Positions 1-64,000 of a stretch of 64,000 bases of DNA are shown here, one piece after another. Made by a program: the position numbers and the translations under genes. The DNA lies in contig NZ_CANPWG010000046.1 of assembly GCF_947581915.1 (NCBI RefSeq), positions 1-64,000 of the forward strand. Reading direction: 5' to 3'. The stretch's first letter is position 1; the number at the start of each line of letters is the position of its first letter. This stretch comes from Candidatus Palauibacter scopulicola (GTDB lineage Bacteria > Gemmatimonadota > Gemmatimonadetes > Palauibacterales > Palauibacteraceae). The notes under the pieces were generated by a model. The model made no database searches. It was not told the DNA's origin and saw only the letters and a list, made by a program, of their open reading frames with translations.

Positions 1-540
1 CTGCTCATCGTGCTGGGCCGCATCAAGCCGCTGGTACACTTCGCGAACCTGCGCGAGCCGCTCCTGACCGCGTTCTCGACGAGTTCGTCGGGCGCGACGC
101 TCCCGGTCACGATCAAGACGCTGCGGGAGAAGGTGGGTGTCTCGAACAAGGTCTCGTCGTTCGTGCTCCCGATGGGCGCCACCGTGAACATGGACGGCAC
201 GGCGATCTTCGAGTGCGCCGGCGCCCTCTTCATCGCGCAGGTGCTCGGGGTCGACCTCACCATCGGTCAGCAGGCGATCGTCGTCCTCACGGCGCTTCTC
301 GCCTCGATCGGCGCGGCCGCGGTGCCCTCGGCCGGCGTGGTCGTGATTTTCATCGTCCTCAACGCGATCGGCCTCGGCGACAACCCGGAGGCGATCACGA
401 TCGTGGGCGCGATGCTCGCCATCGACCGGCCGCTCGACATGTACCGCACCGCGGTCAACGTGTTCAGCGACTCGTGCGGCGCCGCGATCATCGCCCGCTC
501 CGAAGGGGAGGAAGGGGTAGACACCGAAGTCCGCCACTGA
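1..540 (+). CDS. Dicarboxylate/amino acid:cation symporter (DAACS family), C-terminal part
   Basis: The reading frame is open from the first base, so the gene is cut by the window edge; about 179 residues remain. It carries the hallmark segments of glutamate/C4-dicarboxylate symporters (GltP/DctA type): the serine-rich hairpin STSSSGATLPVT, the unwound-helix motif NMDGT, a re-entrant hairpin with SIGAAAVPSAG, and the substrate-binding helix DRPLDMYRTAVNVFSDS. These place it as an inner-membrane carrier taking up acidic amino acids or dicarboxylates with Na+ or H+. The substrate cannot be fixed from this portion. A GC-rich hairpin follows the stop codon. Confidence 0.93.
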   Translation: MLIVLGRIKPLVHFANLREPLLTAFSTSSSGATLPVTIKTLREKVGVSNKVSSFVLPMGATVNMDGTAIFECAGALFIAQVLGVDLTIGQQAIVVLTALLASIGAAAVPSAGVVVIFIVLNAIGLGDNPEAITIVGAMLAIDRPLDMYRTAVNVFSDSCGAAIIARSEGEEGVDTEVRH

Positions 541-558
541 CGGTGGGACGGGCCTGAC

Positions 559-587
559 GCGGGGGCCGGGAGACGACCGGCCCCCGC
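559..587. terminator. GC-rich hairpin between convergent genes
   Basis: Perfect 11-bp inverted repeat, GCGGGGGCCGG pairing with CCGGCCCCCGC around a 7-nt loop. It lies 18 bp after the symporter stop and 4 bp before the stop of the opposing lipoprotein gene. Position and symmetry fit a bidirectional terminator. No U-tract follows, so intrinsic termination is inferred. Confidence 0.65.
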
Positions 588-591
588 ATGG

Positions 592-1167
592 TCACCTCGG
601 TTTCGGCCCGCTCAGAACGGTGGCCTGCGTCCCGCGCTTCGTCTGGATGTCGATCGCGCCGCCCCGGGCGCGCGGCCCGTAGAGCAGGACCGCGGCGCGC
701 CCCTTCACGACCTCCACGTGATCGATGTCCAGGGCCTCGACATCCGATAGTTTGAAGTCATCCGGCTGCTTGACCCCGTCAATGATGATCAGCGGCGGGA
801 CCGAGCGACATTCCGTACTGATCGAGGTGGGCCCGCGCAGCACGATCGACTCGGCCTCTCCCGGTGGATCCCCCGGCGGCGCCGACCGGACCGCCGACTC
901 CTTGCCGTCCTCGAGGGGCGGTGTATCCGTCGCCGGTGTGGGGACCTCTTCGGTGAGAGCCGGTTCGGCCTCGAGCGGTTCTGCCGGAGGCTGTTCTACG
1001 GGAGTCCGTTCGACGGGGACGGAGAGCCGGGAGGGTTCTTCGACCCCGAAATCCGGCGCGAAAGGCGACTCCGAGCTGTCGCACCCGACGCTCGCCAGAA
1101 CGCTCGCCAGCAGCATGGCGGTGGCCGCCGAGTTCCCACGTTCGAATCTGCTCTGACCGAACAGCAT
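592..1167 (-). CDS. Lipoprotein with stand-alone TonB-plug-like domain
   Basis: 191 residues starting at the ATG at 1167, chosen because AGGAAG lies just upstream and the next residues form a signal peptide ending in a lipobox-like LASVGC. Residues ~30-115 are a low-complexity Pro/Glu-rich linker. The C-terminal ~75 residues resemble the plug domain of SusC-type TonB-dependent receptors: PPLIIIDGVK, DIDHVEVVKGRAAVLLYG and GGAIDIQTKRG correspond to the conserved DGV, IEVLKG.SA..YG and G.I.I.TKRG blocks. No barrel follows, so it cannot itself be a transporter. It may be a periplasmic partner, a decoy, or a domain reused for peptide or protein binding; the function is unknown. Confidence 0.75.
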   Translation of the reverse strand: MLFGQSRFERGNSAATAMLLASVLASVGCDSSESPFAPDFGVEEPSRLSVPVERTPVEQPPAEPLEAEPALTEEVPTPATDTPPLEDGKESAVRSAPPGDPPGEAESIVLRGPTSISTECRSVPPLIIIDGVKQPDDFKLSDVEALDIDHVEVVKGRAAVLLYGPRARGGAIDIQTKRGTQATVLSGPKPR

Positions 1168-1451
1168 GATCGCTTCTTCCTGTGCGCCGTTCCTCCGACG
1201 TCTCACGTCCTAAACGTCCGGCATTGGCGTGCTGCGACAGTTCGGTGGCCTCCACGGGCCGCTTTTCGGCTTGCGCGCCGCCGATCCGGGATCGAACCGT
1301 ACGTACTACCATCGCGGCGAAAGAATTGCGATTCCGATCACGGAAACGTTGCAAATCGGATCGCGGTACCGTTGCAATGCCGTGTACGCAGTTGCCGCGG
1401 TTCGCGCGGCGGGTGACGATGGCTACGCACCATCGACATGGAGGACGACTC
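1168..1451. other. Divergent intergenic region
   Basis: 284 bp between the divergent lipoprotein and amidohydrolase genes, where both promoters should lie. It is more AT-rich than the flanks around 1320-1380 and contains the 8-mer CGTTGCAA twice (1347-1354 and 1370-1377, 23 bp apart), a possible regulator-binding direct repeat. No confident promoter hexamers were identified. Confidence 0.4.
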
Positions 1452-3119
1452 ATGAAGAGACCTGGCGGCGTCATTCGAAGCGCTCTGACCGCCATTTCGG
1501 CGCTGATCCTTCTGGCCACCGCGGCGGAAGCCCTGCAGCCGATGCAGATGGTCGGGGCTCCCGACCGCGGCCCGGACGAGGGCGAAGGACCGTACGACCG
1601 CCTCATCATCCGCGGCGCCACCGTGATCGACGGCACGGGCGCACCGCCCATCGGTCCGATGGACATCGTCATCGAGGGGAACCGGATCGTCGATGTCGTC
1701 GGCGTCGGCGTCCCGCAGCGCCCCATCGACGAGGCGCGCCGCCCCGGCCTCACCGTCGAGGGCAATCCCGACGCCGTCGTGCACGAGATCGACGCCACCG
1801 GCATGTACGTCCTGCCGGGCTTCGTGGACCTCCACCTGCACACCGGCGGCGTCCCCAAGGCGCCCGAGGCGGAGTACACCTACAAGCTGTGGATGGCGCA
1901 CGGCATCACGACCGGCCGCGGCGTCGCCTTCGGCCCCCACGACTGGTCGATCCGGGAGAAGGCGCGGAGCGCGGCGAACGAGATCGTGGCGCCGCGCATG
2001 TGGGTCTATCCCTTCACGGGCGCGGGCGGAGAGGGATGGAGCGGCCGCCTGATCGACACCCCGGAGGACGCGCGGGACTGGGCCCGGTACGTGAAGGAGT
2101 CGGGCGCCGACGGGCTCAAGCTCAACTCGTTCCGCCCGGACATCATGGAGGCGCTGCTGGACGAGGCCGCCCAACTCGGCCTCGGGAGCACGGCCCATCT
2201 CGGCCAGATGGGCGTCGCGCAGATGAACGCGCTCGACGCCGCGCGCCTCGGCCTCGGCACCGTCACCCACTTCTACGGGCTGTTCGAGGCGCTGTACAAG
2301 GACCACGACGTCCAGCCGTGGCCGCCGGAGATGAACTACAACGACGAGCAGCACCGTTTCGGGCAGGTGCCCATGCAGTGGAACCTCATCCACGAGCCCG
2401 GGAGCCCGGAGTGGAACGCCCTCCTCGAGGAGATGCTCGCGCTCGACGTCACCCTCGACCCCACCATGACCGCCTACCAGGCGAGCTGGGACATCGACGA
2501 CCAGATGTACGCGCCCTGGCACGGGACCTACACGCTGCCGACGCTGTGGGAGTTCTACGAGGCGAACCGCGAGGACCACGGCTCGTACTACTTCGACTGG
2601 ACGACGTGGGAGGAAGTGGCGTGGCGCGACTTCCTCGAGGTGTGGCACGACCTGCTCAACGACTACAAGAACATGGGCGGCCGCGTCACGGCGAGTTCGG
2701 ACGCCGGCTACATCTACAACCTCATGGGCTTCTCCACGATCCAGGAGATGGAACTTCTGCAGCACGCCGGGTTCCATCCGCTGGAGGTGATCCGCGCCGC
2801 GACCATGCACGCGGCCGAGACGCTGTTCAAGCCGACGGGCCGTCCGATCGAGTTCGGCGTCGTGCGGCGCGGCCTGCTGGCGGACCTCGTGATCGTGGAC
2901 GAGAACCCGATCCAGAACCTGAAGGTCCTGTACGGCACCGGGGCGCGGCGCCTGAACGACGAGACGGGCGAGGTCGAGACGGTCGGCGGCATCCTGTACA
3001 CGATCAAGGACGGCATCGTCTACGACGCGAAGCAACTCCTCGCCGACGTAGCCGAGATGGTCGAGCAACAGAAGCGCGCCACGACCACCACCACCGACTA
3101 CGGAGACTCGGACAGATGA
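1452..3119 (+). CDS. Exported amidohydrolase-family metallohydrolase
   Basis: 555 residues from the ATG at 1452, preceded by GGAGGA with good spacing; the first ~25 residues form a Sec signal peptide. The mature protein has the composite-domain entry RLIIRGATVIDGTG, the metal-binding HLH in LPGFVDLHLHTGG, a TIM-barrel segment with SSDAG late in the protein, and the closing strands of the amidohydrolase superfamily (RRGLLADLVIVDENP). It is related to the imidazolonepropionase/prolidase-like exported amidohydrolases and should cleave an amide, ester or cyclic C-N bond in the periplasm. The substrate is unknown. msrA follows 16 bp downstream. Confidence 0.85.
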   Translation: MKRPGGVIRSALTAISALILLATAAEALQPMQMVGAPDRGPDEGEGPYDRLIIRGATVIDGTGAPPIGPMDIVIEGNRIVDVVGVGVPQRPIDEARRPGLTVEGNPDAVVHEIDATGMYVLPGFVDLHLHTGGVPKAPEAEYTYKLWMAHGITTGRGVAFGPHDWSIREKARSAANEIVAPRMWVYPFTGAGGEGWSGRLIDTPEDARDWARYVKESGADGLKLNSFRPDIMEALLDEAAQLGLGSTAHLGQMGVAQMNALDAARLGLGTVTHFYGLFEALYKDHDVQPWPPEMNYNDEQHRFGQVPMQWNLIHEPGSPEWNALLEEMLALDVTLDPTMTAYQASWDIDDQMYAPWHGTYTLPTLWEFYEANREDHGSYYFDWTTWEEVAWRDFLEVWHDLLNDYKNMGGRVTASSDAGYIYNLMGFSTIQEMELLQHAGFHPLEVIRAATMHAAETLFKPTGRPIEFGVVRRGLLADLVIVDENPIQNLKVLYGTGARRLNDETGEVETVGGILYTIKDGIVYDAKQLLADVAEMVEQQKRATTTTTDYGDSDR

Positions 3120-3135
3120 GTGAGAGAAGGGGGAG

Positions 3136-3690
3136 ATGAGCGAGATAAGGGAGACGGCGACGCTGGGCGGGGGGTGCTTCTGGTGCCTCGAAGCCGTGTA
3201 TCAGCTTCTGGATGGCGTACATCGCGTGAAGTCGGGGTACGCCGGCGGGCATGTCGAGAACCCCACCTACGAGCAGGTGTGCTCGGGCCGCACCGGGCAC
3301 GCGGAAGTCGTGCTCGTCACCTTCGATCCGGACACGGTCTCGTTCGACGATCTGCTGGATGTCTTTTTCACGATCCACGATCCGACCACGCTGAACCGGC
3401 AGGGCGCGGACGTGGGGACGCAGTACCGCTCGGCGATCTTCCACGAGAGCGAAGCACAGAAGGACGCGGCCGAGCGGAAGGTCGCCGAGATCACGGCGGC
3501 GGGGATCTGGCCGGACCCGATCGTGACGGAGATTGCCCCACTGGAGACGTTCTACCCGGCGGAGGCGTACCACGACGACTACCTGAATCGGAACCCGACC
3601 CAGCCGTACTGCCAGGCGGTCGTCGCGCCGAAGGTGGCGAAGTTCCGCCGCCAGCATCTCCAGCGCCTGAAGCGCGGAGCGGGCGTCTGA
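3136..3690 (+). CDS. msrA: Peptide-methionine (S)-S-oxide reductase MsrA
   Basis: 184 residues, the normal length for a single-domain MsrA. The catalytic signature GGCFWCLE is near residue 12-19, with the nucleophilic Cys first. The downstream blocks GYAGG, THxE-like [28 protein letters not shown] and the C-terminal CQAVVAPK, which may carry a resolving Cys, are all present. It reduces the S epimer of methionine sulfoxide in proteins. AAGGGGGAG precedes the ATG. No signal peptide is seen, so the enzyme is probably cytoplasmic. It follows the amidohydrolase closely and could be co-transcribed with it. Confidence 0.96.
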
Positions 3691-3748
3691 CGGAGGCCGT
3701 TGGGCTGTCCGTGCGGCGCGGGTCCCCGCCGCGGCCGCGGGCTGCCGG

Positions 3749-4402
3749 GTGACGACGCCGGCGCACGCGGCGCTCAGCCTGATCGTGCTGGGCCGGTCCG
3801 AACGCAACGCGCTGCCGGCCGCGCTCGGGGCTGTCGCCCCGGACCTCCCGATGCTCGTCTTCTACCTCTGGGAGCGGCTCGCGCGCGGTGTGTCGGAGGG
3901 CCGGATCTGGTCAGAGCGCTACTTCGACCCCGGCTGGCAGGTCGTGTTCGACATCCCGAGTTCGATCCCCCTCCTCGTACTTGCCCTGTGCATCCTCCTC
4001 ATGCTCATCGGCCGGCGCTCGACCGCCGGGGGCATCCCGACCGCCGGGGCCATCGCGCCCGCCGGAGTGGCCGCCACGCCGCCATCGGCGAGGCTCACCG
4101 CATGGGCCCTGTTCGTCGCGAGCATGATCCTCCACGCGCTGGGTGACCTGCCGCTGCACCGGGAGGACGCGCACCGCCACTTCTTCCCGTTCAGCGACTG
4201 GCGCTTCACCAGCCCCGTGTCGTACTGGGACCCGGCCCACTACGGAGGATACGCGGCCATCGGCGAAGTGCTCCTCGTGCTGGCCGTCTCCGTCTTCCTC
4301 TTCCGGGCCTACCGCGGCCGGGGCCGCTGGATCGTCGCCGGCGTGGCCGGTGTCTACGCGCTCTTCGTCGGTTTCGCCGTACTGGTATGGTCCGGGTTGT
4401 GA
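3749..4402 (+). CDS. Integral membrane protein, possibly YdjM/DUF457-like
   Basis: About 217 residues from a GTG at 3749 (VTTPAHAALS). It opens with TPAHAALSLIVLG and PDLPMLVFYLW, then has four or five hydrophobic helices. A His/Asp-rich loop, LHALGDLPLHREDAHRHFFPFSDW, recalls the metal-dependent membrane hydrolase-like YdjM/DUF457 family. That assignment is by pattern only. Its stop codon overlaps the start of the downstream P450 gene (TGATG), suggesting translational coupling. Confidence 0.6.
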   Translation: MTTPAHAALSLIVLGRSERNALPAALGAVAPDLPMLVFYLWERLARGVSEGRIWSERYFDPGWQVVFDIPSSIPLLVLALCILLMLIGRRSTAGGIPTAGAIAPAGVAATPPSARLTAWALFVASMILHALGDLPLHREDAHRHFFPFSDWRFTSPVSYWDPAHYGGYAAIGEVLLVLAVSVFLFRAYRGRGRWIVAGVAGVYALFVGFAVLVWSGL

Positions 4403-5643
4403 TGAGCGAGCCGCGGGCCGATCGCTTCCCGCTCGGGGCGCGGGTCCGTCTCGCGGATCTCGCGGTCGACCCGTACCCGACCTTCGCCGAACTGCGGGAG
4501 GCGGAACCCGTCACCTGGGTCCCGGAGATCGAGCGCTGGTTCCTCACGCGGCGCGACGACATCCTCGCCGTGCTCCGGGACCCCGACCTCTTCACGACGG
4601 ATGCGCCTTCGACGATCCGCGACATGTTCGGCGTCCACATGATGACGACGGAGGGTCCGACGCAGATCCGCTACAAGCGGAAGTGTCTGCCCCCGTTCCA
4701 CGCCTCCCGAATGAAGACGGCTTCGCTTCCGCCCCTGGTGGCGGAGGTCGAGCGCCGAGTGGAGGCGATGCGGTCTGCGGCCAGACCGGCTGACGGCGGA
4801 CGGGCCGGTCGATGGCAGGCCGGGGAGATGCGGACGCGGGTAGCGCGCCCGGTCGCGCTGCATTCCGTGCTGACCGTGCTCGGCATTCCCTTGAGCGAGA
4901 CGGAGCGCGTGAACGAATGGTACGAACACTTCGCCCGGGCGCTGGCGAACTTCGCGGGCGACCCGGAGTTGCGGGCGGCGGGCAAGGGGGCGGCGGACGC
5001 GTTCGGCCGGGCGCTCGCACCGATCCTCGAGGAACTCGAACGGGACCCGGATGGCAGCCTCCTCTCCGACCTCGCGTGCGACCACGTCGACCCGCTCACG
5101 GCGGAGGAGATCCGCTCCAACGCGCTCATCATCCTCTTCGGCGGGATCGAGACGACCGAGTCGATGATCGCCAACGCCGTGTGGGCGCTGCTGTCGCATC
5201 CCGAACAAGTCCCGGCGGCGCGGGCGGGCGAGGCCGCCCTGGAGCTGGCGATCGAGGAGACGCTGCGCTGGGAGCCCGCGGTGCAGTCGGCCGCCCGCCA
5301 CGCGACCCGCGACACCGAGATCCGCGGCGTCCGCATCGCGGAGGGAGAGGTGGTCCACTGCATGCTGGGCGCGGCGAACCGGGATCCCGCGCACTTCGAG
5401 CACCCCGACCGCTTCGACGCGACCCGCCGGAACGCCGGCGACCACCTGTCGTTCGCGGTGGGTCGCCACTTCTGCCTCGGCGCCCCGCTCGCCCGCCTCG
5501 AGACCCGCGTCGTACTCGAAACGCTATGGGCCCGCTGCCCCGGCCTCCGCCTCGACCCGGACCGTCCCGCGGCCCCCTATGGCTACGAGTTCCGCAAGCC
5601 CGAGTCCGTGTGGGTGGAATGGACCGGAACGAGTTCCCGCTAG
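4402..5643 (+). CDS. Cytochrome P450 monooxygenase
   Basis: 413 residues, standard for a soluble bacterial class I P450. The I-helix motif GGIETTE lies near residue 246, the K-helix ExxR (ETLRWEP) near 285, and the heme-binding loop FAVGRHFCLGAP places the thiolate Cys at about residue 358. The start at 4402 is preferred because it overlaps the previous stop as ATGA; an in-frame ATG at 4387 is possible. It needs a ferredoxin and reductase, neither of which is nearby, so substrate and redox partners are unknown. A perfect palindrome (5656-5673) separates it from the convergent serine hydrolase gene. Confidence 0.95.
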   Translation: MSEPRADRFPLGARVRLADLAVDPYPTFAELREAEPVTWVPEIERWFLTRRDDILAVLRDPDLFTTDAPSTIRDMFGVHMMTTEGPTQIRYKRKCLPPFHASRMKTASLPPLVAEVERRVEAMRSAARPADGGRAGRWQAGEMRTRVARPVALHSVLTVLGIPLSETERVNEWYEHFARALANFAGDPELRAAGKGAADAFGRALAPILEELERDPDGSLLSDLACDHVDPLTAEEIRSNALIILFGGIETTESMIANAVWALLSHPEQVPAARAGEAALELAIEETLRWEPAVQSAARHATRDTEIRGVRIAEGEVVHCMLGAANRDPAHFEHPDRFDATRRNAGDHLSFAVGRHFCLGAPLARLETRVVLETLWARCPGLRLDPDRPAAPYGYEFRKPESVWVEWTGTSSR

Positions 5644-5655
5644 GTCGAACGCGGG

Positions 5656-5673
5656 ACGTTCCCGCGGGAACGT
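5656..5673. repeat. Recurrent palindrome, copy 1
   Basis: ACGTTCCCGCGGGAACGT, an 18-bp perfect palindrome in the 49-bp gap between the convergent P450 and serine hydrolase genes. The same core recurs at 20305-20324, 39315-39336 and 47574-47591. It could form a hairpin on either transcript or bind a dimeric protein. Confidence 0.85.
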
Positions 5674-5692
5674 GTTGCGGTGCTCGCGTCCG

Positions 5693-6805
5693 TCAGCAAT
5701 CCGCGCCGCAGTGGGCCGCGACGAGTCGGGTGAGGATGCCCATGTAGTCGCTCCACGGCGTCTGAGCGTCGGGCACCGTCTTGTGCGCGACGACCATGCC
5801 CACCGAGGGGATGACCGTGATGAACTGGCCGTAGGCGCCCCGGCCGCTGTACGCCCCCTCGAATCCCTCCGGCACCGCGGGGCCGTCCCACACCCACCAC
5901 ATGTACCCGTAGCCGAACTCGCCCCCGCGCAGCCCCTCGGGGTTCATCTCCTCGGATGGCGTGACGATGCCGACGATGCGTTCGGCCCACCCGTCGGGCA
6001 GGATCCGCTCGCCATCCCACATCCCGTCCCGCAGCATCACGTATCCGATCCGGGCCATGTCCCGCGTGGAGAGGACCATGTGATAGGCGAGATTCCGGGA
6101 GCGCGTGGCGTCGCCCGACTTGCGGTGGATCGACCGGTCCCAGTCCTCGAACCCGAGCGGCAGGGCGAGGTCCGTTTCCAGCGCGTCGTAGATGTTGCGG
6201 CCGGTCAGTTGCTCGAAGGCGGCCCCGGCCGCGTTGAAGTCCCAGTTGCTGTACAGGTAGTAGGTGCCGGGTTCCTGCGAGCCGCGGGGCGGCGCGTCCG
6301 CGAGGTTGTCCCCCGCGTTCGACGCGGGGTGATAGACGCCGGAGCGCGCGGTGACGAGATCGAGGACGCGGGCGCGCTTCTCGATCGGGAGGAGGCCCTG
6401 CACGTCGTCCATACCGAGATCCTCGAGGGTGAGTTCGAGGTCGATGGTTCCGTCCGCCACGTAGTTCCCGTACAGCATGGCGAGGATGCTCTTCCGCACG
6501 GAAGCGAGATAGCTCAGCGAATCCACCGGTCCGTGCTCGAACACCACCCGTCCCCCGACCACGGCCATCACCGCCGACGTGTTGATCCCCTCGACGTAGA
6601 GATGGACCGCGTCCAGCGCCTCGGCCGAGAACCCGGCCGCCGCCGGATCCGTGATCCGCTCCCACGACGCGCCCGGATAGACAGCCTCCGCCGCACTGTC
6701 CGCGACCGGCGCCGGAGCGCACCCGAACCCCGTTGCGAGGGCCAGAACCAGCGCCGCCAACGCGACGCATCCTTTGACGCGGTCCTCATGTCGCACGATC
6801 ATCAT
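5693..6805 (-). CDS. Exported beta-lactamase/PBP-fold serine hydrolase
   Basis: 370 residues. A signal peptide ends in a lipobox-like TGFGC around residue 29. The class C beta-lactamase/DD-peptidase fold is shown by SxxK at residues 102-105 (SVRK), the YSN triad element at 185-187, and late segments GYGYMWWVW and SGRGAYGQF; the KTG equivalent looks like HKT near the C-terminus. Such lipoproteins act as esterases, peptidases or amidases in the periplasm rather than as true beta-lactamases. Substrate unknown. It is convergent with the P450 gene and starts about 40 bp from a small divergent gene. Confidence 0.85.
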   Translation of the reverse strand: MMIVRHEDRVKGCVALAALVLALATGFGCAPAPVADSAAEAVYPGASWERITDPAAAGFSAEALDAVHLYVEGINTSAVMAVVGGRVVFEHGPVDSLSYLASVRKSILAMLYGNYVADGTIDLELTLEDLGMDDVQGLLPIEKRARVLDLVTARSGVYHPASNAGDNLADAPPRGSQEPGTYYLYSNWDFNAAGAAFEQLTGRNIYDALETDLALPLGFEDWDRSIHRKSGDATRSRNLAYHMVLSTRDMARIGYVMLRDGMWDGERILPDGWAERIVGIVTPSEEMNPEGLRGGEFGYGYMWWVWDGPAVPEGFEGAYSGRGAYGQFITVIPSVGMVVAHKTVPDAQTPWSDYMGILTRLVAAHCGADC

Positions 6806-6843
6806 GTCCCGATTTCAGTACTGGAGAACTGGAAGAGAGAACA

Positions 6844-7014
6844 GTGAAACGCGCCCAGCACCGCCGCCAGTGGCGCGGCAAGGAGTCCGACAAGGACTAC
6901 GAGACCGCGATGAAGCGCCTTCTTGCTCGCAAGCCCCGGAAGATCGAGTGGCCGGGCGGAAAGCGCCCAACGCGCGAAGAGCTATACGACCGCGGGCGAT
7001 CAGCATTCGAGTGA
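6844..7014 (+). CDS. Small basic hypothetical protein
   Basis: A 56-residue frame starting at a GTG with GAAGAGAG 5-12 bases upstream, ending just before the S9 peptidase gene. The predicted protein is highly charged (VKRAQHRRQWRGKESDKDYE, then a WPGGKRPTREELYDRG stretch), with no signal peptide. It could be a small DNA- or RNA-binding or antitoxin-like protein, but no family was recognised. Support is the good ribosome-binding site, the fit into the gap, and coding-like composition. Confidence 0.4.
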   Translation: MKRAQHRRQWRGKESDKDYETAMKRLLARKPRKIEWPGGKRPTREELYDRGRSAFE

Positions 7015-7030
7015 AGCGAAGGAGTCGTCG

Positions 7031-9211
7031 ATGCCGCGAGCGAAGGCAGCATGCCATGACCGTTTTTCCCTCATCGCGGCGCTGCTCGCCGTGAGCGTTC
7101 AGGCCGCCGGCTGCACCGGGGAGGGTGCCGATCCCGCCTCCGAATCCCCGGCCGATGCCGGGGTCGCGCCCCCCGTCGCACGCGTGATCCCGGAACAACT
7201 GGAGACGCACGGGCACACACGAGTCGACAACTACTACTGGCTCAACCAGCGCGAAAATCCCGAGGTCATCGCGTACCTCGAGGCGGAGAACGGCTACACC
7301 GACGCGCTGATGGCGCACACCGAGGATCTCCAGGCGGAGTTGTTCGAGGAGATCAAGGGCCGGATCCAGCAGACCGACCTCTCCGTGCCGGTACGACGGG
7401 GCGACTTCTTCTACTACAGTCGCACCGAAGAAGGGCGGGACTACCCGATCCATGCCCGGAAGCGCGGGTCGCTGGACGCGGACGAGGAGGTCATCCTCGA
7501 CGTCAACCCGCTCGCCGAGGGCCACGACTTCTACTCCGCCTTCCCCACGGTCAGCTCCGACGGGAACCTGATGGCGTGGGCCGAGGACACCCGCGGGCGC
7601 CGCATCTACACCATCCGGATCCGGAACCTCGACACCGGAGAGGACTACCCGGAGGCGATCGAGGGCGCTTCCGGCAACATGGTGTGGGCCGAGGACAACC
7701 GGACGCTCTTCTATACGCGCCGGGATCCCGGCACGCTGCGTTCGTACCAGGTCTACCGGCACCGCGTCGGCGCCGACCCCGCGGACGACGTGCTCGTGTA
7801 CCAGGAGGACGACGAGGAGTTCAGCAGCGGCATTCGCAAGACGAAGTCGAAGCAGTACCTCGTCATCTCCTCCTCCCACACCCTGGCGGACGAGCACCGC
7901 TTCCTGGACGCGGCGAACCCCGAGGGCGAGTTCACCCTCTTCCTTCCGCGCGAGCGCGGGCACGAGCACCGCTTCGACCACTTCGGGGACCACTTCTACA
8001 TCCGGACGAACCTCGACGGGGCCGAGAACTTCAAGCTCATGCGGACCCCCGTCGACCGGACGGCGACGGACAACTGGGAGACGGTCATCCCGCACCGGGG
8101 CGACGTCTTCCTGCAGGGGTTCGAGTTGTTCCGGAACTACCTCGTCCTCTCGGAGCGCGCGGGAGGGCTCACCCGCCTGCGCGTCCGCGCGTGGGAGGGA
8201 GACGAGCACCAGATCGCGTTCGACGAGCCGGCCTACCTGGCCTCGCTGTCGGCCAACCCCGAACTGGACACGGACATCCTTCGCTACGGGTACACGTCGC
8301 TCTCCGCGCCGCGCTCCGTCTACGACTACGACATGTCCACCCGCGAGCGCACGCTGCTCAAGGAGGACGAAGTGCTCGGCGGCTACGACCGCGCGGACTA
8401 CGTGGTGGAACGGCTGCACGCCCCCGCCCGCGACGGCGCCGTGGAAGTGCCGGTGTCCGTCGTCTACCGGCGGGGTCTCGAGAAGGACGGCGACAACCCC
8501 CTCCTCCTCTACGCCTACGGCTCCTACGGGGCGAGCATGGAGCCCACCTTCTCCTCCACCCGTCTCAGCCTCCTCGACCGCGGGTTCGTCTACGCGATCG
8601 CCCATATCCGCGGCGGACAGGAACTGGGCCGGGCGTGGTACGAGGACGGGAAGATGTTCAACAAGAAGAACACCTTCACCGACTACGTGGACGTGGCGGA
8701 TTACCTCGTGGCGGAAGGCTACACGAGCCCCGAGATGCTCTTCGCCCGGGGCGGGAGCGCCGGGGGCCTGCTCATGGGGGCGGTGGTGAACATGCGGCCG
8801 GATTTGTTCCGGGGCGTGGTCGCGCACGTGCCGTTCGTCGATGTCGTGACGACGATGCTCGACGAGTCGATCCCGCTCACGACCTTCGAATGGGATGAGT
8901 GGGGCAACCCGGCGGACCTCGAATCGTACCGCTACATGCTCTCCTACTCGCCCTACGACCAGGTAGAGGCGAAGGACTACCCGAACCTGCTCGTCACGAC
9001 GGGACTCCACGACTCGCAGGTGCAGTACTGGGAGCCGGCGAAGTGGGTGGCGAAGCTGCGCGCGACGAAGACGGACGAGAACCGTCTGCTCCTCAAGACG
9101 CACATGGACGCCGGCCACGGCGGCGGCTCGGGCCGGGACCGGGCCTACGAGGAACTCGCCTTCGAGTTCGCCTTCATCCTCGACCTGCTCGAAGAGACCG
9201 CCCCGCGCTAG
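7031..9211 (+). CDS. S9 prolyl oligopeptidase family peptidase (oligopeptidase B-like)
   Basis: 726 residues from the ATG at 7031 (AAGGAG upstream). An N-terminal signal ends in a lipobox-like QAAGC. The order is the typical S9A one: a propeller region with YYWLNQRENPEVIAYLEAEN at its entry, then an alpha/beta-hydrolase domain with the nucleophile elbow GGSAGG near residue 575, the DSQV segment carrying the acid, and the catalytic His in DAGHGG near the C-terminus. It should cleave short peptides after basic or proline residues in the periplasm. The stop overlaps by 4 bp the end of the convergent deacetylase gene. Confidence 0.93.
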   Translation: MPRAKAACHDRFSLIAALLAVSVQAAGCTGEGADPASESPADAGVAPPVARVIPEQLETHGHTRVDNYYWLNQRENPEVIAYLEAENGYTDALMAHTEDLQAELFEEIKGRIQQTDLSVPVRRGDFFYYSRTEEGRDYPIHARKRGSLDADEEVILDVNPLAEGHDFYSAFPTVSSDGNLMAWAEDTRGRRIYTIRIRNLDTGEDYPEAIEGASGNMVWAEDNRTLFYTRRDPGTLRSYQVYRHRVGADPADDVLVYQEDDEEFSSGIRKTKSKQYLVISSSHTLADEHRFLDAANPEGEFTLFLPRERGHEHRFDHFGDHFYIRTNLDGAENFKLMRTPVDRTATDNWETVIPHRGDVFLQGFELFRNYLVLSERAGGLTRLRVRAWEGDEHQIAFDEPAYLASLSANPELDTDILRYGYTSLSAPRSVYDYDMSTRERTLLKEDEVLGGYDRADYVVERLHAPARDGAVEVPVSVVYRRGLEKDGDNPLLLYAYGSYGASMEPTFSSTRLSLLDRGFVYAIAHIRGGQELGRAWYEDGKMFNKKNTFTDYVDVADYLVAEGYTSPEMLFARGGSAGGLLMGAVVNMRPDLFRGVVAHVPFVDVVTTMLDESIPLTTFEWDEWGNPADLESYRYMLSYSPYDQVEAKDYPNLLVTTGLHDSQVQYWEPAKWVAKLRATKTDENRLLLKTHMDAGHGGGSGRDRAYEELAFEFAFILDLLEETAPR

Positions 9212-10221
9212 GGCATGGCGGCCTGGGCGCGGACCCACTCGACGGCTTCGCGGTGGGTACCGAACCAGACGCCCGGCTTCGAGCGCATGTGCTCGATGAG
9301 TTCGCGCAGGATCACGATCCGTGAGCGGTGGCCGATGTAGTGCGGGTGCATGGTGAGGAGGAACATCGTCCCTTCCTCCCAGGCCACGTCGAACTCGTCC
9401 TTGTACACCTCCAGCACCTCGCGCGGGTTGGAGTAGCGGTCGCCGAGGGGGTTGAAGAGCGGTGCGTCGTCCAGGATCCAGTCCACGGGGAGTTCGACGA
9501 GTCCCGTGGGCTCGCCGTTCTGGTTGATCTCGTAGGGACGGTCGTCCGCCATGAGCGAGGAGTCGTACAGGAAGTCCATCTCCAGCAGGAGGTCGAGCGT
9601 CGAGTCGCTGAAGTTCCACGACGGCGCGCGGTAGCCGACCGGGCGTTCGCCCGTGAGTTCCGTCAGGCGATCGATGGCCATGCGCAGCAGGCGCTCCTCC
9701 TCATCGCGCGGGAGCGTGGCGTTGCGCTCGTGGATCCAGCCGTGGACGCCGATCTCGTGGCGGCCCGACGCCTGGATCATGTCGACCTGGTGCGGCGCCA
9801 GGCTGAAGCTGAGGGCGGGCCCGAAGAACGAGGCGGCGATCCCGTACTCGTCGAGCAGGTCGATGATGCGGCCGAGGGCGACGCGCGAGCCGTATTCTCC
9901 CTGCGAGAGGCCGCCCACGTTGGTGTCGCCGTTCCGCAGCCAGACCGTCTCGTTGTCGACGTCGAACGAGAGCAGCACGGCCACCCGGCCACCGTCCGGC
10001 CACGAATCGGGGTTGAGGTCGCGCCCGGCGCGCACCCGGTTGACGGCCTCGAACACGCGCGCCTCGGACCAGCGCCACGGCGGGTCGTCCGCCTCCTGGA
10101 CTGCGTGGGCCGTGGCTGGAAGCGCTACAGCCGCCGCCGCCGGAATCGCCACCGCCGCCGTCGCGCCGCAAAGGACGGCTGCGAGTCCGCGAGAGATCGA
10201 AGATCGTGTCGGGCCGGTCAT
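9208..10221 (-). CDS. Exported polysaccharide deacetylase family (NodB homology)
   Basis: 337 residues with an N-terminal signal peptide ending around ATAHA. The NodB-homology motifs are in order: LLSFDVDNE (catalytic Asp and metal-binding Asp), HGWIHER (metal His pair region), YRAPSWNFS, and the closing TMHPHYIGHRSR. It probably removes an acetyl or formyl group from a polysaccharide or a small amide (the family also includes allantoinase-like PuuE and PgdA-type enzymes) in the periplasm. Its substrate cannot be fixed. The 168-bp gap to divergent pckA should hold both promoters. Confidence 0.88.
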   Translation of the reverse strand: MTGPTRSSISRGLAAVLCGATAAVAIPAAAAVALPATAHAVQEADDPPWRWSEARVFEAVNRVRAGRDLNPDSWPDGGRVAVLLSFDVDNETVWLRNGDTNVGGLSQGEYGSRVALGRIIDLLDEYGIAASFFGPALSFSLAPHQVDMIQASGRHEIGVHGWIHERNATLPRDEEERLLRMAIDRLTELTGERPVGYRAPSWNFSDSTLDLLLEMDFLYDSSLMADDRPYEINQNGEPTGLVELPVDWILDDAPLFNPLGDRYSNPREVLEVYKDEFDVAWEEGTMFLLTMHPHYIGHRSRIVILRELIEHMRSKPGVWFGTHREAVEWVRAQAAMP

Positions 10222-10389
10222 GAGGGTTCCCCCGTTTCAGTAGTCATCTCAAGTCCGAAGGCTTATTTTAACAGATTGCTCGTGAATCGGACGGTCGGCG
10301 CCGATTCCGTTCGGCGCTGAGATCTGTCCCCGATTCGTGGGCTCGTCGCCGTGGTGTCGGCCCTCCCCTGATTATGGCGACGATGACAC

Positions 10390-11997
10390 ATGACGACTAC
10401 GACGGCCGAGATCGGCACCATGGACCTCAGCGCGCACGGGATCACCGTCACCCGCATAAAACGTAATCCCCCCGTGGGGGACATCTACGCCGACGCCTTG
10501 AGCGGACGCGAACCCGGCGCGGTCCAGGCGGCGAACGGAGCCCTCGTGGCGTTCTCCGGCGCCAAGACCGGTCGTTCGCCGAACGACAAGCACGTGGTGA
10601 GCGATCCGGAGACCGAGCGGGACGTCTGGTGGGGTCCGGTCAACTTCCTCCTCGAGCGCGAGAGCTTCCGCCGGAATCGTGAACGCGCCCGGGCTTTCCT
10701 GAACGCGCAGGATCTCCTCTACGTGATCGACGGCTTCGCGGGCTGGGACCCGGAGTACCGCCTCAACGTCCGGATCATCTGCAACCGCCCGTATCACGCC
10801 CTCTTCATGCACAACATGCTCATCCGCCCCACGCCCGCGGAGCTGGCGGAGTTCGGCGAGCCCGATTTCGTCGTCTACAACGCGGGCCAGGAGGCGGCGG
10901 ACCCGTCGGTGGAGGGCGTCACCTCGCCGACGAGCGTCGATCTCTCCTTCGCGGACAACGAGGCCTGCATCCTCGGGACCGAGTACGCGGGGGAGATGAA
11001 GAAGGGCGTGTTCACGATCATGAACTACCTCATGCCGAAGCGGGACGTGCTCTCGATGCACTGCTCGGCGACGACCGACCCGGCGACCGGGGCTTCGTCG
11101 CTCCTCTTCGGCCTCTCGGGGACGGGGAAGACGACGCTCTCGGCGGACCCGAACCGGCGGCTCATCGGCGACGACGAGCACTGCTGGACCGATTCGGGGA
11201 TCTTCAACATCGAGGGCGGCTGCTACGCGAAGACGATCGACCTCTCCGAGGAGAAGGAGCCCGACATCTACCGGGCGCTGCGCTACGGCGCGGTGCTGGA
11301 GAACGTCGTGCTGCGGGACGATGGAAGCGTGGACTGGTCGGATTCGTCGATCACGCAGAACACGCGCGGAAGCTACCCGATCGAGTTCATCGACAACGCG
11401 CAGGTGCCGTGCGTGGCGGGCCACCCGACGGACGTGATCTTCCTGACGGCGGACGCGTTCGGCGTGCTGCCGCCGGTGAGCCGGTTGACGCCCGAGCAGG
11501 CCATGTACCACTTCATCAGCGGGTATACGGCGAAGGTCGCGGGCACGGAGGTCGGCGTGACCGACCCGGTGGCGACGTTCTCGCCCTGCTTCGGGGGTCC
11601 GTTCCTGGTGTGGCACCCGGCGAAGTACGCGCGCCTGCTCGCGGACCGGATGGACGAGCACGGCGTGAAGGTGTGGCTCGTGAACACGGGCTGGAGCGGC
11701 GGGCCGTTCGGCATCGGCGCGCGCATCGATCTGCCGCACACGCGCCGGATGGTGGACGCGATCCACGCGGGCGAACTCGGCAACGCGCCGACGGAGCCGG
11801 ACGCGGTGTTCGGGGTCCACGTCGTGACGGAGGTGCCGGGCGTGCCCGGCGAGATCCTGCGGCCGCGCGCGACGTGGCCGGATCCCGCGGCGTACGATGA
11901 GAAGGCCGCGCACCTGGCTCGGCTCTTCAGGGAGAACTTCAGGGAATACGAGGACGACTGTCCGCCGGAGGTGTGTGCGGCGGGCCCCGTGATCTAG
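10390..11997 (+). CDS. pckA: Phosphoenolpyruvate carboxykinase (ATP)
   Basis: 535 residues, the expected length. The ATP-dependent class is indicated by the P-loop GLSGTGKTTLS near residue 240, the substrate region GAKTGRSPNDK at the N-terminus, the metal/ATP-binding block IGDDEHCWTD, and the C-terminal LVNTGWSGGPFGIGAR. It converts oxaloacetate and ATP to phosphoenolpyruvate, CO2 and ADP at the start of gluconeogenesis. That fits a cell living largely on peptides and organic acids, as suggested by the many peptidases and the symporters nearby. Confidence 0.97.
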   Translation: MTTTTAEIGTMDLSAHGITVTRIKRNPPVGDIYADALSGREPGAVQAANGALVAFSGAKTGRSPNDKHVVSDPETERDVWWGPVNFLLERESFRRNRERARAFLNAQDLLYVIDGFAGWDPEYRLNVRIICNRPYHALFMHNMLIRPTPAELAEFGEPDFVVYNAGQEAADPSVEGVTSPTSVDLSFADNEACILGTEYAGEMKKGVFTIMNYLMPKRDVLSMHCSATTDPATGASSLLFGLSGTGKTTLSADPNRRLIGDDEHCWTDSGIFNIEGGCYAKTIDLSEEKEPDIYRALRYGAVLENVVLRDDGSVDWSDSSITQNTRGSYPIEFIDNAQVPCVAGHPTDVIFLTADAFGVLPPVSRLTPEQAMYHFISGYTAKVAGTEVGVTDPVATFSPCFGGPFLVWHPAKYARLLADRMDEHGVKVWLVNTGWSGGPFGIGARIDLPHTRRMVDAIHAGELGNAPTEPDAVFGVHVVTEVPGVPGEILRPRATWPDPAAYDEKAAHLARLFRENFREYEDDCPPEVCAAGPVI

Positions 11998-12010
11998 AGG
12001 AGGAAGCCCG

Positions 12011-13654
12011 ATGCGGCGACGCAATCTGATGTTGGCGGTGGGTCTGGCGGCGATGGTGGCCGGGTGTACGAGCGGACAGCGCGACGCGCCTCGGATGGCG
12101 GGCGCCGCCATGGGGGGCATGGGCGCCGCGGCCGCGGCGGGCAACGGCGACGGGAACTCGACTCCGCTGTACGGAAATCTGGGGCCGCACAACCGGCCGA
12201 TCACCACGCAGTCGGAGAAGGCGCAGGCCTACTTCGACGAGGGTTTGCTCTTCATGTACGCCTTCGGCACCTCGATCGCCGAGGAGTCGTTCCGCGCCTC
12301 GCAGGCGGAGGACCCGGAGTGCGCCTCGTGCTACTGGGGCGAGGCGTGGTCGCTGGCGCCGTACCTGAACGGCGGCATGTCCCCCGGCAACGAACGCTCG
12401 GCCCACGCCGCCATGCAGAAGGCGCAGGAGCACAAGGCGAGCGCGACCGAGGTCGAGCGGGCGCTGATCGACGCCTTCGCCGTGCGCTTCGAGGCCGACC
12501 CGGAGCGCTCCCGGCGCCGCATGCTCGACACGCTGTACGCGCGCGAGATGGACAAGGTCGCGGCGCGCTACCCCGATGACCTGGATGTGCTCACGCTGCA
12601 GGCCGAGGCCTGGATGCTGCTGCGCCCCCGGCGCGGGGATGTGGATCTCGAGGCGAAGGACGTGAAGAAGATCCGCCCCATCCTCGAGACCGTCCTGGCG
12701 CGGGACATCCGCCACCCCGGCGCCTGCCACCTCTACATCCACCTCGTGGAGGCCTCCGAGGATCCCGGCCTCGCCGAGGCGTGCTCGGACCACCTCGGAG
12801 ACCAGATCGCGGTGAGCCACATCCACCACATGCCGACGCACATCTACATGAACATCGGCCGCTGGGGCGACGCGGTGCGCGGCAACCAGCAGGCGTGGCA
12901 CGCGGACCAGAAGGCCGCGCACGGCGGCCCTCCCGGCGTCTATCCCTCGCACAACCTGCACATGCTGCTCAACGCCGCCGTGATGGACGGCCAGAGCGCC
13001 GTCGCGATTCAGGCGGCGAAGGATCTTTCCGGGCATCGCGGCCCGTGGGGAGCCTACATCCCGCTCACCTACGCCGCGTTCGGCCGCTGGAGCGAGATCC
13101 TGGCGGGTGACGGGCCGACGTCGGACGAGCCCATGGAACTCGTCGCGTGGAGCTTCTCGCGCGGCCTGGCCTACCTGCGGATGGGGCATGTCGACGTCGC
13201 GCAGGACCACTTGGATGAGATCGACAAAGCGCTCGAGGACGCCGATCCCTCCGCCACCTTCCGCTACAGCCCGCTCGCGGACGTCGTCGCGCTGCCGCGC
13301 TCGATCCTCGCCGGAGAGATCCTGAACGCGCAGGAGAAGGCGGACGAGGCCGTCGCGGAGCTGAAGCGCGGGATCGAGAAGGAGGACGGACTCATCTACT
13401 CCGAGCCGCGGGCGTGGCACATGCCCGTCCGCCATACGCTCGGCGCGATCCTGCTCGAAAACGACCGGGCGGCCGAGGCGGAGCAGGTGTACCGCGACGC
13501 GCTCGAGGATCTGCCCCATCAGGGCTGGGCGTACTTCGGGCTCATGCAGGCGCTCCATGCGCAGAAGAAGACGGCCCAGGCGCAGGAGGCGCGGCGGGAG
13601 TTCGACCGCTACTGGGTCCGCGCCGACACCTGGCTGCGCTCGTCGCGATTCTGA
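12011..13654 (+). CDS. TPR-repeat lipoprotein of unknown function
   Basis: 547 residues, starting 13 bp after pckA behind a strong AGGAGGAA ribosome-binding site. The signal peptide ends in MVAGCTS, a lipobox. The body is alpha-helical with TPR-like repeats, beginning with AQAYFDEGLLFMYAFG and a CASCYWGEAW block and closing with a repeat around AEAEQVYRDALEDLPHQGWA. Proteins of this shape are common exported hypotheticals in Gemmatimonadota and Bacteroidota, probably scaffolds for protein assembly. Tight spacing suggests co-transcription with pckA, though no metabolic link is evident. Confidence 0.8.
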   Translation: MRRRNLMLAVGLAAMVAGCTSGQRDAPRMAGAAMGGMGAAAAAGNGDGNSTPLYGNLGPHNRPITTQSEKAQAYFDEGLLFMYAFGTSIAEESFRASQAEDPECASCYWGEAWSLAPYLNGGMSPGNERSAHAAMQKAQEHKASATEVERALIDAFAVRFEADPERSRRRMLDTLYAREMDKVAARYPDDLDVLTLQAEAWMLLRPRRGDVDLEAKDVKKIRPILETVLARDIRHPGACHLYIHLVEASEDPGLAEACSDHLGDQIAVSHIHHMPTHIYMNIGRWGDAVRGNQQAWHADQKAAHGGPPGVYPSHNLHMLLNAAVMDGQSAVAIQAAKDLSGHRGPWGAYIPLTYAAFGRWSEILAGDGPTSDEPMELVAWSFSRGLAYLRMGHVDVAQDHLDEIDKALEDADPSATFRYSPLADVVALPRSILAGEILNAQEKADEAVAELKRGIEKEDGLIYSEPRAWHMPVRHTLGAILLENDRAAEAEQVYRDALEDLPHQGWAYFGLMQALHAQKKTAQAQEARREFDRYWVRADTWLRSSRF

Positions 13655-13680
13655 GGTCCGGCGTGCCGGGCCACGGTCCG

Positions 13681-14562
13681 ATGATCGACTTCTCGCCGCC
13701 CGAGAGTCCGTATCGGGTCAGCTACGATGGCGACTTCGACATCTCCCGGGCGGTGACGGCGCCACCGCCCGACGCGCCCCCCGTGCGCGAGATGAGAAAG
13801 GAACTGAAGCGCACGGTGCGCGAGATCTCGCGGCTCCAGCGGCGTCTCCACGCGTACCGTCACCACGCGCTGCTGCTGATCTTCCAGGCGATGGACGCGG
13901 CCGGGAAGGACTCGACGCTGCGGGCCGTGATGACGGGCGTGAACCCCGCCGGCTTCCGGATCAACGCCTTCGAGGCGCCCTCCAACGAGGAAGCCCGGCA
14001 CGACTTCCTGTGGCGCACGAACCGCCGGCTGCCGGAGAAGGGCCGCATCGGGATCTTCAACCGGAGCTACTACGAGGAAGTCCTCATCGTGCGGGTCCAT
14101 CCCGAGTTCCTCGACCGGCAGAAGCTCCCGCGGAAGCTGCCGATCATGGAGCGGTGCCGGGAGCGCTACGAGTCGATCCGCGATCACGAGTTGCACCAGG
14201 CGCGGAACGGGACCGTGATCATGAAGTTCTGGCTCAACATCTCGAAGGAAGAGCAGGCCCGCCGCTTCCTGCGCCGCATCGACCGTCCCGACAAGAACTG
14301 GAAGTTCAGCCGCGCCGACATCGAGGAACGGCAGCACTGGGACGACTACATGGCCGCCTACGAGGACGCGATCAACGCGACCGCCCGCCCGTGGGCGCCG
14401 TGGTACGCGATCCCCGCCGACTCGAAGCCCTGGATGCGCCTCCTCGTCGCCCGGCTGGTGCGCGACCAGCTCGCCACCCTCGACCTCACCCACCCCGCGC
14501 TCCCCGACGACGAACGCGCCGAACTCCAGGAATACCGCACCCACCTCACCGCCGAACTCTAA
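13681..14562 (+). CDS. ppk2: Polyphosphate kinase 2 family protein
   Basis: 293 residues. PPK2 hallmarks are all present: the Walker A-like FQAMDAAGKDSTL, the GFRINAFEAPS block, the lid and base-recognition motif FNRSYYEEVLIVRVHPE, and FWLNISKEEQARR with RIDRPDKNWKFS. The enzyme transfers phosphate between polyphosphate and nucleotides (mono- or diphosphates). Length and single-domain form fit class I or III PPK2; the exact donor/acceptor preference cannot be read by eye. No signal peptide. It sits 26 bp after the TPR gene on the same strand. Confidence 0.92.
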   Translation: MIDFSPPESPYRVSYDGDFDISRAVTAPPPDAPPVREMRKELKRTVREISRLQRRLHAYRHHALLLIFQAMDAAGKDSTLRAVMTGVNPAGFRINAFEAPSNEEARHDFLWRTNRRLPEKGRIGIFNRSYYEEVLIVRVHPEFLDRQKLPRKLPIMERCRERYESIRDHELHQARNGTVIMKFWLNISKEEQARRFLRRIDRPDKNWKFSRADIEERQHWDDYMAAYEDAINATARPWAPWYAIPADSKPWMRLLVARLVRDQLATLDLTHPALPDDERAELQEYRTHLTAEL

Positions 14563-14564
14563 TC

Positions 14565-15395
14565 GTGGTTCGCACTTACAGCCGCATGCCGGCCCGCCAT
14601 CGTGCGTTCCTCGAGCGCGCGTTGGCTGCGGTTCCCGCGATCGACGGCCTTGTCGGGCTGGCGGCGGGCGGGTCGTTCATCGCGGGCGAGATGGACGAGT
14701 TCTCGGATCTCGACCTCGTGCTGGCGGTGGAACCCGAGGCGTGGCCGGAGATCCTCGCCCGGCAGCAGGCGGTCGCCGCCCAGATCGATCCCTCGTTTCT
14801 GGCGGGCTTCACGGGGGAGCACGTGGGAGAGCCGCGCCTGCTCGTGTGCCTCTACGGCCCTCCCCTCCTGCACGTGGACCTGAAGTTCGTGTCGCTCGAC
14901 GACGTGCACGAACGGATCGAGGACCCGGTCATCCTGTGGGAGGCCGACGGCTGCCTGAGCGCCGCGTTCGCCCGCGCCGCCCCCCGTTACCCGGCCGCGA
15001 ACCCGGACTGGATCGAGGCGCGGTTCTGGATCTGGGCGCACTACCTCGCCGACAAGATCGAGCGCGGAGAGATCTTCGAGGCGCTGGACGGACTCACGTT
15101 GCTTCGGGCCGCCGTGCTGGGACCGCTGGCGTTCCTCGGAGCCGGCGTCGAGGCGACCGGCGTGCGTCGGATCGAGGACCGGCTCCCCGCCTTCGCGACC
15201 GATCTCGAACGGACCGTCGGAGGCGTCGACGCCGCGGCGTGCGTGGCCGCACTCGAGGCCGCGATCGAACTCTACACCGAGCTTCGAAAGGCTGTGGCAG
15301 CGGGGAGCGACGTCGAAGCGAGCGCTGTCGAACGCGAAGTCCGGGCGTACGTCGCGGGGCTTCCCGCCCGGCTGCGGTTACCCGGTCGAGCCTAG
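14565..15395 (+). CDS. Nucleotidyltransferase-fold protein
   Basis: About 276 residues from the GTG at 14565 (an ATG at 14586 is an alternative and loses seven residues). The N-terminal region has the Pol-beta-type signature GGSFIAGEMDEFSDLDLVLAV, where the GS and paired Asp residues bind nucleotide and metal. The rest is helical. It is likely a small-molecule nucleotidyltransferase (aminoglycoside-type) or an orphan MNT-like enzyme. It follows PPK2 by 2 bp and is probably co-transcribed. The convergent antitoxin gene ends 4 bp after its stop. Confidence 0.75.
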   Translation: MVRTYSRMPARHRAFLERALAAVPAIDGLVGLAAGGSFIAGEMDEFSDLDLVLAVEPEAWPEILARQQAVAAQIDPSFLAGFTGEHVGEPRLLVCLYGPPLLHVDLKFVSLDDVHERIEDPVILWEADGCLSAAFARAAPRYPAANPDWIEARFWIWAHYLADKIERGEIFEALDGLTLLRAAVLGPLAFLGAGVEATGVRRIEDRLPAFATDLERTVGGVDAAACVAALEAAIELYTELRKAVAAGSDVEASAVEREVRAYVAGLPARLRLPGRA

Positions 15396-15399
15396 GGCT

Positions 15400-15684
15400 T
15401 CAAGCGGGGGCCGGTATCCGCTCGACGTGGATCCGGTCGGCCCTCTTCATGGCCTGCGCAAGGTCGTAGGCCGACTGAAGGCGATACCAGGTCTCTGCCC
15501 CGCCTCCAAACGCCTTGTCCAAACGAATCGCCATTTCGGGAGAGATGCCCGAACGGCCGTTGACGAGTTCCGAAAGCTGCTTTCGGCTGACACCCAGCCT
15601 CCGCGCTGCCTCCGTCACGGTGAGCCCCAGGGGCTCCAGGAAATCGTGGCGCACGGACAAGCCCGGATGCGGCGGGTTCTTCAT
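15400..15684 (-). CDS. higA: Solitary HigA-family antitoxin (XRE DNA-binding)
   Basis: 94 residues from the ATG at 15684. It opens with the HigA signature [18 protein letters not shown], followed by the helix-turn-helix [20 protein letters not shown] and the family tail [20 protein letters not shown]. Normally higB lies immediately upstream; here there is no such gene, only a promoter-like region and the divergent metallo-beta-lactamase-fold gene. It is therefore an orphan antitoxin or a stand-alone repressor. A consensus-like promoter (15739-15767) gives a leader of about 48 nt. Confidence 0.88.
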
Positions 15685-15738
15685 CGGCACGTCAGGGCCT
15701 CCAAGCCTCGGTGGCGAAAGCCATGGATCATCGCATAG

Positions 15739-15767
15739 ACTGTAACGTGTTACGTAATAGGTGTCAA
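15739..15767 (-). promoter_or_regulatory. Promoter and operator of the solitary higA
   Basis: On the minus strand TTGACA (15762-15767) is followed after exactly 17 bp by TACAGT (15739-15744). The spacer holds the palindrome TTACGTAA and a further GTAAC/GTTAC pair, a natural operator for the HigA repressor. The spacing and hexamers are seen directly; activity and autorepression are inferred. Confidence 0.65.
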
Positions 15768-15866
15768 CATGCGTCACGGTAACCGGGCTCATCTCGTTGA
15801 GCGGCGACCGGGCCCCGTGGTATGATCGAAGGGAACCATCAACGTGCGATCAACAGGAGGCGGTCG

Positions 15867-16997
15867 GTGCGGAGCAAGCGTGTGACCCGGAGCGGTCTTC
15901 CTCGGAGGGGGCGCAGCGGGAGCGTCGTTTCGGCCGGCATCCTCGCGACGGCGTGGCTCTGTGGCGCGTGCGCTCCGGCGGATCCCGGGAGCGGCGGCGA
16001 AGATCGTGGAGCGGAGGGGGTTGGCTCCGCGGCGACGGAGGCGGTCCACTTCGCGTTCACGGAGGTCGTGCCGGGGGTCTACCACGCGCGCGGGGCGAGC
16101 GACCTCGTCGTGGGATCGAACGCCGGCGTGGTGGTGAACGAGGCGGACGTGCTCCTCGTCGATTCCCACATTTCCCCCGCGGCGGCGAGCGCCCTCATCG
16201 AGGATCTCCGCTCGATCACCGACAACCCCGTGCGCTACGCCGCGAACACGCACTGGCACTTCGACCACGCGCACGGCAACCAGGTGTATCCGCCCGAGGT
16301 CGAGATCATCAGCCACGAGGCGACCCGGGCGGCGATCGCGGCGGGACGCTCGAATTCGGGCCGCTCGTACGAACTCTTCGTGGGATCGATCCCCAGGCGG
16401 ATCGACCAGTTGGAGGCGACGCTCGACACGATGACGGACGCGGCGGCGCGCGCGGAGCTGGAGGCGACGCTCGAAGCGCAGCGGACCTACTACGCGCAGT
16501 TGCAGGAGGTCGTCCCCACGCCTCCCAACACGACGCTCTCGGAGCGGCTCACGCTCCATCGCGGCGGACGCGAGATCCAGTTCCACTTCTTCGGCCGCGC
16601 CCACACGGAAGGCGACGTCATCGTTTACCTCCCGGATGACCGCGTGATCATCACCGGAGACATGCTCACGGCCGGTCTCCCCTACATGGGCGACGGGTAC
16701 GTGAACGAGTGGGTCGAGACGCTCGACCGGCTGAAGGCGCTCGACTTCGACTGGATCATCCCCGGCCACGGCGAGCCGTACCGGGACCGGGAGCGGATCG
16801 ACCACCTGCAGGCCTACATGCGGGACCTGTGGGACCAGTCCGTCGCGCTCCACGGTCAGGGAGTGAGCGCCGAGGACGCGGCGGCGCGCATCGACCTTAC
16901 CGCCCACGCCGACAACTTCGGCGGGATCGCCAGCCCGGGCGCGAACCCGGTGGCGGTGCTGCGGATCTTCGAGCTGCTCGACGGCACCGTGAACTGA
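15867..16997 (+). CDS. Exported metallo-beta-lactamase-fold hydrolase
   Basis: 376 residues from a GTG at 15867, chosen because AGGAGG ends 6 bp upstream and the N-terminus then forms a signal peptide with lipobox LCGAC. The MBL-fold motif HWHFDHAHG provides the metal ligands; later ligands lie in GRAHTEGD, ITGDM and PGHGEP. The region between HxHxDH and GRAHTEGD carries an insertion with a helical segment. Proteins of this kind hydrolyse beta-lactams, lactones or other esters in the periplasm. Subclass B3 resistance enzymes are related, but no diagnostic substrate residues can be assigned. Confidence 0.86.
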   Translation: MRSKRVTRSGLPRRGRSGSVVSAGILATAWLCGACAPADPGSGGEDRGAEGVGSAATEAVHFAFTEVVPGVYHARGASDLVVGSNAGVVVNEADVLLVDSHISPAAASALIEDLRSITDNPVRYAANTHWHFDHAHGNQVYPPEVEIISHEATRAAIAAGRSNSGRSYELFVGSIPRRIDQLEATLDTMTDAAARAELEATLEAQRTYYAQLQEVVPTPPNTTLSERLTLHRGGREIQFHFFGRAHTEGDVIVYLPDDRVIITGDMLTAGLPYMGDGYVNEWVETLDRLKALDFDWIIPGHGEPYRDRERIDHLQAYMRDLWDQSVALHGQGVSAEDAAARIDLTAHADNFGGIASPGANPVAVLRIFELLDGTVN

Positions 16998-17012
16998 GAC
17001 GGGGCCGCGCGG

Positions 17013-17068
17013 ACGGAACCATGAAGACGGAACCATGAGGACCCAACCATAAGGACGGAACCAGAAAG
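17013..17068. repeat. Four tandem 14-bp repeats upstream of the epimerase gene
   Basis: Four contiguous units: ACGGAACCATGAAG, ACGGAACCATGAGG, ACCCAACCATAAGG and ACGGAACCAGAAAG. Units 1 and 2 differ at one base; 3 and 4 are more diverged. The array fills the gap between the MBL-fold gene and the ribosome-binding site of the next gene. The ATG within units 1 and 2 opens no long frame. Confidence 0.85.
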
Positions 17069-17078
17069 GGAGTTCACG

Positions 17079-18227
17079 ATGTCCACAGATTCAAACCGTC
17101 GCGATTTTCTGAAGGTCACGGCGGCGGCGGGCGCCGCCTTCGGGCTCGGCGTCCCCGGTGCGGCCCGCGCCCTCTCGCCTCGGCCGGCCGCGAAGCCGGC
17201 GCCCGCGGGCCAGGCCCGGACGCTGCTCATCCTGGGCGGGACCGGCTTCATCGGCCCCTACCAGGTGCGATCGGCGCTCGCTCAGGGGCTGGAAGTGACG
17301 ATCTTCAACCGCGGCAGCCGCCCCGGCATGTTCGAGGGCGTGGAGGAACTCGTCGGCGACCGGAACGGGGACTTCGAGTCGCTGCGCGGACGGACGTGGG
17401 ATGTCGTGATCGACAACTCGACGGCCCGTCCCGACTGGGTGACGAGCATCGGGGAGTTCCTGCGCGACTCGGTCGGGTACTTTTACTACGTCTCCTCTCG
17501 ATCCGCGTACGCGAGCCACTCCACCGTACCGATGACGTCCGCCGTGCCGTCGTACACGTACGAGACGGCCGGCGTGGACCGCGCGACCGCCGACATCACG
17601 CGCCTTCCCTACGGCCTCGCGAAGGCGGAGTCCGAGCGCGAGGCGATGCGGATCTTCCCCGACCGCTACGGGATCTTCAGGCCCGGCCTCATCATCGGAC
17701 CCGACGATCCTACAGACCGCTTCACGTACTGGCCGGTGCGGATCCACCGCGGCGGCGAGGTGCTGTCTCCCGGCGACGGGACGGACCCGGTGCAGATCAT
17801 CGACGTGCGCGATCTGGGCGACTTCATGGCGCTGTCCTCGGACCGCGGGCACACGGGCATCTTCAACCTCGTGGGTCCCGCCACGCCGCGGCCGATGTCC
17901 GAACTCCTGTACGGCATCCGCGCCGTGACGACCGCCGAGACGACGTTCACGTGGGTCCCGCGCGAGTTCCTCGCCGAGCGCGGCGTGCGGCCCTACGCCG
18001 AGATGCCGGTGTGGCGGCCGCCGACGCCGGGGTCGGAGGGGTTCGCGCGCTTCGACCTCTCCAACGAAGTCGCGCACGGGATGACGTTCCGCTCGCTGGC
18101 GGATACCACGCAGGCGACGCTGGACTTCCACTTCTCCCGTACGCCCGAGCGCCAGGCGGCGATGCGGCCGAGGCTCCCCGCGGAGCGGGAGGCGGAGATC
18201 CTGCGCGAGTGGCACGCGTCGCGCTGA
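17079..18227 (+). CDS. Tat-exported NAD-dependent epimerase/dehydratase-like protein
   Basis: 382 residues. The N-terminus has a twin-arginine signal, NRRDFLKVTAAAGAAFGLG, followed by an extended SDR domain with the nucleotide-binding LLILGGTGFIGPYQV at residues ~48-62 and the later segments VSSRSAY and RPGLIIGPDDPTDR. The family acts on nucleotide sugars or isoprenoid-like substrates with bound NAD(P). The Tat signal implies export folded, with its cofactor, which is unusual for this fold but recurs in exported oxidoreductases. It is likely cotranscribed with neither neighbour for certain; the 14-bp repeat array precedes its AAAGGGAG site. Confidence 0.85.
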   Translation: MSTDSNRRDFLKVTAAAGAAFGLGVPGAARALSPRPAAKPAPAGQARTLLILGGTGFIGPYQVRSALAQGLEVTIFNRGSRPGMFEGVEELVGDRNGDFESLRGRTWDVVIDNSTARPDWVTSIGEFLRDSVGYFYYVSSRSAYASHSTVPMTSAVPSYTYETAGVDRATADITRLPYGLAKAESEREAMRIFPDRYGIFRPGLIIGPDDPTDRFTYWPVRIHRGGEVLSPGDGTDPVQIIDVRDLGDFMALSSDRGHTGIFNLVGPATPRPMSELLYGIRAVTTAETTFTWVPREFLAERGVRPYAEMPVWRPPTPGSEGFARFDLSNEVAHGMTFRSLADTTQATLDFHFSRTPERQAAMRPRLPAEREAEILREWHASR

Positions 18228-18334
18228 CGGCGGGCCGCCGCGGGGGTCGCCCTTGCCGGCCCTCGTGACGGCGGCAACTGTGGTCGGCGTTCGCACGCAG
18301 GACGGTGCAGAGTGGTGAACTGGAAGGGCGGAAC

Positions 18335-19600
18335 GTGGGGCAGGAGACCGACGGAAACGGAGGCGACGTGAACGACCGGGAAGAAGGTTCGGGCCTCACG
18401 CGGCGAGCCCTGATCGCCGGAGCCGCGGTGGCCGCCGGAGGTGCGATCACCGCCAGCGCAACGCGCGGACTGGTCCAGGAGGCGCAAGATCCGACGAAGG
18501 TGCCGGGCGCGCGTCCCGTCACGGTCGGGTCCCGTTCGCCGCACGAGACGCCGGAGAAGCTGCTGTCCGGATCGATGGGCGGCTCCTCGCGCACGCCGCT
18601 CCAGGACCTGCACGGGATCATGACCCCGGCCGACCTCCACTTCGAGCGGCACCACCACGGGATCCCCTACATCGATCCCGCGACCTACCGCCTCCTCATC
18701 CACGGCATGGTCGACCGGCCGACGCTGTTCACGCTCGAGGACCTGAAGCGCTTCCCGCAGGTGTCGAAGCTGCTCTTCATCGAGTGTTCCGGGAACGGCG
18801 GTGGCGCCTACGCCCCGTCGCCCAGCCCGCAGCACACGCCCCAGTCGGTCGACGGCCTGCTGAGCACGAGCGAGTGGTCCGGCGTCGCGCTCTCCACGCT
18901 GTTCGAGGAGGTGGGCGCGCACGCGGACGCGACGTGGTTTCTCGCCGAGGGATCGGACGCGGCGGTCATGGGCCGCAGCATCCCGATGGAGAAGGCGTGG
19001 GACGACGCGATGATCGCCTACGCCCAGAACGGGGAGGCGATCCGGCCCGAGCAGGGCTACCCCGCGCGGGTGTTCCTGCCCGGGTGGGAGGGCAACGCGA
19101 GCGTGAAGTGGGTCCGGCGCATCGAACTCTCCGACCGGCCCGGGATGTACCGCGACGAGACGTCCAAGTACACGGACCCGCTCCCGGACGGGACGGCGCG
19201 GCAGTTTTCCTTCGTGATGGATGCGAAGTCGATCATCACGTACCCAACCTACCCGCGGCGTCTGCCGGGGCCGGGATTCGTCGAGATCTCCGGCTACGCA
19301 TGGACCGGCCGGGGCCTGATCGAGCGCGTGGAGGTGAGCACGGACGGCGGCGACTCCTGGCACGACGCCGTGCTGCAGGAACCCGTGCTGCCGAAGTGCA
19401 CGACGCGGTTCCGCCACGGCTGGGAATGGGACGGCGACCCGGCGCACCTGCTGAGCCGCGCGACGGACGAGACGGGCTACACGCAGCCGGTCCGCCAGCA
19501 GGTCCTCGACGCGCGCGGACCCGGCACGCGCTACCACTCCAACGCGATCCGGGGTTGGCGCATCGCCGCCGACGGCTCCATCGAGTTCGCGCCGGTATGA
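18335..19600 (+). CDS. SoxC/SorA-like sulfite dehydrogenase, molybdopterin subunit
   Basis: About 421 residues from a GTG at 18335; GTGs at 18305 and 18368 are alternatives, the last with GGAGG just upstream. The Tat signal is LTRRALIAGAAVAAGG. The sulfite-oxidase-fold Mo domain contains FIECSGNGG, with the Mo-binding Cys near residue 150, followed by PARVFLPGWEGNASVKW and a C-terminal Ig-like dimerisation domain (FVEISGYAWTGRGLIERVEVSTDGG). It oxidises sulfite or sulfane sulfur in the periplasm and passes electrons to cytochrome c. The next gene encodes that cytochrome and overlaps by 4 bp. Other sox genes are absent from the window. Confidence 0.9.
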   Translation: MGQETDGNGGDVNDREEGSGLTRRALIAGAAVAAGGAITASATRGLVQEAQDPTKVPGARPVTVGSRSPHETPEKLLSGSMGGSSRTPLQDLHGIMTPADLHFERHHHGIPYIDPATYRLLIHGMVDRPTLFTLEDLKRFPQVSKLLFIECSGNGGGAYAPSPSPQHTPQSVDGLLSTSEWSGVALSTLFEEVGAHADATWFLAEGSDAAVMGRSIPMEKAWDDAMIAYAQNGEAIRPEQGYPARVFLPGWEGNASVKWVRRIELSDRPGMYRDETSKYTDPLPDGTARQFSFVMDAKSIITYPTYPRRLPGPGFVEISGYAWTGRGLIERVEVSTDGGDSWHDAVLQEPVLPKCTTRFRHGWEWDGDPAHLLSRATDETGYTQPVRQQVLDARGPGTRYHSNAIRGWRIAADGSIEFAPV

Positions 19601-20271
19601 GCCGCGCCAACGTGGTCTCGCGGCTGCTGACGCTGGCGGCCCTCGTGCCGGCGCTGGCGGCCTGCGGCGCGGGCGATTCCGAAGGTGGTCCGGAGGCCGG
19701 CAGCGCCGCACCCGGCGCGACCGCGGTTGCGACGAGCGATCCGGGCGACGGGATGACCCGACGGGCGGGCGCGGCCGAACCCGTGTACGGCTTCGGGACG
19801 CCCGCCACGGCATCGCAGATCGCGGCGTGGGACATCGACATCGGTCCCGACGGCGCGGGCCTGCCGCCCGGACAGGGCACCGTCGCGGAGGGACTGGAGG
19901 TGTGGGAGCGCCACCGCTGCATTCTCTGCCACGGCCCCACCGGGCGTGAGGGCCCGAACGACCTCCTCACGGGCCGCATCCCCGGAGACGAGTTCCCGTT
20001 CGCGAACGACCGCAGCCTGCGCTCCACCGTCGGCAACTACTGGCCCTACGCGACCACGCTGTTCGACTACACCCGCCGCGCCATGCCCTTCGACCTGCCG
20101 GGCACGATGACGGACGAGGAGGTCTACGCCGTGGTCGCGGCCATGCTCTACTTCAACGACCTCCTGCCGGCGGACGCCGTCGTCGACTCCGCAGTGGTCG
20201 TCGACACGCGCATGCCCGCCCGCGACCGCTTCGTCCCCGACAACCGAACCGGCGGCCCCACCATCCGCTGA
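19597..20271 (+). CDS. Cytochrome c lipoprotein, partner of the sulfite dehydrogenase
   Basis: 224 residues with a signal peptide ending at the lipobox ALAAC. A single heme-binding CILCH sits near residue 108; a methionine ligand is probably in the RAMPFDLPGTMTDEEVYAV segment. Between them is a long loop. The ATG overlaps the upstream stop (ATGA), so translation is coupled with the SoxC-like gene, matching SoxCD or SorAB pairs in which the cytochrome accepts electrons from the Mo subunit. It is shorter than typical diheme SoxD and closer to the monoheme SorB in content. Confidence 0.87.
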   Translation: MSRANVVSRLLTLAALVPALAACGAGDSEGGPEAGSAAPGATAVATSDPGDGMTRRAGAAEPVYGFGTPATASQIAAWDIDIGPDGAGLPPGQGTVAEGLEVWERHRCILCHGPTGREGPNDLLTGRIPGDEFPFANDRSLRSTVGNYWPYATTLFDYTRRAMPFDLPGTMTDEEVYAVVAAMLYFNDLLPADAVVDSAVVVDTRMPARDRFVPDNRTGGPTIR

Positions 20272-20304
20272 TTCAACGCGAAGTACGAAACCCGTCACAA
20301 GAGA

Positions 20305-20324
20305 GACGTTCCCGCGGGAACGTC
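20305..20324. repeat. Recurrent palindrome, copy 2
   Basis: GACGTTCCCGCGGGAACGTC, a 20-bp perfect palindrome in the 71-bp gap between the cytochrome gene and the convergent XRE antitoxin gene. Confidence 0.88.
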
Positions 20325-20342
20325 CCCGAGACTTTCGTGACC

Positions 20343-20630
20343 CTACACGAGCTCGATTCGGAGCCGCCGCCCCAGCGCCTCGGCGGCTCCGATCAGCGTG
20401 ACGAGCTGTATCCGATCGTTGTTGGGGTCCAGTATCCGGTCCAACTGGCTGCGGCTCGTGTTCATCTTCCTCGCCATCGCATTCTTGCTCAGGCGTTCCG
20501 TCGCCATGGCCTCCTTCAATTGCCACGCGATGACACGCTTGACGGCCGCCGCCGTCGCCTCCTCCAGCGTCCCTTGCTCGCGCAGGTAGTCCTCGAAGGA
20601 AGAACCGACGCCCCCTCTTTCCTCAACCAT
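20343..20630 (-). CDS. XRE-family antitoxin
   Basis: 95 residues with an N-terminal helical arm and a C-terminal helix-turn-helix: ERLSKNAMARKMNTSRSQLD followed by RIQLVTLIGAAEALGRRL. This is the usual layout of antitoxins paired with HigB/Gp49-type toxins. The start overlaps the end of the upstream toxin gene by 8 bp, so both are translated from one mRNA. It should bind the toxin and repress the operon through the inverted repeat at 20992-21009. Confidence 0.85.
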   Translation of the reverse strand: MVEERGGVGSSFEDYLREQGTLEEATAAAVKRVIAWQLKEAMATERLSKNAMARKMNTSRSQLDRILDPNNDRIQLVTLIGAAEALGRRLRIELV

Positions 20631-20973
20631 GAACGAACTCCCTTGCCCGCCTCCGTGCGATGTCGATATCGGACTTCGGCACCTTCTTCGTCTTCTTTAC
20701 GAATCCGTGCAGCAACACCAACCGGTTGTCGTGGATCACGAAGATCACGCGAGCGATCCGACGACCGCTGATCCGTGATCGTATCTCGTGGAGACCACGG
20801 CCAAGTGATCGGGTGAGCGGCATGCCAATCGGCCATCCGAACTCGACGGTCGCGATGTCAATCCCGATCGCACGCCGGCTCTCGGCGTCAAGCTCGAGAA
20901 GCCACTCCCGCACGGGCTCGTTGCCGCCGGCGGTAGCATAGAACGCGGCGGGGAGGCGTTTAGCCGCTGACAT
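20623..20973 (-). CDS. RelE/HigB-type (Gp49-like) mRNA interferase toxin
   Basis: 116 residues. The fold signature is REWLLELDAESRRAIGIDI, then GMPLTRSLGRGLHEIRSRI and the strand pair ARVIFVIHDNRLVLLHGFVKKTKK, typical of phage-derived HigB toxins that cleave mRNA on the ribosome. Toxin first, antitoxin second is the HigBA order. A probable promoter (20990-21018) places the transcript start about 10 nt before the ATG, so the toxin mRNA would be nearly leaderless. Confidence 0.9.
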   Translation of the reverse strand: MSAAKRLPAAFYATAGGNEPVREWLLELDAESRRAIGIDIATVEFGWPIGMPLTRSLGRGLHEIRSRISGRRIARVIFVIHDNRLVLLHGFVKKTKKVPKSDIDIARRRAREFVHG

Positions 20974-20989
20974 GGTCGCTTACCGGATG

Positions 20990-21018
20990 CATGTACCTTA
21001 TATGGTACACGCCGTCAA
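20990..21018 (-). promoter_or_regulatory. Promoter and operator of the toxin-antitoxin operon
   Basis: Minus strand: TTGACG (21013-21018), 17 bp, then TACATG (20990-20995). The perfect inverted repeat TGTACC-TTATAT-GGTACA (20992-21009) covers most of the spacer and the -10, as expected for an autorepressed toxin-antitoxin operator. Confidence 0.7.
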
Positions 21019-21034
21019 GCGCGTCTCAACTAGT

Positions 21035-21387
21035 TGTGAGTCCTGAGCGACACGGACACGAGTTCTGCGGCCTCGAGGACGAGCACCCCTACGAGCTGTT
21101 CCTCCAGCTCGAGGAGATCGAGCACCGGAACACGAAGGTGGGCCGGCCGCGGTCGAACGGGCTCATCGAACGCTTCCACCGCACGCTCCTGGACGAGCAC
21201 CTCAGGGGTAAAGGGCCTGACGACATGGTACGAGTCCGTCGAGGAGATGCACGCTGATCTGGACGCCTACCTCGAAACCTACAACCGCAACCGACCCACT
21301 GCGGCCGCGGCATGGAGGGGTGGACGCCGTATCAGGTCTTCAAGAAGGGGATCCGGAAGCCCCGGAGCCCGGACACGCTCGGTAACG
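21035..21387 (+). pseudogene. Decayed IS481-like transposase, C-terminal part
   Basis: The first reading frame has HEFCGLEDEHPYELFLQL and KVGRPRSNGLIERFHRTLLD, the end of a DDE integrase core. After a frameshift near 21215 it continues as TTWYESVEEMHADLDAYLET and YNRNRP. After a second shift near 21312 it ends as GWTPYQVFKKGIRKP, a typical IS481-group C-terminus. The N-terminal half and the element ends are missing, so it is an immobile relic next to the toxin-antitoxin pair. Confidence 0.85.
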
Positions 21388-21721
21388 GACGATCCCTTGT
21401 GAAGATTCTTGCTGCGATTCGTGCCCGCCGACGAATGCGACGAGGACGCAGCGCTCGAGGGCGACGGCGAATCGGTCGCGCTGGTCGCCCTGGGCCTGCT
21501 GGTGCTTGTAGCCGGCAGCGTGGTTCGCGCGGCTCCTGGAAGAGCGGACCGCGTGCGGTCGTTGCACGCGTTGCCGCTGTTTTGGCCCTCCCTCCCAGAC
21601 CCGCTGTTGCTCGTCGAAAAGCCGCGCGAGAGCCCGCGCCTCGGCGCTCTCCGCAGCTTTCGGATTTCCGAGACGCGACGCTAGGTTCGGGGACGCCAAC
21701 CACCTCACCCGGAGCTGAACG
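21388..21721. other. Stretch without a supported gene
   Basis: 334 bp after the transposase relic. Frames are open on both strands but none has a good start, ribosome-binding site or recognisable family. It may hold decayed sequence left by the insertion. The last bases carry the ribosome-binding site of the next gene. Confidence 0.4.
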
Positions 21722-22588
21722 ATGCGGCGACTGCGTACACTCTTCCTCCTCGGCGCGCTGACCACCGGACCCCTGGCGCTCGCGACGCCCGCCCCCTCCC
21801 TTGCCCAGAGTCGCACGAACGTGGCCATGGCGGAGAGCTGGCCGGAGGCCGATCCTAGTGACGTGGAGTCGGTCGACAGCATCCTGACCGCCCTCTACGA
21901 CGTGATCTCGGGCCCGGCCGGGCAGGCGCGCGACTGGGACCGTTTCTGCTCGCTGTTCATCCCCGAAGCCCGCCTCATTCCCACGGGCCGGTCTCTGGAG
22001 GGAGAGCACCGTTACCAAGCGTGGAGCCCGGGGGAATATGCCGAGCAGGAGGGCGACTTCCTCGAGCAGAACGGGTTCTTCGCGCGGGAGGTCGCGCGCA
22101 CTGAGGAGCGCTTCGGCCCCGTGGTGCACGCGTTCTCGACCTACGATCCCAAGCGCAACGCGGACGACCCCGAGCGGTTCGCGCGCGGCATCAACTCCAT
22201 CCAGCTGATGCACGACGATGATCGCTGGTACGTCGTCACGATCTACTGGGCGGTCGAACAGCCGGATCTGCCGATCCCGGGCCAGTATCTGCCTTCGACC
22301 AGTGGTGTCTCGTCACTGGAGGAGCGAGTCGAGAAGCTGGAAGAACAGGTGACGGCGTTAACCGCGACCCAGTTGCTTCTGGCCGACCAGCTTGTTGTGG
22401 AGCAAACATGGAACGTCGCTCGATTCGCTCGCCTGAGGAACACCGTATGCCGCGTGACTGTCCTTACCGCTGGCGAGGATCCTGATCAGATGTCTGATTT
22501 TTTGGAGATGTGCGAAGACGGGCTCGACCAAGGTCTTGAGCGTGATTTCGAGGCTCTTCGTTCCACAGGAGGAAGCAACCGTCCGTGA
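21722..22588 (+). CDS. Exported NTF2/SnoaL-like protein with coiled-coil tail
   Basis: 288 residues. A signal peptide (LFLLGALTTGPLALATPAPS) precedes a domain with the pattern of SnoaL/DUF4440-type NTF2 folds: ESVDSILTALYDVISGP, DWDRFCSLFIPEARLIPT, GFFAREVARTEERFG, and RWYVVTIYWAVEQPD. This fold binds small ligands or acts as a pseudo-enzyme. From about residue 198 a heptad-like coiled coil (SSLEERVEKLEEQVTALTAT) and a further 60 residues follow, in DNA that is less GC-rich than the rest, so the tail may have been added later. Function unknown. Confidence 0.7.
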   Translation: MRRLRTLFLLGALTTGPLALATPAPSLAQSRTNVAMAESWPEADPSDVESVDSILTALYDVISGPAGQARDWDRFCSLFIPEARLIPTGRSLEGEHRYQAWSPGEYAEQEGDFLEQNGFFAREVARTEERFGPVVHAFSTYDPKRNADDPERFARGINSIQLMHDDDRWYVVTIYWAVEQPDLPIPGQYLPSTSGVSSLEERVEKLEEQVTALTATQLLLADQLVVEQTWNVARFARLRNTVCRVTVLTAGEDPDQMSDFLEMCEDGLDQGLERDFEALRSTGGSNRP

Positions 22589-22715
22589 CTCCGTCCCCGT
22601 AGAGGTGGTGGGGAGACGCGAAGTCGGTCACTACGTCGCCATCAAGGCCGGAGCCGCCGGACATCGATCCCCCCGACTTGGTCGACCCGGTTACCGTCCG
22701 CTGGTAACTGTTCCG
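22589..22715. other. Short gap at the edge of the remnant patch
   Basis: About 127 bp after the NTF2-like gene. Nothing recognisable was seen; it leads into a minus-strand gene remnant. Confidence 0.3.
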
Positions 22716-23027
22716 TCAGGCCGTGGAGGCACAGTCGGCCGACGGGCTGGCCGGGCGTGATCGGTCCCAATAGCTCTTGCCGATTGCATTGAGAAGGTGA
22801 TCCTCGTAGTCAACATGGTTGTCTTGGACGTGCTGCCAAAGCAGTTCAGCCAACGAAGTCGAATCTCGGGCCGAAGGCACTCGCGCGGGCCAGTGCCCTT
22901 CGAGATAAGCCATCAGGGCGGTGCGGTAGATGGTTGAGGCCAGTGAGAGCAGGGGGGGAGCCCCGTCGCCATCCGTCAGGAGGAGTTTGGCCGATACCTT
23001 GTCTCCGTGGACGAACTTGCTTCTGGG
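22716..23027 (-). pseudogene. C-terminal remnant of an unidentified gene
   Basis: A minus-strand frame of 103 residues, open back to a TAG at 23028-23030. It reads like genuine protein (KFVHGDKVSAKLLLTDGDG, SLASTIYRTALMAYLEGHWP, NAIGKSYWDRSRP). The only ATG is at 22913, which would make a 65-residue product, but the coding-like sequence continues upstream of it. The simplest reading is the 3' end of a gene whose 5' part was lost at a recombination junction near 23030. Family not recognised. Confidence 0.5.
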
Positions 23028-23039
23028 CTACCCCGTCTC

Positions 23040-23262
23040 GAAACGGCATCACGAAGCCGCGCCAGCGACTGACCTCCTGGCCACCAACGGCCGTGGTCTA
23101 GTTTCCTTTATAGTTCCCCTATTTTTCGGGGGTGAGGGAGTGCCGATCTACGCGCTTCTAGCCTACTCGAAGTCCGACAAGACCGACCTGACCCGCGGCG
23201 AGCGCCGAGCGGTGGCTGCGCTCGTCGCCGCCATCAAGCTTCACGGAAAGCAGGGGAAATGA
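23040..23262 (+). pseudogene. Truncated RelE-type toxin
   Basis: Only the C-terminal ~40 residues are family-like: VPIYALLAYSKSDKTDLTRG then ERRAVAALVAAIK matches the tail of RelE toxins paired with NadS-type antitoxins. The catalytic N-terminal half is missing and replaced by unrelated, AT-richer sequence. The tail runs into the intact antitoxin gene with a 4-bp overlap (ATGA at 23259), the normal junction of this toxin-antitoxin type. Confidence 0.7.
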
Positions 23263-23543
23263 GCACGTTTGGAGAAGACCTGATCCAGTCCTTGAACGAG
23301 GCCTTGGACCATGCGAAGGGGGAGGGCCCCGCCATCGTTCACGCCCCGATCTCCCCGCGCGAAGTTCGTATGGAGGCGAAGCTGACACAGGCTCAAATGG
23401 CGGCCCTGATGGGAATGAGCCTCTCCGGCTACCGGAAGTGGGAGCAGGGGAGACGACGCGTCAGCGGCCCGGCTGCGGCGCTTCTGCGCATCATCAAGCA
23501 CGATCCCAACGCCGTGCGGCCTGCGCTGGTGCAGTCGCCATAA
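23259..23543 (+). CDS. XRE-family antitoxin (NadS-like), toxin truncated
   Basis: 94 residues. An N-terminal helix (GEDLIQSLNEALDHAKGEG) precedes the linker SPREVR and the helix-turn-helix KLTQAQMAALMGMSLSGYRKWEQGRRRVSG, the layout of NadS/HigA-like antitoxins. The protein looks complete, while its toxin is only a remnant, so it may survive as a neutral repressor. Its own promoter is not obvious. Confidence 0.82.
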   Translation: MSTFGEDLIQSLNEALDHAKGEGPAIVHAPISPREVRMEAKLTQAQMAALMGMSLSGYRKWEQGRRRVSGPAAALLRIIKHDPNAVRPALVQSP

Positions 23544-23614
23544 GAGGTGGAGCGTCCGTCAGCCCGCCTTGGGGAAGCGTGAGTTCCTGCGGCCCCAGCT
23601 GTTCCGCTGACGAG

Positions 23615-23857
23615 CGGCCGACGCGGGTCGGATGGGTCGCCGGGGTCGGCATCGAAATGCCGGTGGCGAGTGCCTGGACCCTCCGACTCGAAGGCCTCTA
23701 CAACGATTTCGGCGAGACCGTCCACCAGGCGGAGAACCGGCTCGGCGTCAACGCCGGCGTCTGCGGGCCGGCCGGGCTCCCAAGCCCATGCCGCTACGGC
23801 TTCGACCAGCGGCTCGCTCTGCGACGCCTCGTCCTCGTGCGCCATCTCGACCGCTGA
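23615..23857 (+). pseudogene. Remnant of an outer-membrane beta-barrel protein
   Basis: About 80 codons resembling the last strands of an OmpA-like or porin barrel: VGWVAGVGIEMPVASAWTLR, LEGLYNDFGETVHQ and GFDQRLALRRLVLVRHLDR. The end would normally read as a strand finishing in an aromatic residue; here it runs out of pattern. No start, signal peptide or ribosome-binding site. It appears to be the 3' scrap of a barrel gene left at this rearranged site. Confidence 0.55.
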
Positions 23858-23899
23858 TCGCTCTGCGGCCCCGAGGCCGTCGCCCGACCCGCCGACGCG

Positions 23900-25621
23900 T
23901 CAGCCGCTGATTTCGTGTGCCTCGCCGGCGCCCCGCGGCAGGCGGATCCGCTCCACCAGCCGCTGCGCCTCGGCCGGGGGCGCGGGCGTGAAGCGGGACA
24001 CGACGGTCGCCACCGCGAAGTTCACCGCCATTCCCAGGGCCCCGATCCCCTCGGGTGAGATCCCGAACCACCAGTTTTCCGCCACGTTCGCGGCCGGGTT
24101 CACGAACTTGAAGTAGACGATGTAGGCCGCCGTGAGCGTGATGCCGCACAGCATGCCCGCGATCGCCCCCTCGCGGTTGAGCCGCTTCGAGAAGATGCCG
24201 AGGATGATGACGGGGAAGAAGGACGATGCCGCGAGCCCGAACGCGAACGCGACGACCTCCGCCACGAAGCCCGGCGGATTGATCCCCAGATACCCGGCCA
24301 CGAGGACGGCCGCCCCGGCGCTGAACCGCGCCGCGAGGAGTTCGCCCCGCTCGCTGATGTCCGGACGCCAGTTGCGCTTGAGCAGGTCGTGGCTGATCGC
24401 CGCCGAGAGCACGAGCAGGAGTCCGGCCGCCGTCGAGAGCGCCGCCGCCAGCCCGCCCGCCGCCACGAGTCCCACCACCCAGTTCGGCAGCCGCGCGATC
24501 TCCGGGTTCGCGAGCACCATGATGTCGCGGTCGATCGTGAGTTCGTTCTGCACGGGCGCCCCCGCCGCGTCCACCGCGTCCGCCCCCACGTACTGGATGA
24601 GTCCGTCCCCGTTGTGGTCCTCGTACGAGATCAACCCCGTCGTCTCCCACTTCGTGAACCACTCCGGCATCTCCGCGTACGGCTGGTCCGTCACCGTGTT
24701 GAGCAGGTTCGTCCGCGCGAACACCGCCACCGCCGGCGCCGCCGTGTACAGGAGCGCGATGAACACGAGCGCCCAGCCCACGCTGATCCGCGCGTCCCGC
24801 ACCTTCGGCACCGTGTAGAAGCGGATGATGACGTGCGGCAGCCCCGCCGTCCCCACCATGAGCGCGGCCGTGATCGCGAGCACGTCGAGCGTCGATTTCG
24901 TCCCGTCCGTGTAGGCGGTGAAGCCCAGTTCCTGGTGCAGTCCGTTCAGGCGGTCGAGCAGGAACGTCCCCGTCTCCTGGTCCGCCGCGCCGAGCCCGAT
25001 CTGCGGAATCGGGATTCCCGTGACCATCATCGAGAGGAAGATCGCGGGCACCATGTACGCGAAGATCAGCACGCAGTACTGCGCCACCTGCGTGTAGGTG
25101 ATCCCCTTCATCCCGCCGAGCACCGCGTAGAAGAAGACGATCCCCATCCCGATGATCACGCCCCAGACGATGTCGATCTCCAGGAAGCGGCTGAACACGA
25201 TCCCCACGCCGCGCATCTGGCCCGCGACGTAGGTGAACGAGACGAAGATCGCGCAGATCACGGCCACGACCCGCGCCGTCTGGGAGTAGTAGCGCTCTCC
25301 CACGAAGTCGGGGACGGTGAACGCGCCGAACTTCCGCAGATACGGTGCGAGAAGCAGCGCCAGGAGCACGTAGCCCCCCGTCCAGCCCATGAGGTAGACC
25401 GAGCCATCGTAGCCGAGGAAGGAGATGATCCCGGCCATCGAGATGAAGGAGGCGGCCGACATCCAGTCCGCCGCGGTCGCCATCCCGTTGGCGAGGGGAT
25501 GGACCCCCTTGCCCGCCACGTAGAACTCGCTCGTGGAATGGGCCCGCGACCAGATCGCGATGCCGATATAGAGCGCGAACGAAAGCCCGACGAGCGTCGC
25601 CGTCCACTGGAGGACCGTCAT
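23900..25621 (-). CDS. Sodium/solute symporter (SSS family, ActP-like)
   Basis: 573 residues with about 13 hydrophobic helices. SSS family features include EFYVAGKGVHPLANGMATAADWMSAASF near the N-terminus, the GGMKGITYTQVAQY segment in the middle, and AAALSTAAGLLLVLSAAISHD, matching the Na+-binding region of the acetate permease ActP. An insertion after about residue 300 contains an EDHNGDG loop that looks Ca2+-binding. It likely imports acetate or another short carboxylate with Na+. The preceding DUF4212 gene overlaps by 4 bp and encodes its small subunit. Confidence 0.92.
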   Translation of the reverse strand: MTVLQWTATLVGLSFALYIGIAIWSRAHSTSEFYVAGKGVHPLANGMATAADWMSAASFISMAGIISFLGYDGSVYLMGWTGGYVLLALLLAPYLRKFGAFTVPDFVGERYYSQTARVVAVICAIFVSFTYVAGQMRGVGIVFSRFLEIDIVWGVIIGMGIVFFYAVLGGMKGITYTQVAQYCVLIFAYMVPAIFLSMMVTGIPIPQIGLGAADQETGTFLLDRLNGLHQELGFTAYTDGTKSTLDVLAITAALMVGTAGLPHVIIRFYTVPKVRDARISVGWALVFIALLYTAAPAVAVFARTNLLNTVTDQPYAEMPEWFTKWETTGLISYEDHNGDGLIQYVGADAVDAAGAPVQNELTIDRDIMVLANPEIARLPNWVVGLVAAGGLAAALSTAAGLLLVLSAAISHDLLKRNWRPDISERGELLAARFSAGAAVLVAGYLGINPPGFVAEVVAFAFGLAASSFFPVIILGIFSKRLNREGAIAGMLCGITLTAAYIVYFKFVNPAANVAENWWFGISPEGIGALGMAVNFAVATVVSRFTPAPPAEAQRLVERIRLPRGAGEAHEISG

Positions 25622-25920
25622 GCCGCGCCCTCCTCTCCGGCTACGTCGTCACGCTCATCCACGTCGAACGCGCGGTCGAGCCGGTTCATGAGGACGACGT
25701 AGACGAAGATGAGGACGACGAAGACGTAGATCGCGCCCTGCTGCGCGAACCAGAACCCGAGCGGGAAGCCGGTCCCCGGAATCCGGATCGTGTCGAGCGC
25801 GCCGGCAAACACGATCCCGGCGCCGTAGGACACCAGCGCCCAGATCGCGAGGAGCGTCCCCACATAGCGGAGGTTGCGGCGCCAGTACGCCAGATGGTCG
25901 CGGCTTGACGGTTCGTTCAT
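25618..25920 (-). CDS. DUF4212 small subunit of the symporter
   Basis: 100 residues, two transmembrane helices (VGTLLAIWALVSYGAGIVFA and QGAIYVFVVLIFVYVVLMNR) separated by a loop with GTGFPLGFWFAQQG. This is the standard DUF4212 protein always found directly upstream of ActP-like transporters. Its stop and the symporter start overlap as ATGA. Confidence 0.92.
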   Translation of the reverse strand: MNEPSSRDHLAYWRRNLRYVGTLLAIWALVSYGAGIVFAGALDTIRIPGTGFPLGFWFAQQGAIYVFVVLIFVYVVLMNRLDRAFDVDERDDVAGEEGAA

Positions 25921-26056
25921 GTGACTCCCGGCGGGTTGTCGGCGCGTCCCAAGTCACGTTCACGACAGCCGGTAGAGCCGGCCGTCCGCCCCGGCGCCGC
26001 AGCGACCAAGTGTATCACGGCGACCGAGGGCCGATCCAGACTGCCCCCCGGATTGA

Positions 26057-26109
26057 CCCGCCGGCCGGCCCTCCGCGGACGTGTGGATCCGCCGAGGGCC
26101 GGTGGCGGG
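26057..26109 (-). terminator. Hairpin downstream of metY
   Basis: An inverted repeat in which CCGCCGGCCGGCCCTC pairs with GAGGGCCGGTGGCGG with a single bulge, around a 20-nt loop that itself has a 5-bp stem. It starts 15 bp after the metY stop on the minus strand. No U-tract follows, so termination is inferred from position and stability. Confidence 0.5.
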
Positions 26110-26123
26110 CTTGCTGCGGAGCG

Positions 26124-27419
26124 CTATGCGGCGGCCGGCCGGGCCGACGACGCCACGGCCAGCGCGCGGTCGAGGTCCTCGATGATGTCCTCGATGTGCT
26201 CGATGCCCACGGAGAGCCGGATCGTCTCCGGGCGCACCCCCACGCTGAGCTGCTCTTCCTCGGTGAGCTGCCGGTGCGTCGTGGACGCCGGGTGGCACGC
26301 CAGCGACTTCGCATCCCCGATGTTCACGAGCCGCTTGAACAGCTCGAGCGCGTCGTAGAACTTCACGCCCGCCTCGAAGCCGCCCTTCACCCCGAACGTC
26401 AGGATCCCCGACGCCCGGCCGCCGAGGTACTTCAGCGCCAGCTCGTGGTAGGGGTCGCCCGGCAGACCGGCGTAGCTCACCCACTCCACCGCCGGGTGGT
26501 CGTTCAGGTGCTGCGCCACGGCCAGCGCGTTCTCGGAGTGGCGCTCGATGCGGAGGTTCAGCGTCTGGATCCCCTGGATGATCTGGAACGCGTTGAAGGG
26601 CGAGATCGCCGATCCTGTGTTCCGCAGCGGCACCGTGCGCGCCCGCCCGATGTAGGCGGCCGGCCCGAGCGCCTCCGTGTAGACGACCCCGTGGTAGCTC
26701 GGCTCCGGCGTGGTGAACTGCGGATAGCGGCTCGCGTGCTCCGTCCAGTCGAACTTCCCGGAGTCGACGATGGCGCCACCGAGCGAGTTGCCGTGGCCGC
26801 CGATGTACTTCGTCAGCGAGTGCACCACGATGTCGAACCCGTGCTCGATCGGCTTGAGGAGCGCGGGCGTGGCGACCGTGTTGTCCACGATGGTGGCGAC
26901 GCCGTGGGCGTGCGCCACGTCGGCCACCGCCGCAAGGTCCACGATGTTGCCCGCCGGGTTGCCGATGCTTTCGACGAACACCGCCTTCGTGCGGTCATCG
27001 ATCAGCCTGGCCAGATCGTCCGGGCCGTCGCCTTCGGCGAAGCGCACCTCGATCCCCTGCTGCGGCAGCATGTGGGCGAAGAGCGTGTAGGTGCCGCCGT
27101 ACAACTGGGGCACCGAGACGATGTTGTCCCCCGCGGCGGCGAGGTTGAGGACCGAATAGTTGACGGCCGCGCTGCCGGAGGACAGCGCCAGCGCCGCCAG
27201 CCCGCGCTCGAGCTGGGCAATCCGCTCCTCCAGCACGGCCTGCGTGGGGTTCATGATGCGGGAGTAGATGTTGCCCTCGACCTCGAGGTTGAAGAGGTCC
27301 GCGCCGTGTTGCGCGTCATCGAACTCGTACGCCACGGTCTGGTACAGCGGCACCGCGACCGCGTGCGTGGTGGGCTCGGACTCGTATCCGAGGTGAATCG
27401 CTACAGTTTCGTCTCTCAT
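26124..27419 (-). CDS. metY: O-acetylhomoserine sulfhydrylase
   Basis: 431 residues from the ATG at 27419, with GAAAGGG upstream. It belongs to the Cys/Met metabolism PLP enzymes: the entry HLGYESEPTTHAVAVPLYQT, the phosphate-binding region SSGSAAVNYSVLNL, YGGTYTLF, and the PLP lysine in HSLTKYIGGHGNSLGG. Length and the long C-terminal domain fit MetY (O-acetyl- or O-succinylhomoserine plus sulfide to homocysteine). It is the last gene of the ask-asd-metY operon behind a SAM-I riboswitch and faces a divergent metX that would supply its substrate. Confidence 0.95.
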   Translation of the reverse strand: MRDETVAIHLGYESEPTTHAVAVPLYQTVAYEFDDAQHGADLFNLEVEGNIYSRIMNPTQAVLEERIAQLERGLAALALSSGSAAVNYSVLNLAAAGDNIVSVPQLYGGTYTLFAHMLPQQGIEVRFAEGDGPDDLARLIDDRTKAVFVESIGNPAGNIVDLAAVADVAHAHGVATIVDNTVATPALLKPIEHGFDIVVHSLTKYIGGHGNSLGGAIVDSGKFDWTEHASRYPQFTTPEPSYHGVVYTEALGPAAYIGRARTVPLRNTGSAISPFNAFQIIQGIQTLNLRIERHSENALAVAQHLNDHPAVEWVSYAGLPGDPYHELALKYLGGRASGILTFGVKGGFEAGVKFYDALELFKRLVNIGDAKSLACHPASTTHRQLTEEEQLSVGVRPETIRLSVGIEHIEDIIEDLDRALAVASSARPAAA

Positions 27420-27456
27420 TGGTCTCAACCCTTTCGTGAGATCGATTGCGACTGAA

Positions 27457-28578
27457 TCAGGCCCGAACGCCGGGCCGTGAACTTCCGTGTACCTGGCCGA
27501 TTCCTGCCGGTGCGGCACGCGGATCGGAGTGCCTCGCGCGCCAGCGGGCCTCTCGCGCGAGACACAACTCGGCATTGAGCAAACAGGCGCCGGCGGCGCC
27601 CCGGATGCCGTTGTGGGCGACCACGGTTATCGCGAGGTCGTGGGGCGGCGCGGCGCGGATTCTGCCCACGCTCGCCGCCATCCCGCCGGCCGCGCCGATG
27701 TCCAGGCGCGGCTGCGGACGGTCGGGTTCCGACCGGACGATGAGCGGTTGTTCGGGAAGCGAAGGCAGGTCCGGCAGAGATGGCGGGGCTCTGAACTCGC
27801 CGAGCACCCGTGCGGCGTCTCCGGGACTCGCGGGGGATGCGAGTTTCAGAAAGACGTTCGCGGTATGGCCGTCGAGCACCGGCACGCGGTTGACGCTCGC
27901 CGCCACGGGAATATCCGTCCCCAGGATCTTGTTGAGTTCCGGCTCGATCTTCTCCTCTTCACCGGGAATCCAGGGGATGGCGTTCCCCTCGATCTGAACG
28001 GAACCGACGCCCTCGAGGCCGGCGCCTGACACCGCCTGCAGGGTCACGACCGTGGCGGCCTCGATCCCGAAGGCCTCCTGCAAAGGCGCCAGGGCGAGCG
28101 CCAGCCCCGCCACCACGCAGTTCGGGTTGGCGACGAGGCGACCTCCCCCTTCCGACCAGGGCTGTCTCGCGGCGAGGGCCAGCGCCTGCGGGTTGACCTC
28201 CGGCACCAGCAGCGGCACGTCGTCCCTCAGCCGGTGAGCCGAGGCGTTCGTGCTCACGATGTGTCCGGCTTCCGCGAGCGCCGGCTCGAGTTCGCGCGCC
28301 ACGCCCGAGGGAAGCGCGGAGAGCACGATGCGGTACTCCGGCGGTTCCGTGGCGACGCGGAGCGGCAGGTCGGCGGCCTCCGCGGGAGGATCTCCGCCCA
28401 GGCTCCAGCGGACCGCGTCGCCGTACCTGTCGCCCGCGCGCCTCCCGGACGCCGCGACGGAGGCGAGCCGCAGGGAGGGGTGCCCGTCCAGCATCCGGAC
28501 GAGCCGCTGCCCGACGATCCCGGTCGCGCCCAGCACGGCCACCGGCAGGCGTTCATTCGACGGCTGGGTTACGCGCAT
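27457..28578 (-). CDS. asd: Aspartate-semialdehyde dehydrogenase
   Basis: 373 residues. The NADP-binding motif is GATGIVGQRL near the N-terminus. The active-site Cys is in VANPNCVVAG. The substrate loop is LQAVSGAGLEGV, and VNRVPVLDGHTANVFLKL carries the substrate-binding Arg and the catalytic His. It reduces aspartyl phosphate to aspartate semialdehyde. The ATG at 28578 lies 10 bp inside the end of the aspartokinase gene, so the two are translationally coupled. It is slightly long at the C-terminus, ending in a basic tail. Confidence 0.93.
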   Translation of the reverse strand: MRVTQPSNERLPVAVLGATGIVGQRLVRMLDGHPSLRLASVAASGRRAGDRYGDAVRWSLGGDPPAEAADLPLRVATEPPEYRIVLSALPSGVARELEPALAEAGHIVSTNASAHRLRDDVPLLVPEVNPQALALAARQPWSEGGGRLVANPNCVVAGLALALAPLQEAFGIEAATVVTLQAVSGAGLEGVGSVQIEGNAIPWIPGEEEKIEPELNKILGTDIPVAASVNRVPVLDGHTANVFLKLASPASPGDAARVLGEFRAPPSLPDLPSLPEQPLIVRSEPDRPQPRLDIGAAGGMAASVGRIRAAPPHDLAITVVAHNGIRGAAGACLLNAELCLAREARWRARHSDPRAAPAGIGQVHGSSRPGVRA

Positions 28579-29348
28579 CGGGCGCGCTCCTCCCCGCCGC
28601 GGACGGTGTCGGGCGGCGGGTCGCTCCTGCCGACCCAGGTGCCCGTCCCGCCGGGAGCCGCCACCCTGAAGGCGACCCGGTGGCGCTCCGCGAAGCTCAG
28701 CGCCCGGTCCTGGACGACTCCGGCGCCGGTTCGCCGGGCCTCGCTCCACGATGTCCGGCGGATCGGCTTGACGTGCGGGAACCGTTTCGGGTCGGCCGGG
28801 AAGATCCCATCCACATCCTTCACGAGACGGACCTCCGCCGCGCCGAGCGCGTGGGCCAGGAAAAGCGCCGTAAGGTCGGAGCCTCCTCGCCCGAGCAGCG
28901 ACGTGATGCCCGTGGCGTCCACGCCCACGAATCCGGGCAGGACGATCACGTCGTGCGTGGCCAAGGCTGTCTCGATCGCCCGAGCGTCCACGTCCACCGG
29001 CTCGGCGGCCCCGAGCGGTCCCCGCGTGCGGATCGGCAGGCGCGAGAACGACATTCCCACCGCGCGCACGCGCCCCGTCACCAGGGCGAGGTGCAGCAGC
29101 GCGACGGACGCTTCCTCTCCGGTCGCCAGGAGCGACCCGATGAGATCGTCCGGGAGCGAAGGCGCAACTTCCCGTGCCGCGGAAAGAAGATCGTCGGTGG
29201 TGTCCCCCATGGCGGACACGACGGCCACGACCTTCGCGCCCCCGGCGACATCGGCCCGGATCTCCTCGACCGCCAAGCGATATGCGGCCGGACGCGCCAG
29301 CACGGACGAACCGAACTTGAGTACGTGAACGCGGCGAACTTCGCGCAA
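28569..29348 (-). CDS. Aspartokinase lacking ACT domains
   Basis: 259 residues from a TTG at 29348, chosen because GGGGGGAGG lies 7 bp upstream; a GTG at 29378 would add ten residues but has no clear site. It is an amino-acid kinase with VHVLKFGSSV, GRGGSDLTA and VKDVDGIFPADPK, the aspartokinase family blocks. It ends right after the kinase domain, whereas typical LysC/ThrA-type enzymes add about 150-200 residues of ACT domains for lysine or threonine feedback. Control would therefore come from the SAM-I riboswitch upstream, dedicating this branch to methionine. A related short kinase cannot be fully excluded. Confidence 0.82.
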   Translation of the reverse strand: MREVRRVHVLKFGSSVLARPAAYRLAVEEIRADVAGGAKVVAVVSAMGDTTDDLLSAAREVAPSLPDDLIGSLLATGEEASVALLHLALVTGRVRAVGMSFSRLPIRTRGPLGAAEPVDVDARAIETALATHDVIVLPGFVGVDATGITSLLGRGGSDLTALFLAHALGAAEVRLVKDVDGIFPADPKRFPHVKPIRRTSWSEARRTGAGVVQDRALSFAERHRVAFRVAAPGGTGTWVGRSDPPPDTVRGGEERARCA

Positions 29349-29445
29349 TGAAACGCCTCCCCCCGAGTCTCGGTGCACACTCAGCGGACTCCGGAGAAGC
29401 GACGCCCTGGGAACTGCAGCTGCCGTGCAAGAAGCGCGGCGGGCG

Positions 29446-29560
29446 ACTCATCTACCAACGGATTACATCCGTCGCAGGAGTTGGCACATCAGTGGAAGAG
29501 CCACCTTCCACAGGTTGCCCCGGTGTCGTCGGGCCTGTCCCTCGACCGGTCTCGATGAGC
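29446..29560 (-). promoter_or_regulatory. SAM-I (S-box) riboswitch upstream of ask-asd-metY
   Basis: Minus-strand RNA: P1 strand CTCATC (29559-29554) pairs with GATGAG at the 3' end near 29447. Between them lie the SAM-I core blocks CGAGGGACAGGCCCGA, GGGGCAACC and GTGCCAACTCC in the correct order and spacing, with a variable P3 and P4. It sits about 97 nt before the aspartokinase start. Expected action: SAM binding turns off the operon. The mechanism is not fixed; the region before the start holds a strong GGGGGGAGG site that could be sequestered. Confidence 0.93.
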
Positions 29561-29680
29561 GTTGAGGCGCGGAGGCTACAGGGTCGTGGGCAGCGCGTCA
29601 AGTTTTGCGAGAGAAACCGGCGAGAAGCGGCCGCGCGCGTTTGTTGACGCGTGTGGCCGAAGCCGGCAGGTTCGGCCGCT

Positions 29681-29804
29681 ACTCATCGAGACCGGCTGAG
29701 GGACGGGCCCTTTGAAGCCGGGGCAACCGGGGCACGCGCGGTCACGCGCATGCCCAGCGGTGCCAACTCCTGCGGATCCCCGAACACGGGTCCGAGAGAT
29801 GAGC
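29681..29804 (+). promoter_or_regulatory. SAM-I (S-box) riboswitch upstream of metX
   Basis: Plus-strand RNA with P1 CTCATC (29682-29687) and GATGAG (29798-29803). Core blocks: GAGGGACGGGCCC, TGAAGCC with GGGGCAACC, and GGTGCCAACTCC, all in SAM-I order. A GC-rich P3/P4 arm includes CACGCGCGGTCACGCGC. The element ends about 80 nt before the TTG/ATG starts of metX, and GGACGGAGGAA just before the TTG could be the regulated ribosome-binding site. Confidence 0.94.
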
Positions 29805-29883
29805 GTCGGACTCCCCACGGGTCGGTCGGCTGCTCCGGAGTTGGCGTCGCGAACCACAGACGCGAGCCAGGACGGAGGAACCG

Positions 29884-30797
29884 ATTGAACGCCGTACTGC
29901 CGGAAGGCCGGAGGGGGACCGTCGCGATGCCGGCGGAGTGGAGCCCGGAACTGGAGGCCGGGATCGACGCCCGCTTCCGAGTGCGCTACGAACTCGCCGG
30001 ACCCGAGGGCGCCCCGCTGCTCGTCGCGATGGGCGGGATCTCCGCCGACCGTCACGTCTGCGCCAACGCCCTGGATCCCGCGCCCGGCTGGTGGAGGAAG
30101 CTGGCGGGCCCGGGCCTCGCCATCGATACGAACCGCTGGCGGCTGCTCGCGGTCGACTTCCTCGGATCTCCGGGAACGTTCGAGTCCAGGGAGACGTTCG
30201 AGCCCACAGGGTCCTCCGACCCTTCCATGGGCTCCTCACCGGATCGGATTCATCTCACGCCCGCAGACCAGGCGGACGCCGTCACCGTCGCGCTGCGCCA
30301 CCTCGGCGTCGAACGCGCCCACCGCATGCTGGGCGCCTCGATTGAACGCCGTACTGCCGGAAGGCCGGAGGGGGACCGTCGCGATGCCGGCGGAGTGGAG
30401 CCCGGAACTGGAGGCCGGGATCGACGCCCGCTTCCGAGTGCGCTACGAACTCGCCGGACCCGAGGGCGCCCCGCTGCTCGTCGCGATGGGCGGGATCTCC
30501 GCCGACCGTCACGTCTGCGCCAACGCCCTGGATCCCGCGCCCGGCTGGTGGAGGAAGCTGGCGGGCCCGGGCCTCGCCATCGATACGAACCGCTGGCGGC
30601 TGCTCGCGGTCGACTTCCTCGGATCTCCGGGAACGTTCGAGTCCAGGGAGACGTTCGAGCCCACAGGGTCCTCCGACCCTTCCATGGGCTCCTCACCGGA
30701 TCGGATTCATCTCACGCCCGCAGACCAGGCGGACGCCGTCACCGTCGCGCTGCGCCACCTCGGCGTCGAACGCGCCCACCGCATGCTGGGCGCCTCG
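29884..30797. repeat. Exact 457-bp tandem duplication of the 5' half of metX
   Basis: Bases 29884-30340 and 30341-30797 read as identical, with a 2-bp CG microhomology at the junction. Each copy contains the TTG, the internal GGAGGGGG site and ATG, and codons up to the GAS of the nucleophile elbow. The unit is not a multiple of three, so reading through from copy 1 is frameshifted in copy 2. Confidence 0.92.
29885..30340 (+). pseudogene. metX' copy 1, truncated by tandem duplication
   Basis: First copy of the metX 5' region, directly behind the SAM-I riboswitch and with the GGAGGAA site before the TTG at 29885. Translation from here gives about 152 correct residues, ending at GAS, and then runs out of frame through copy 2 and into 31585. 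It lacks the catalytic Asp and His, so the product would be inactive. Confidence 0.8.
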
Positions 30798-31370
30798 TAC
30801 GGCGGCATGGTCGCGCTGGCGATGGGGATCCGCCATCCCGCCCATCTCGACGGCGTCGTCCTGATCGGCGCGGCACACCGCGGCCATCCCCAGGCCATCG
30901 GGATCCACGCCGTGCAGCGCTGGATCGTCGAGTTCGCGGATCGGCACGGTCGGGGGAGCGAAGGCGTGGCGCTCGCCAGGGCGCTGGCATTCACGACCTA
31001 CAAGTCGGCGGCCGGGCTCGACGCCCGCTTCCCGCACGACTGGGAGTGGGAGAACGGTGCCCCGGTCTACGCCGTCGGCCGTTACCTGGAGAAGCAGGGA
31101 CGGGAGTTTGCGGAACGGTTCGCGCCGGAGACCTATCTGACGCTGTCGGCTTCGGTCGACCTGTGCGACCTGCGCCCGGAAGAACTCGGCGTCCCCGCCT
31201 GGCTCATCGGGTGGGAGGAGGACACGCTGGTTCCGCCCTGGCTGCTACGGGAGACCGCAAGCCGGATCGGCGCGCCTTCGTACCTGCGGATTCTGAACTC
31301 CGACGCCGGCCACGATGCCTTCCTGCTCCACGCCCCCGACTACGAGGAGGCCCTTCGAGCCTCGCTCTGA
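30384..31370 (+). CDS. metX: Homoserine O-acyltransferase (MetX type)
   Basis: 328 residues from the ATG at 30384, preceded by GGAGGGGG; the in-frame TTG at 30342 lacks a ribosome-binding site in this copy. The alpha/beta-hydrolase triad is complete: the nucleophile elbow GASYGG with Ser 138, Asp 280 in GWEEDTLVPP and His 310 in SDAGHDAF. It activates homoserine with acetyl- or succinyl-CoA, feeding metY; the acyl donor cannot be told by eye. The SAM-I riboswitch is 580 bp away because the duplicated copy intervenes, so riboswitch control of this copy by translation is doubtful; transcriptional control would still work. Confidence 0.88.
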   Translation: MPAEWSPELEAGIDARFRVRYELAGPEGAPLLVAMGGISADRHVCANALDPAPGWWRKLAGPGLAIDTNRWRLLAVDFLGSPGTFESRETFEPTGSSDPSMGSSPDRIHLTPADQADAVTVALRHLGVERAHRMLGASYGGMVALAMGIRHPAHLDGVVLIGAAHRGHPQAIGIHAVQRWIVEFADRHGRGSEGVALARALAFTTYKSAAGLDARFPHDWEWENGAPVYAVGRYLEKQGREFAERFAPETYLTLSASVDLCDLRPEELGVPAWLIGWEEDTLVPPWLLRETASRIGAPSYLRILNSDAGHDAFLLHAPDYEEALRASL

Positions 31371-31524
31371 CGTCCAGGATGCGCGCTCAGAGCCGAATCC
31401 GGGACTCCGCCGTGCTTGCTGGGCAAGTTGCCCTCAGGTGTCGGCCCAGGGATCCAGGACGATCAATGCTATCACCGATGCAGAACACTCTTGCTGGAGA
31501 ACGGACGACCGGCTTCGTAGGCGT
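31371..31524. other. Convergent gap
   Basis: 154 bp between the metX stop and the end of the convergent selenoprotein gene. No long inverted repeat or palindrome copy was seen. Confidence 0.4.
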
Positions 31525-32184
31525 CTACGAGTCGGATGGGGGGATGGCGGCGACGACCTCGGCCGGTTCGCCTCGGACGGTGTAGTCGGGGTCGGCGGAG
31601 ACGTAGACGATCGTTCCGGCGCGGTCGATGACGAAGGTGGCCGTCAGCGGGAGTTCCCAGGACTCGTCGCCGTTGAAGCGCGCGAGGTCGATGCCGAGTC
31701 CGTCGCGGTAGAGCGTTCGCAGGTCGCCGTCGACGGTGAACGTCAGGCCGTAGTCGCGCGCCACGCCCAGCCCGAAGTCGAGCAGGACATCGAACTCGAT
31801 GCCGTCCTCCTCGATCCACCCGCGGGCGAATTCTGGAAGCTGGGGAGAAAGCGTGACGAGGCGAGCCCCCTTGGCCGTGATCTCGGGAAGAACCGATTGA
31901 AGAGCAGCCTGCTCTTCGCGACAGTACGGTCACCACCGGCCCCGGAAGAAGCTGAGCACCACCGGCCCCCGCTTGAGGAGCGTCGCGAGCCGGACCGTGG
32001 GGCCGGCCACGCTCGGCCGCGCGAACAGCGGCGCCCGGTCGCCCACTCCCGGGATTCGGTCGAGGATCCCGGAACTCCGCAGCGCCTCCGTCCCTGCGGC
32101 CATGACCGCGGTCGCGGCGGCGGGGCGCACGGCCTCCTTCTCGGCACGGATCCCGGCGAGTCGCCGGTTGAGCGGCCCGCTCAC
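31525..32184 (-). CDS. Peroxiredoxin-like (AhpC/TSA family) selenoprotein, in-frame UGA
   Basis: 219 codons from a GTG at 32184 that overlaps the stop of the upstream carboxylesterase (GTGA). Codon 85 (31930-31932) is TGA, in frame with a perfectly continuous AhpC/TSA-like protein on both sides. Before it comes VGDRAPLFARPS, RGPVVLSFFRGRW; after it PYC, then LPEITAKGARLVTLSPQLPEF, FGLGVARDYGLTFTVDG and LPLTATFVIDRAGTIVYV. Family members read RGxWCPYC here, so the UGA replaces the first Cys of CxxC, giving UPYC. A hairpin with SECIS features starts 12 nt after the UGA. Read as selenocysteine, the enzyme would be a peroxide or thiol-disulfide oxidoreductase. Otherwise it is a nonsense-mutated gene. 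Confidence 0.82.
31899..31917 (-). promoter_or_regulatory. SECIS-like hairpin after the UGA codon
   Basis: On the mRNA, GAAGAGCA pairs perfectly over 8 bp with UGCUCUUC around the loop GGC. It starts 12 nt and its loop begins 20 nt after UGA, and the loop begins with G; published bacterial SECIS rules call for a loop 16-37 nt downstream with a G in its first two positions. It lies inside the coding sequence, as bacterial SECIS elements do. Confidence 0.75.
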
Positions 32185-33791
32185 GGCATCCCGGCGCGCA
32201 GGCGCCGTTCCCAGAAGTCGAGTTGGGCCGTGCGGAGTTTGCTCCCCGCCTCGACCATCGGCCCCAGCACGAGATGGGCCTCGGAATCGCGCGTGTAGGC
32301 CGGCCACGGCGGGAGTCCGGGGCCGTTCGGGTCCCCGTTCGCGGCGAAGTTCACCCAGTAGGAGGACATCGTCTGCGCCAACTGTCGGTCCACCGCCTCC
32401 CGTTCGCCGGGCCCGACGTTGCCGAAAGCGTACACGATCTCGGCCGCGTGGTACGACTTGAGATACTCCTTCGCGGGTCCCGGAGGCTCGTGCGTGAAGT
32501 AGTAGAGCCAGGCATCCGCGCCGGCGGTTTCCGACGCCCGCGCCCACGTCCGCATCTGGATCCCGAACAGGGCGTCGCCGCGGCTTCGCATGAAGGCGTC
32601 GAAGATCTCGTCCTCCTCCTTCACGGGATAGGCGTCGTTGAAGCTCTCCGCATCGTCGCCCACGCGGCCCGTCACCCACTCGCGCCACGCGTCGAGCGTC
32701 TCCGGCACGGATCTGGGAGACGAGAGCGAGGTCATCTCATCCGCGTTGAACCCGACGAGCACCGCGACGTGGTTGTGCGCTCCCTCGGCGAACGCCGTCG
32801 TCACGTCCGTCGGCAGCACCCAGCCGTCCACGTTCTCCGCCGTCCTGAAGCCCCGGCCGGCCGGCGACTCGAGCCCCGCCAGCACGCTTGCGGCGGAGAG
32901 TCTCCGCATCTCCTCCAGGGTCTCCGCCCCGAGCGCCCCGAGGAACGCCGCTCCGATCTCCTCGGCGGAGCGTCCGCCCTCCGGCGGCTCCGAAAGGCGC
33001 ATCATGGGACCGAACCGTCCCCCGCTCTGTCCGATGGCGCGATGGAAGAGTCCCGCCGCCAGCGGCGTCGCCATCAGCGTGTTCACGCTCCACGAGCCGG
33101 CCGACTCGCCGAAGATCGTCACGCGCTCCGGGTCCCCGCCGAAGGCCGCGATGTTGTCGCGCACCCATTCGAGCGCGGCGACCTGGTCGAGGACGCCGTA
33201 GTTGCCGGACGAGCCGTGCTCCGACTCGGCCGTTAGGAGAGGGTGCGCGAGGTAACCGAACGCTCCGAGCCGGTAGTTGATCGTGACGACGACGGCGCCC
33301 TTCTCCGCCAGCGCCGTCCCGTCGTAGATGCCGGTGGAGCCGGACCCCCGCGTGAGCGCGCCGCCGTGGATCCAGACCATGACCGGCCGCCGTTCCGAGG
33401 CGTCGGCGGCCCCGGTCCAGACGTTCAGGTACAGGCAGTCCTCGGCCGTTGGGGCGGGAGGACCTCCGAAGAACGAGCCCGCGCCGTAGGGGGTCTGCAT
33501 GCACTCCGGGCCGAAGCTGTGCGCGCGCAGCGTCCGCTGTCCCCACGCTTCGACCGGCTGCGGCGGCTTCCAGCGCCGGTCCCCCACCGGCGGAGCGGCG
33601 AACGGAATCCCCTTGTAGGAGCGGATGCCGTCAACGAGGACGCCGTTGACGTTCCCGCTGGCGGTCTCGACGCGGGTGTCCTGCGCGTGCAGCGGCGCCA
33701 CGAAGCCGCCAGCGGCCAGGGTGGCCAGCAGGACGCGGGAGAATGTACGGGACAGCGCGCGGGACGGATGAGTGGGGAAGTCACGATGCAT
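32181..33791 (-). CDS. Exported type-B carboxylesterase
   Basis: 536 residues from the ATG at 33791, with a signal peptide ending at PLHAQ. Type-B carboxylesterase blocks are clear: SYKGIPFAAPPVGDRRW, EDCLYLNVW, the oxyanion hole WIHGGALTRGS, the nucleophile elbow FGESAGSWSV, and the catalytic His in KSYHAAEIVYAFG. It hydrolyses esters in the periplasm. The stop overlaps the GTG start of the selenoprotein gene, indicating coupled translation of the two, which is an odd functional pairing. Confidence 0.93.
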   Translation of the reverse strand: MHRDFPTHPSRALSRTFSRVLLATLAAGGFVAPLHAQDTRVETASGNVNGVLVDGIRSYKGIPFAAPPVGDRRWKPPQPVEAWGQRTLRAHSFGPECMQTPYGAGSFFGGPPAPTAEDCLYLNVWTGAADASERRPVMVWIHGGALTRGSGSTGIYDGTALAEKGAVVVTINYRLGAFGYLAHPLLTAESEHGSSGNYGVLDQVAALEWVRDNIAAFGGDPERVTIFGESAGSWSVNTLMATPLAAGLFHRAIGQSGGRFGPMMRLSEPPEGGRSAEEIGAAFLGALGAETLEEMRRLSAASVLAGLESPAGRGFRTAENVDGWVLPTDVTTAFAEGAHNHVAVLVGFNADEMTSLSSPRSVPETLDAWREWVTGRVGDDAESFNDAYPVKEEDEIFDAFMRSRGDALFGIQMRTWARASETAGADAWLYYFTHEPPGPAKEYLKSYHAAEIVYAFGNVGPGEREAVDRQLAQTMSSYWVNFAANGDPNGPGLPPWPAYTRDSEAHLVLGPMVEAGSKLRTAQLDFWERRLRAGMP

Positions 33792-33805
33792 GCGATGCTC
33801 CGCAG

Positions 33806-34147
33806 TCAGGAAGGAGGCGAGGAGCTGGCCGGGGGCGGCATCTCCCCGTTCCAGCGGAAGCGCTTGAGCGAGATGCGTCCCCACTTGTCGAACTCCACCC
33901 CCTCGTTGGCCAGCAACTGGTACTGGATCATCTCGGAGTACGAGTCGCCGCGGGGGCTGATCTCGCCGCGCGCGTTGATCACGCGGTGCCAGGGGAGCGG
34001 CCGGTCGGAGGCATAGAGCGCGTAACCCACGAGCCGGGCCTGTCCGCCGAGTCCGGCGAGTTGCGCGACCTGCCCGTAGGTGGCGACCCGACCGGCGGGA
34101 ATCCGGGCGACGACGTTGCAGATGCGCTCGTGGAGGTCCGAAGCCAT
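33806..34147 (-). CDS. Alkyltransferase-like protein (ATL)
   Basis: 113 residues from the ATG at 34147. It matches the C-terminal domain of O6-alkylguanine-DNA alkyltransferases: VARIPAGRVATYGQVAQLAG helix-turn-helix, and the active-site block is PWHRVINARGEIS, with Trp in place of the acceptor Cys of PCHR. That substitution defines ATL proteins, which bind O6-alkylguanine lesions without repairing them and hand them to nucleotide-excision repair. It lies between the esterase and serpin genes on the same strand. Confidence 0.9.
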   Translation of the reverse strand: MASDLHERICNVVARIPAGRVATYGQVAQLAGLGGQARLVGYALYASDRPLPWHRVINARGEISPRGDSYSEMIQYQLLANEGVEFDKWGRISLKRFRWNGEMPPPASSSPPS

Positions 34148-34231
34148 GGCCGTGAATCTTGGGGAGAAGGAGCCAGCGGACAAATCCGGCAGTCCGTGGC
34201 GGGCCCCCGCGCCGGGGTTCGCCGACCGCGG

Positions 34232-35518
34232 TCAGCCTGCGGGCGGGCTCGCGAACTTCCCGGCGAAGAGGATCGTGCCCGAGAGGCGTTCCCGGATGAA
34301 GAACAGGAACGGACGGTCGGCCCGAACGACGGGACCGGCGCTCGTCACCACAATGACCCCGGTTGCGGCGGCCGCCTCGGTGCCCTCTTCGTTGACCTCG
34401 ACCCAGGACTTCTGCTTCACGCTGGAAATCCAGAGGCCTCCGGCCGGCGAGAGTCTTGAGAGATCCGCCCGGTGATCGAACGCGTCGACCATGCCGAGCG
34501 CCCTCAGATCGTCGTTCAAGGTACGTTCGCGGGCCATGCGAAAGCGCGGGAGGAAGAGCGAAACATCGGTCTCGCGGAAGCTGTCGGCGATCTCCTCCCA
34601 TTGCGCCGCGTCGAGAGACGCAGCGAGTTCGTCCACGCTCACGTCCGGCGCTGGAAGGAGGACCGTCATCGAGAACGCGCTGCCCCCGTACGGCAGGTCC
34701 ACGGCCTGGAATCGGGCGTTCTCCTGATAGGGGAGGTCTCTCCGCAGGGTCATGAGCGGCACGGCCCGCGTGGATCCGTCATCCAGGTGGAAACGCTCGC
34801 TTCGCGTGTCGGACGGATCGAACTGGAACGTCCACGGAGCCTTGAAGTAGATCGCGTTGATCAGGTACATGACGACATTGCCGGGAATCGCCGCGGGAAC
34901 GATGTCTTCGATTCGGCCGTTCGTCGCGGCTCTCACCCACTCGTTGATCCGGACGGACGCCGAGGGATCCGCGAAGTCGAGTTCCGCCACCTCGGCCTTG
35001 AAGCTCCCGCGCACGGCGGCCAGGAAGTCCGCATGCACCGGGAAGCCCCGCCGGGTCCACACCGAGTTCCCGACGGCCGTCTCGACGGCCGGGTCGAGAC
35101 CGACGAGGAGTTCGAGCAGTGACGCGTAGGCGGCGTTGATCTCATCCTCGGCGAGGTCCCCGAACCCCAGCACGTCGCGCATCTGGCTCCAGGTCTCCCC
35201 GGCAGCCCCGTTCATGGTCATCCCGAGCGCCATGGACGCCGAGAAAGGCGACAGGAACAGGTTTTCGCCGGGGTGGTTGGCCTGCGCGAGGAGGCGGAGG
35301 GCGAACCGGTTCCCCGCCCCGATGACCTCGACTTCCGCCGGGCTCAAGTCACGCGGAAGCCGGGTGATCTCGTCCACGCCCCCTGGCGGACCCGTGAAGG
35401 ATTCCCCGCATCCCGCGGCCGCGAGCACGAGAACGGTCCGCAGGCCAATGAACCGGAGGCGGCGCGCGCCGGATCGGGCGCGGGGGCAGCCGGATGCGGA
35501 TGTTCTCGCCTCGGTCAT
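34232..35518 (-). CDS. Serpin-family protease inhibitor lipoprotein
   Basis: 428 residues. The signal peptide ends in AAAGCGE, a lipobox. The serpin fold is marked by NLFLSPFSASMALGMTMNGA, the breach/shutter region YLINAIYFKAPWTFQFD, and VEVNEEGTEAAAATG, an intact serpin hinge (EEGTEAAAAT), followed by the reactive loop and FLFFIRERLSGTILFAGKF. The small-residue hinge implies a fully inhibitory serpin rather than a storage one. Counting from the hinge, the scissile P1 is around the Ser of VVTSAG, suggesting elastase- or subtilisin-like targets; that is approximate. It could protect the cell from external or its own exported proteases. Confidence 0.92.
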   Translation of the reverse strand: MTEARTSASGCPRARSGARRLRFIGLRTVLVLAAAGCGESFTGPPGGVDEITRLPRDLSPAEVEVIGAGNRFALRLLAQANHPGENLFLSPFSASMALGMTMNGAAGETWSQMRDVLGFGDLAEDEINAAYASLLELLVGLDPAVETAVGNSVWTRRGFPVHADFLAAVRGSFKAEVAELDFADPSASVRINEWVRAATNGRIEDIVPAAIPGNVVMYLINAIYFKAPWTFQFDPSDTRSERFHLDDGSTRAVPLMTLRRDLPYQENARFQAVDLPYGGSAFSMTVLLPAPDVSVDELAASLDAAQWEEIADSFRETDVSLFLPRFRMARERTLNDDLRALGMVDAFDHRADLSRLSPAGGLWISSVKQKSWVEVNEEGTEAAAATGVIVVTSAGPVVRADRPFLFFIRERLSGTILFAGKFASPPAG

Positions 35519-35695
35519 TGTCGCTGCTCATCGTTCGGTGAACGGTAGCCCGGCAGAGAGCCGGGGTCTGGAGATAAGACGATCTGACGCGCGCGGATGT
35601 GACACCCACCCTCTCCCTGCGGGCGCGCGCTTGCGTCCGTGGATGGCGAGCCGTTGAATCCGTTGGAAGTCGAACAGGAGGAGTTGCGAACAGCC

Positions 35696-37657
35696 ATGAA
35701 CGAAACGGGACATCATCGGATTCTGCGTGTCCGACCGGGGGCGACGATGGTGGTCGCCCTGGCAGCCGGTTTCGCCGCCTGCTCAGACGATGGAGGCGCG
35801 CCCCCGGGGCCGGTCGCCGACGGCCAGAGCGCGGCGGGCGCCGGGGCCGCCCTCCATCGGTTCGCGCCGGACCCGGCCAATCCCTGGGAGGTCCCCGAGC
35901 CGGAGCACGAGGTGCGGGTCGAGACCGATCTCATGGTGCCGATGCGTGACGGGGTTCGCCTCGCGACGGACCTCTACCTGCCGGCCGAGCCGGCCGACCG
36001 GGGCGACCGCCTTCCCGTCGTCATGATCCGGCTGCCGTACGACAAGGCATCCTATCGGGCCGGCGCGATCTCTCCGGCGCAGTTCTTCGCGGGACACGGA
36101 TACGCCGTCGTCGTCCAGGACGTGCGCGGCAAGTACGCATCGGAAGGCCGTTATCTCCTGTCCGCCGCGGACCGGGAGGACGGCTACGACGCGGTCGAGT
36201 GGGCCTCGACGCAGTCCTGGTCGAACGGGAAGGTCGGGACGTTCGGCTGCTCCTACCTGGGGGAGAACCAGACGCAACTCATGGCGCAACGCCATCCGGC
36301 GCACGCCGCCGCGATCCCCCTGGCGGCCGGCGGGGCGGTCGGATCGGCCGGCGGACGGTACGGCTACTTCGGCATCTTCGAGGGGGGCGCCTTCGGGCTC
36401 TCCGCGAGTTTCGGCTGGTTCCGCGGCAACGGCCGCAAGCGGCCGGGGGGCGAGCCGCCGCCTCCGGTCGAGATGTTCGCCGCGCTCCGCGAGCTTCCCA
36501 CCATCGACCTCATGCGGAAGTATGGTCCGCCCGACCGGGACACGGACTGGGAAGAGGTCATGAGCACGCCGCTCGCCGACGAATGGTGGGACGGACTCGG
36601 ATACCTGAGCGACGCCGACCGGTTCGACACGCCGGCGCTCCACGTGAACTCGTGGTACGACCTCGGCGCCAACGAGACCCTCCAGCAGTGGCGGATGATG
36701 CAGGAAAACGCGCTGAGCGACCGGGGCGGCGCGCACCAGTACGTCATCCTCTCTCCCACCAGCCACTGCATGTCCGAGCGCGCGACGGAAAACACGATGG
36801 TCGGGGAGGTCGACTTCGGCGACGCCCGCCTCCCGTACCGTGCCCTCTACCTCGCCTGGTTCGACCACTGGCTGAAGGGCGCGGACAACGGGATCACGGA
36901 CATCCCCCGCGTCCACTACTATGTGATGGGCCGGAACGAATGGGCGTCCGCCGACACGTGGCCGCCCGCCGGGGCCGAGATGACCCGCCTCTATCTCCGC
37001 AGCGGGGGCAACGCGAACACGAGGCTCGGCGATGGCGTCCTCTCCGCCGAGGCCCCCGGCGAGGAACCTCCGGACCGGTTCACATACGATCCGGCCGACC
37101 CCGTCCCCTCCCGCGGCGGATCCGTCTGCTGCACCGGGAATCCGGACGACCAGCCCGGCGCGTTCGACCAGTCCGATATCGAGGAACGCGAGGACGTCCT
37201 CGTGTACACCGGCGATCCGGTCGGCGACGGCGGACTCGAGATCGCGGGCCCGCTCGAGGCGCGGCTCTACGTGAGTTCAAGCGCCCCGGACACCGACTTC
37301 ACCGTGAAGCTCCTCGACGTGCATCCCGACGGACGGGCCATCAACATCGTCGAGGGCATCATGCGGGCGCGCTACCGGGACGGATACGAGGAACCCGCGA
37401 TGATGGAGGAGGGCCAGGTCTATCCCGTCCGGGTGGACCTACATTCCGTGGCGCACTGGTTCGCGCCCGGCCACCGCGTGCGGGTCGAGGTCTCGAGTTC
37501 CAACTTCCCCCGCTTCGACCGCAACCTGAACACGGGCGGCAACAACTATGACGAGACGGAGTGGGAGGCCGCGGAGAACGTGATTCACCACGCCGGCGAT
37601 CGGGCATCGCACATCGTCCTGCCCGTCATGCTGCCTGTCACGGAGAGAGGCGGATGA
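35696..37657 (+). CDS. CocE/NonD family hydrolase (X-Pro dipeptidyl-peptidase-like)
   Basis: 653 residues from the ATG at 35696 (GGAGGAG upstream at a long spacing); the signal peptide ends in the lipobox FAACS. The catalytic domain has PMRDGVRLATDLYLPA, QDVRGKYASEGRY, and the nucleophile elbow GTFGCSYLGENQ. A cap and a C-terminal jelly-roll with ARLYVSSSAPDTDFTVKLLDVHPDG complete the S15/CocE fold. It hydrolyses esters or Xaa-Pro peptides in the periplasm. Its stop overlaps the next ATG by 4 bp. Confidence 0.92.
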   Translation: MNETGHHRILRVRPGATMVVALAAGFAACSDDGGAPPGPVADGQSAAGAGAALHRFAPDPANPWEVPEPEHEVRVETDLMVPMRDGVRLATDLYLPAEPADRGDRLPVVMIRLPYDKASYRAGAISPAQFFAGHGYAVVVQDVRGKYASEGRYLLSAADREDGYDAVEWASTQSWSNGKVGTFGCSYLGENQTQLMAQRHPAHAAAIPLAAGGAVGSAGGRYGYFGIFEGGAFGLSASFGWFRGNGRKRPGGEPPPPVEMFAALRELPTIDLMRKYGPPDRDTDWEEVMSTPLADEWWDGLGYLSDADRFDTPALHVNSWYDLGANETLQQWRMMQENALSDRGGAHQYVILSPTSHCMSERATENTMVGEVDFGDARLPYRALYLAWFDHWLKGADNGITDIPRVHYYVMGRNEWASADTWPPAGAEMTRLYLRSGGNANTRLGDGVLSAEAPGEEPPDRFTYDPADPVPSRGGSVCCTGNPDDQPGAFDQSDIEEREDVLVYTGDPVGDGGLEIAGPLEARLYVSSSAPDTDFTVKLLDVHPDGRAINIVEGIMRARYRDGYEEPAMMEEGQVYPVRVDLHSVAHWFAPGHRVRVEVSSSNFPRFDRNLNTGGNNYDETEWEAAENVIHHAGDRASHIVLPVMLPVTERGG

Positions 37658-38121
37658 CCCAATCCGGATCGCCGCCCGGGGGCTCTCGTCCCGATCTCGA
37701 CGAAGCGGTCGAAACGTGGTCGCGCATGAACGACGCCTCGATCCTGCGCAGCGTCGCCGCCGTCATCCTGGGGTTCGTCGTGCTGACGCTGGGCTCGGTG
37801 CTCACCGGCCGGCTGCTGCTGTCGCTGTTCGGGGTCGACCCGGGGGCGGCCCCCGGAGCCGAGTTCATCTTCACCAGCCTCGGCGTGCGCCTCGCCGTCA
37901 CCGTCCTGGCAGGCTTCCTCGCGGCCCTCACGGCTCCGCGCGCGCCCCGGCTCCATGCCGGCGTCCTGGCGGCGATCCTCGTCTTCTTCAGCCTTGCCTC
38001 CCTCGCCGGCCTCTCGGCCTCCGGCGACCCGTACGGCCCCGCAGGGTACCCCATCGCGATGCTCGTCATCGGCCCCGCCGGCGTCCTCATCGGCGGCGCG
38101 CTCCGGTCGCGTCGCCGCTAA
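37654..38121 (+). CDS. Hypothetical membrane protein
   Basis: 155 residues, overlapping the CocE stop (ATGA). Four hydrophobic helices: VAAVILGFVVLTLGSVLTG, LAVTVLAGFLAALTAP, AGVLAAILVFFSLASLAG and GYPIAMLVIGPAGVLIGGAL. The N-terminal ~30 residues are acidic and soluble. No family recognised. Likely coexpressed with CocE. Confidence 0.7.
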   Translation: MTQSGSPPGGSRPDLDEAVETWSRMNDASILRSVAAVILGFVVLTLGSVLTGRLLLSLFGVDPGAAPGAEFIFTSLGVRLAVTVLAGFLAALTAPRAPRLHAGVLAAILVFFSLASLAGLSASGDPYGPAGYPIAMLVIGPAGVLIGGALRSRRR

Positions 38122-38145
38122 CCCGGACCCCCTGAAAGGTCGGAA

Positions 38146-39273
38146 ATGCGAATCGAAACGCTGGCGGTGAAGACGGGCATGGAGCCGGATGGGGGGAGCC
38201 GGGCGATCGCGCCCCCAATCACGCTCTCGACCACCTTCGAGCGCGGGGAGGACGGATCGTACCCCGGGGGATTCGACTACTCCCGCTCCGGAAACCCCAA
38301 CCGGCGAGCGCTGGAGGCGGCACTGGCCGCGCTGGAGGGCGGGCCGGAAGCCGTCGCGTTCCCCTCCGGGATGGCGGCCACGTTCGCCGTCATCTTCTCG
38401 CTCTCGCCGGGGGATCACGTCGTCGCGGCGGACGACGCGTACTACGGGACCGGCGTCCTCCTGCGGGATTCGTTCGCCGAGCGCGGCATCGAGGCGAGCT
38501 TCGTCGACATGACCGACCTGGACGCCGTCCGGGCCGCGATGCGGCCGAACACCCGCCTCGTGTGGATGGAGACGCCGTCGAACCCGCTCATCCGCATCTC
38601 CGACATCGAGGCGCTCGCCGGCATCGCGCGAGAGGGCGGGGCGGTCTCGTGCTGCGACAACACGTGGGCGACGCCGCTCCTGCAGCGGCCGATCGATCTC
38701 GGCGTGGATCTCGTCATGCACTCCACCACCAAGTACTTCGGCGGCCACAGCGACGTGACCGGCGGCGCGGTGATCGTGCGCGAGCCGGGCGGGACCCTCG
38801 AAGCGCTGCGGAAGATCCAGAAGGACGGCGGCCTCGTGCCCTCGCCCTTCGACGCCTGGCTCACGCGGCGCGGCCTCGAATCCCTCGCCGCGCGCATTGC
38901 CATGCACTGCGCCAACGCCATGGAGATCGCCCGCTTCCTCGCCGCCCACCCGCGCGTCGAGCGGGTCTACTATCCCGGCCTGGAGGACGATCCCGGACAC
39001 GCCCTCGCCGCGCGCCAGATGTCCGGCTTCGGCGGCATGCTGTCCTTCGACGTCGCGGGCGGCCGGGACGAGGCGTTCGCGGTCGCGGCCCACGTGAAGG
39101 TCATCGCCCGCGCCACGAGTCTCGGCGGGACGCACTCCCTCATCGAGCACCGGGCGTCCGTCGAAGGACCGACGACGCGGGCCCCGGAGAACCTGCTCCG
39201 CATGTCCGTCGGCCTCGAACACCCCGACGACCTGAAGGAAGACCTGGACCGGGCCCTCGCCGCCTCCGCCTGA
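38146..39273 (+). CDS. Cystathionine gamma-synthase/lyase family enzyme
   Basis: 375 residues. The fold of Cys/Met PLP enzymes is shown by the entry IAPPITLSTTF, YSRSGNPNRRALEAALAALEGG, FPSGMAATFAVIFSL, and the PLP lysine in HSTTKYFGGHSDVTGG. Near the C-terminus ATSLGGTHSLIEHRAS is typical of MetB and cystathionine gamma-lyase. Reaction direction (synthase or lyase) cannot be decided by eye. It may interconvert O-acylhomoserine, cysteine and cystathionine, complementing the metY route at 26-31 kb. GC-rich AAAGGTCGG precedes the ATG; no riboswitch lies upstream. Confidence 0.9.
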   Translation: MRIETLAVKTGMEPDGGSRAIAPPITLSTTFERGEDGSYPGGFDYSRSGNPNRRALEAALAALEGGPEAVAFPSGMAATFAVIFSLSPGDHVVAADDAYYGTGVLLRDSFAERGIEASFVDMTDLDAVRAAMRPNTRLVWMETPSNPLIRISDIEALAGIAREGGAVSCCDNTWATPLLQRPIDLGVDLVMHSTTKYFGGHSDVTGGAVIVREPGGTLEALRKIQKDGGLVPSPFDAWLTRRGLESLAARIAMHCANAMEIARFLAAHPRVERVYYPGLEDDPGHALAARQMSGFGGMLSFDVAGGRDEAFAVAAHVKVIARATSLGGTHSLIEHRASVEGPTTRAPENLLRMSVGLEHPDDLKEDLDRALAASA

Positions 39274-39314
39274 GTTCCCCGCCCGCGGGCTCGGCTGTGC
39301 CTCTCGGCCGCCCA

Positions 39315-39336
39315 AGACGTTCCCGCGGGAACGTCT
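39315..39336. repeat. Recurrent palindrome, copy 3
   Basis: A 22-bp perfect palindrome (core ACGTTCCCGCGGGAACGT with AG/CT at the ends) between the convergent transsulfuration and sarcosine oxidase genes. Its last base is the first base of the sarcosine oxidase stop codon. Confidence 0.88.
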
Positions 39337-42300
39337 CAGCTCTTCAGCGCGCGAAACCAGTCGGTGAAGATCCGCTCGCCCGCCGGGCGGAGTCCCGCGT
39401 GGCGACCCGATTCGAGGACGGCCTCGACGAAAGTCTGTGCATAACCGCGGCTGCATGTGAGGAGGACGGCGTCGTCGCGCCACGTCACGACCTGGCAGGG
39501 GACGTGGAGGACGGGCCCCTGGGTCAGGAACGGTCGGGCCCGCGCCGGGTCGAAGAGGTCGAGGCTCGTGACGCTCTCCAGCACTTCCGGGACGGCGTCG
39601 CCCAGCAAGGCGAGCCAGCAGTGGGAGTCGGTGGTGTCCGTGTAGTGCGGGCCGTCCGGCCTGGCGGGCGCCGCGCCGGGTCCGACGTGCCAGATCGAGG
39701 CCTGCGTGCCGTTCATCCGGTTGATCATCAACCCGTTTCGGATCGCGACTTCTCCCGGCGTGCGCGGTACGTCGAGGCCGAACGGCTGCACGGTCGCGAT
39801 GTCCCGGTGCTGGACGTCCCAGCGCGCGCGGTGGCTGAGGTCGATGAGGCAGGCCTGGCGCAGGGCCTCGGTGGGGGCGCGGTCGGATTCGTAGTTGAGC
39901 ACCACGTTCCAGCCGGCCCGGCGCTCGGTGCGGGCGGGCGCGGCGTCGAAGCGGACCGGAGACCGGCGATGGGCTGCGGGCGCCGGCTGCGATGGCACCT
40001 CGACGGACCGGGGCGGGCGCCCTTCGGGGGCGATTCGCAGGCGCTGCCCCTTCGGATCGTAGAAATGGGGAGGCACCACGGTCGCGGCCGAACGCATGGC
40101 CCGCCGGCCCGGCGACTCGTACAGGTCGAGCGAACGGCCCCGCTCCGCCAGCCGGTCCTCGACGAGGGCGAGTCCGTACTGCCAGCCCAGCGTCTCGCTG
40201 TGCCGCGTCGTGCAGACGAAGCCGGCGATCCGCTCCCCGTCCACGACGAGCGCCCCGTCCTCGGGCCGGTGGGCGACGACGTCGTCGTCGATCCGCAGTC
40301 CGACGAGCTTCAGCCGCCCGGACTGCGCCTCGCAGTGGCGCAGCGCGGCGGCGCCCACCTTGCCGGAGGCCGTGTCCTCGCGGTCCCAGAGCCAGCCCAT
40401 GCCGATGTCGAGGAGGGTGACGCGCTGCTCGGACTCCGTCCCGATGATCACGTGTCCCTTCTCGGCCCGCAGGCAGTTCTGCGCTTCGAGCCCGAACGGG
40501 CGAATGCCGAACTCGGCCCCGGCCTCCCATAACAGGTCCCACACGTACCGGGCGTAACTCGCACCCACGTGCAGTTCGTAGGACAGCTCGCCCACGAACC
40601 CGAGGCGCAGGCACCGCGCCGCCACGCCGTCCCCGACCTCGATCTCCCGGCAGCCGAGGTACGGGAACGCCTCGTCCGACAGATCCGCGCCCGTGATCTT
40701 CCCCAGCACCCGCCGCGCGTTCGGCCCGGCCACGTTGATGGAGGCGAGGGCGTCGGTGAGGTTGACGAGGTTGTAGTCCCACCCGTCGTACCGCGTGTGG
40801 AAACGGAGCCACTCGACCGTGGTTCCCGCCCGGTTCGAACTCGTCGTGAAGTAGAACTCGTCCTCACCCGTCCGCACGACGACGCCGTCATCGATGATGT
40901 TGCCGGTGTCGTTGCACATCGCCGAATACGTGCAGCGTCCGGGCCGGGCCCGCGTCATGTCGGAGACGTAGACGCGCTGCAGGGCGCGCAGGGCGTCGGG
41001 CCCCCAGATCCGGAACTTCCCCAGCGGCGAGCTGTCGAGGAGGCCGACGTTCTCGCGCACGTTGCGGATCTCCTCCAGGCACTCCCGGTCCTCGCTGAAG
41101 TAGCGCGCTCTCAGCCACGGCCCCGCGCGGCGGAACACGGCGCCCCGCGCGGCCTGGTCGTCGTGGAGCGGGGTCCGCTTGTGAACGTCGTGGGCCGGGC
41201 CCGCGAGCGTCGCGAGGGAAGGGGGGATGACGGGTGGACGCACCGTGGTGGCGGCGAAGCTGCCGACCGGCCGCCCCGCGATCTCGGCCATCGCCATGGC
41301 GAGGTTCTGGCCCGGCACCCGGTACTGTCCCGGCCCGAGGCCGAAGTTGCCGAAGCGCTTCGCGAGTTCCGGCACGTCGAAGCCTTGGGCGGCGCATTGG
41401 GCCGCGTTCTTCCACGTGCCATCCTCGTCGAAGTCCAAGAACGCCTTGCGGCCGGGGGCGAGACGCGGTCCGGCGGCGGGTCCGCGGACGATCGATGAGC
41501 CCCGGGCGGGCCCCGGCAGGTCGGCCAGGCGCGCGCGCTCCCGGGTCAGCACCCCCGCGACGCTCGCGCCGCACGCCGCGGCGGCCTCGAGCCCCGCGAT
41601 CCGCCCTGAACAGGTGAGCGCCTCGAGATCGGTGAGCCGAAGGATGCCGCCCGCGGCGAACACGTCGGGCGGGAGGCGCTCGAGCTCGAAGGTCCGGGTG
41701 CGCTCGCCGTGGCGGAACCGCGCCCCGGCGCACGAGAGGACCCCGATGTCCGGCTGCCGCCCCGCGCTCGCCACCAGCACGTCGCACGCCACGCGCAGCG
41801 AGTCGCCCGCGCCGCTATCCGCCGAGCCGCTCCCCGCCCGGGCCGCCACCTCGACGCCCCGCACCCGGCCCCGCCCGCGCACGCGCGCCGCGGCCCATCC
41901 CGGCCGGAAGTCGATCCCCGCGGCCGACAGGGCGTCCACCAGCTCCGGGTCGTGCCCCCCGCGCCGGGCGTCGGCGACGACGCGCACGTCCATGCCGAGC
42001 GCGACCAGATCCGCCGCCGCCTCGAGCCCGAGGTCGTCGCCCACGCTAAAGGCGGCGGCCGCGCCCGGCCGGACGCCGTAAGTCCGCGCGAGCCGGATCG
42101 CCGTGTCGACCTGCATCACGCCCGGACGGTCGTTGTGCTCGAACACGAGCGGCCGCTCGATCGAGCCCGTCGCGACCACGATCGCTCGCGCGCGGCACTC
42201 CCAGTGCGATTCCCCCCGCCCCCCTTCGGACGCGTCCGATCCGGCAAGCTGGAAGCCCGTGAGCAGGTTCTCGCCCCAGATGCCCGTGACCGGGGCGTGC

Positions 42301-43028
42301 CGGAACACGCGGATCGAGCCCATCCCTTCGACCTGCTCGACGAGGGCCGACACGTCATCGGCGAGCGGGCGACCCTGCCGCACCCGCCAGTCGAGATGTC
42401 CGCCCAGCCACGGCCGGCGCTCGAACAGGCACACCCGCAGGCCGCGCCGTCCGGCCTCGAACGCCGCCGACAGCCCCGCCGGGCCGCCGCCGACCACCGC
42501 CACGTCCGCGTGCAGGTAGCGCTCCACACGCTTGATCGCGCCCGCCCGCACTCCCCCGTCCGCCCGCTCCACGGCGTCAAGCCGCAGCACGCCCAGGCCG
42601 GCCAGCGTCCGCATCCGCTCCTGAAAGAACCGGGCCGCCCACGCGGGGCGGTGGAAGACCCGGTAGTAGAAGCCCGCCGGCATGAACCGGTCGAGCCGGT
42701 CGAGAAGGCCGAAGGCGTCGAACCGCGGGTCGCCGCGCACGTTCTGCGCGCCGACCTCCATCCCCGCGCGCAGCGGCGTCGTCCCCGCCGACTGGTTCGG
42801 CACACCGTCGATCGAGACGAGCTGGCTCGACCCTTCCCCCTCCAGGTCGTACAGCCCCCGGGGCCGGTGATACTCGAAGCTCCGGCCGAAGGTGCGGACC
42901 CCCGCGCCCCAGAGCGCCGACGCCACCGTATCTCCCTCGAATCCTTCGAGCGTGCGCCCGCACCAGCGGAAGCCGAGCGGCCGGGAGCGGTCGATCCGCT
43001 CCGTTGGGGACGGCGGCAGCCGGCTCAC
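39336..43028 (-). CDS. Sarcosine oxidase alpha subunit fused to gamma subunit
   Basis: 1230 residues. N-terminal ~105 residues match the Fer2_4-like domain of heterotetrameric sarcosine oxidase alpha (RTLEGFEGDTVASALWGAGV). A pyridine-nucleotide oxidoreductase domain follows with VAVVGGGPAGLSAAFEAGRR near residue 175-200 and ATGSIERPLVF. The GCV_T folate domain covers roughly residues 600-1000, with ENVGLLDSSPLGKFRIWGPDA and LRAEKGHVIIGTESEQ. From about residue 1040 a gamma-like domain is attached: AGWNVVLNYESDRAPTEA, IWHVGPGA and TFVEAVLESGRHAGLRP. Alpha subunits usually end near residue 1000. Together with the delta and beta genes upstream it should oxidise sarcosine, passing the methyl group to tetrahydrofolate. 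Confidence 0.9.
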   Translation of the reverse strand: MSRLPPSPTERIDRSRPLGFRWCGRTLEGFEGDTVASALWGAGVRTFGRSFEYHRPRGLYDLEGEGSSQLVSIDGVPNQSAGTTPLRAGMEVGAQNVRGDPRFDAFGLLDRLDRFMPAGFYYRVFHRPAWAARFFQERMRTLAGLGVLRLDAVERADGGVRAGAIKRVERYLHADVAVVGGGPAGLSAAFEAGRRGLRVCLFERRPWLGGHLDWRVRQGRPLADDVSALVEQVEGMGSIRVFRHAPVTGIWGENLLTGFQLAGSDASEGGRGESHWECRARAIVVATGSIERPLVFEHNDRPGVMQVDTAIRLARTYGVRPGAAAAFSVGDDLGLEAAADLVALGMDVRVVADARRGGHDPELVDALSAAGIDFRPGWAAARVRGRGRVRGVEVAARAGSGSADSGAGDSLRVACDVLVASAGRQPDIGVLSCAGARFRHGERTRTFELERLPPDVFAAGGILRLTDLEALTCSGRIAGLEAAAACGASVAGVLTRERARLADLPGPARGSSIVRGPAAGPRLAPGRKAFLDFDEDGTWKNAAQCAAQGFDVPELAKRFGNFGLGPGQYRVPGQNLAMAMAEIAGRPVGSFAATTVRPPVIPPSLATLAGPAHDVHKRTPLHDDQAARGAVFRRAGPWLRARYFSEDRECLEEIRNVRENVGLLDSSPLGKFRIWGPDALRALQRVYVSDMTRARPGRCTYSAMCNDTGNIIDDGVVVRTGEDEFYFTTSSNRAGTTVEWLRFHTRYDGWDYNLVNLTDALASINVAGPNARRVLGKITGADLSDEAFPYLGCREIEVGDGVAARCLRLGFVGELSYELHVGASYARYVWDLLWEAGAEFGIRPFGLEAQNCLRAEKGHVIIGTESEQRVTLLDIGMGWLWDREDTASGKVGAAALRHCEAQSGRLKLVGLRIDDDVVAHRPEDGALVVDGERIAGFVCTTRHSETLGWQYGLALVEDRLAERGRSLDLYESPGRRAMRSAATVVPPHFYDPKGQRLRIAPEGRPPRSVEVPSQPAPAAHRRSPVRFDAAPARTERRAGWNVVLNYESDRAPTEALRQACLIDLSHRARWDVQHRDIATVQPFGLDVPRTPGEVAIRNGLMINRMNGTQASIWHVGPGAAPARPDGPHYTDTTDSHCWLALLGDAVPEVLESVTSLDLFDPARARPFLTQGPVLHVPCQVVTWRDDAVLLTCSRGYAQTFVEAVLESGRHAGLRPAGERIFTDWFRALKS

Positions 43029-43312
43029 GACGAGTCTCCCAGGCTCGCCTCATCCTCGCCCGCCCCGCCGCCGGGCCGCGTCTCCCGGTTCGTGGCCGGG
43101 TCGCGCCACGTCGAGAACCAGACGCCGCAGCCTGCCGCGTGGTGCCACCACTCCTCCTGCGGCTCCGGGCGGTTCATGCGGAACTGCGCCCAGCGGAAGT
43201 GCGCCTCGGCGGCATCTGCCTCGGCTGGCCTCGGTCCCCGCTCCGGCCCTCCGTACGTGAACTCGTACACGTCGCGCTTCCCGCACACCGGGCACATCAA
43301 CCGGAACGTCAC
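43025..43312 (-). CDS. soxD: Sarcosine oxidase delta subunit
   Basis: 95 residues with the zinc-binding CPVCGKR at the N-terminus, HFRWAQFRMNRPEPQEEWWHHAAGC in the middle (second zinc-ligand region) and WFSTWRDPATN. This is the small delta subunit of heterotetrameric sarcosine oxidase. It overlaps the alpha-gamma gene by 4 bp and starts 7 bp after the beta gene. The symbol is that of the sarcosine oxidase system, not of sulfur oxidation. Confidence 0.93.
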   Translation of the reverse strand: MTFRLMCPVCGKRDVYEFTYGGPERGPRPAEADAAEAHFRWAQFRMNRPEPQEEWWHHAAGCGVWFSTWRDPATNRETRPGGGAGEDEASLGDSS

Positions 43313-43319
43313 GGCGTCG

Positions 43320-44591
43320 TCAGTCCCACTGTCCGTACTTCATGGTCGTGGCCGTCTCCCCCATGTGCCGGTTCTCGAGGAAGCGGCGCAGCGCGAACGG
43401 GCGCAGGATCTCAGGCGCCTCCTCGCGCGCCATGAACTCGGCCATGTACTTCCCCGCCACCGGGCCGGACTTGAAGCCGAAGTATCCCCATCCCACGTCG
43501 AGGTAGAGCCCCTCATGGGCGAAGTTGCCGTCGAGGATGGGTGCCATGTCCGGCGTCATGTCCGCCAGCCCCGCCCACACGCGCAGAAAGCGCACCCCCT
43601 TCAGACACGGCATGAAGTCCGTCAGCGCCTCGGCCTGGTGCTTGAAGTAGCCCGCCGTGACGTCCGTCGTGTAGTTCACCTGCGGGTCCATGTGCGCGCC
43701 CGTCGCGATCTCCCCCTTCAGCGTCTGATTCGCGTAGACGTGGTACGCCCCCGAACTCACGACGTGGTGCAGGAAGGGCTTCAGCGGCTGCGTGACCATC
43801 GCCTGGATCGTGAGCGGGTTCACCGGCAGTTCGATGTCGAGCATGGCCGCGACCGCCGGTCCGTACCCGCCGGCCATGATCCCCAGCTTCCGGCAGCCGA
43901 TCGGCCCCGCGCTCGTCCGCACGCCCGTCACGCGCCCGCCCTCCGTGTCGATCCCCTGAACCTCCACGCCCTGGTGGATCGAGGCTCCGTGCAGGCTGGC
44001 GCCCCGGGCGAGTCCCCACACCACCGCGTCGTGGCGCACGACGCCCCCGGGCGGGTGGTACATGCCGGCCTGGATCGGGTGCGCGGGCCGGTCCGACACG
44101 TCCAGCGCCGGGACCAGTTCCTTGCACTGCGGCGGATCGAGCAGTTCCGAGCGCACGCCGCAGAAGTTCGCCGTGTTGATGGAGAGCCGGAACGCGGCCA
44201 CCGCCGCCTCGCTGTGCGCGAGGTTGAGGTTGCCGCAGTTGTGGAACATGAGGTTGAAGTCGAGTTCGTCCGTGAGGATGGGCCACAGCTTCAGCCCCTC
44301 GTCATAGAGCGGGACGTTCTCCTGCGTGCGCTGGTTCGCCCGCACGATCGCGGTGTTCCGCCCGGAGCCCCCGAAGCCGATGTACTGGCTCTCGAGCACG
44401 GCGATATCCCGGACGCCGTGGTCTTTCGCGAGGTAGTAGGCCGTGGCGAGCCCGTGGATGCCGCCCCCGATGATCACCACGTCGTAACGGCGGCGGAGCG
44501 GCCTCTCCTCCCACAGGCGGCCCGGCCGGAACACGCCCTCCCCGAGCGCGGACTTCAGTCTCCCCAGCCTCCCCAGCGCTCCAGGGCTCAC
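43320..44591 (-). CDS. soxB: Sarcosine oxidase beta subunit
   Basis: 423 residues from a GTG at 44591. FAD-binding GGGIHGLATAYYLAK is near residue 42, with ESQYIGFGGSGRNTAIVRAN next. The C-terminal region GLADMTPDMAPILDG and GWGYFGFKSGPVAGKYMAEF completes the DAO fold. It is the catalytic FAD/FMN subunit of the heterotetrameric enzyme. The upstream gene is another FAD oxidoreductase of the same family with a 25-bp gap. Confidence 0.93.
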   Translation of the reverse strand: MSPGALGRLGRLKSALGEGVFRPGRLWEERPLRRRYDVVIIGGGIHGLATAYYLAKDHGVRDIAVLESQYIGFGGSGRNTAIVRANQRTQENVPLYDEGLKLWPILTDELDFNLMFHNCGNLNLAHSEAAVAAFRLSINTANFCGVRSELLDPPQCKELVPALDVSDRPAHPIQAGMYHPPGGVVRHDAVVWGLARGASLHGASIHQGVEVQGIDTEGGRVTGVRTSAGPIGCRKLGIMAGGYGPAVAAMLDIELPVNPLTIQAMVTQPLKPFLHHVVSSGAYHVYANQTLKGEIATGAHMDPQVNYTTDVTAGYFKHQAEALTDFMPCLKGVRFLRVWAGLADMTPDMAPILDGNFAHEGLYLDVGWGYFGFKSGPVAGKYMAEFMAREEAPEILRPFALRRFLENRHMGETATTMKYGQWD

Positions 44592-44616
44592 GGCACGCGG
44601 GTCGACGCGTGGAGGG

Positions 44617-45924
44617 TCAGCCGATGACCGAGTAGGACGAATCCGGGTTCATCGTCCGCAGCCGGCTGAAGAACCCGAGGTCACAGTCCCGTCTCGTATA
44701 CTTCATATGAAACCGGACCGGATCGGCGTCGTGGTCGCGCCCGCCCTCGACCTGCTCGATGAGTTCCGCCATGAGCTGCCCCGCGACCGGCGCGTTCTTG
44801 AACTGGTTCCCCGACGTCCCCACCGCCATGTAGAAGCCGGGCAGGTCCGACTTGTCATAAATCGGGATCCAGTCATCGGAAACATCATAGAGGTCGACGA
44901 GCCCCTGCCGCGCCTCCGGCACGGGGAGTCCCTTCACCCGCTGGGCCTCGCGCAGGACCTGCGTCCTCCACTGATAACTGAACGTATTGTCATAGTCGTC
45001 CGGGTCTTCCACCCACTCCAGATCGTCGCAGGGCGGGTCCTCCGAACCGATCAGGATGTGGTTCCCCACTTCCGGCCGCGAATAGCACCCGATATCGCTG
45101 TCCGAGATCAGCATCCCGACGACGTTATAGTCGACGCCCTCCGGCGCGGGTACGTGACAGACCTCCTGCTTCAGGGCGCGCGTCTTGATGTTCATCCCCT
45201 CCTCGACCCCCGCCATGCGGTTGATGACGAAGGAGTGAGGCCCGCCCACGTTCACCACGACCGGCGCCCGCACCTCGGACCCGTCCTTCAGGCGGACGCC
45301 CGCGACCCTCCCGTTCTCCCGGAGGATCTCAGTCACCTCCGTGTTGAAGCGGAACTCGCCTCCGTGCGCCTCGCACCCGAGTTGAACGTTGTGGCAGCAG
45401 AGTTGCGGGTCGTTGATGTAGCCGGATTCCGGGATGTAGACGGCCCCGGCCACGTTCCCGCCCGTCGGCCGGCCGAACGCCGGGTCCTCCTCCGTCACGG
45501 GAGGGCCGAACTGCCGCGTGTCGAGGACAGAGAGCTTCTCGCGCATCCCCTCCGCGTCCAGGTCCTCGTAAGCGACGTGGAGTTCGCCGAGACTCTCCTT
45601 CACCCGCTGCAGGTAGTGGTTCTTCTCCGTCTTCGTGACGAGGCAGCCGGTGTTTACGTAGCGCGCGAGCCCGGAGGGGTCCGGCACGCCGACGTATTTC
45701 CCCCAGTCGAGCCAGTAGAAGTAGGACTCGCGCGCCATGGCGACGCCGTCTGGCGTCGAATAGTGGAGCCGGATGATGGCGCAGGTGTTCGAGGTCGAGC
45801 CGTACCCGGCGGCGGGGAGCTTGTCGACGTTGAGCGTCCGGAACCCGCGCTTGGCCAGCTCGAACCCCGTGCAGACGCCGATGACGCCGGCGCCGATGAT
45901 GATCGCGTCGTAGTCCCTGGACAT
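44617..45924 (-). CDS. FAD-dependent oxidoreductase (DAO family)
   Basis: 435 residues from the ATG at 45924. A Rossmann motif AIIIGAGVIGVCTGFELAKRG starts at residue 7. Further blocks include NTCAIIRLHYSTPDG and the C-terminal PGFYMAVGTSGNQFKNAPVAGQ. Related to sarcosine, dimethylglycine and opine oxidases, it likely oxidises an N-methylated amino acid that feeds the sarcosine oxidase downstream. It lies 17 bp after the beta-lactamase gene and 25 bp before the beta subunit, so the row looks like one operon. The exact substrate is unknown. Confidence 0.86.
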   Translation of the reverse strand: MSRDYDAIIIGAGVIGVCTGFELAKRGFRTLNVDKLPAAGYGSTSNTCAIIRLHYSTPDGVAMARESYFYWLDWGKYVGVPDPSGLARYVNTGCLVTKTEKNHYLQRVKESLGELHVAYEDLDAEGMREKLSVLDTRQFGPPVTEEDPAFGRPTGGNVAGAVYIPESGYINDPQLCCHNVQLGCEAHGGEFRFNTEVTEILRENGRVAGVRLKDGSEVRAPVVVNVGGPHSFVINRMAGVEEGMNIKTRALKQEVCHVPAPEGVDYNVVGMLISDSDIGCYSRPEVGNHILIGSEDPPCDDLEWVEDPDDYDNTFSYQWRTQVLREAQRVKGLPVPEARQGLVDLYDVSDDWIPIYDKSDLPGFYMAVGTSGNQFKNAPVAGQLMAELIEQVEGGRDHDADPVRFHMKYTRRDCDLGFFSRLRTMNPDSSYSVIG

Positions 45925-45941
45925 TGCCGTTCCCACCCGTC

Positions 45942-47390
45942 TCAGCCGCCGATGCGCTCGTACACCGCGTGCGAGACGCGCTCGTTCCCGTCCGCGTCCG
46001 TGCTCCGGTACTCGTTGTCGATCCGGTTCCCGTCCTCGGACAGGACGTTGATGATGACCTGCGTGACCTGGCCGTCCCGCCGGCTCGTGATCCGGTTCGT
46101 GTAACGGTCGACGACCTCCACCGCCGTCTCGACCCCGTCCCGTCCCGTCACGGGCCGGAATTCGCCATCGAACATGGTATCGTAGCTCCACTTCGCTTCG
46201 CCGCCGCGGGCGTTCGTCGACTCCACGGTGATCTTCATCCCCCCGTCTCCCCACGGCTCGTACGTCATGACGTTGATCGCCGGGGCCGGCGCGTTGGAGC
46301 GCAGCTTCCACACGCCGTAGCGGGGGTTGGCGCGGTCCGCGGCCGGATCCGCCGGGGTCCCCGGGTTGAACAGGAAGTAGTCGTAGATCGCGCGCGAGAT
46401 CTGGGCGATCGTCGCCTCGCGCGCCGGGACCGAACGCTCCGAGTCCTTGACGAACACGACCGTGATGACGTGCCCGGCCCCGTCCGGAAGGTAGATGTAC
46501 CCGACGTCGTTGGTGGTCCCGCCGATCGTCCCCGTCTTATGGCCGACCGGCGTGCCGGGCGGCAGCACGCCCTTGATGCGGCCGGTGCCCGTCTGGACCC
46601 GCAGCATGACGTCTTTGAAGACCTCCGTGTTCTTCGAGCCCAGCGCCTTCCCCGCCCAGGTCATGGCCAGCAAGTGTGCCATCGCGCGGGGCGTGGACGT
46701 GTCGCGCGCATCGGTCGAGAAGGCCTCCCGCGCCGCCGCGCGCTCGGCTGCCGACACGTCGGCGGCCCGTCCCCGGAACTCCGACATCGAGATGCGGCCG
46801 TCCGCGGGCGTGTCGACGCCGGAATAGTCTCCGATCAGCGACGAGGTCGGCCGGTCCACGCTCAGCCCGTCGACCTGCAGTTCCGCCATGCGCGCGTTCA
46901 CCGCGTCGGGTCCGCCGGCTGCCGTGAGGGTGAGGTCCGTCGCGCTGTTGTCGGAGATGAGGAGCATCAGTTCCATCAGGTTCCGGAGCGAGAGCGCCAC
47001 GCCGGGGTCGTCGAACAGGTTCGAGATCGTGCCGCTGCCCGGATGGATGTCCGCGGGTTCGAGTTCGACCATGTCCGCCAGCGAGATCTCGCCGCGGTCG
47101 ACCCGGGACAGGAGTTGCACCGCAATCGGGACCTTGTAGGTCGAGGCCATGGGGAAGCGCTCGTCCTCGTTGAACCACACCGCGCGGCCCGTCTCGATGT
47201 GGACGGCGCCCACGCCCACCGTGCCACCGCTGCTCGGCGCCAGGCGTTCGATCTCCGCCAGGAGACGGCCGAGGCCTGGGTCCCCCTCGGGCGTGACGGA
47301 CTGCGCCGCGAGCGGGACGGTGGCCAGAATCCCGATGGCCAACGTCGTCGCGGCAAGTCTCGTGAACGAATGTCGTGTCCGGACGCGCAT
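45942..47390 (-). CDS. Class A beta-lactamase-like protein with C-terminal extension
   Basis: 482 residues with a signal peptide ending at PLAAQ. Serine beta-lactamase motifs: STYK at 83-86, SDN at 146-148 and KTGT at 285-288. The usual Glu of the omega loop is hard to place; the loop is enlarged, and TDARDTSTPRAM at ~227-237 fits the NDERDTT-like segment that follows it. Residues ~345-482 are an extra beta-rich domain without a known match. It may be a beta-lactamase, a transpeptidase-like enzyme or a related esterase. It heads the sarcosine oxidase operon, with a 17-bp gap to the FAD gene. Confidence 0.85.
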   Translation of the reverse strand: MRVRTRHSFTRLAATTLAIGILATVPLAAQSVTPEGDPGLGRLLAEIERLAPSSGGTVGVGAVHIETGRAVWFNEDERFPMASTYKVPIAVQLLSRVDRGEISLADMVELEPADIHPGSGTISNLFDDPGVALSLRNLMELMLLISDNSATDLTLTAAGGPDAVNARMAELQVDGLSVDRPTSSLIGDYSGVDTPADGRISMSEFRGRAADVSAAERAAAREAFSTDARDTSTPRAMAHLLAMTWAGKALGSKNTEVFKDVMLRVQTGTGRIKGVLPPGTPVGHKTGTIGGTTNDVGYIYLPDGAGHVITVVFVKDSERSVPAREATIAQISRAIYDYFLFNPGTPADPAADRANPRYGVWKLRSNAPAPAINVMTYEPWGDGGMKITVESTNARGGEAKWSYDTMFDGEFRPVTGRDGVETAVEVVDRYTNRITSRRDGQVTQVIINVLSEDGNRIDNEYRSTDADGNERVSHAVYERIGG

Positions 47391-47541
47391 CGATCATACT
47401 CCGTGGTTCGTTTGAGCTGGGTCCCGCTCCAGCCGGTACGGTAGCCGTTGCGGAACGCGGGGACGAGACCACCCGGGCCGGGTCGCCCGCAGGGCCGGAT
47501 CGGTGACATACTCCGCGATCCACGCAGGCGAGAGGGAGACG
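47391..47541. other. Divergent promoter region
   Basis: 151 bp between the divergent beta-lactamase and M20 genes; it should contain both promoters. No consensus-like pair of hexamers stands out. GAGAGGGAG at its end is the ribosome-binding site of the M20 gene. Confidence 0.4.
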
Positions 47542-48873
47542 ATGCCGGGTGATCGGAAAGGGCAGGCGACAGGACGTTCCCGCGGGAACGCGGTGCGCGC
47601 TGACGGCGGCGTGCTGAAGCGCGAGGAACGCCGCGCCGCGGAGGCGGTGGACGCGGGCCGGCTCTTCGCGCTCCTTGCCGACCTGATCGCGATCGAGAGC
47701 GTCGCGAACTGCGAGACGCCTGCCCAGGAGCGGGTCGCCGCCGAGATGCGTGCCATCGGTCTCGAGACGGACGTGTGGGAGATCGACTTCGAGCGCCTGC
47801 GCCGGCACCCCGCCTATACCGCCGACGTGCAGCGGCACGAAGGCCTTGGCGTGGTCGGGACCATGGGACGCGGCGAGGGCCGCACGCTGATCCTGAACGG
47901 CCACGTCGATGTCGTCCCCGCCGGCGAGCTCGAGCGCTGGACGCACCCGCCCTTCGAACTCACGAAGCGCGACGGGCGCCTGTTCGGGCGCGGGGTCGTG
48001 GACATGAAGGGGCAGCTTTGCGGCGCGCTGGCGGCGGCGCGGGCGCTGCGCGACGCCGACATCGAACTGGACGGCGCCCTGCAGATCCAGAGCGTGATCG
48101 GCGAGGAGGACGGGGGCGCCGGGACGCTGGCGACGATCGAGCGCGGGCACAGCGGCGACGGAGCGATCGTCGTCGAGCCGACGGAGTTCGTCATCGCGCC
48201 CGCGCAGGCCGGCGCGCTCAGCTTCCGGCTCACCGTCCCCGGGCTCGCGGCGCACGGGGCGTTGCGGGAAGAGGGTGTGGACCCGGTCGAGAAGTTCATC
48301 CCGATCTTCCAGCGGCTCCGGGCCCTCGAAGCGGATCGGAACCGCGACGTGGCCGAGCCGCTGTTCCGCGGGGAAGCGCTGCCGTACGCCCTCACCATGG
48401 GACGGCTCCGGGCGGGCATCTGGCCCTCGACCGTGGCCGAGAGCCTCGTCGTGGAGGGGCGCTACGGCGTCGCGCCCGGGGAGGACCTGGCCAGGGCGCG
48501 CCGCGCGCTGGAGGACGCCGTGGCCGAGGCCGCGTCCGGTGACGCCTGGCTGCGCGACCACCCGCCCACTGTCGAGTGGGTCGGGGCGCAGTTCGCCCCC
48601 GCCCGGACGGACGCGCGCGACCCTGTCGTGAGCACGCTGGCCGGCGCCGCGCGGGCGTTCGGCGGCCCGGCGCCTCGCGTCGGGGGCGTGCGTTACGGCG
48701 CGGACATGCGGCTCCTCGTCAACCACGGCCAAGTGCCCACCGTGCTCTTCGGCCCCGGCGATGTCCGCGAGGCCCACCGCCCCGACGAGAGCATCCGCGC
48801 CGCCGACCTCGTCGAACTCGCCCGCATCCTCGCCGTCACCGCCATCCGCTTCTGCCGGACCGGAGCGGGCTGA
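47542..48873 (+). CDS. M20-family peptidase/deacetylase (ArgE/DapE-like)
   Basis: 443 residues from the ATG at 47542. Metal-binding blocks are LILNGHVDVVPAGELERW (His and Asp ligands), GRGVVDMKGQLCGALAA (bridging Asp), IGEEDGGAGT (catalytic Glu pair) and the late PDESIRAADLV. The lid/dimerisation domain lies between residues ~210 and 320. It removes acyl groups from amino acids or cleaves small peptides in the cytoplasm; the substrate is unknown. A copy of the recurrent palindrome falls within codons 11-17 (RSRGNA), so the N-terminus was probably built over it. Confidence 0.88.
   Translation: MPGDRKGQATGRSRGNAVRADGGVLKREERRAAEAVDAGRLFALLADLIAIESVANCETPAQERVAAEMRAIGLETDVWEIDFERLRRHPAYTADVQRHEGLGVVGTMGRGEGRTLILNGHVDVVPAGELERWTHPPFELTKRDGRLFGRGVVDMKGQLCGALAAARALRDADIELDGALQIQSVIGEEDGGAGTLATIERGHSGDGAIVVEPTEFVIAPAQAGALSFRLTVPGLAAHGALREEGVDPVEKFIPIFQRLRALEADRNRDVAEPLFRGEALPYALTMGRLRAGIWPSTVAESLVVEGRYGVAPGEDLARARRALEDAVAEAASGDAWLRDHPPTVEWVGAQFAPARTDARDPVVSTLAGAARAFGGPAPRVGGVRYGADMRLLVNHGQVPTVLFGPGDVREAHRPDESIRAADLVELARILAVTAIRFCRTGAG
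47574..47591. repeat. Recurrent palindrome, copy 4 (degenerate last base)
   Basis: ACGTTCCCGCGGGAACGC, palindromic over 16 bp (47575-47590). Unlike the other copies it lies inside a coding sequence, near the start of the M20 gene. Confidence 0.8.
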
Positions 48874-48888
48874 CGCGGCCTCGTACTC

Positions 48889-49284
48889 TCAGGCCACGAG
48901 CAACGTGCCGATCCTGGCGATCTGCTCGAAGTGTCCATCGCTGGTCAATACGGTGGACCCCGTGTGGGCCGCGCAGGCCGCGATCCACGCGTCGTTGGTC
49001 GGGATCGGTGTCCCCGCCCGCTTCAGGTCGGCCACGATCTCGGCGTAACAACGGGCTACCGCGTCGTCGACCGCCACCACCTCGACCGGTGGCGCCCCGA
49101 GAAACTCCGACAACTCGGTCTCGTTGCGCGTCCTGTGAGCGCCACCCAGGAAACCGAACCGGAGTTCCCCGAGCGTTACGGTCGGCACGCCCACCCAGAT
49201 GGCCGCATCCAGGAGATGCGCGATTCGCTCGTTACCCCTCCGCAGGCGGCTGTAGGCCGAGGTGTCCAGGCAGTAGCGGCTCAT
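48889..49284 (-). CDS. vapC: VapC-type PIN-domain toxin
   Basis: 131 residues. PIN catalytic acids: YCLDTSAYSRL at the N-terminus, the GELRFG Glu, PTNDAWIAACA and TSDGHFEQI. It should be an RNase acting on tRNA or rRNA. The ATG overlaps the antitoxin stop by 4 bp (ATGA), so the order is antitoxin then toxin. The stop lies 15 bp from the convergent M20 gene. Confidence 0.93.
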   Translation of the reverse strand: MSRYCLDTSAYSRLRRGNERIAHLLDAAIWVGVPTVTLGELRFGFLGGAHRTRNETELSEFLGAPPVEVVAVDDAVARCYAEIVADLKRAGTPIPTNDAWIAACAAHTGSTVLTSDGHFEQIARIGTLLVA

Positions 49285-49526
49285 TCCCACATTTCCGGGT
49301 CGATCTTTCCGAAATCGCGGGTGGCAGTCTCGAACTCGCGGAATTCCGCGTCGGTCCAACCCCCGGAGAAGCGTCGCAGTCCGTTCGATCGAGGCGTTCC
49401 GACACCCAGACTCTGCTTGAGAAGGTCCAGCACGGTCTGGTTGAGGGATGTCCCGCGCCGCCGCTTCTCATCGTTCAGCGCCTGCCCCAACTCGGCTGGC
49501 ACGCCTCGCACCGTCAACGTCTTCAC
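49281..49526 (-). CDS. vapB: VapB-type antitoxin
   Basis: 81 residues from a GTG at 49526. The N-terminus KTLTVRGVPAELGQALNDEK and RRRGTSLNQTVLDLLKQSLG are a ribbon-helix-helix DNA-binding unit; the acidic aromatic tail FRRFSGG-WTDAEFREFETATRDF would wrap the PIN toxin. GGAG precedes the start. Confidence 0.9.
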   Translation of the reverse strand: MKTLTVRGVPAELGQALNDEKRRRGTSLNQTVLDLLKQSLGVGTPRSNGLRRFSGGWTDAEFREFETATRDFGKIDPEMWE

Positions 49527-49703
49527 CGGTCATCTCCGTTGATGGCATCATATGACTGCATTCGCTGTCAAGATATGCATGCACCACGGTTGGGATCAAG
49601 AAACCAGATACGCCTTCCGGTCGGATCACGTCTCGCTAAAGTTGAGGCTACGGATCCATATCAACGGCGACTCATCGAGTTTCCCCCGAGGACAGGTGCT
49701 GCC
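49527..49703. promoter_or_regulatory. Likely vapBC promoter/operator region
   Basis: AT-richer gap between vapB and the divergent amidase gene. It contains the inverted repeat TGATGGCATCA (49540-49550), the palindrome TCATATGA (49549-49556) and, on the minus strand, TTGACA (49566-49571) and TATGAT (49547-49552). Their spacing is 13 bp, too short for a standard promoter, so the exact promoter is uncertain. Confidence 0.45.
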
Positions 49704-51296
49704 ATGTCTGCTCGAACGTCGATCGCAATCCGGTTGGCCCTCTCATTCGCCCTCGCGTTCGCCCTCGCGTTCGCGGCGGCCCCCCTCCCGCTCCACGCGC
49801 AGGCATTCGCGGTCGAAGAGACCACGGTCGCGGAGGTCCACGCGGCCTTCCAATCGGGCGATCTCACGTGCGAGGGCCTGGTTGCGAGCTACCTGGCGCG
49901 CATCGAGGCCTACGACAAACAGGGGCCGCGGCTCAACGCGATCGCCGTCGTCAACCCGCGAGCCGTCGAGGAAGCCCGGACCCTCGACGCCGCCTTCGCC
50001 TCCGGCGGCCTCACCGGGCCGCTGCACTGCATCCCCGTCCTCCTCAAGGATCAGGTCGAGACGACCGACATGCCGACGACCTACGGGTCGGCGCTCTTCG
50101 CGGGCTACATGTCGGAGCGGGACGGCACCATCGTCACGCGGATGAAGGAGGCGGGCGCCCTCATCATCGCGAAGACGAACATGGGGGAGTTCGCCTCGCG
50201 CTACGTGGGGTCCGGGTTCGGGATCATCCGCAACGCGTACGACACGGGGCGGAACCCGAGCGGTTCCTCCGGCGGCACCGGCTCCGGCGTGGCGGCGAAT
50301 CTCGGCCTCATCGGCATCGGCGAAGACACGGGAGGCTCCATCCGGGGTCCGGCGGCCGTCGCCTCGCTCGTCGGCCTCCGTCCCACGCTTCCGCTCGTGA
50401 GCCGGTTCGGGATGATGCCCGCCAACCCCACGACCGACACGATGGGTCCGATGACCCGCACCGTGATGGACGCGGCCATCCTCCTCGACGTCATCGCCGG
50501 CTACGACCCCAACGACCCGGTGACCGCGTACTCCGTGGGACAGGTCCCGGACTCCTACGCGGCCGGACTCGACGCGGGGGCGCTGGCGGACGCCCGGATC
50601 GGCGTCATCCGCGAGCCGATGGACCGCTCCGTGGACACATCATCGGAAGGGTTCCGGCAGGTGCGCGCCCGGATGGAGGTGGCGATCGGCGCTCTCCGCG
50701 ACCTGGGGGCCGAAGTATTCGACGTCGCCATCCCCGGGATCGAGCGGGTAAGCACCATCTTCGGCGCCAACTCCTACGAGACCGAGGAGGTGACGGACGC
50801 CTACCTCGCCGAACTCCGCGACCCGCCGTACCGCACGCTGGCCTCGATTCTCCTCTCCGGGCGCGTCAACCCGTGGCGGGCCGCCGGCATGGCCGATCTC
50901 CTGGGGAAGACGACCCGCGACCCCGGTTATCTCGAATACCTGCTCGCGCGTGACCAGGTCCGGGAGGATGTCATCGCGACGATGGCGGAGCACGATCTCG
51001 ACGCCTTCGTCTACGCCACCTTCGACCATCCGCCGGCCCCGATCGCCGACGATGTGGAGACGAATCCCGCCCCGAACGACCGCTACGCCCTCGGCGACAA
51101 CCGCTCGCTGAGCCCGCTGACCGGCTTCCCGGCGCTCACGGTGCCCGCCGGATTCACGGACGACGGCCTCCCGGTGGGTCTCGAGTTTCTCGGCCGCCCC
51201 TTCACGGAGGCGATGCTCCTCGGCTTCGGCTACGCCTACGAGCAGGCGACAAACCACCGCCGCCCGCCGCCCCCCGCCCCGCCCCTCGATCGTTGA
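49704..51296 (+). CDS. Exported amidase-signature family hydrolase
   Basis: 530 residues with a long Ala/Phe/Leu signal peptide ending at PLHAQ. The amidase signature triad is clear: the Lys in CIPVLLKDQVE, the cis-Ser in NPSGSSGGTGSG and the nucleophilic Ser in GEDTGGSIRGPAA. Further family segments FPALTVPAGFTDDGLPVGLEF and LLGFGYAYEQAT close the domain. It hydrolyses a peptide or small-molecule amide in the periplasm. The stop TGA overlaps the TTGACA of the next promoter. Confidence 0.94.
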   Translation: MSARTSIAIRLALSFALAFALAFAAAPLPLHAQAFAVEETTVAEVHAAFQSGDLTCEGLVASYLARIEAYDKQGPRLNAIAVVNPRAVEEARTLDAAFASGGLTGPLHCIPVLLKDQVETTDMPTTYGSALFAGYMSERDGTIVTRMKEAGALIIAKTNMGEFASRYVGSGFGIIRNAYDTGRNPSGSSGGTGSGVAANLGLIGIGEDTGGSIRGPAAVASLVGLRPTLPLVSRFGMMPANPTTDTMGPMTRTVMDAAILLDVIAGYDPNDPVTAYSVGQVPDSYAAGLDAGALADARIGVIREPMDRSVDTSSEGFRQVRARMEVAIGALRDLGAEVFDVAIPGIERVSTIFGANSYETEEVTDAYLAELRDPPYRTLASILLSGRVNPWRAAGMADLLGKTTRDPGYLEYLLARDQVREDVIATMAEHDLDAFVYATFDHPPAPIADDVETNPAPNDRYALGDNRSLSPLTGFPALTVPAGFTDDGLPVGLEFLGRPFTEAMLLGFGYAYEQATNHRRPPPPAPPLDR

Positions 51297-51332
51297 CATC
51301 GATGTGTTGCACCTGCACAATGTGATTGTGCA
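51293..51332 (+). promoter_or_regulatory. Promoter and operator of the vapB-vapC operon
   Basis: TTGACA (51293-51298), 17 bp, CACAAT (51316-51321). The -10 lies inside the perfect inverted repeat TGCACAAT-gtg-ATTGTGCA (51314-51332); a further half-site TTGTGCA follows near 51338. This geometry fits autorepression by the antitoxin. Confidence 0.75.
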
Positions 51333-51362
51333 ATCGAGTTGTGCATGAGGAAGGAGTTTGTC

Positions 51363-51632
51363 ATGTCACGCATTCACTTCGTCGTTAAGGAGACCGCGAA
51401 GATCCGCTACCAGGCCCAAGCGGAGCGCGAGGGCAAGTCCCTCGGGCAGTGGCTGCGCGACGCGGCCGACGAGAGGCTGCACGCCGCACGCCCACGCCTC
51501 TTCACTCTGGAGGAACTGCGTGAGTTCAACGCCGCGTGCGACGTACGCCAAGCCGGTCGGAAGGAACTCGACTGGCCCGAATACAAGCGCCTCATCGAGG
51601 AGTCCAAGGTCGATGGATTGGAAGTGACATGA
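51363..51632 (+). CDS. vapB: VapB-type antitoxin (first of two)
   Basis: 89 residues behind AAGGAG. The N-terminal half (RIHFVVKETAKIRYQAQAER, KSLGQWLRDAADERLHAA) is a ribbon-helix-helix-like DNA-binding unit; the C-terminal half FTLEELREFNAACDVRQAGR plus KELDWPEYKRLIEES is the toxin-binding tail. Its stop overlaps the next start (ATGA). Confidence 0.85.
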   Translation: MSRIHFVVKETAKIRYQAQAEREGKSLGQWLRDAADERLHAARPRLFTLEELREFNAACDVRQAGRKELDWPEYKRLIEESKVDGLEVT

Positions 51633-51781
51633 TCGGCCGAGGTCGCTTCACCGTCGAGGAACTGCAGGAGTTCGAAGCGGCGTGCGATGCGCGGCACCCG
51701 CCGGGCGCGCGGGAACTGGATTGGCCCGAGATCAAGCAAATGCTCGCGGAGACCCGGTCTTGTCGGCAGGAGATCGAGTGA
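51629..51781 (+). CDS. Second antitoxin-like protein, tail only
   Basis: 50 residues. The sequence FTVEELQEFEAACDARHPPG then ARELDWPEIKQMLAET closely repeats the tail of the preceding antitoxin (FTLEELREFNAACD, ELDWPEYKRLIEES), but there is no DNA-binding half. It overlaps the previous stop and the following toxin start (GTGA). It is thus a translated duplicate of the toxin-neutralising segment. Confidence 0.82.
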   Translation: MIGRGRFTVEELQEFEAACDARHPPGARELDWPEIKQMLAETRSCRQEIE

Positions 51782-52176
51782 TCTTCGTAGACACGAACGT
51801 CTTCATGTATCACGTCGGAGGCGAGCACCCACTGCGCGACGAGGCGCGGGAGCTCGTCGCTCGATCGTTGCAGCGTTCCCAGAGGCTCGTGACCTCCGCG
51901 GAGGTGCTCCAGGAGTTGATCCACGTCTACATGCGCTCTGGGAAGACAGAGCCCAACCTCGCGGACGCGTTCACCTTGGCGCAGAGCTGTCTGGCCGACG
52001 TGTGGCCGGTCGAGAGAGCAGATGTCGAGCTAGCCCGCAATCTGTTGGTCCAGCACCCGGAACTTGGGGCGCGAGACCTCGTTCATCTTTCCTCCTGCAT
52101 CCGGCGGGAGCCCGACGACCTCATGACGTTCGACCGGGCGCTGGCCGCGGCCTGGCGTTCCCGGTCGCCCCGGTAG
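51778..52176 (+). CDS. vapC: VapC-type PIN-domain toxin
   Basis: 132 residues from a GTG overlapping the upstream stop. PIN blocks IFVDTNVFMYHVGGEH, TSAEVLQELIHVY, GARDLVHLSSCI and MTFDRALAAA carry the acidic residues. It forms one operon with the two antitoxin genes. Confidence 0.92.
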   Translation: MIFVDTNVFMYHVGGEHPLRDEARELVARSLQRSQRLVTSAEVLQELIHVYMRSGKTEPNLADAFTLAQSCLADVWPVERADVELARNLLVQHPELGARDLVHLSSCIRREPDDLMTFDRALAAAWRSRSPR

Positions 52177-52201
52177 CCGTGACAACAAGGAGAGCAGCGA
52201 G

Positions 52202-55200
52202 ATGACGGATTCGTCGAGGCGGCAGGCGTTGCGCGTGCGGTTGATGGTCGGTTTGGGCGTCCTGATGGGGCTTACCGGAGCCTCACTCTCCCGGGCGCCG
52301 GAAGTTCGGGCGCAGGAGGTCGATCAGGCGCTGGTGGCGGAAGTCGTCGCCGGCCTCCCCCTGCGCGAGATCGGTCCCGCGCTGATGGGCGGCCGGATCG
52401 CGGACATCGCCGTGCACCCGCACCGGAGCAGCACCTGGTACATCGCGGTCGGCTCCGGCGGGGTGTGGAAGACGACGAACGCGGGCGTGACGTGGGACGC
52501 GATCTTCGAGGACCAGTCCGTGTACTCGATCGGCGACGTCGCGATCGATCCCGACAACCCCGACGTGATGTGGGTGGGGACCGGGGAGAACGTGAGCGGG
52601 CGCCACGTCGGCTGGGGGGACGGCCTCTACCGCAGCCGCAACGGCGGGGAGACGTGGGAGAACGTCGGCCTCCGGGACTCGCAGCACATCGGGAAGATCC
52701 TCATCGATCCGCGCGACACCGACGTGATCCTGGTGGCGGCCGAGGGCTCCCTCTGGGCCGCGGGCGGCGACCGGGGCGTGTACAAGTCCACCGACGGCGG
52801 CGACTCGTGGCGGCTCGTGCTGGAGATCGACGAGAACACGGGCGTCACCGACATCGAGTTCGCGCCCGGCAACCCGGACATGGTCTACGCAGCGGCGTAT
52901 GAGCGGCGCCGCAAGATCTGGGGACACCTCGCCGGCGGTCCGAACTCGGGCATCTACAAATCCACCGACGGCGGCGAGAGCTGGCGCCGGATCACGGCCG
53001 GGCTCCCGAGCGGCGACGTGGGCAAGATCGGACTCGCCGTCACGCCGGCGAACCCCGAGGTCGTGTACGCGACCATGGAGGCGAACGACGAGGAGCGCGG
53101 CTTCTACCGGTCCCTCGACAAGGGGGAGAGCTGGGAGCGGCGGAACTCCTACATCTCCGGCGGCACCGGCCCCCACTACTACCAGGAGATCGAGGCCTCG
53201 CCGCACGACGCGGACGTCGTGTACCAGATGGACGTCTTCATCCAGGTCACGCGGGACGGGGGCGCGACCTTCGGCAACCTCGAGACGGCGCGCGACAAGC
53301 ACAGCGACAACCACGCGCTCTGGATCGACCCGGAGGACGCGCAGCACCTGATCGTCGGCACGGACGCCGGGCTGTACGAGAGCTTCGACGACGGCCGCAC
53401 CTTCCGGCACTTCCCGAACATGCCCATCTCGCAGTTCTACAAGCTGACGCTCGACAACGCGGAGCCGTTCTACAACGTGCTCGGCGGCGCGCAGGACCTC
53501 GGCACCCTGTGGGGCCCCGCCCGCACCACGAACATCGAGGGCGTGCGGAACCGGGACTGGTACGTGCCCATGGGGGCGGACGGCTACGCGGTCCAGATCG
53601 ATCCGAGGGACCCCGACATCCTCTACCTGCAAACGCAGCAGGGGAACCTCTACCGCTACGACCGGGAGAGCGAGGAAGCGCTCGACATCCAGGCGCAGCC
53701 CGCGCCCGGCGACCCGCCCGAACGCTGGAACTGGGACGCGCCGGTCCTCATCAGCCCGCACAACGCCGACCGCATCTACCACGGCTCGCAGCGCGTGTGG
53801 GCGAGCGACGACCGCGGCAACTCCTGGACGGCGATCAGCGGCGATCTGACGACGGACGTGAACCGCTACGAGCTGGAGTTCATGGGCCGCGTATGGAGCG
53901 TCGACGACCTCATCGACAACGGCGCCATGTCCAAGTACGCGACCCTCACCGGGATCTCCGAGTCGCCGGTGACGGCGGGCGTCATCTACACGGGCAGCGA
54001 CGACGGACTCATTCACGCGACGGAGGACGGCGGGGCGAACTGGCGGCTCGCGAACGCCCTCCCCGGGGTGCCCGAACGGGCGTTCATCAACGACGTGGAA
54101 GCGTCGCAGTTCGACGCGGCGACGGTCTTTGCCGTGGCGGACAACCACAAGGAGGGCGACTTCCGGCCGCTCGTGTTCGAGAGCAACGACGGGGGCCGGA
54201 CGTGGCGCTCGATCGCGGGAGATCTGCCGAACGGGACCATCCTGTGGGCGATCGAGCAGGACCACCTGAACCCGAACCTTCTCTTCCTCGGGGCCGAGTT
54301 CGGGATGTACGCGAGCGTGAACGGCGGCGAGAACTGGCACATGCTCCCCGGGCCCACGATCCCGCACCGGGATATCGAGGTCCAGCGCCGCGACAACGAC
54401 GTGGTCGGGTCGACCTTCGGCCGCGGCTTCCAGGTGCTGGACGACTACACGCCGCTGCGCGAACTGGCGGGCGGGGAGAACGCCGCCGTGGCCGCCGCGG
54501 ACGGCGGGGCGCTGTTCCCGGTTCGCGACGCGTGGTGGTACATCCCCTCGGTCCCGATGCAGGCGCGCGGCAAGCCGACGCTGGGGTCGGATGACTACAC
54601 GGCGCCGAACCCGGACTTCGGCGCCGTGATCTCCTACTACCTGCCCGAGACATCGACGACGATGGCGGCGGCGCGCCGCGCCGCCGAAGCGGAGGTGCGA
54701 GCGGCCGGGGGAGACGTGGCGTTCCCCGGCTACGACGTGCTGAACGAGGAGGCGACGGAGAGCGGCCCCCGGGCGCTAATCGCGATCGCCGATGGGGACG
54801 GTCGAACCGTGCGCTGGGTGACCGGCCCCGCCAGCCAGGGGCTGCACCGCGTGAGCTGGGACCTGCGGGCTCCCGCGCCCGATCCCATCGACCTCACGGT
54901 CCCCGGCTTCACGCCGCCGTGGGTGGGACCGCCCCAGGGACCCCTCGTCGCCCCGGGCGAATACTCCGCGCAACTCGTCGTCGTCACGACCGAGGGCGCG
55001 CGGGAAGTCGGTCAGGCGCAGACGTTTGAGGTGAAGCCGGTGCCCACGGCCGAGCCCGGCACGGACTTCGTCGCCGTCGTCGCCTTCCAGCACGAAACGT
55101 CGGAGTTGAGCCGCCGCATCGCCTCGGCGGGCGAAGAGGTCGGCCGCGCCCGCGACCGGCTCCGCCACATGCGGGCCGCGCTCCTCGAGGCGCCCGCCGC

Positions 55201-55531
55201 ACCGCTGGAACTGTTCGGAGACCTCGATGCGCTGGGCGCCGGCCTGCAGGACTTCTCGATCCGTCTCTTCGGCGACCCCGCCCGGCAGCGCCTCAACGAG
55301 CCCACCGTGCCCTCGATCTCGAACCGCGTGGGACGGGTGATCGGCGGCCACTGGGACACGCGCCAGACGCCGACGGCCACCCACCGCCGCAACCTGGAGA
55401 TCGCCGAGACGGACTTCGGCGTGTGGATGTCGGAGTTCCGGAACTTCATGGACGGCGCCTTCGCCAACGCCGAAAGCGCGCTCGAAGCCGCCGGCGCACC
55501 CTGGACCCCCGGCCGCCGCCTCCCCGGCTAG
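52202..55531 (+). CDS. Exported VPS10/BNR-repeat beta-propeller protein
   Basis: 1109 residues, starting after AAGGAGA. A signal peptide is followed by repeated BNR/Asp-box motifs: SGGVWKTTNAGVTW, DGLYRSRNGGETWENV, RGVYKSTDGGDSWRLV, SGIYKSTDGGESWRRI and later copies, forming a sortilin-type propeller of about ten blades. The last ~250 residues form another domain with a helical end (LSRRIASAGEEVGRARDRLR). Such proteins are numerous in Gemmatimonadota and Acidobacteriota; they may bind or process extracellular polymers, but a catalytic site is not evident. Confidence 0.9.
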   Translation: MTDSSRRQALRVRLMVGLGVLMGLTGASLSRAPEVRAQEVDQALVAEVVAGLPLREIGPALMGGRIADIAVHPHRSSTWYIAVGSGGVWKTTNAGVTWDAIFEDQSVYSIGDVAIDPDNPDVMWVGTGENVSGRHVGWGDGLYRSRNGGETWENVGLRDSQHIGKILIDPRDTDVILVAAEGSLWAAGGDRGVYKSTDGGDSWRLVLEIDENTGVTDIEFAPGNPDMVYAAAYERRRKIWGHLAGGPNSGIYKSTDGGESWRRITAGLPSGDVGKIGLAVTPANPEVVYATMEANDEERGFYRSLDKGESWERRNSYISGGTGPHYYQEIEASPHDADVVYQMDVFIQVTRDGGATFGNLETARDKHSDNHALWIDPEDAQHLIVGTDAGLYESFDDGRTFRHFPNMPISQFYKLTLDNAEPFYNVLGGAQDLGTLWGPARTTNIEGVRNRDWYVPMGADGYAVQIDPRDPDILYLQTQQGNLYRYDRESEEALDIQAQPAPGDPPERWNWDAPVLISPHNADRIYHGSQRVWASDDRGNSWTAISGDLTTDVNRYELEFMGRVWSVDDLIDNGAMSKYATLTGISESPVTAGVIYTGSDDGLIHATEDGGANWRLANALPGVPERAFINDVEASQFDAATVFAVADNHKEGDFRPLVFESNDGGRTWRSIAGDLPNGTILWAIEQDHLNPNLLFLGAEFGMYASVNGGENWHMLPGPTIPHRDIEVQRRDNDVVGSTFGRGFQVLDDYTPLRELAGGENAAVAAADGGALFPVRDAWWYIPSVPMQARGKPTLGSDDYTAPNPDFGAVISYYLPETSTTMAAARRAAEAEVRAAGGDVAFPGYDVLNEEATESGPRALIAIADGDGRTVRWVTGPASQGLHRVSWDLRAPAPDPIDLTVPGFTPPWVGPPQGPLVAPGEYSAQLVVVTTEGAREVGQAQTFEVKPVPTAEPGTDFVAVVAFQHETSELSRRIASAGEEVGRARDRLRHMRAALLEAPAAPLELFGDLDALGAGLQDFSIRLFGDPARQRLNEPTVPSISNRVGRVIGGHWDTRQTPTATHRRNLEIAETDFGVWMSEFRNFMDGAFANAESALEAAGAPWTPGRRLPG

Positions 55532-55537
55532 CTGCCT

Positions 55538-55556
55538 CCCCGGCTGGCCGCCGGGG
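55538..55556 (+). terminator. Hairpin after the propeller gene
   Basis: CCCCGGC pairs with GCCGGGG over 7 bp around the loop TGGCC, 6 bp downstream of the stop codon. No U-tract. Confidence 0.5.
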
Positions 55557-55567
55557 CCTCGCCGTCG

Positions 55568-55627
55568 GTCGTCAGTGGCCGATGGCGAGGCCGTCCTTGC
55601 GGGGGTCCGACGCGCCGGCCCAGCCGC
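55568..55627. repeat. 60-bp direct repeat, left copy (duplicated ggt 3' end)
   Basis: Identical over 60 bp to 56292-56351, which covers the last ~18 codons and stop of the ggt gene. Here the copy is separated from ggt by the higBA genes, so it is a remnant of the gene end. The offset between copies is 724 bp. Confidence 0.92.
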
Positions 55628-55656
55628 TACCTGGGTCTGCTCGCAACTAATAACGC

Positions 55657-55685
55657 TGGACGTCAATAACGCGTCGCGTTACTAT
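55657..55685 (+). promoter_or_regulatory. Promoter and operator of higBA
   Basis: TGGACG (55657-55662), 17 bp, TACTAT (55680-55685). The 15-bp palindrome TAACGCG-T-CGCGTTA (55667-55681) fills the spacer and touches the -10; AATAACGC also occurs as a direct repeat (55649-55656 and 55665-55672). The predicted transcript start lies at or within 2 bp of the GTG of higB, which would make the mRNA leaderless. Confidence 0.6.
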
Positions 55686-55690
55686 TCCAG

Positions 55691-55972
55691 GTGATCAAGA
55701 GATTCCGCGACCGTGATGCCGAGCGCCTCTTCCAGCGCCGTACCGTTCCGCGACTGGCGCCGGACGTTCAGCGAAGCGCGCTCCGAAAGCTCAGGATGCT
55801 CGACGCGGCCGTTGATCTTGCGGATCTCCGGGTGCCGCCGGGCAATCGGTTGAAGAAACTGAAGGGCGATCGGGCCGATCAGTACAGCATTCGCATCAAC
55901 AAGCAGTGGCGGATCTGTTTCCTCTGGCGCTCCGGAAACGCGTACGACGTCGAGATCGTCGACTACCATTAG
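55691..55972 (+). CDS. higB: HigB-family toxin
   Basis: 93 residues from a GTG. The HigB pattern KRFRDRDAERLFQRRTVPRL, RKLRMLDAAVDLADLRVPPG, NRLKKLKGDRADQYSIRINK and QWRICFLWRSGNAYDVEIVD matches the killer-protein family, which degrades mRNA at the ribosome. The stop is directly followed by the higA start. The cassette sits between the duplicated ggt ends. Confidence 0.94.
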   Translation: MIKRFRDRDAERLFQRRTVPRLAPDVQRSALRKLRMLDAAVDLADLRVPPGNRLKKLKGDRADQYSIRINKQWRICFLWRSGNAYDVEIVDYH

Positions 55973-56272
55973 GTGAGTGCAATGCCTGAAAAAACGCTCG
56001 CGCCGGTTCATCCCGGCGAGGTGCTGCTGGAAGAGTTTCTGGAGCCGATGGGAATCAGTCAGTACCGTCTGGCAAAGGACATCGACGTGGCTCCGGGCCG
56101 AATCAACCAGATTGTGCATGGAAGGCGTGCGGTCACCGCCAACACCGCCCTGCGGTTGTCCCACTACTTTGGAACATCGGCGCGATTCTGGCTCAATCTC
56201 CAGACAGGTTACGATCTGGACATGGCGAGGGACCTCCCCCTACCAGCGGAAATGCCCCGCGCGGCCGGATAG
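55973..56272 (+). CDS. higA: HigA-family antitoxin
   Basis: 99 residues from a GTG (an ATG at 55982 is an alternative). HPGEVLLEEFLEPMGISQYR with the helix-turn-helix RLAKDIDVAPGRINQIVHGR and FGTSARFWLNLQTGYDLDMA is the standard HigA. It directly follows higB. It has the same family pattern as the solitary HigA at 15.4 kb but is not a close copy. Confidence 0.94.
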   Translation: MSAMPEKTLAPVHPGEVLLEEFLEPMGISQYRLAKDIDVAPGRINQIVHGRRAVTANTALRLSHYFGTSARFWLNLQTGYDLDMARDLPLPAEMPRAAG

Positions 56273-56291
56273 CCCAACGTCACGATTGCGC

Positions 56292-56351
56292 GTCGTCAGT
56301 GGCCGATGGCGAGGCCGTCCTTGCGGGGGTCCGACGCGCCGGCCCAGCCGC
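56292..56351. repeat. 60-bp direct repeat, right copy (intact ggt 3' end)
   Basis: Contains the ggt stop (56296-56298) and its last codons. Identical to 55568-55627. Confidence 0.92.
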
Positions 56352-58008
56352 GCTCCAGCTTCATGACGAGCTGACCGCCGCCGAACGAGGCGCCCTCCCA
56401 GTCCACGAGTTCGTGGCCGAGTGCGCTCATGCCGGCTTCGAGTCCGTCGGTCAGCCGCTCGACCGCCACCCGGAGCCCGCCCATGTGGCGGAAGCGGGCC
56501 GCGTCGATCGCCTGCTGCGGGTCCATCCCGAACTCGATCATGTTGAGCACGACCTGCGTGTGTCCCTGCGGCTGCATCGACCCGCCCATGACGCCGAACG
56601 CCATCAGCGGCTCGCCGTCCCGCGTCACGAACCCGGGGATGAGCGTGTGGAAGGGCCGCTTGCCGGGCGCGACCTGGTTCGGGTGTCCGTCCTCCAGCGT
56701 GAACCCGGCCCCCCGGTTTTGCAGCACGAACCCCGTCCCCGGGACGACGACGCCGGAGCCGAACGAGCCGTAGATGGAGTGGATGAAGGAGACCATGTTC
56801 CCGTAGCGGTCGGCGACCGACAGGTAGATCGTCTCCGTGGCCGTCGCGAACTCGCCGGGCTCGACGCGCTCGGCGGCCACGGCCGGGTTGATGAGCGCCC
56901 GCCGCGACGCGAGGTAGTCGGGGTCGAGGAGTTGCTTCGGGTCGATCTCCATGTGGTCGGCATCCCCGACGTGCCTGGCCAGGTCCGCGAAAGCGACCTT
57001 CTTCGCCTCGATCAGGTGGTGGAGGTACTCGGGCGAGTTATGCCCCATGCCCGCCAGGTCGAACGGCTCGAGCATGCCCATCATCTGCAGGGCGGCGACG
57101 CCCTGGCCGGCGGGCGGCAGTTCCCAGATGGTCCACCCCTTGTAGTCCATCGACAGCGGCTCGACCCAGCGCACCTCCATCGCCGCCATGTCGGCCGGCG
57201 TCAGGTAGCCGCCGAGTTCCGCGAGTCCCTCGGCCACCCGCGTGCCCAGCTCACCTCCGTACATGGCGGCCGGGCCTTCCGCCGCGATCGTGCGCAGGGA
57301 ACGCGCGAAGTCGGGGTTCCTGAACCACTCGCCCGCTTCGGGTGCCCGCTCGCCGTCGATCAGGTAGGTCGCCGCGGCTCCCGGGTCCGCCTGCAGCTTG
57401 CCAAGCTGCCCCCGCCACTGGCCCGCGATGATCGGGGTGACGGGAAAGCCCTCCTCGGCCAGCGCGATGGCCGGCGCCACGAGTTCGGCGAGCGGGCGGC
57501 TCCCGTACTTCTCGTTGAGGGCGCCCCAGCCCGCGATCGCTCCCGGCACGGTCACCGCGCCCGGCCCCGAGCCCGGCACGCGGTCGTAGCCGTCCGCCCG
57601 GATCCGTTCCGGCGTCATGTGGGTCCCCGCGCGGCCCGTCGCGTCCAGGCCGACGAGTCGCCCCTCCTCCGCGGACCAGAAGAGCGCGAACAGGTCGCCG
57701 CCCAGTCCCGTCATGTGCGGCTCGACGAGCGAGAGCACGGACGAGGCCGCGATCGCCGCGTCGAACGCGTTGCCGCCGTCGCGCAGCACGCCGAGCGCGA
57801 CGCTCGACGCCATGGGCTGACTCGTCGCGACCATTCCGTTCGGCGCGTAGACGGTGGATCGCCCCGCCATGGACCCCGGAGCATTCATCGCGGCCTCCTG
57901 ACTTGACGAGTTTCTCAGGCTCTCCGCATCCGCGGTGCCGCACGCGGCGGCGGTCACGGGGAGGACGGCGAGGACGAGAGTGGTGGCAACATCGCGCATG
58001 CACATCAT
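56296..58008 (-). CDS. ggt: Gamma-glutamyltranspeptidase family protein
   Basis: 570 residues from the ATG at 58008, with AGGGGGAT upstream; the signal peptide ends in a lipobox TAAACG. Segments NGMVATSQPMASSVALGVLR, GGNAFDAAIAASSVLSLVEP and TGLGGDLFALFWS form the large subunit. The nucleophile Thr, at about residue 393 in TETIYLSVADRYGNMVSF, lies after the self-cleavage point. The oxyanion region is FGVMGGSMQPQGHTQ. It hydrolyses gamma-glutamyl bonds in glutathione or similar peptides in the periplasm. The gene end is duplicated across the higBA cassette. Confidence 0.94.
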   Translation of the reverse strand: MMCMRDVATTLVLAVLPVTAAACGTADAESLRNSSSQEAAMNAPGSMAGRSTVYAPNGMVATSQPMASSVALGVLRDGGNAFDAAIAASSVLSLVEPHMTGLGGDLFALFWSAEEGRLVGLDATGRAGTHMTPERIRADGYDRVPGSGPGAVTVPGAIAGWGALNEKYGSRPLAELVAPAIALAEEGFPVTPIIAGQWRGQLGKLQADPGAAATYLIDGERAPEAGEWFRNPDFARSLRTIAAEGPAAMYGGELGTRVAEGLAELGGYLTPADMAAMEVRWVEPLSMDYKGWTIWELPPAGQGVAALQMMGMLEPFDLAGMGHNSPEYLHHLIEAKKVAFADLARHVGDADHMEIDPKQLLDPDYLASRRALINPAVAAERVEPGEFATATETIYLSVADRYGNMVSFIHSIYGSFGSGVVVPGTGFVLQNRGAGFTLEDGHPNQVAPGKRPFHTLIPGFVTRDGEPLMAFGVMGGSMQPQGHTQVVLNMIEFGMDPQQAIDAARFRHMGGLRVAVERLTDGLEAGMSALGHELVDWEGASFGGGQLVMKLERGWAGASDPRKDGLAIGH

Positions 58009-58078
58009 TCGGCTTATCCCCCTGACTGATCCCCCTGAGGGTTGACGGTGGGGCCCGACCCCGGGCGCCGCACGCACA

Positions 58079-58981
58079 CTACGGCCTCCATGCGGCCATG
58101 GCATCCCAGCGCGGGTGACGCGTGACGTTCACCGGCTCCGATCCGTCCGCGCCCATCACGTAAATCTCGGAGTTCCCGTCCCGCTTGGTCGAGAACAGCA
58201 CGTACTCGCCGTCCGGCGACCAGCGCGGCAGTTCGTCCACTCCGGCGCGTCCCGAGAGGTTGGTCTGGCCGCTGCCATCCGCCCGCATCACGTAGATCTC
58301 CGCGTCGCCGATGTCCCGGTAGGACGTGAACACGATCCGCGATCCATCCGGCGACCAGGACGGGGAACGCGCGCCGCCCTCGGCGGGAAGCCGCGTGAGC
58401 CCCGTCCCGTCGGCCCCCATCGTCCACAGCGAGAACTGCCGGCCCCCGCCGCGGTCCGAGGCAAAGACGATCCGGGCGCCGTCGGGCGACCAGTCCGGAT
58501 CCACGTCGAACGACGACGGGCTCCTGGTGAGGTTGACCGGATTCGATCCGTCCACGTCGATCACCCAGATGTCCGGATCCCCGCTGCGCTCGGAGACGAA
58601 CACTACGCGCTTCCCGTCCGGGGACAGGCGTCCGGACCGGTCATACGCGGTGTCCCGCGTCACCGGCCTCCAGTCCGAGCCGTCCGCATCCATGACGAAG
58701 ATGTCGGGGTTACCGTCGAGCCAGCTCGTGAACACGATGCGTGAACCGTCCGGCGTCCAGCTGGGCTCGAGGTTCGTCTCCCCTTCCGGCGTGAGGGGCC
58801 GCTGCCCCGTCCCGTCCGCGTTCGCCACCCAGATGCGCATGAACCTCTCGCGGATCGAGGTGAAGACGATCTCGCCCGCCGCGGGCGATTCGGGACCCGT
58901 GGCGTCTCCGCACCCGAGCGCCACCAGCAGCGCTGCCAGTGACGCGTAGAGGAGCCGGCAGGGCGTCTTCCAGGCGTACAT
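58079..58981 (-). CDS. TolB/PD40-repeat propeller lipoprotein
   Basis: 300 residues, ending in the lipobox VALGCGD near the N-terminus. Six PD40 repeats of the TolB type follow, for example GTGQRPLTPEGETNLEPSWTPDGSRIVF and NPVNLTRSPSSFDVDPDWSPDGARIVFAS. The whole is a single six-bladed propeller. It probably binds proteins or glycans in the periplasm; no enzyme activity is indicated. Divergent from the large fusion gene at 59.1 kb. Confidence 0.88.
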   Translation of the reverse strand: MYAWKTPCRLLYASLAALLVALGCGDATGPESPAAGEIVFTSIRERFMRIWVANADGTGQRPLTPEGETNLEPSWTPDGSRIVFTSWLDGNPDIFVMDADGSDWRPVTRDTAYDRSGRLSPDGKRVVFVSERSGDPDIWVIDVDGSNPVNLTRSPSSFDVDPDWSPDGARIVFASDRGGGRQFSLWTMGADGTGLTRLPAEGGARSPSWSPDGSRIVFTSYRDIGDAEIYVMRADGSGQTNLSGRAGVDELPRWSPDGEYVLFSTKRDGNSEIYVMGADGSEPVNVTRHPRWDAMAAWRP

Positions 58982-59099
58982 GCCGTTCGTCCGTCCTCCA
59001 GGGTTCGGGAGATCTCGCGCTGCCTGGTCGCTCGTTGCGTCCCATCGGGTCGCGGACGAGCTTGCGCGACCGCGGTTCCGACCGGCCAGGGAGTCAAAG

Positions 59100-61967
59100 A
59101 TGAGACAATTCGTGTGCTCGCACCAAGCCCTCCCGGGCGCGGCCATCGCGGCGGCGCTCGCGGCGGCCGCCTGCGCCGAGTCGCCGCGGCAGCCGGTCGA
59201 CACCGAGGAGCCCTTCCGGGTCGTCACGACGATCGACGTGGGCGCCGCCCCGCACGGCATCCGGTTCAGCGCGGACGGAGACACGGCCTGGGTCGCCTTG
59301 AGCGGCGAAGGCGGGATCGCGGTCGTGGATCTCTCCGCGTCCGCCGTCGTGGCGCGCTGGGAAGCGGGGGACGCGCCGCTCGACCTCGTCCGCGTCGACG
59401 GCGGCTGGCTCGTGAGCCAGTTCCGGGATTCGACGCTCATCCGGCTCGACGAGGAGGGCCGGATCGTTCCCGGCGCCGTGTGGGACGTCGGGGCGGGTCC
59501 GTCGCTGTTCACGCCCGGGACCGTGCGCGGAGAGACCTGGATCACGACCGAGTTCTCCGACCGGCTGTGGACGGTGGACACCCGCGAGGGCACGCCGCGC
59601 GCGTTCCACGCCACCGGCGATCGCCCCTATCCCGCGGACGTCATGTGGGACGGGTCCCACGCCTTCGTCCCCAACCTCGACGCGGGATCCGTCTCCGTCA
59701 TCGACCTCCTGAACGGTGAGCTGGACGCCACGGTCGAGGCGTGTCCCGGCCCACCGGGCGGGGCACTCACGCCCGACCAGGTCACGTACGTCGTCGCCTG
59801 TGGCGGGTCGGACGAGGTGGCCTTTATCAACACCGCGTCCTTCGCGGTCACGGGCCGGGTGTCGGAGGGCCTCGGCCCCCGGCCGTTCTCCGTCGCGGTG
59901 CCCGCGGACGGCCGCCATGCGCTGGTCAACAACGCGGGCGGGAGCACCGTCTCCGTCATCGACCTCGAGTCCCGCGCCGTCGTGCAGCGGCTGGAGGTCG
60001 GCGAGCAGCCCATCGTCCTCCGGGTGCACCCGGACGGCGAGCGCGTGTTCGTGGCGAACGAGATCTCGGGCACGCTGGTCGAACTGGCGCCGACTGCGCG
60101 GTCGCCCGCGGCGGAATCATCGGCTGCCTCAGGAGAGGAGGCGGTGCTCAACGAGGTCGTCGTGCTGGGGATGATCCACTCGGGCCACGAGACCAGCGAG
60201 CTGTTCAGTCTGGAAGTCGTGAGCGATCTGGTGCGGGAGATCGATCCTGACTACTGGCTGACGGAGATCCCGCCCAACCGCTGGGACCGGGCATGGGCCG
60301 AGTTCGAAGCCACCGGGACGGTCGAGGAGCCGCGGGTCCGCCGCTTCCCCGAGTACATGGAGGGACTCTTCCCCCTCTCCCGCGAACTGGACTTCGAGGT
60401 CATCCCCACCGCCGGGTGGACCGAGCCGATGTCGGACTTCCGGGCCGCGTATCTCGATGCCTATTCGCGGGACCCGGATCGGGCCGCCGGCTGGGCGGAA
60501 TACCGGGCCGCCGCGGACGCTTCAGCCGAGGCGCTCGCCGCGGGCGCGGCGGACGACCCGCGCTGGATCCACACGGATGCCTACGACGAGGCCTACGACA
60601 TCCGCATGCGGACGTACGCCCGCCTGTTCGACGCGGATCTGGGCCCCGGAGGCTGGGACGCGATCAACGCCTCGCACTGGGCGTACATCGAGGCTGGGCT
60701 GGACCGGCATCGCGGCGAGGGCGTCCGCTTCCTCCTCACCTACGGCGCGGGACACAAGGGCCCGTTCCTCCGCGAACTCCGCCAGCGCGACGACATCGTC
60801 CTCCTGGACGTGGCGCCGTTCCTCGACCGGATCGAAGCGGCTGCCCCAGCGCGGCAGCGCGCCCCGCGTCGTCCCTCGACCGACCCGGTCTTCGATTCGT
60901 CGGAGCACAGGGATCTTTCCGAGCGGCTGCTATCCGTCGGAAGTGGCTTCTTCATGCCGGACGGCGGTCTCGTTGTGGTGGACCGCACCGAGATCCACAT
61001 GATCGACATGGCGTCCGGGGAGCACCGAGTGGTGGGGCGCGAGGGAGGGGGGCCGGAGGAATTCGGCTTCATAGGGCGGGCGGTTCGCGCGTCGGAGAGT
61101 GTCATCCTTAGCGACTTCCACAGGGGTCGTATCGTGTCGATTGGCCACGATGGCGATTTTGGCCACTCACAAAGCTACCTGGATGTTCCGCTCAACAGCC
61201 TTCAACCGCGGCTGGTAGCCCGTCATCCAGACGGCAGCACGGTCTTCCGCGACAGAGTCGACAACACGATGGTGCGGAAATCCGAAGGTCGATACTGGCA
61301 GCAAGCTCGGTATGTGGCGGTGGATGCCGCCGGCGGACTTCGAGTGGTCGCGGAGACACAAGGCAACGAACGGTACTCCGACACGAGACGTGACAGTCCC
61401 GTGGTGTTTGGGCACCGGACATTGGAGGCGGCGACCGCAGACCGTCTCGTCGTCGCCGAAACTGACCAGGGATCCATCTCGGTACTCGACTGGAGCGGCG
61501 TGCCGGTCGCCAGTATTCCCATGCCGGCCGGCGTCAGGCTGTCCGCAGACCAGGTGCGAAGGGGGCGAGACTCCGAGGCGTCGGAGTGGGAGGAGAGTAG
61601 GGGGCGGCTCATGGAGGCCGCGGTGGACGGCAGGTTCCCGTTCCCGCCGTCGGCCATAGAGGAGGGACTCCCCACTTGGCCTGACTGGCCGGCAAACGAA
61701 GTGGCGCCCCCGATCGATGCGATGCTGACGGACTTCGATTCGAGACTCTGGGTGAGAGATTATCGGCTTCCCGGCCAGGATGGCGTAACGTGGCGAGTGT
61801 GGGACATCGACCGGGAGCGGCTGCTGTTCACGGTGAGCATGGATGGTGAGGACCGGTTGCTCGACGCGCGAGGCGACGCAGTGTTGCTGCGCCGATTGGA
61901 TCCATTCGACGCTCACCAGGTTGTGGTGACTCCGCTTCGCCCCGAGCAGGCCAATGGAGGGACTTAG
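59100..61967 (+). CDS. Three-part lipoprotein: YVTN propeller, TraB-like middle domain, second propeller
   Basis: 955 residues from the ATG at 59100 (AGGGAG upstream), with signal and lipobox AAAACAE. Residues ~40-330 form YVTN/NHL-type repeats such as AVVDLSASAVVARWEAGDAP and VSVIDLESRAVVQRLEVGEQ. Residues ~355-590 resemble the DUF5694/TraB-like domain: VVVLGMIHSGHETSELF, PDYWLTEIPPNRWD and FLLTYGAGHKGPFLREL. From ~600 on, RDLSERLLSVGSGFFMPDGG and VVVDRTEIHMIDMASGEHRV start what is usually a separate six-bladed propeller protein; the DNA is noticeably less GC-rich after 61.08 kb. The fusion may be recent. Confidence 0.85.
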   Translation: MRQFVCSHQALPGAAIAAALAAAACAESPRQPVDTEEPFRVVTTIDVGAAPHGIRFSADGDTAWVALSGEGGIAVVDLSASAVVARWEAGDAPLDLVRVDGGWLVSQFRDSTLIRLDEEGRIVPGAVWDVGAGPSLFTPGTVRGETWITTEFSDRLWTVDTREGTPRAFHATGDRPYPADVMWDGSHAFVPNLDAGSVSVIDLLNGELDATVEACPGPPGGALTPDQVTYVVACGGSDEVAFINTASFAVTGRVSEGLGPRPFSVAVPADGRHALVNNAGGSTVSVIDLESRAVVQRLEVGEQPIVLRVHPDGERVFVANEISGTLVELAPTARSPAAESSAASGEEAVLNEVVVLGMIHSGHETSELFSLEVVSDLVREIDPDYWLTEIPPNRWDRAWAEFEATGTVEEPRVRRFPEYMEGLFPLSRELDFEVIPTAGWTEPMSDFRAAYLDAYSRDPDRAAGWAEYRAAADASAEALAAGAADDPRWIHTDAYDEAYDIRMRTYARLFDADLGPGGWDAINASHWAYIEAGLDRHRGEGVRFLLTYGAGHKGPFLRELRQRDDIVLLDVAPFLDRIEAAAPARQRAPRRPSTDPVFDSSEHRDLSERLLSVGSGFFMPDGGLVVVDRTEIHMIDMASGEHRVVGREGGGPEEFGFIGRAVRASESVILSDFHRGRIVSIGHDGDFGHSQSYLDVPLNSLQPRLVARHPDGSTVFRDRVDNTMVRKSEGRYWQQARYVAVDAAGGLRVVAETQGNERYSDTRRDSPVVFGHRTLEAATADRLVVAETDQGSISVLDWSGVPVASIPMPAGVRLSADQVRRGRDSEASEWEESRGRLMEAAVDGRFPFPPSAIEEGLPTWPDWPANEVAPPIDAMLTDFDSRLWVRDYRLPGQDGVTWRVWDIDRERLLFTVSMDGEDRLLDARGDAVLLRRLDPFDAHQVVVTPLRPEQANGGT

Positions 61968-61974
61968 CGGGCTG

Positions 61975-63867
61975 CTAGTCTCCGAGCAGGTCGAGGATCG
62001 CGGACTTCGAGATCAGTTCCGAGAAGACGTGCGGCTCCTGGTCCGGCCGGTAGAGCACGTAGAAGGGGATGCCGTAGCGGCCGAAGTCGGCCAGGTAGCG
62101 GCTGATCGAATCGTCGCGCCGCGTCCAGTCGGCCCGCATGGCGATGACGTCGTATTGCTCGAACGCCCCGGCCACTTCCTCCGTCTCCAGGAAGAGCGTC
62201 TCGTTGATCTTGCAGGTGAAACACCAGTCCGCCGTCACGTCGACGAACACGTAGGTGCCCTCGGCCGCGAGCCCCTCGGCCCGCTCGCGGTCGAAAGGCT
62301 GCCAGGCGATCAGCCGGTCCTCCGGCGCGACGCCGATCGTCGAGGGCCCCGCTTCGGACCGCCCCGCGGCCACGGTGGAGACGGCCACGACCGTCAGCGC
62401 CGCCGCGGCGACCCCGGCGAGGCGGCGCGGCGCCCGCCCCCGCTGCGCCCGGCTGGCGAGCCAGATCGCGAGGGCCACGGCCAGCAGCCCAATCTCGAAG
62501 AAGGCCACGCGCGGCGCCGACACCAGGCCCGACATGACGAAAAGGAGCCACACGAGCGTCGCCGCGAGCAGGAACCCCATCACCACGCGGAAGGTCGCCA
62601 TCCACGCGCCCGGCCGCGGCAGCACGCGCCCCGCCGCCGGGAACGCCGCCAGGAGCAGGTACGGAGAGGCCATCCCGGTGCCGATCGCGCCGAACATGGC
62701 GGCCGTCGTAACCGAGTCCTGCGTGAGCGCGAAGCCGAGCGCGGTCCCCAGGAAGGGGGCGGAGCAGGGCGTCGCCATCAGCGTGGCGAAGAAGCCGGTC
62801 GCCAGGTGCCCCGCGAGCCCCTCGGACGGACCCGACGAGCCCACCTTCGCCAGTGTCCCCGGGAGATGGATCTCGAACAGTCCCCACATGTTGAGCGTGA
62901 AGAGCAGGATCACGACCGCGAGCGCCCCAACGAACACCGGCTCCTGGAACTGGATCCCCCAGCCCACCGCGACCCCGGCCGCGCGCGCCCCGATCGCGGC
63001 CCCCGCCAGCAGCAGGAAGGAGAGGACGATCCCCGCCGCCGTGGCGAGGCTTCCCGTCGTGAGCGCGCGCCTGCCCCCCTCCGCGCTCTTCATCAGCCCG
63101 AACACCTTGAGCGACAGCACGGGCAGCACGCACGGCATCGCGTTCAGGATCAGCCCGCCCAGGAAGCCCAGGAGCACGAACCACAGGAAGCCTCGTCCCG
63201 CGCCCCCGATCTGCGAGGCGCCGCCGCCCGTCCCGGCTTCCGCCGCAGCGAAGAACTCGGGGTTCGCGACTTCTCCTCCCGCGTCGATCGTCAGTCCCAC
63301 CGTGGCCGGCGTAGTCACCGGCGCGAGGCACATTTTGTCGTCGCACGCCTGGTAGGTGACGTTCGTTCGGATGGGGTACGTGCCGGTCGCCGCTCCCGCC
63401 GGCGTCGGCAGCACGGCCCGGATGAAGATCTCGCCCTCGTACACGGAGATGGCGGTGGGCGCAAACTCGAAGCGCTTCATCTCGCCCGGGGGATAGCGAG
63501 GCGTCTCCGCCGCTGGCCAGTCCGGCGGCGCCTCGATCTCGATCTCCGTCGCGATCAGGTAGTCGTAGGTCGGCTCGTAGCTGTTCGTGTGCCAGCCGTC
63601 CTCGATGGTGAGGCGCACCGCGAGGTCGGCGGCCTCGCCGGCGAGGTAGGCCGTGCGGTCGAGGGCGACGGCGATGTCTCCCTTCTCGAGATCGAACGCC
63701 CCCTGCCGGGGAAGCTGCGCCGCGCCCGGGTCCGGGAGGAGTGATCCCGCGAAGGCGGCGATCAGCGCCGCGCGCGCCGGCCACGAGCGCCGCGCTTCGC
63801 CGTGTCCGTCTCCGGCAGTCCGTGGCAAAAGCCCTGCCGTTGTCCTGCCTCTCGAACCGACCGTCAT
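61975..63867 (-). CDS. DsbD-like thiol:disulfide interchange protein
   Basis: 630 residues from the ATG at 63867. A signal peptide leads into an N-terminal periplasmic domain with the Cys pair YQACDDKMC. Eight or so transmembrane helices follow, with NAMPCVLPVLSLKVFGL and ATPCSAPFLG carrying the membrane Cys pair. The C-terminal thioredoxin-like domain has DWCFTCK. This is the three-part DsbD/ScsB arrangement, which moves electrons from cytoplasmic thioredoxin to periplasmic disulfide reductases. The stop is 7 bp from the convergent fusion gene. Confidence 0.94.
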   Translation of the reverse strand: MTVGSRGRTTAGLLPRTAGDGHGEARRSWPARAALIAAFAGSLLPDPGAAQLPRQGAFDLEKGDIAVALDRTAYLAGEAADLAVRLTIEDGWHTNSYEPTYDYLIATEIEIEAPPDWPAAETPRYPPGEMKRFEFAPTAISVYEGEIFIRAVLPTPAGAATGTYPIRTNVTYQACDDKMCLAPVTTPATVGLTIDAGGEVANPEFFAAAEAGTGGGASQIGGAGRGFLWFVLLGFLGGLILNAMPCVLPVLSLKVFGLMKSAEGGRRALTTGSLATAAGIVLSFLLLAGAAIGARAAGVAVGWGIQFQEPVFVGALAVVILLFTLNMWGLFEIHLPGTLAKVGSSGPSEGLAGHLATGFFATLMATPCSAPFLGTALGFALTQDSVTTAAMFGAIGTGMASPYLLLAAFPAAGRVLPRPGAWMATFRVVMGFLLAATLVWLLFVMSGLVSAPRVAFFEIGLLAVALAIWLASRAQRGRAPRRLAGVAAAALTVVAVSTVAAGRSEAGPSTIGVAPEDRLIAWQPFDRERAEGLAAEGTYVFVDVTADWCFTCKINETLFLETEEVAGAFEQYDVIAMRADWTRRDDSISRYLADFGRYGIPFYVLYRPDQEPHVFSELISKSAILDLLGD

Positions 63868-64000
63868 TCGTCCCGATCCCCCGAAACTTGAGCTTCCGAC
63901 CCACCGGCCGGAAAATTAGCCGTCCGGCCCCCGCGTCAAAACACCCGCCACGCCTGTGGCGATGGACGTCCGCGATGGACGTCCGCGCTGGCCCCCCCGA
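63868..64000. other. Upstream region at window end with short repeat
   Basis: 133 bp upstream of the DsbD-like gene. GATGGACGTCCGC occurs twice in tandem (63961-63973, 63974-63986), each containing the palindrome GGACGTCC. Whether a divergent gene lies beyond the edge cannot be seen. Confidence 0.4.

Follow-up and report, generated by a model that had tools for sequence, protein, structure and literature searches.

The window, a stretch of 64,000 nucleotides from Candidatus Palauibacter scopulicola, carries on its minus strand at positions 31525–32184 a predicted gene for a peroxiredoxin (Prx)-like selenoprotein of 219 amino acids with selenocysteine (Sec) at position 85, as judged from its translation, the Pfam family PF00578 and the ATG start found in relatives. 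The frame begins with GTG (32184–32182) and ends with TAG (31527–31525), and its sole interruption is the TGA at codon 85 of 219 (31930–31932, minus strand), the putative Sec codon of W-U-P-Y-C, after which 134 sense codons follow. This single frame of AhpC/TSA type, broken only by the TGA, had been proposed from the letters of the DNA and is confirmed by translation and by Pfam: the AhpC/TSA domain PF00578 covers residues 47–194 and thereby both sides of the TGA (E-value 1.9e-24), and its score of 86.4 bits against a gathering score of 26 places the protein in this family. The plus strand of the same interval was also translated and holds no such protein. The GTG start is supported by the ATG that occupies the homologous start codon in two relatives (L024 and L030). 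Downstream of the TGA, the TGT codon at 31921–31923 (minus strand) encodes C88; as the protein has no other cysteine, C88 probably pairs with Sec85. A candidate SECIS hairpin with an 8-bp stem and the loop GGC lies at 31899–31917 (minus strand). Upstream, a carboxylesterase gene (PF00135; 32181–33720, minus strand, 5′ boundary approximate) overlaps with its TGA stop the GTG start in the sequence GTGA. The window and the relatives L021 and L022 have this overlap, L024 and L025 do not; the translational coupling suggested by the sequence-only reading is plausible here but not conserved in all relatives. Standard annotation would truncate the Prx-like gene at codon 84 or overlook it altogether.

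Elsewhere in the window, an exact 300-nt direct repeat (29882–30181 and 30339–30638) is located at the start of an alpha/beta hydrolase (metX-like) gene, and since relatives have a single copy it either arose by duplication not long ago or is an artefact of assembly. SAM riboswitches (RF00162) in divergent orientation, two in number, at 29445–29561 (minus strand, 73.9 bits) and 29680–29805 (plus strand, 79.0 bits) adjoin likely methionine-pathway genes.

The predicted structure of the Prx-like protein (pLDDT 94.8, based on an alignment of 22 sequences) shows a peroxiredoxin fold behind a helical N-terminal part. The best matches in the PDB are AhpE and Bcp by fold (Z about 20, rmsd 1.7–2.0 over about 150 residues), and Bcp/PrxQ and ResA-type oxidoreductases by sequence. 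In a profile alignment to Bcp/PrxQ, U85 falls on the Thr of PxxxTxxC and C88 on its peroxidatic Cys, and this alignment, together with AhpE and Bcp as closest folds, would suit a Sec-containing true peroxidase in which C88 attacks the peroxide and Sec85 acts as resolving residue. However, the PxxxTxxC/U motif of peroxiredoxins proper is not found, as the protein reads R81-G-R-W-U85-P-Y-C88, i.e., RxxxUxxC with Arg81 in place of Pro and Sec in place of Thr. Moreover, none of the aligned members has an Arg before the T-F-V-I-D strand, a stretch in which peroxiredoxins carry their catalytic Arg and which here reads LPLTATFVID, and the nucleophile of a UxxC motif is normally its first residue. A true peroxidase is therefore unlikely, although it is the alternative that keeps the most weight. 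With RxxxUxxC standing in for PxxxTxxC and no cysteine besides C88, the protein is most likely an oxidoreductase of the thiol/disulfide type with a U85–C88 selenenylsulfide and not a true peroxiredoxin. The term peroxiredoxin-like, which had been applied to the gene before, holds for the fold; as the catalytic residues of peroxiredoxins are absent (the PxxxTxxC motif and the Arg), it describes the fold only.

The nearest database neighbours are metagenome-assembled genomes of Ca. Palauibacter (Gemmatimonadota), the closest being 96% identical. Homologues were scanned in 149 relatives and then in 395 Gemmatimonadota genomes at a threshold of E ≤ 1e-25, with the condition that a match covers codon 85. 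In both sets every site-covering match contains a TGA, down to 41% identity, and homologues at this threshold occur in 41 of the 395 genomes, none of the site-covering ones with the Cys form at position 85. One match without TGA (in G003) ends at a contig edge ahead of codon 85 and was not counted as covering, and a Gemmatimonadota match without a stop (in G087) turned out to be a TlpA/ResA-like protein with WCLAC, hence no Cys orthologue. The TGA is found exactly at position 85 in all Gemmatimonadota loci examined (L021–L033 and L067–L096), over a range of identity from 96% to 42%, and position 88 is Cys in all loci read at residue level. Homologues with Cys at position 85 (WCPYC, with the codon TGC) come from Desulfobacterota, Alphaproteobacteria, Chloroflexota, Bacillota and Myxococcota and were found only outside the Gemmatimonadota. 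To the question raised beforehand, whether relatives have Cys or UGA at this position, the answer is UGA in the sister genomes and Cys only further away; with UGA at the same codon in sister genomes, the gene is therefore neither a lone disrupted allele nor the product of a sequencing error. The gene thus shows what marks bacterial selenoproteins, i.e., UGA where homologues have Cys, flanked on both sides by conserved coding sequence. On the tree, 38 UGA rows and 13 Cys rows need 2 state changes (shuffled mean 11.8), and the UGA rows fall into a main group with 35 members and a minor one with three (L093–L095), which is placed among long branches with an unsure position; the tree leaves open the direction of the UGA/Cys change. 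These data suggest a Sec-only clade of Prx-like oxidoreductases within the Gemmatimonadota genomes searched, which would be a new detail.

The evolution of the codons past the UGA bears on the reading that the TGA is a real stop, i.e., that the locus is a pseudogene, carries a sequencing error or encodes a functional protein of 84 residues followed by dead sequence. TGA does end genes in the usual way in this DNA, as in the carboxylesterase gene directly upstream. Nevertheless, tens of genomes that were assembled separately share the TGA of codon 85, the sequence past it matches the AhpC/TSA profile to the profile's end, and codons 13–125 past the UGA show dN/dS values of 0.03–0.12 compared with close relatives at synonymous distances of 0.28–0.51. 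This indicates purifying selection, which is most simply explained if translation continues past the UGA and yields a functional protein, and a real stop at codon 85 has next to no probability.

The machinery for Sec insertion, for which a search of the genome had been recommended, was found to be complete. The window's own genome encodes a tRNA-Sec (79.7 bits, anticodon UCA; ARAGORN: tca) as well as selA (484.7 bits), selB (370.5 bits) and selD (366.1 bits), all above curated cut-offs, and selA, selB, selC and selD thus occur in one genome with the Prx-like gene. Of the 149 relatives, 117 have a tRNA-Sec match; in this set, two UGA carriers (G016 and G118) lack a listed tRNA-Sec match, and both have selA.

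The hairpin GAAGAGCA-GGC-TGCTCTTC (31917–31899) begins 12 nt past the TGA and occurs once in the window; its 8-bp stem and its GGC loop 20 nt after the UGA are present as the sequence-only reading had described them, on the minus strand, which that reading had not named. A recent model of the bacterial SECIS element demands a loop of 3–9 nt with a G in its first two positions, a stem of 4–16 bp, a distance of 16–37 nt from the UGA and an MFE ≤ −7.5 (PMC13188914), and GAAGAGCA-GGC-UGCUCUUC fits this model with a 3-nt loop starting with GG, 8 bp and 20 nt. The folding energy is −9.5 kcal/mol for the hairpin alone and −13.6 kcal/mol for the 48-nt region, the latter being not exceptional compared with shuffles (z −1.2). 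As energy alone is not decisive, synonymous recoding was used as a test, and it reaches the observed helix in 0–0.15% of trials for those main-group UGA members in which the loop-closing pair is formed. The core GAGCA/UGCUC is kept at constant spacing throughout the main UGA group and uses rare codons, namely GCT for Ala (10 of 327) and CTT for Leu (7 of 218), each making up about 3% of the codons for its amino acid in six window genes. The specificity of the hairpin accordingly follows from its conservation at fixed spacing and from the rare codons and not from its folding energy. In a set of 28 distinct UGA sequences, paired cells make up 84.4%, compared with 79% after shuffling (0 of 500 shuffles as high), and two-sided changes occur at pairs 17–33 and 23–27. 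The support from covariation is modest, because three pairs of the core are invariant and shuffles yield as many pairs that change on both sides. The hairpin is therefore conserved across homologues as expected for a SECIS element, with exceptions: in the UGA members L075 and L087 the closing pair is A-C, leaving a stem of 7 or 4 bp, and in L031 and several other UGA members the stem has only 5 bp. A similar 8-bp hairpin is located at the SECIS position in Cys-type homologues of Pseudovibrio (L039:3095–3712 and L042:4042–4659), and a search for tRNA-Sec in both genomes found none. Part of the hairpin may hence reflect the encoded amino acids; the Pseudovibrio hairpin may equally be a fossil SECIS or a coincidence of coding.

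Hairpin and machinery also speak against TGA being reassigned, e.g., to Trp or Cys, or read through unspecifically without a SECIS element: such a code would keep the frame open, but UGA acts as stop immediately upstream, W84 already supplies the conserved Trp while homologues have Cys at 85, the Sec machinery is complete and the hairpin past the UGA is kept and uses rare codons, which makes this reading extremely improbable. Readings as stop, error, pseudogene or code change are ruled out by the conservation, the dN/dS values and the Sec machinery.

In the Ca. Palauibacter gene the in-frame UGA is thus almost certainly read as Sec in a redox active site. With high confidence, the gene can be regarded as encoding a selenoprotein of 219 residues that combines the peroxiredoxin (AhpC/TSA) fold with the redox motif UxxC, in which SelB and the hairpin direct Sec to UGA 85 and which probably undergoes a Sec85–Cys88 cycle. 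The basis consists of the frame, the conservation of the UGA and of the SECIS element, the Sec machinery, the purifying selection, the predicted fold and the single Cys, from which we infer Sec insertion itself, the redox cycle, the substrate and the reductant. In the proposed mechanism, SelD and SelA would make the charged Sec-tRNA-Sec, and SelB carrying it would bind during translation to the hairpin, 20 nt past the UGA, and so bring Sec to codon 85. In the folded protein, Sec85 would occupy the position of the first Cys in the CxxC of its Cys homologues, and C88 would follow three residues later. The nucleophile is probably Sec85, and its oxidised substrate would be a disulfide or perhaps a peroxide, whereupon an internal Sec85–Cys88 selenenylsulfide would form, which a thioredoxin- or glutathione-type reductant may then reset.

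At least five other candidate selenoproteins are suggested by the sequence of the same genome, their conservation having been examined less deeply than that of the Prx-like gene. A second AhpC/TSA paralogue (L145, G000:C13:34800–35700; L128) has WUPYC with an in-frame UGA and a hairpin after it and is probably secreted or a lipoprotein, given its signal-like N-terminus; a comparable second match with a TGA occurs in many relatives. The selD gene (L146/L018, G000:C30:54584–55510) has its own in-frame UGA, in GAG-U-ACK, and a strong hairpin of −25.9 kcal/mol behind it, and a further AhpC/TSA protein (L137, G000:C31:217–612) has one in RTRG-U-TVQ. Finally, two OsmC-like candidates with an in-frame UGA in ATGG-U (L148, G000:C38:28083–28364, and L149, G000:C21:137439–137729) resemble known OsmC-like selenoproteins with UxxT.

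If correct, this reading indicates selenium use by uncultured marine and sponge-associated bacteria, and UGA in one phylum compared with Cys in others offers a clean clade in which to study the retention or replacement of Sec. The literature searched holds no description of selenium use in Palauibacterales or of a Gemmatimonadota selenoproteome, and a search for papers about Palauibacter and about selenocysteine in Gemmatimonadota returned nothing on the Prx-like gene; the description of the Palauibacterales does not mention selenium (PMC10469786). We consider it somewhat probable that the Prx-like subfamily is obligately selenium-dependent across the Gemmatimonadota and belongs to an undescribed selenoproteome which includes SelD, the UxxC paralogue, the two OsmC-like proteins and the further AhpC/TSA protein.

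Among known systems, SelL is likewise a Prx-like redox protein of the Trx fold with Sec in the same motif region. The motif of SelL is UxxU, in contrast to UxxC here with Cys at position 88 in all members, and the SelL model NF040769 scores 30.3 bits against a cut-off of 120, so that an identity with SelL was rejected. Sec-containing peroxiredoxins (TxxU, PF00578) have the fold in common with the Palauibacter protein but differ in that Sec is located here at the first and not at the last motif position and in that the Pro and Thr of peroxiredoxins are absent. The peroxiredoxin-like protein cd02970 (PMC13188914) is also of AhpC/TSA type with Sec at the first motif position and is set apart by its motif, which is UxxS there and UxxC here. 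As the sequence-only reading had stated, bacterial Prx-like selenoproteins with UxxC do exist, and their record in marine metagenomes goes back to 2005: 22 sequences from the Sargasso Sea were described as 'Prx-like protein' (PMC1088965), 225 sequences in GOS as 'Prx-like 1' with PF00578 (PMC2398784), and a 2026 review lists the Prx-like thiol:disulfide oxidoreductases with UxxC as a class predicted with high confidence (PMC13188914). The Palauibacter protein has the UxxC motif of this class in W-U-P-Y-C and shares with its published members PF00578, UxxC in place of TxxU, a bacterial SECIS element, the marine origin and a distant similarity to peroxiredoxins (PMC1088965; PMC2398784; PMC13188914). 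It differs from them in the helical N-terminal part of about 45 residues and in that the present branch is Sec-only in the Gemmatimonadota genomes searched. By domain and motif, the Palauibacter gene is a further member or branch of the known Prx-like selenoproteins with UxxC.

Follow-up and report, generated by a model that had tools for sequence, protein, structure and literature searches.

The window, i.e., the whole stretch of 64,000 nucleotides of Candidatus Palauibacter scopulicola DNA analyzed here, carries a gene (P0001) whose frame is open over 955 codons and closes on a stop codon at 61965-61967. The product is lipoprotein-like and consists, in this order, of a YncE-like propeller (PROP1), a TIKI/TraB-like domain, and a six-bladed propeller (PROP2) (Table 1). 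The start at position 59100 fits, since in another genome of the genus (G023) an in-frame stop lies just 8 codons upstream of the matching residue. The gene converges on a neighbor which we take to be DsbD.

Table 1. Features of the fused gene and its surroundings (window positions), and peptide ORFs found beside the DsbA-like+propeller gene (positions in loci L007 and L044).
Feature	Position	Strand	Basis
Three-domain fusion gene P0001, 955 aa	59100..61967	+	Open frame; homologs G026 (91%) and G023 (88%) over full length
Putative lipoprotein-type signal peptide, Cys at residue 25, LAAAAC	59100..59171	+	Reading of the sequence
PROP1, YncE-like beta-propeller, residues 38-335	59211..60104	+	Pfam YNCE (PF21783), 31.5 bits vs cut-off 27.1, scanned alone
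TIKI/TraB-like domain, residues 346-577, ending in FLDR	60135..60830	+	AF2 model and structure matches
Junction, 6 bp between end of TraB homology and start of propeller homology	60831..60836	+	blastn vs own contig C13
Linker derived from DsbA-propeller gene; GC-rich microhomology GCGGCTGCCCC	60837..60866	+	Sequence comparison
PROP2, captured six-bladed propeller (probable capture), residues 590-955	60867..61964	+	93% DNA identity to G025 DsbA-propeller gene, 90% to C13; NHL profile match
3' junction TTAG-CGGGCTG-CTAG: propeller stop, 7 bp, convergent DsbD stop	61964..61978	.	Junction comparison
Convergent DsbD-like gene, usual neighbor in the genus	61975..63867	-	ORF list and synteny
Small Cys-rich peptide ORF, putatively secreted	L007:8914-9139		Directly upstream of DsbA-like+propeller gene
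Small Cys-rich peptide ORF, putatively secreted	L044:7800-8036		Directly upstream of DsbA-like+propeller gene

The base composition changes along the gene. A preliminary description, made from the letters of the window, had reported a GC-rich first two-thirds and a poorer last third, and our measurements agree: GC is 0.728 in PROP1, 0.695 in the TraB-like domain, and 0.642 in PROP2, and GC3 is 0.933, 0.897, and 0.745, respectively. Along the gene, GC3 stays at 0.85-0.97 over codons 1-600 and drops to 0.67-0.82 over codons 601-900, which places the composition step at about residue 580-600. In the window, whose overall GC is 0.692, a value as low as that of PROP2 is reached in 2.9% of 1,259 segments of 1,095 bp. 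Across the fused genomes, the GC3 of the host part is 0.87-0.93 and that of PROP2 0.72-0.75.

The naming of the domains as propeller, TraB-like, and propeller, also proposed in the preliminary description, was borne out by profiles and structures. Scanned by itself, PROP1 scores above the Pfam YNCE cut-off; unlike other YncE-like propellers, it has a TraB-like domain attached in most of 39 loci. The TraB-like domain of P0001 returned no family in the Pfam scan. Pfam DUF5694 (PF18950) matched 2 of 23 family members weakly (best E 0.00097), without reaching its gathering score, and did not match the P0001 domain itself; a sequence search for a solved relative of this domain found none (best E 0.86). 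Its AF2 model has a pLDDT of 93, and EreC (VIA Z 8.6), ChaN (7.9), RRSP (7.8), HopBA1 (7.0), and BcR135 (7.0) are all among its top 13 structural rows (Z 9.2 to 6.9), the best row being a Tetrahymena complex IV subunit (Z 9.2) that does not belong to TIKI/TraB/Ere/ChaN. The domain shares an alpha/beta core with EreC, ChaN, BcR135, and HopBA1 at Z values (7-9) that barely exceed the background stated for the tool, and a Foldseek search by itself returned nothing at E <= 0.001 (best E 0.018, BcR135). In the alignment of 23 TraB-like sequences, H16, E45, and H208 are invariant, and the series GxxH ... E ... GxxH, in which we take GxxH to be the superfamily motif, is invariant or nearly so. Since the Z values lie near background and the Foldseek result is weak, our superfamily call leans on the coherence of the match list and on these three invariant residues. 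The family differs from the known superfamily in that no Pfam member scores above its cut-off and in that the P0001 domain is flanked by two propellers.

In the passages of PMC6254334 that bear on this superfamily, RRSP, BcR135, ChaN, HopBA1, and the Ere family are named as members, a catalytic role is given to the conserved His/Glu residues, and the attachment of extra domains is said to be frequent in TIKI proteases. Of the 2His/2Glu set mutated in RRSP, the first Glu position, by our reading of the numbering in PMC6254334, is Met, Val, or Ala in our alignment, the residues being matched by sequence. Judging from its family, the TraB-like domain may be an active hydrolase or peptidase of the cell envelope.

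For PROP2, Pfam gave PQQ_2 below its cut-off, and an AF2 model built from 2 sequences had a pLDDT of 37.6. A profile of 16 PROP2 relatives (A3) matches NHL six-bladed propeller structures (best E 1.2e-14), among them the NHL structures of TRIM2 and TRIM71 (E 1e-13 to 1e-14), a kinship at fold level only. The preliminary description had also likened the start of PROP2 to the mature N-terminus of independent propeller lipoproteins. This comparison stands in part: freestanding relatives do exist, at about 50% identity and in another genus, but the nearest source is a propeller lying behind a DsbA-like domain.

The two parts of the gene do not have the same distribution. In a scan of named genomes, which yielded 39 loci, 33 of the 36 that could be scored end at the TraB domain or at most 3 residues past it (L103, L109, and L116 could not be scored), from which we conclude that PROP1 and TraB form the old gene. 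The other three run on, into PROP2 in L078 and L079 and into an amidohydrolase in L098. In this last locus (L098:6997-10104), the amidohydrolase continues the reading frame from the C-terminal end of the TraB-like domain, whereas 13 other loci have it as a gene of its own, a short distance downstream. The existence of this second fusion indicates that the TraB-like C-terminal end tolerates additions.

We searched 17 genomes of the genus, 14 of which carry the host gene: four are fused (our own, G000, and G026, G023, and G019, the G019 copy being divided between two contigs), nine are unfused, and one (G020) shows both forms on short contigs. In the remaining three (G022, G028, G034), the host gene was not found. 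The order at the host locus is conserved, i.e., GGT, TolB-like, host gene, DsbD, and PROP2 lies between TraB and DsbD in fused genomes only. Among the relatives that bear names, Ca. P. rhopaloidicola has the fused form (91%); the others are Ca. P. denitrificans and Ca. P. poriticola. For Palauibacterales as a whole, PMC10469786 gives sponges, corals, and marine sediments as sources. The same architecture is present in relatives, where the preliminary description had advised looking for it. That description had also held that many full-length homologs would speak against a chimera. We found three complete three-domain copies (our own included) and two more that are truncated where their contigs end, and all five belong to a single genus. 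This weighs weakly in that direction; 18 other genomes of the family, outside the genus, gave no full-length match. The two G020 contigs (L040 and L041) are fused and unfused versions of one locus, the fused one being cut by its contig end and nearly identical to G023. Their record names give depths of 57.1 and 56.7; the bin may be mixed, one of the two contigs then being contamination.

The closest relatives of PROP2 are found in another gene, coding for a DsbA-like domain followed by a propeller. Contig C13 of our own genome carries such a gene, and G025 has a complete version of it (602 aa) at the same syntenic site. Close DsbA-like domains occur in only 2 of the 17 genus genomes (G000 and G025), and this donor gene was not seen among them in G026, G019, or G023. 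More widely, 27 of 395 genomes sampled from the phylum matched at E < 1e-30, and whole-length DsbA-propeller matches (51-61% identity) come from 4 genomes that belong to a different genus of the class. The N-terminal half of the donor passes the Pfam cut-offs of both DsbA and Thioredoxin_4, with a CPVC motif read from the sequence; it differs from those families in being joined to a propeller and in lying downstream of a gene for a small Cys-rich peptide. The DsbA-like half was left behind and is not part of P0001. The GC3 of the donor DsbA domain (0.68-0.69) makes it likely that the donor came by horizontal transfer from a genome of lower GC.

In 7 of 11 loci examined (L007, L044, L054, L122, L123, L133, and L135), a small ORF that opens with a signal-like segment and is Cys-rich toward its end lies directly upstream of the DsbA-propeller gene. 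Three further loci (L121, L129, and L055, the last two looking near-identical) have a Cys-rich tail without a clear start, and in L119 no Cys-rich ORF was found upstream of the gene. No Pfam match was obtained for the two peptides scanned. Between G000 and G025, the dN/dS of the peptide is 0.35 over the first 33 residues and 1.34 over the rest, its fast-varying mature part, the latter being a rough value from 41 codons. Literature searches, covering titles and the beginnings of abstracts, turned up no paper on P0001 or the peptide-DsbA-propeller cassette, although one may exist all the same.

The point where the two genes meet could be placed precisely. Compared with C13 by blastn, TraB homology stops at 60830 and propeller homology starts at 60837. 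In every fused clade, the TraB tail is native up to the junction and propeller homology begins within 6 bp. The fused tails read RIEAAAPxR (G000, G019), RLAAAPTR (G026), or RIAAPTR (G023 and the fused contig of G020), and the unfused ones RLAAGR, RVAAAR, or similar; donor linker and recipient tail have GC-rich words in common, e.g., GCCGC and GCCCC. On the 3' side, the TTAG of the propeller is connected to the CTAG of DsbD through CGGGCTG (G000, G019) or directly (G026), and in G023 a dispersed repeat follows the propeller stop from the very next base. This repeat is present in 13 of the 17 genus genomes (8-40 matches each), has inverted ends, and often stands right after TAG (L039:1-137, L136-L175). 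An IS5-like/MITE repeat would be expected to have terminal inverted repeats and a target of the YTAR type; among 28 copies examined, 6 have inverted ends and 14 are preceded by YTAG (21 by CTAG, TTAG, or CTGG). In the unfused G025, a 38-bp piece of the repeat lies at the DsbD stop. The 7 bp CGGGCTG have the letters of a dispersed-repeat end and could derive from such a repeat, and a mobile repeat at the DsbD stop may have helped the 3' side of the capture.

The preliminary description had seen the gene as a likely chimera, a view supported by domains that have separate relatives elsewhere in the genus and by a junction that can be placed within 6 bp. We consider it probable that it is a young domain-capture chimera, in which PROP2 was copied from a DsbA-like+propeller gene to the host stop, either repeatedly or with exchange at the junction. 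In a PROP1+TraB tree of 13 rows (the distant G029 and G033 being excluded), G000, G019, and G026 form one supported clade (96/97), and G023 and G020a group with the unfused G030-G032. When all five fused rows were forced together, the AU test rejected the topology (p-AU 0.00197), for a group defined by architecture and not by tree, the single-gene trees having been viewed beforehand. Two or more captures thus seem to have taken place in Ca. Palauibacter, or else a single one followed by exchange at the very junction; indeed, recombination exactly at that point could mimic two captures. One may ask instead whether a single fusion spread among Palauibacter species by homologous recombination. 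The fusion position is the same in all fused genes and, in the same fused pairs, the dS of PROP2 (0.07-0.10) is below that of TraB (0.15-0.36), as such a spread would have it. However, besides the AU result, the TraB tail of G023 keeps the form typical of its own clade up to a few bases from its end (VGPFLDRI, compare the unfused G032), and its 5' and 3' junctions are both unlike those of G000 and G019, so that we regard a single fusion as doubtful.

The preliminary description had left two origins open, deletion or transfer, of which transfer is retained, as a copy of the propeller domain. A deletion would require a TraB gene directly upstream of the peptide-DsbA-propeller genes and the loss of about 1.08 kb, and our own contig C13 shows exactly this order: a TraB tail that ends in a stop of its own is separated by 1,077 bp from the propeller that follows. 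This simple model was prompted by the C13 blastn result and dropped on synteny comparison, since host and donor genes occupy separate syntenic loci on opposite strands and C13 only imitates a precursor. Indeed, in G025, the sole unfused genome seen with both parents, these lie 39 kb apart, the TraB gene adjoins DsbD, and no TraB piece precedes the DsbA-propeller gene; G021, G027, and the fused G026 have no DsbA-propeller gene at that site. The TraB piece of C13 differs from the window gene at 2 of 180 bp upstream and at 6 of 61 at its end, against 5-21 differences in 180 bp from 11 other rows, a near-identity to the G000 gene which makes the piece younger than the fusion common to G000, G019, and G026. 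A deletion is, in our estimation, clearly improbable. An artifact of assembly or binning is more improbable by far: the genomes are MAGs and several contigs end within or beside PROP2 (the PROP2 copies of G019, G020, and C13 are cut by contig ends), but in G026 the fusion lies on a contig of 204,673 bp (labelled cov 436), with differing sequence (91%) and the same flanks, and G023 and G019 are further assemblies with it.

As for C13 itself, the 5'-truncated TraB-like tail (L007:8450-8746) keeps an unfused stop and lies beside the peptide-DsbA-propeller genes. Its sequence suggests that the tail of the G000 lineage was still unfused not long ago and that recombination would have brought in the fused one. 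We also considered whether C13 and C46, both of G000, simply meet inside PROP2, and rejected this, C46 ending with 49 bp of an IS-like repeat before the 3' flank of the donor. The IS-like end that closes C46 (L062:17630-17678) sits where the donor DsbA-propeller locus ends on its 3' side, and its core occurs 7 times in G000.

The domains of the fused gene have evolved unequally. The dN/dS of PROP2 is about 0.9, against about 0.13 for the host part, and its dS is also lower. Among the pairs listed, the ratio is 0.08-0.20 for PROP1, 0-0.26 for TraB, and 0.58-1.26 for PROP2, with a dN of 0-0.04 for TraB and 0.05-0.095 for PROP2 in the fused-gene pairs; synonymous and nonsynonymous counts differ between TraB and PROP2 (Fisher p 5e-10 to 9e-5, 6 pairs), in pairs that are mutually non-independent, so that these ratios are descriptive and no proof of positive selection. 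Over 6 copies, an amino-acid change is seen in 104 of 369 PROP2 columns and a silent-only change in 41 more codons. A mosaic PROP2 as the sign of special recombination was dropped, the four-gamete conflict being as high elsewhere in the gene (479 of 903 site pairs in 5 PROP2 copies, 555 of 1,035 in PROP1, 88 of 171 in TraB).

A ratio near 1 could mean that PROP2 is a tolerated passenger, functionless in the fusion. We hold this to be unlikely: the complete copies are in frame without internal stop and their indels come in threes only (the contig-end fragment of G020 contains a TAA), and changes cluster in two stretches (pN/pS 2.2 in codons 61-133, 1.4 in codons 236-278), the C-terminal quarter being at 0.39. 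Moreover, the ratio was already high in the DsbA context, where two DsbA-bound copies give 0.83 for PROP2, 0.28 for DsbA, and 0.12 for the flanking MATE-type gene. By the same comparison, relaxed selection after fusion is not favored.

In the capture that we favor, the starting point would have been an old gene for a secreted protein, with a YncE-like propeller and a hydrolase domain of TIKI/TraB-like type. At its stop codon, the propeller half of a DsbA-like+propeller gene would then have been inserted as a copy, the added domain supplying (or sharing) the new stop. The 5' crossover may have used GC-rich microhomology between TraB tail and donor linker, and the 3' side may have fallen at a TAG site also used by the mobile repeats of the genus. 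PROP2 would thereby have become an extra binding domain on a secreted TIKI/TraB-like hydrolase. From the families and the pattern of change, we tentatively suggest, as a possibility short of even chances, that PROP2 is a fast-changing binding module, formerly paired with the small Cys-rich secreted peptide, which would give an active TraB-like hydrolase a new target or partner. More speculative still is an undescribed envelope system of Gemmatimonadota, in which a diversifying propeller would recognize a small secreted Cys-rich peptide with a fast-changing mature part, beside a membrane-anchored DsbA-like oxidoreductase, and would have been copied repeatedly onto the end of a TIKI/TraB-type hydrolase, which would thereby be aimed at a variable peptide or partner.

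Propeller-enzyme fusions are ordinary in kind; what is new is this architecture and its apparently repeated, visible capture. As an example of a bacterial gene that has recently taken up a domain, the locus is a clear one: host, donor, unfused sister locus, donor-less sister locus, and junctions all lie within one genus, and the dN/dS at which the captured domain still evolves exceeds that of the host about sevenfold. The locus is a natural system for asking why one domain joins repeatedly at one place, and it points to an uncharacterized peptide/oxidoreductase/propeller cassette in sponge-associated and other Gemmatimonadota.
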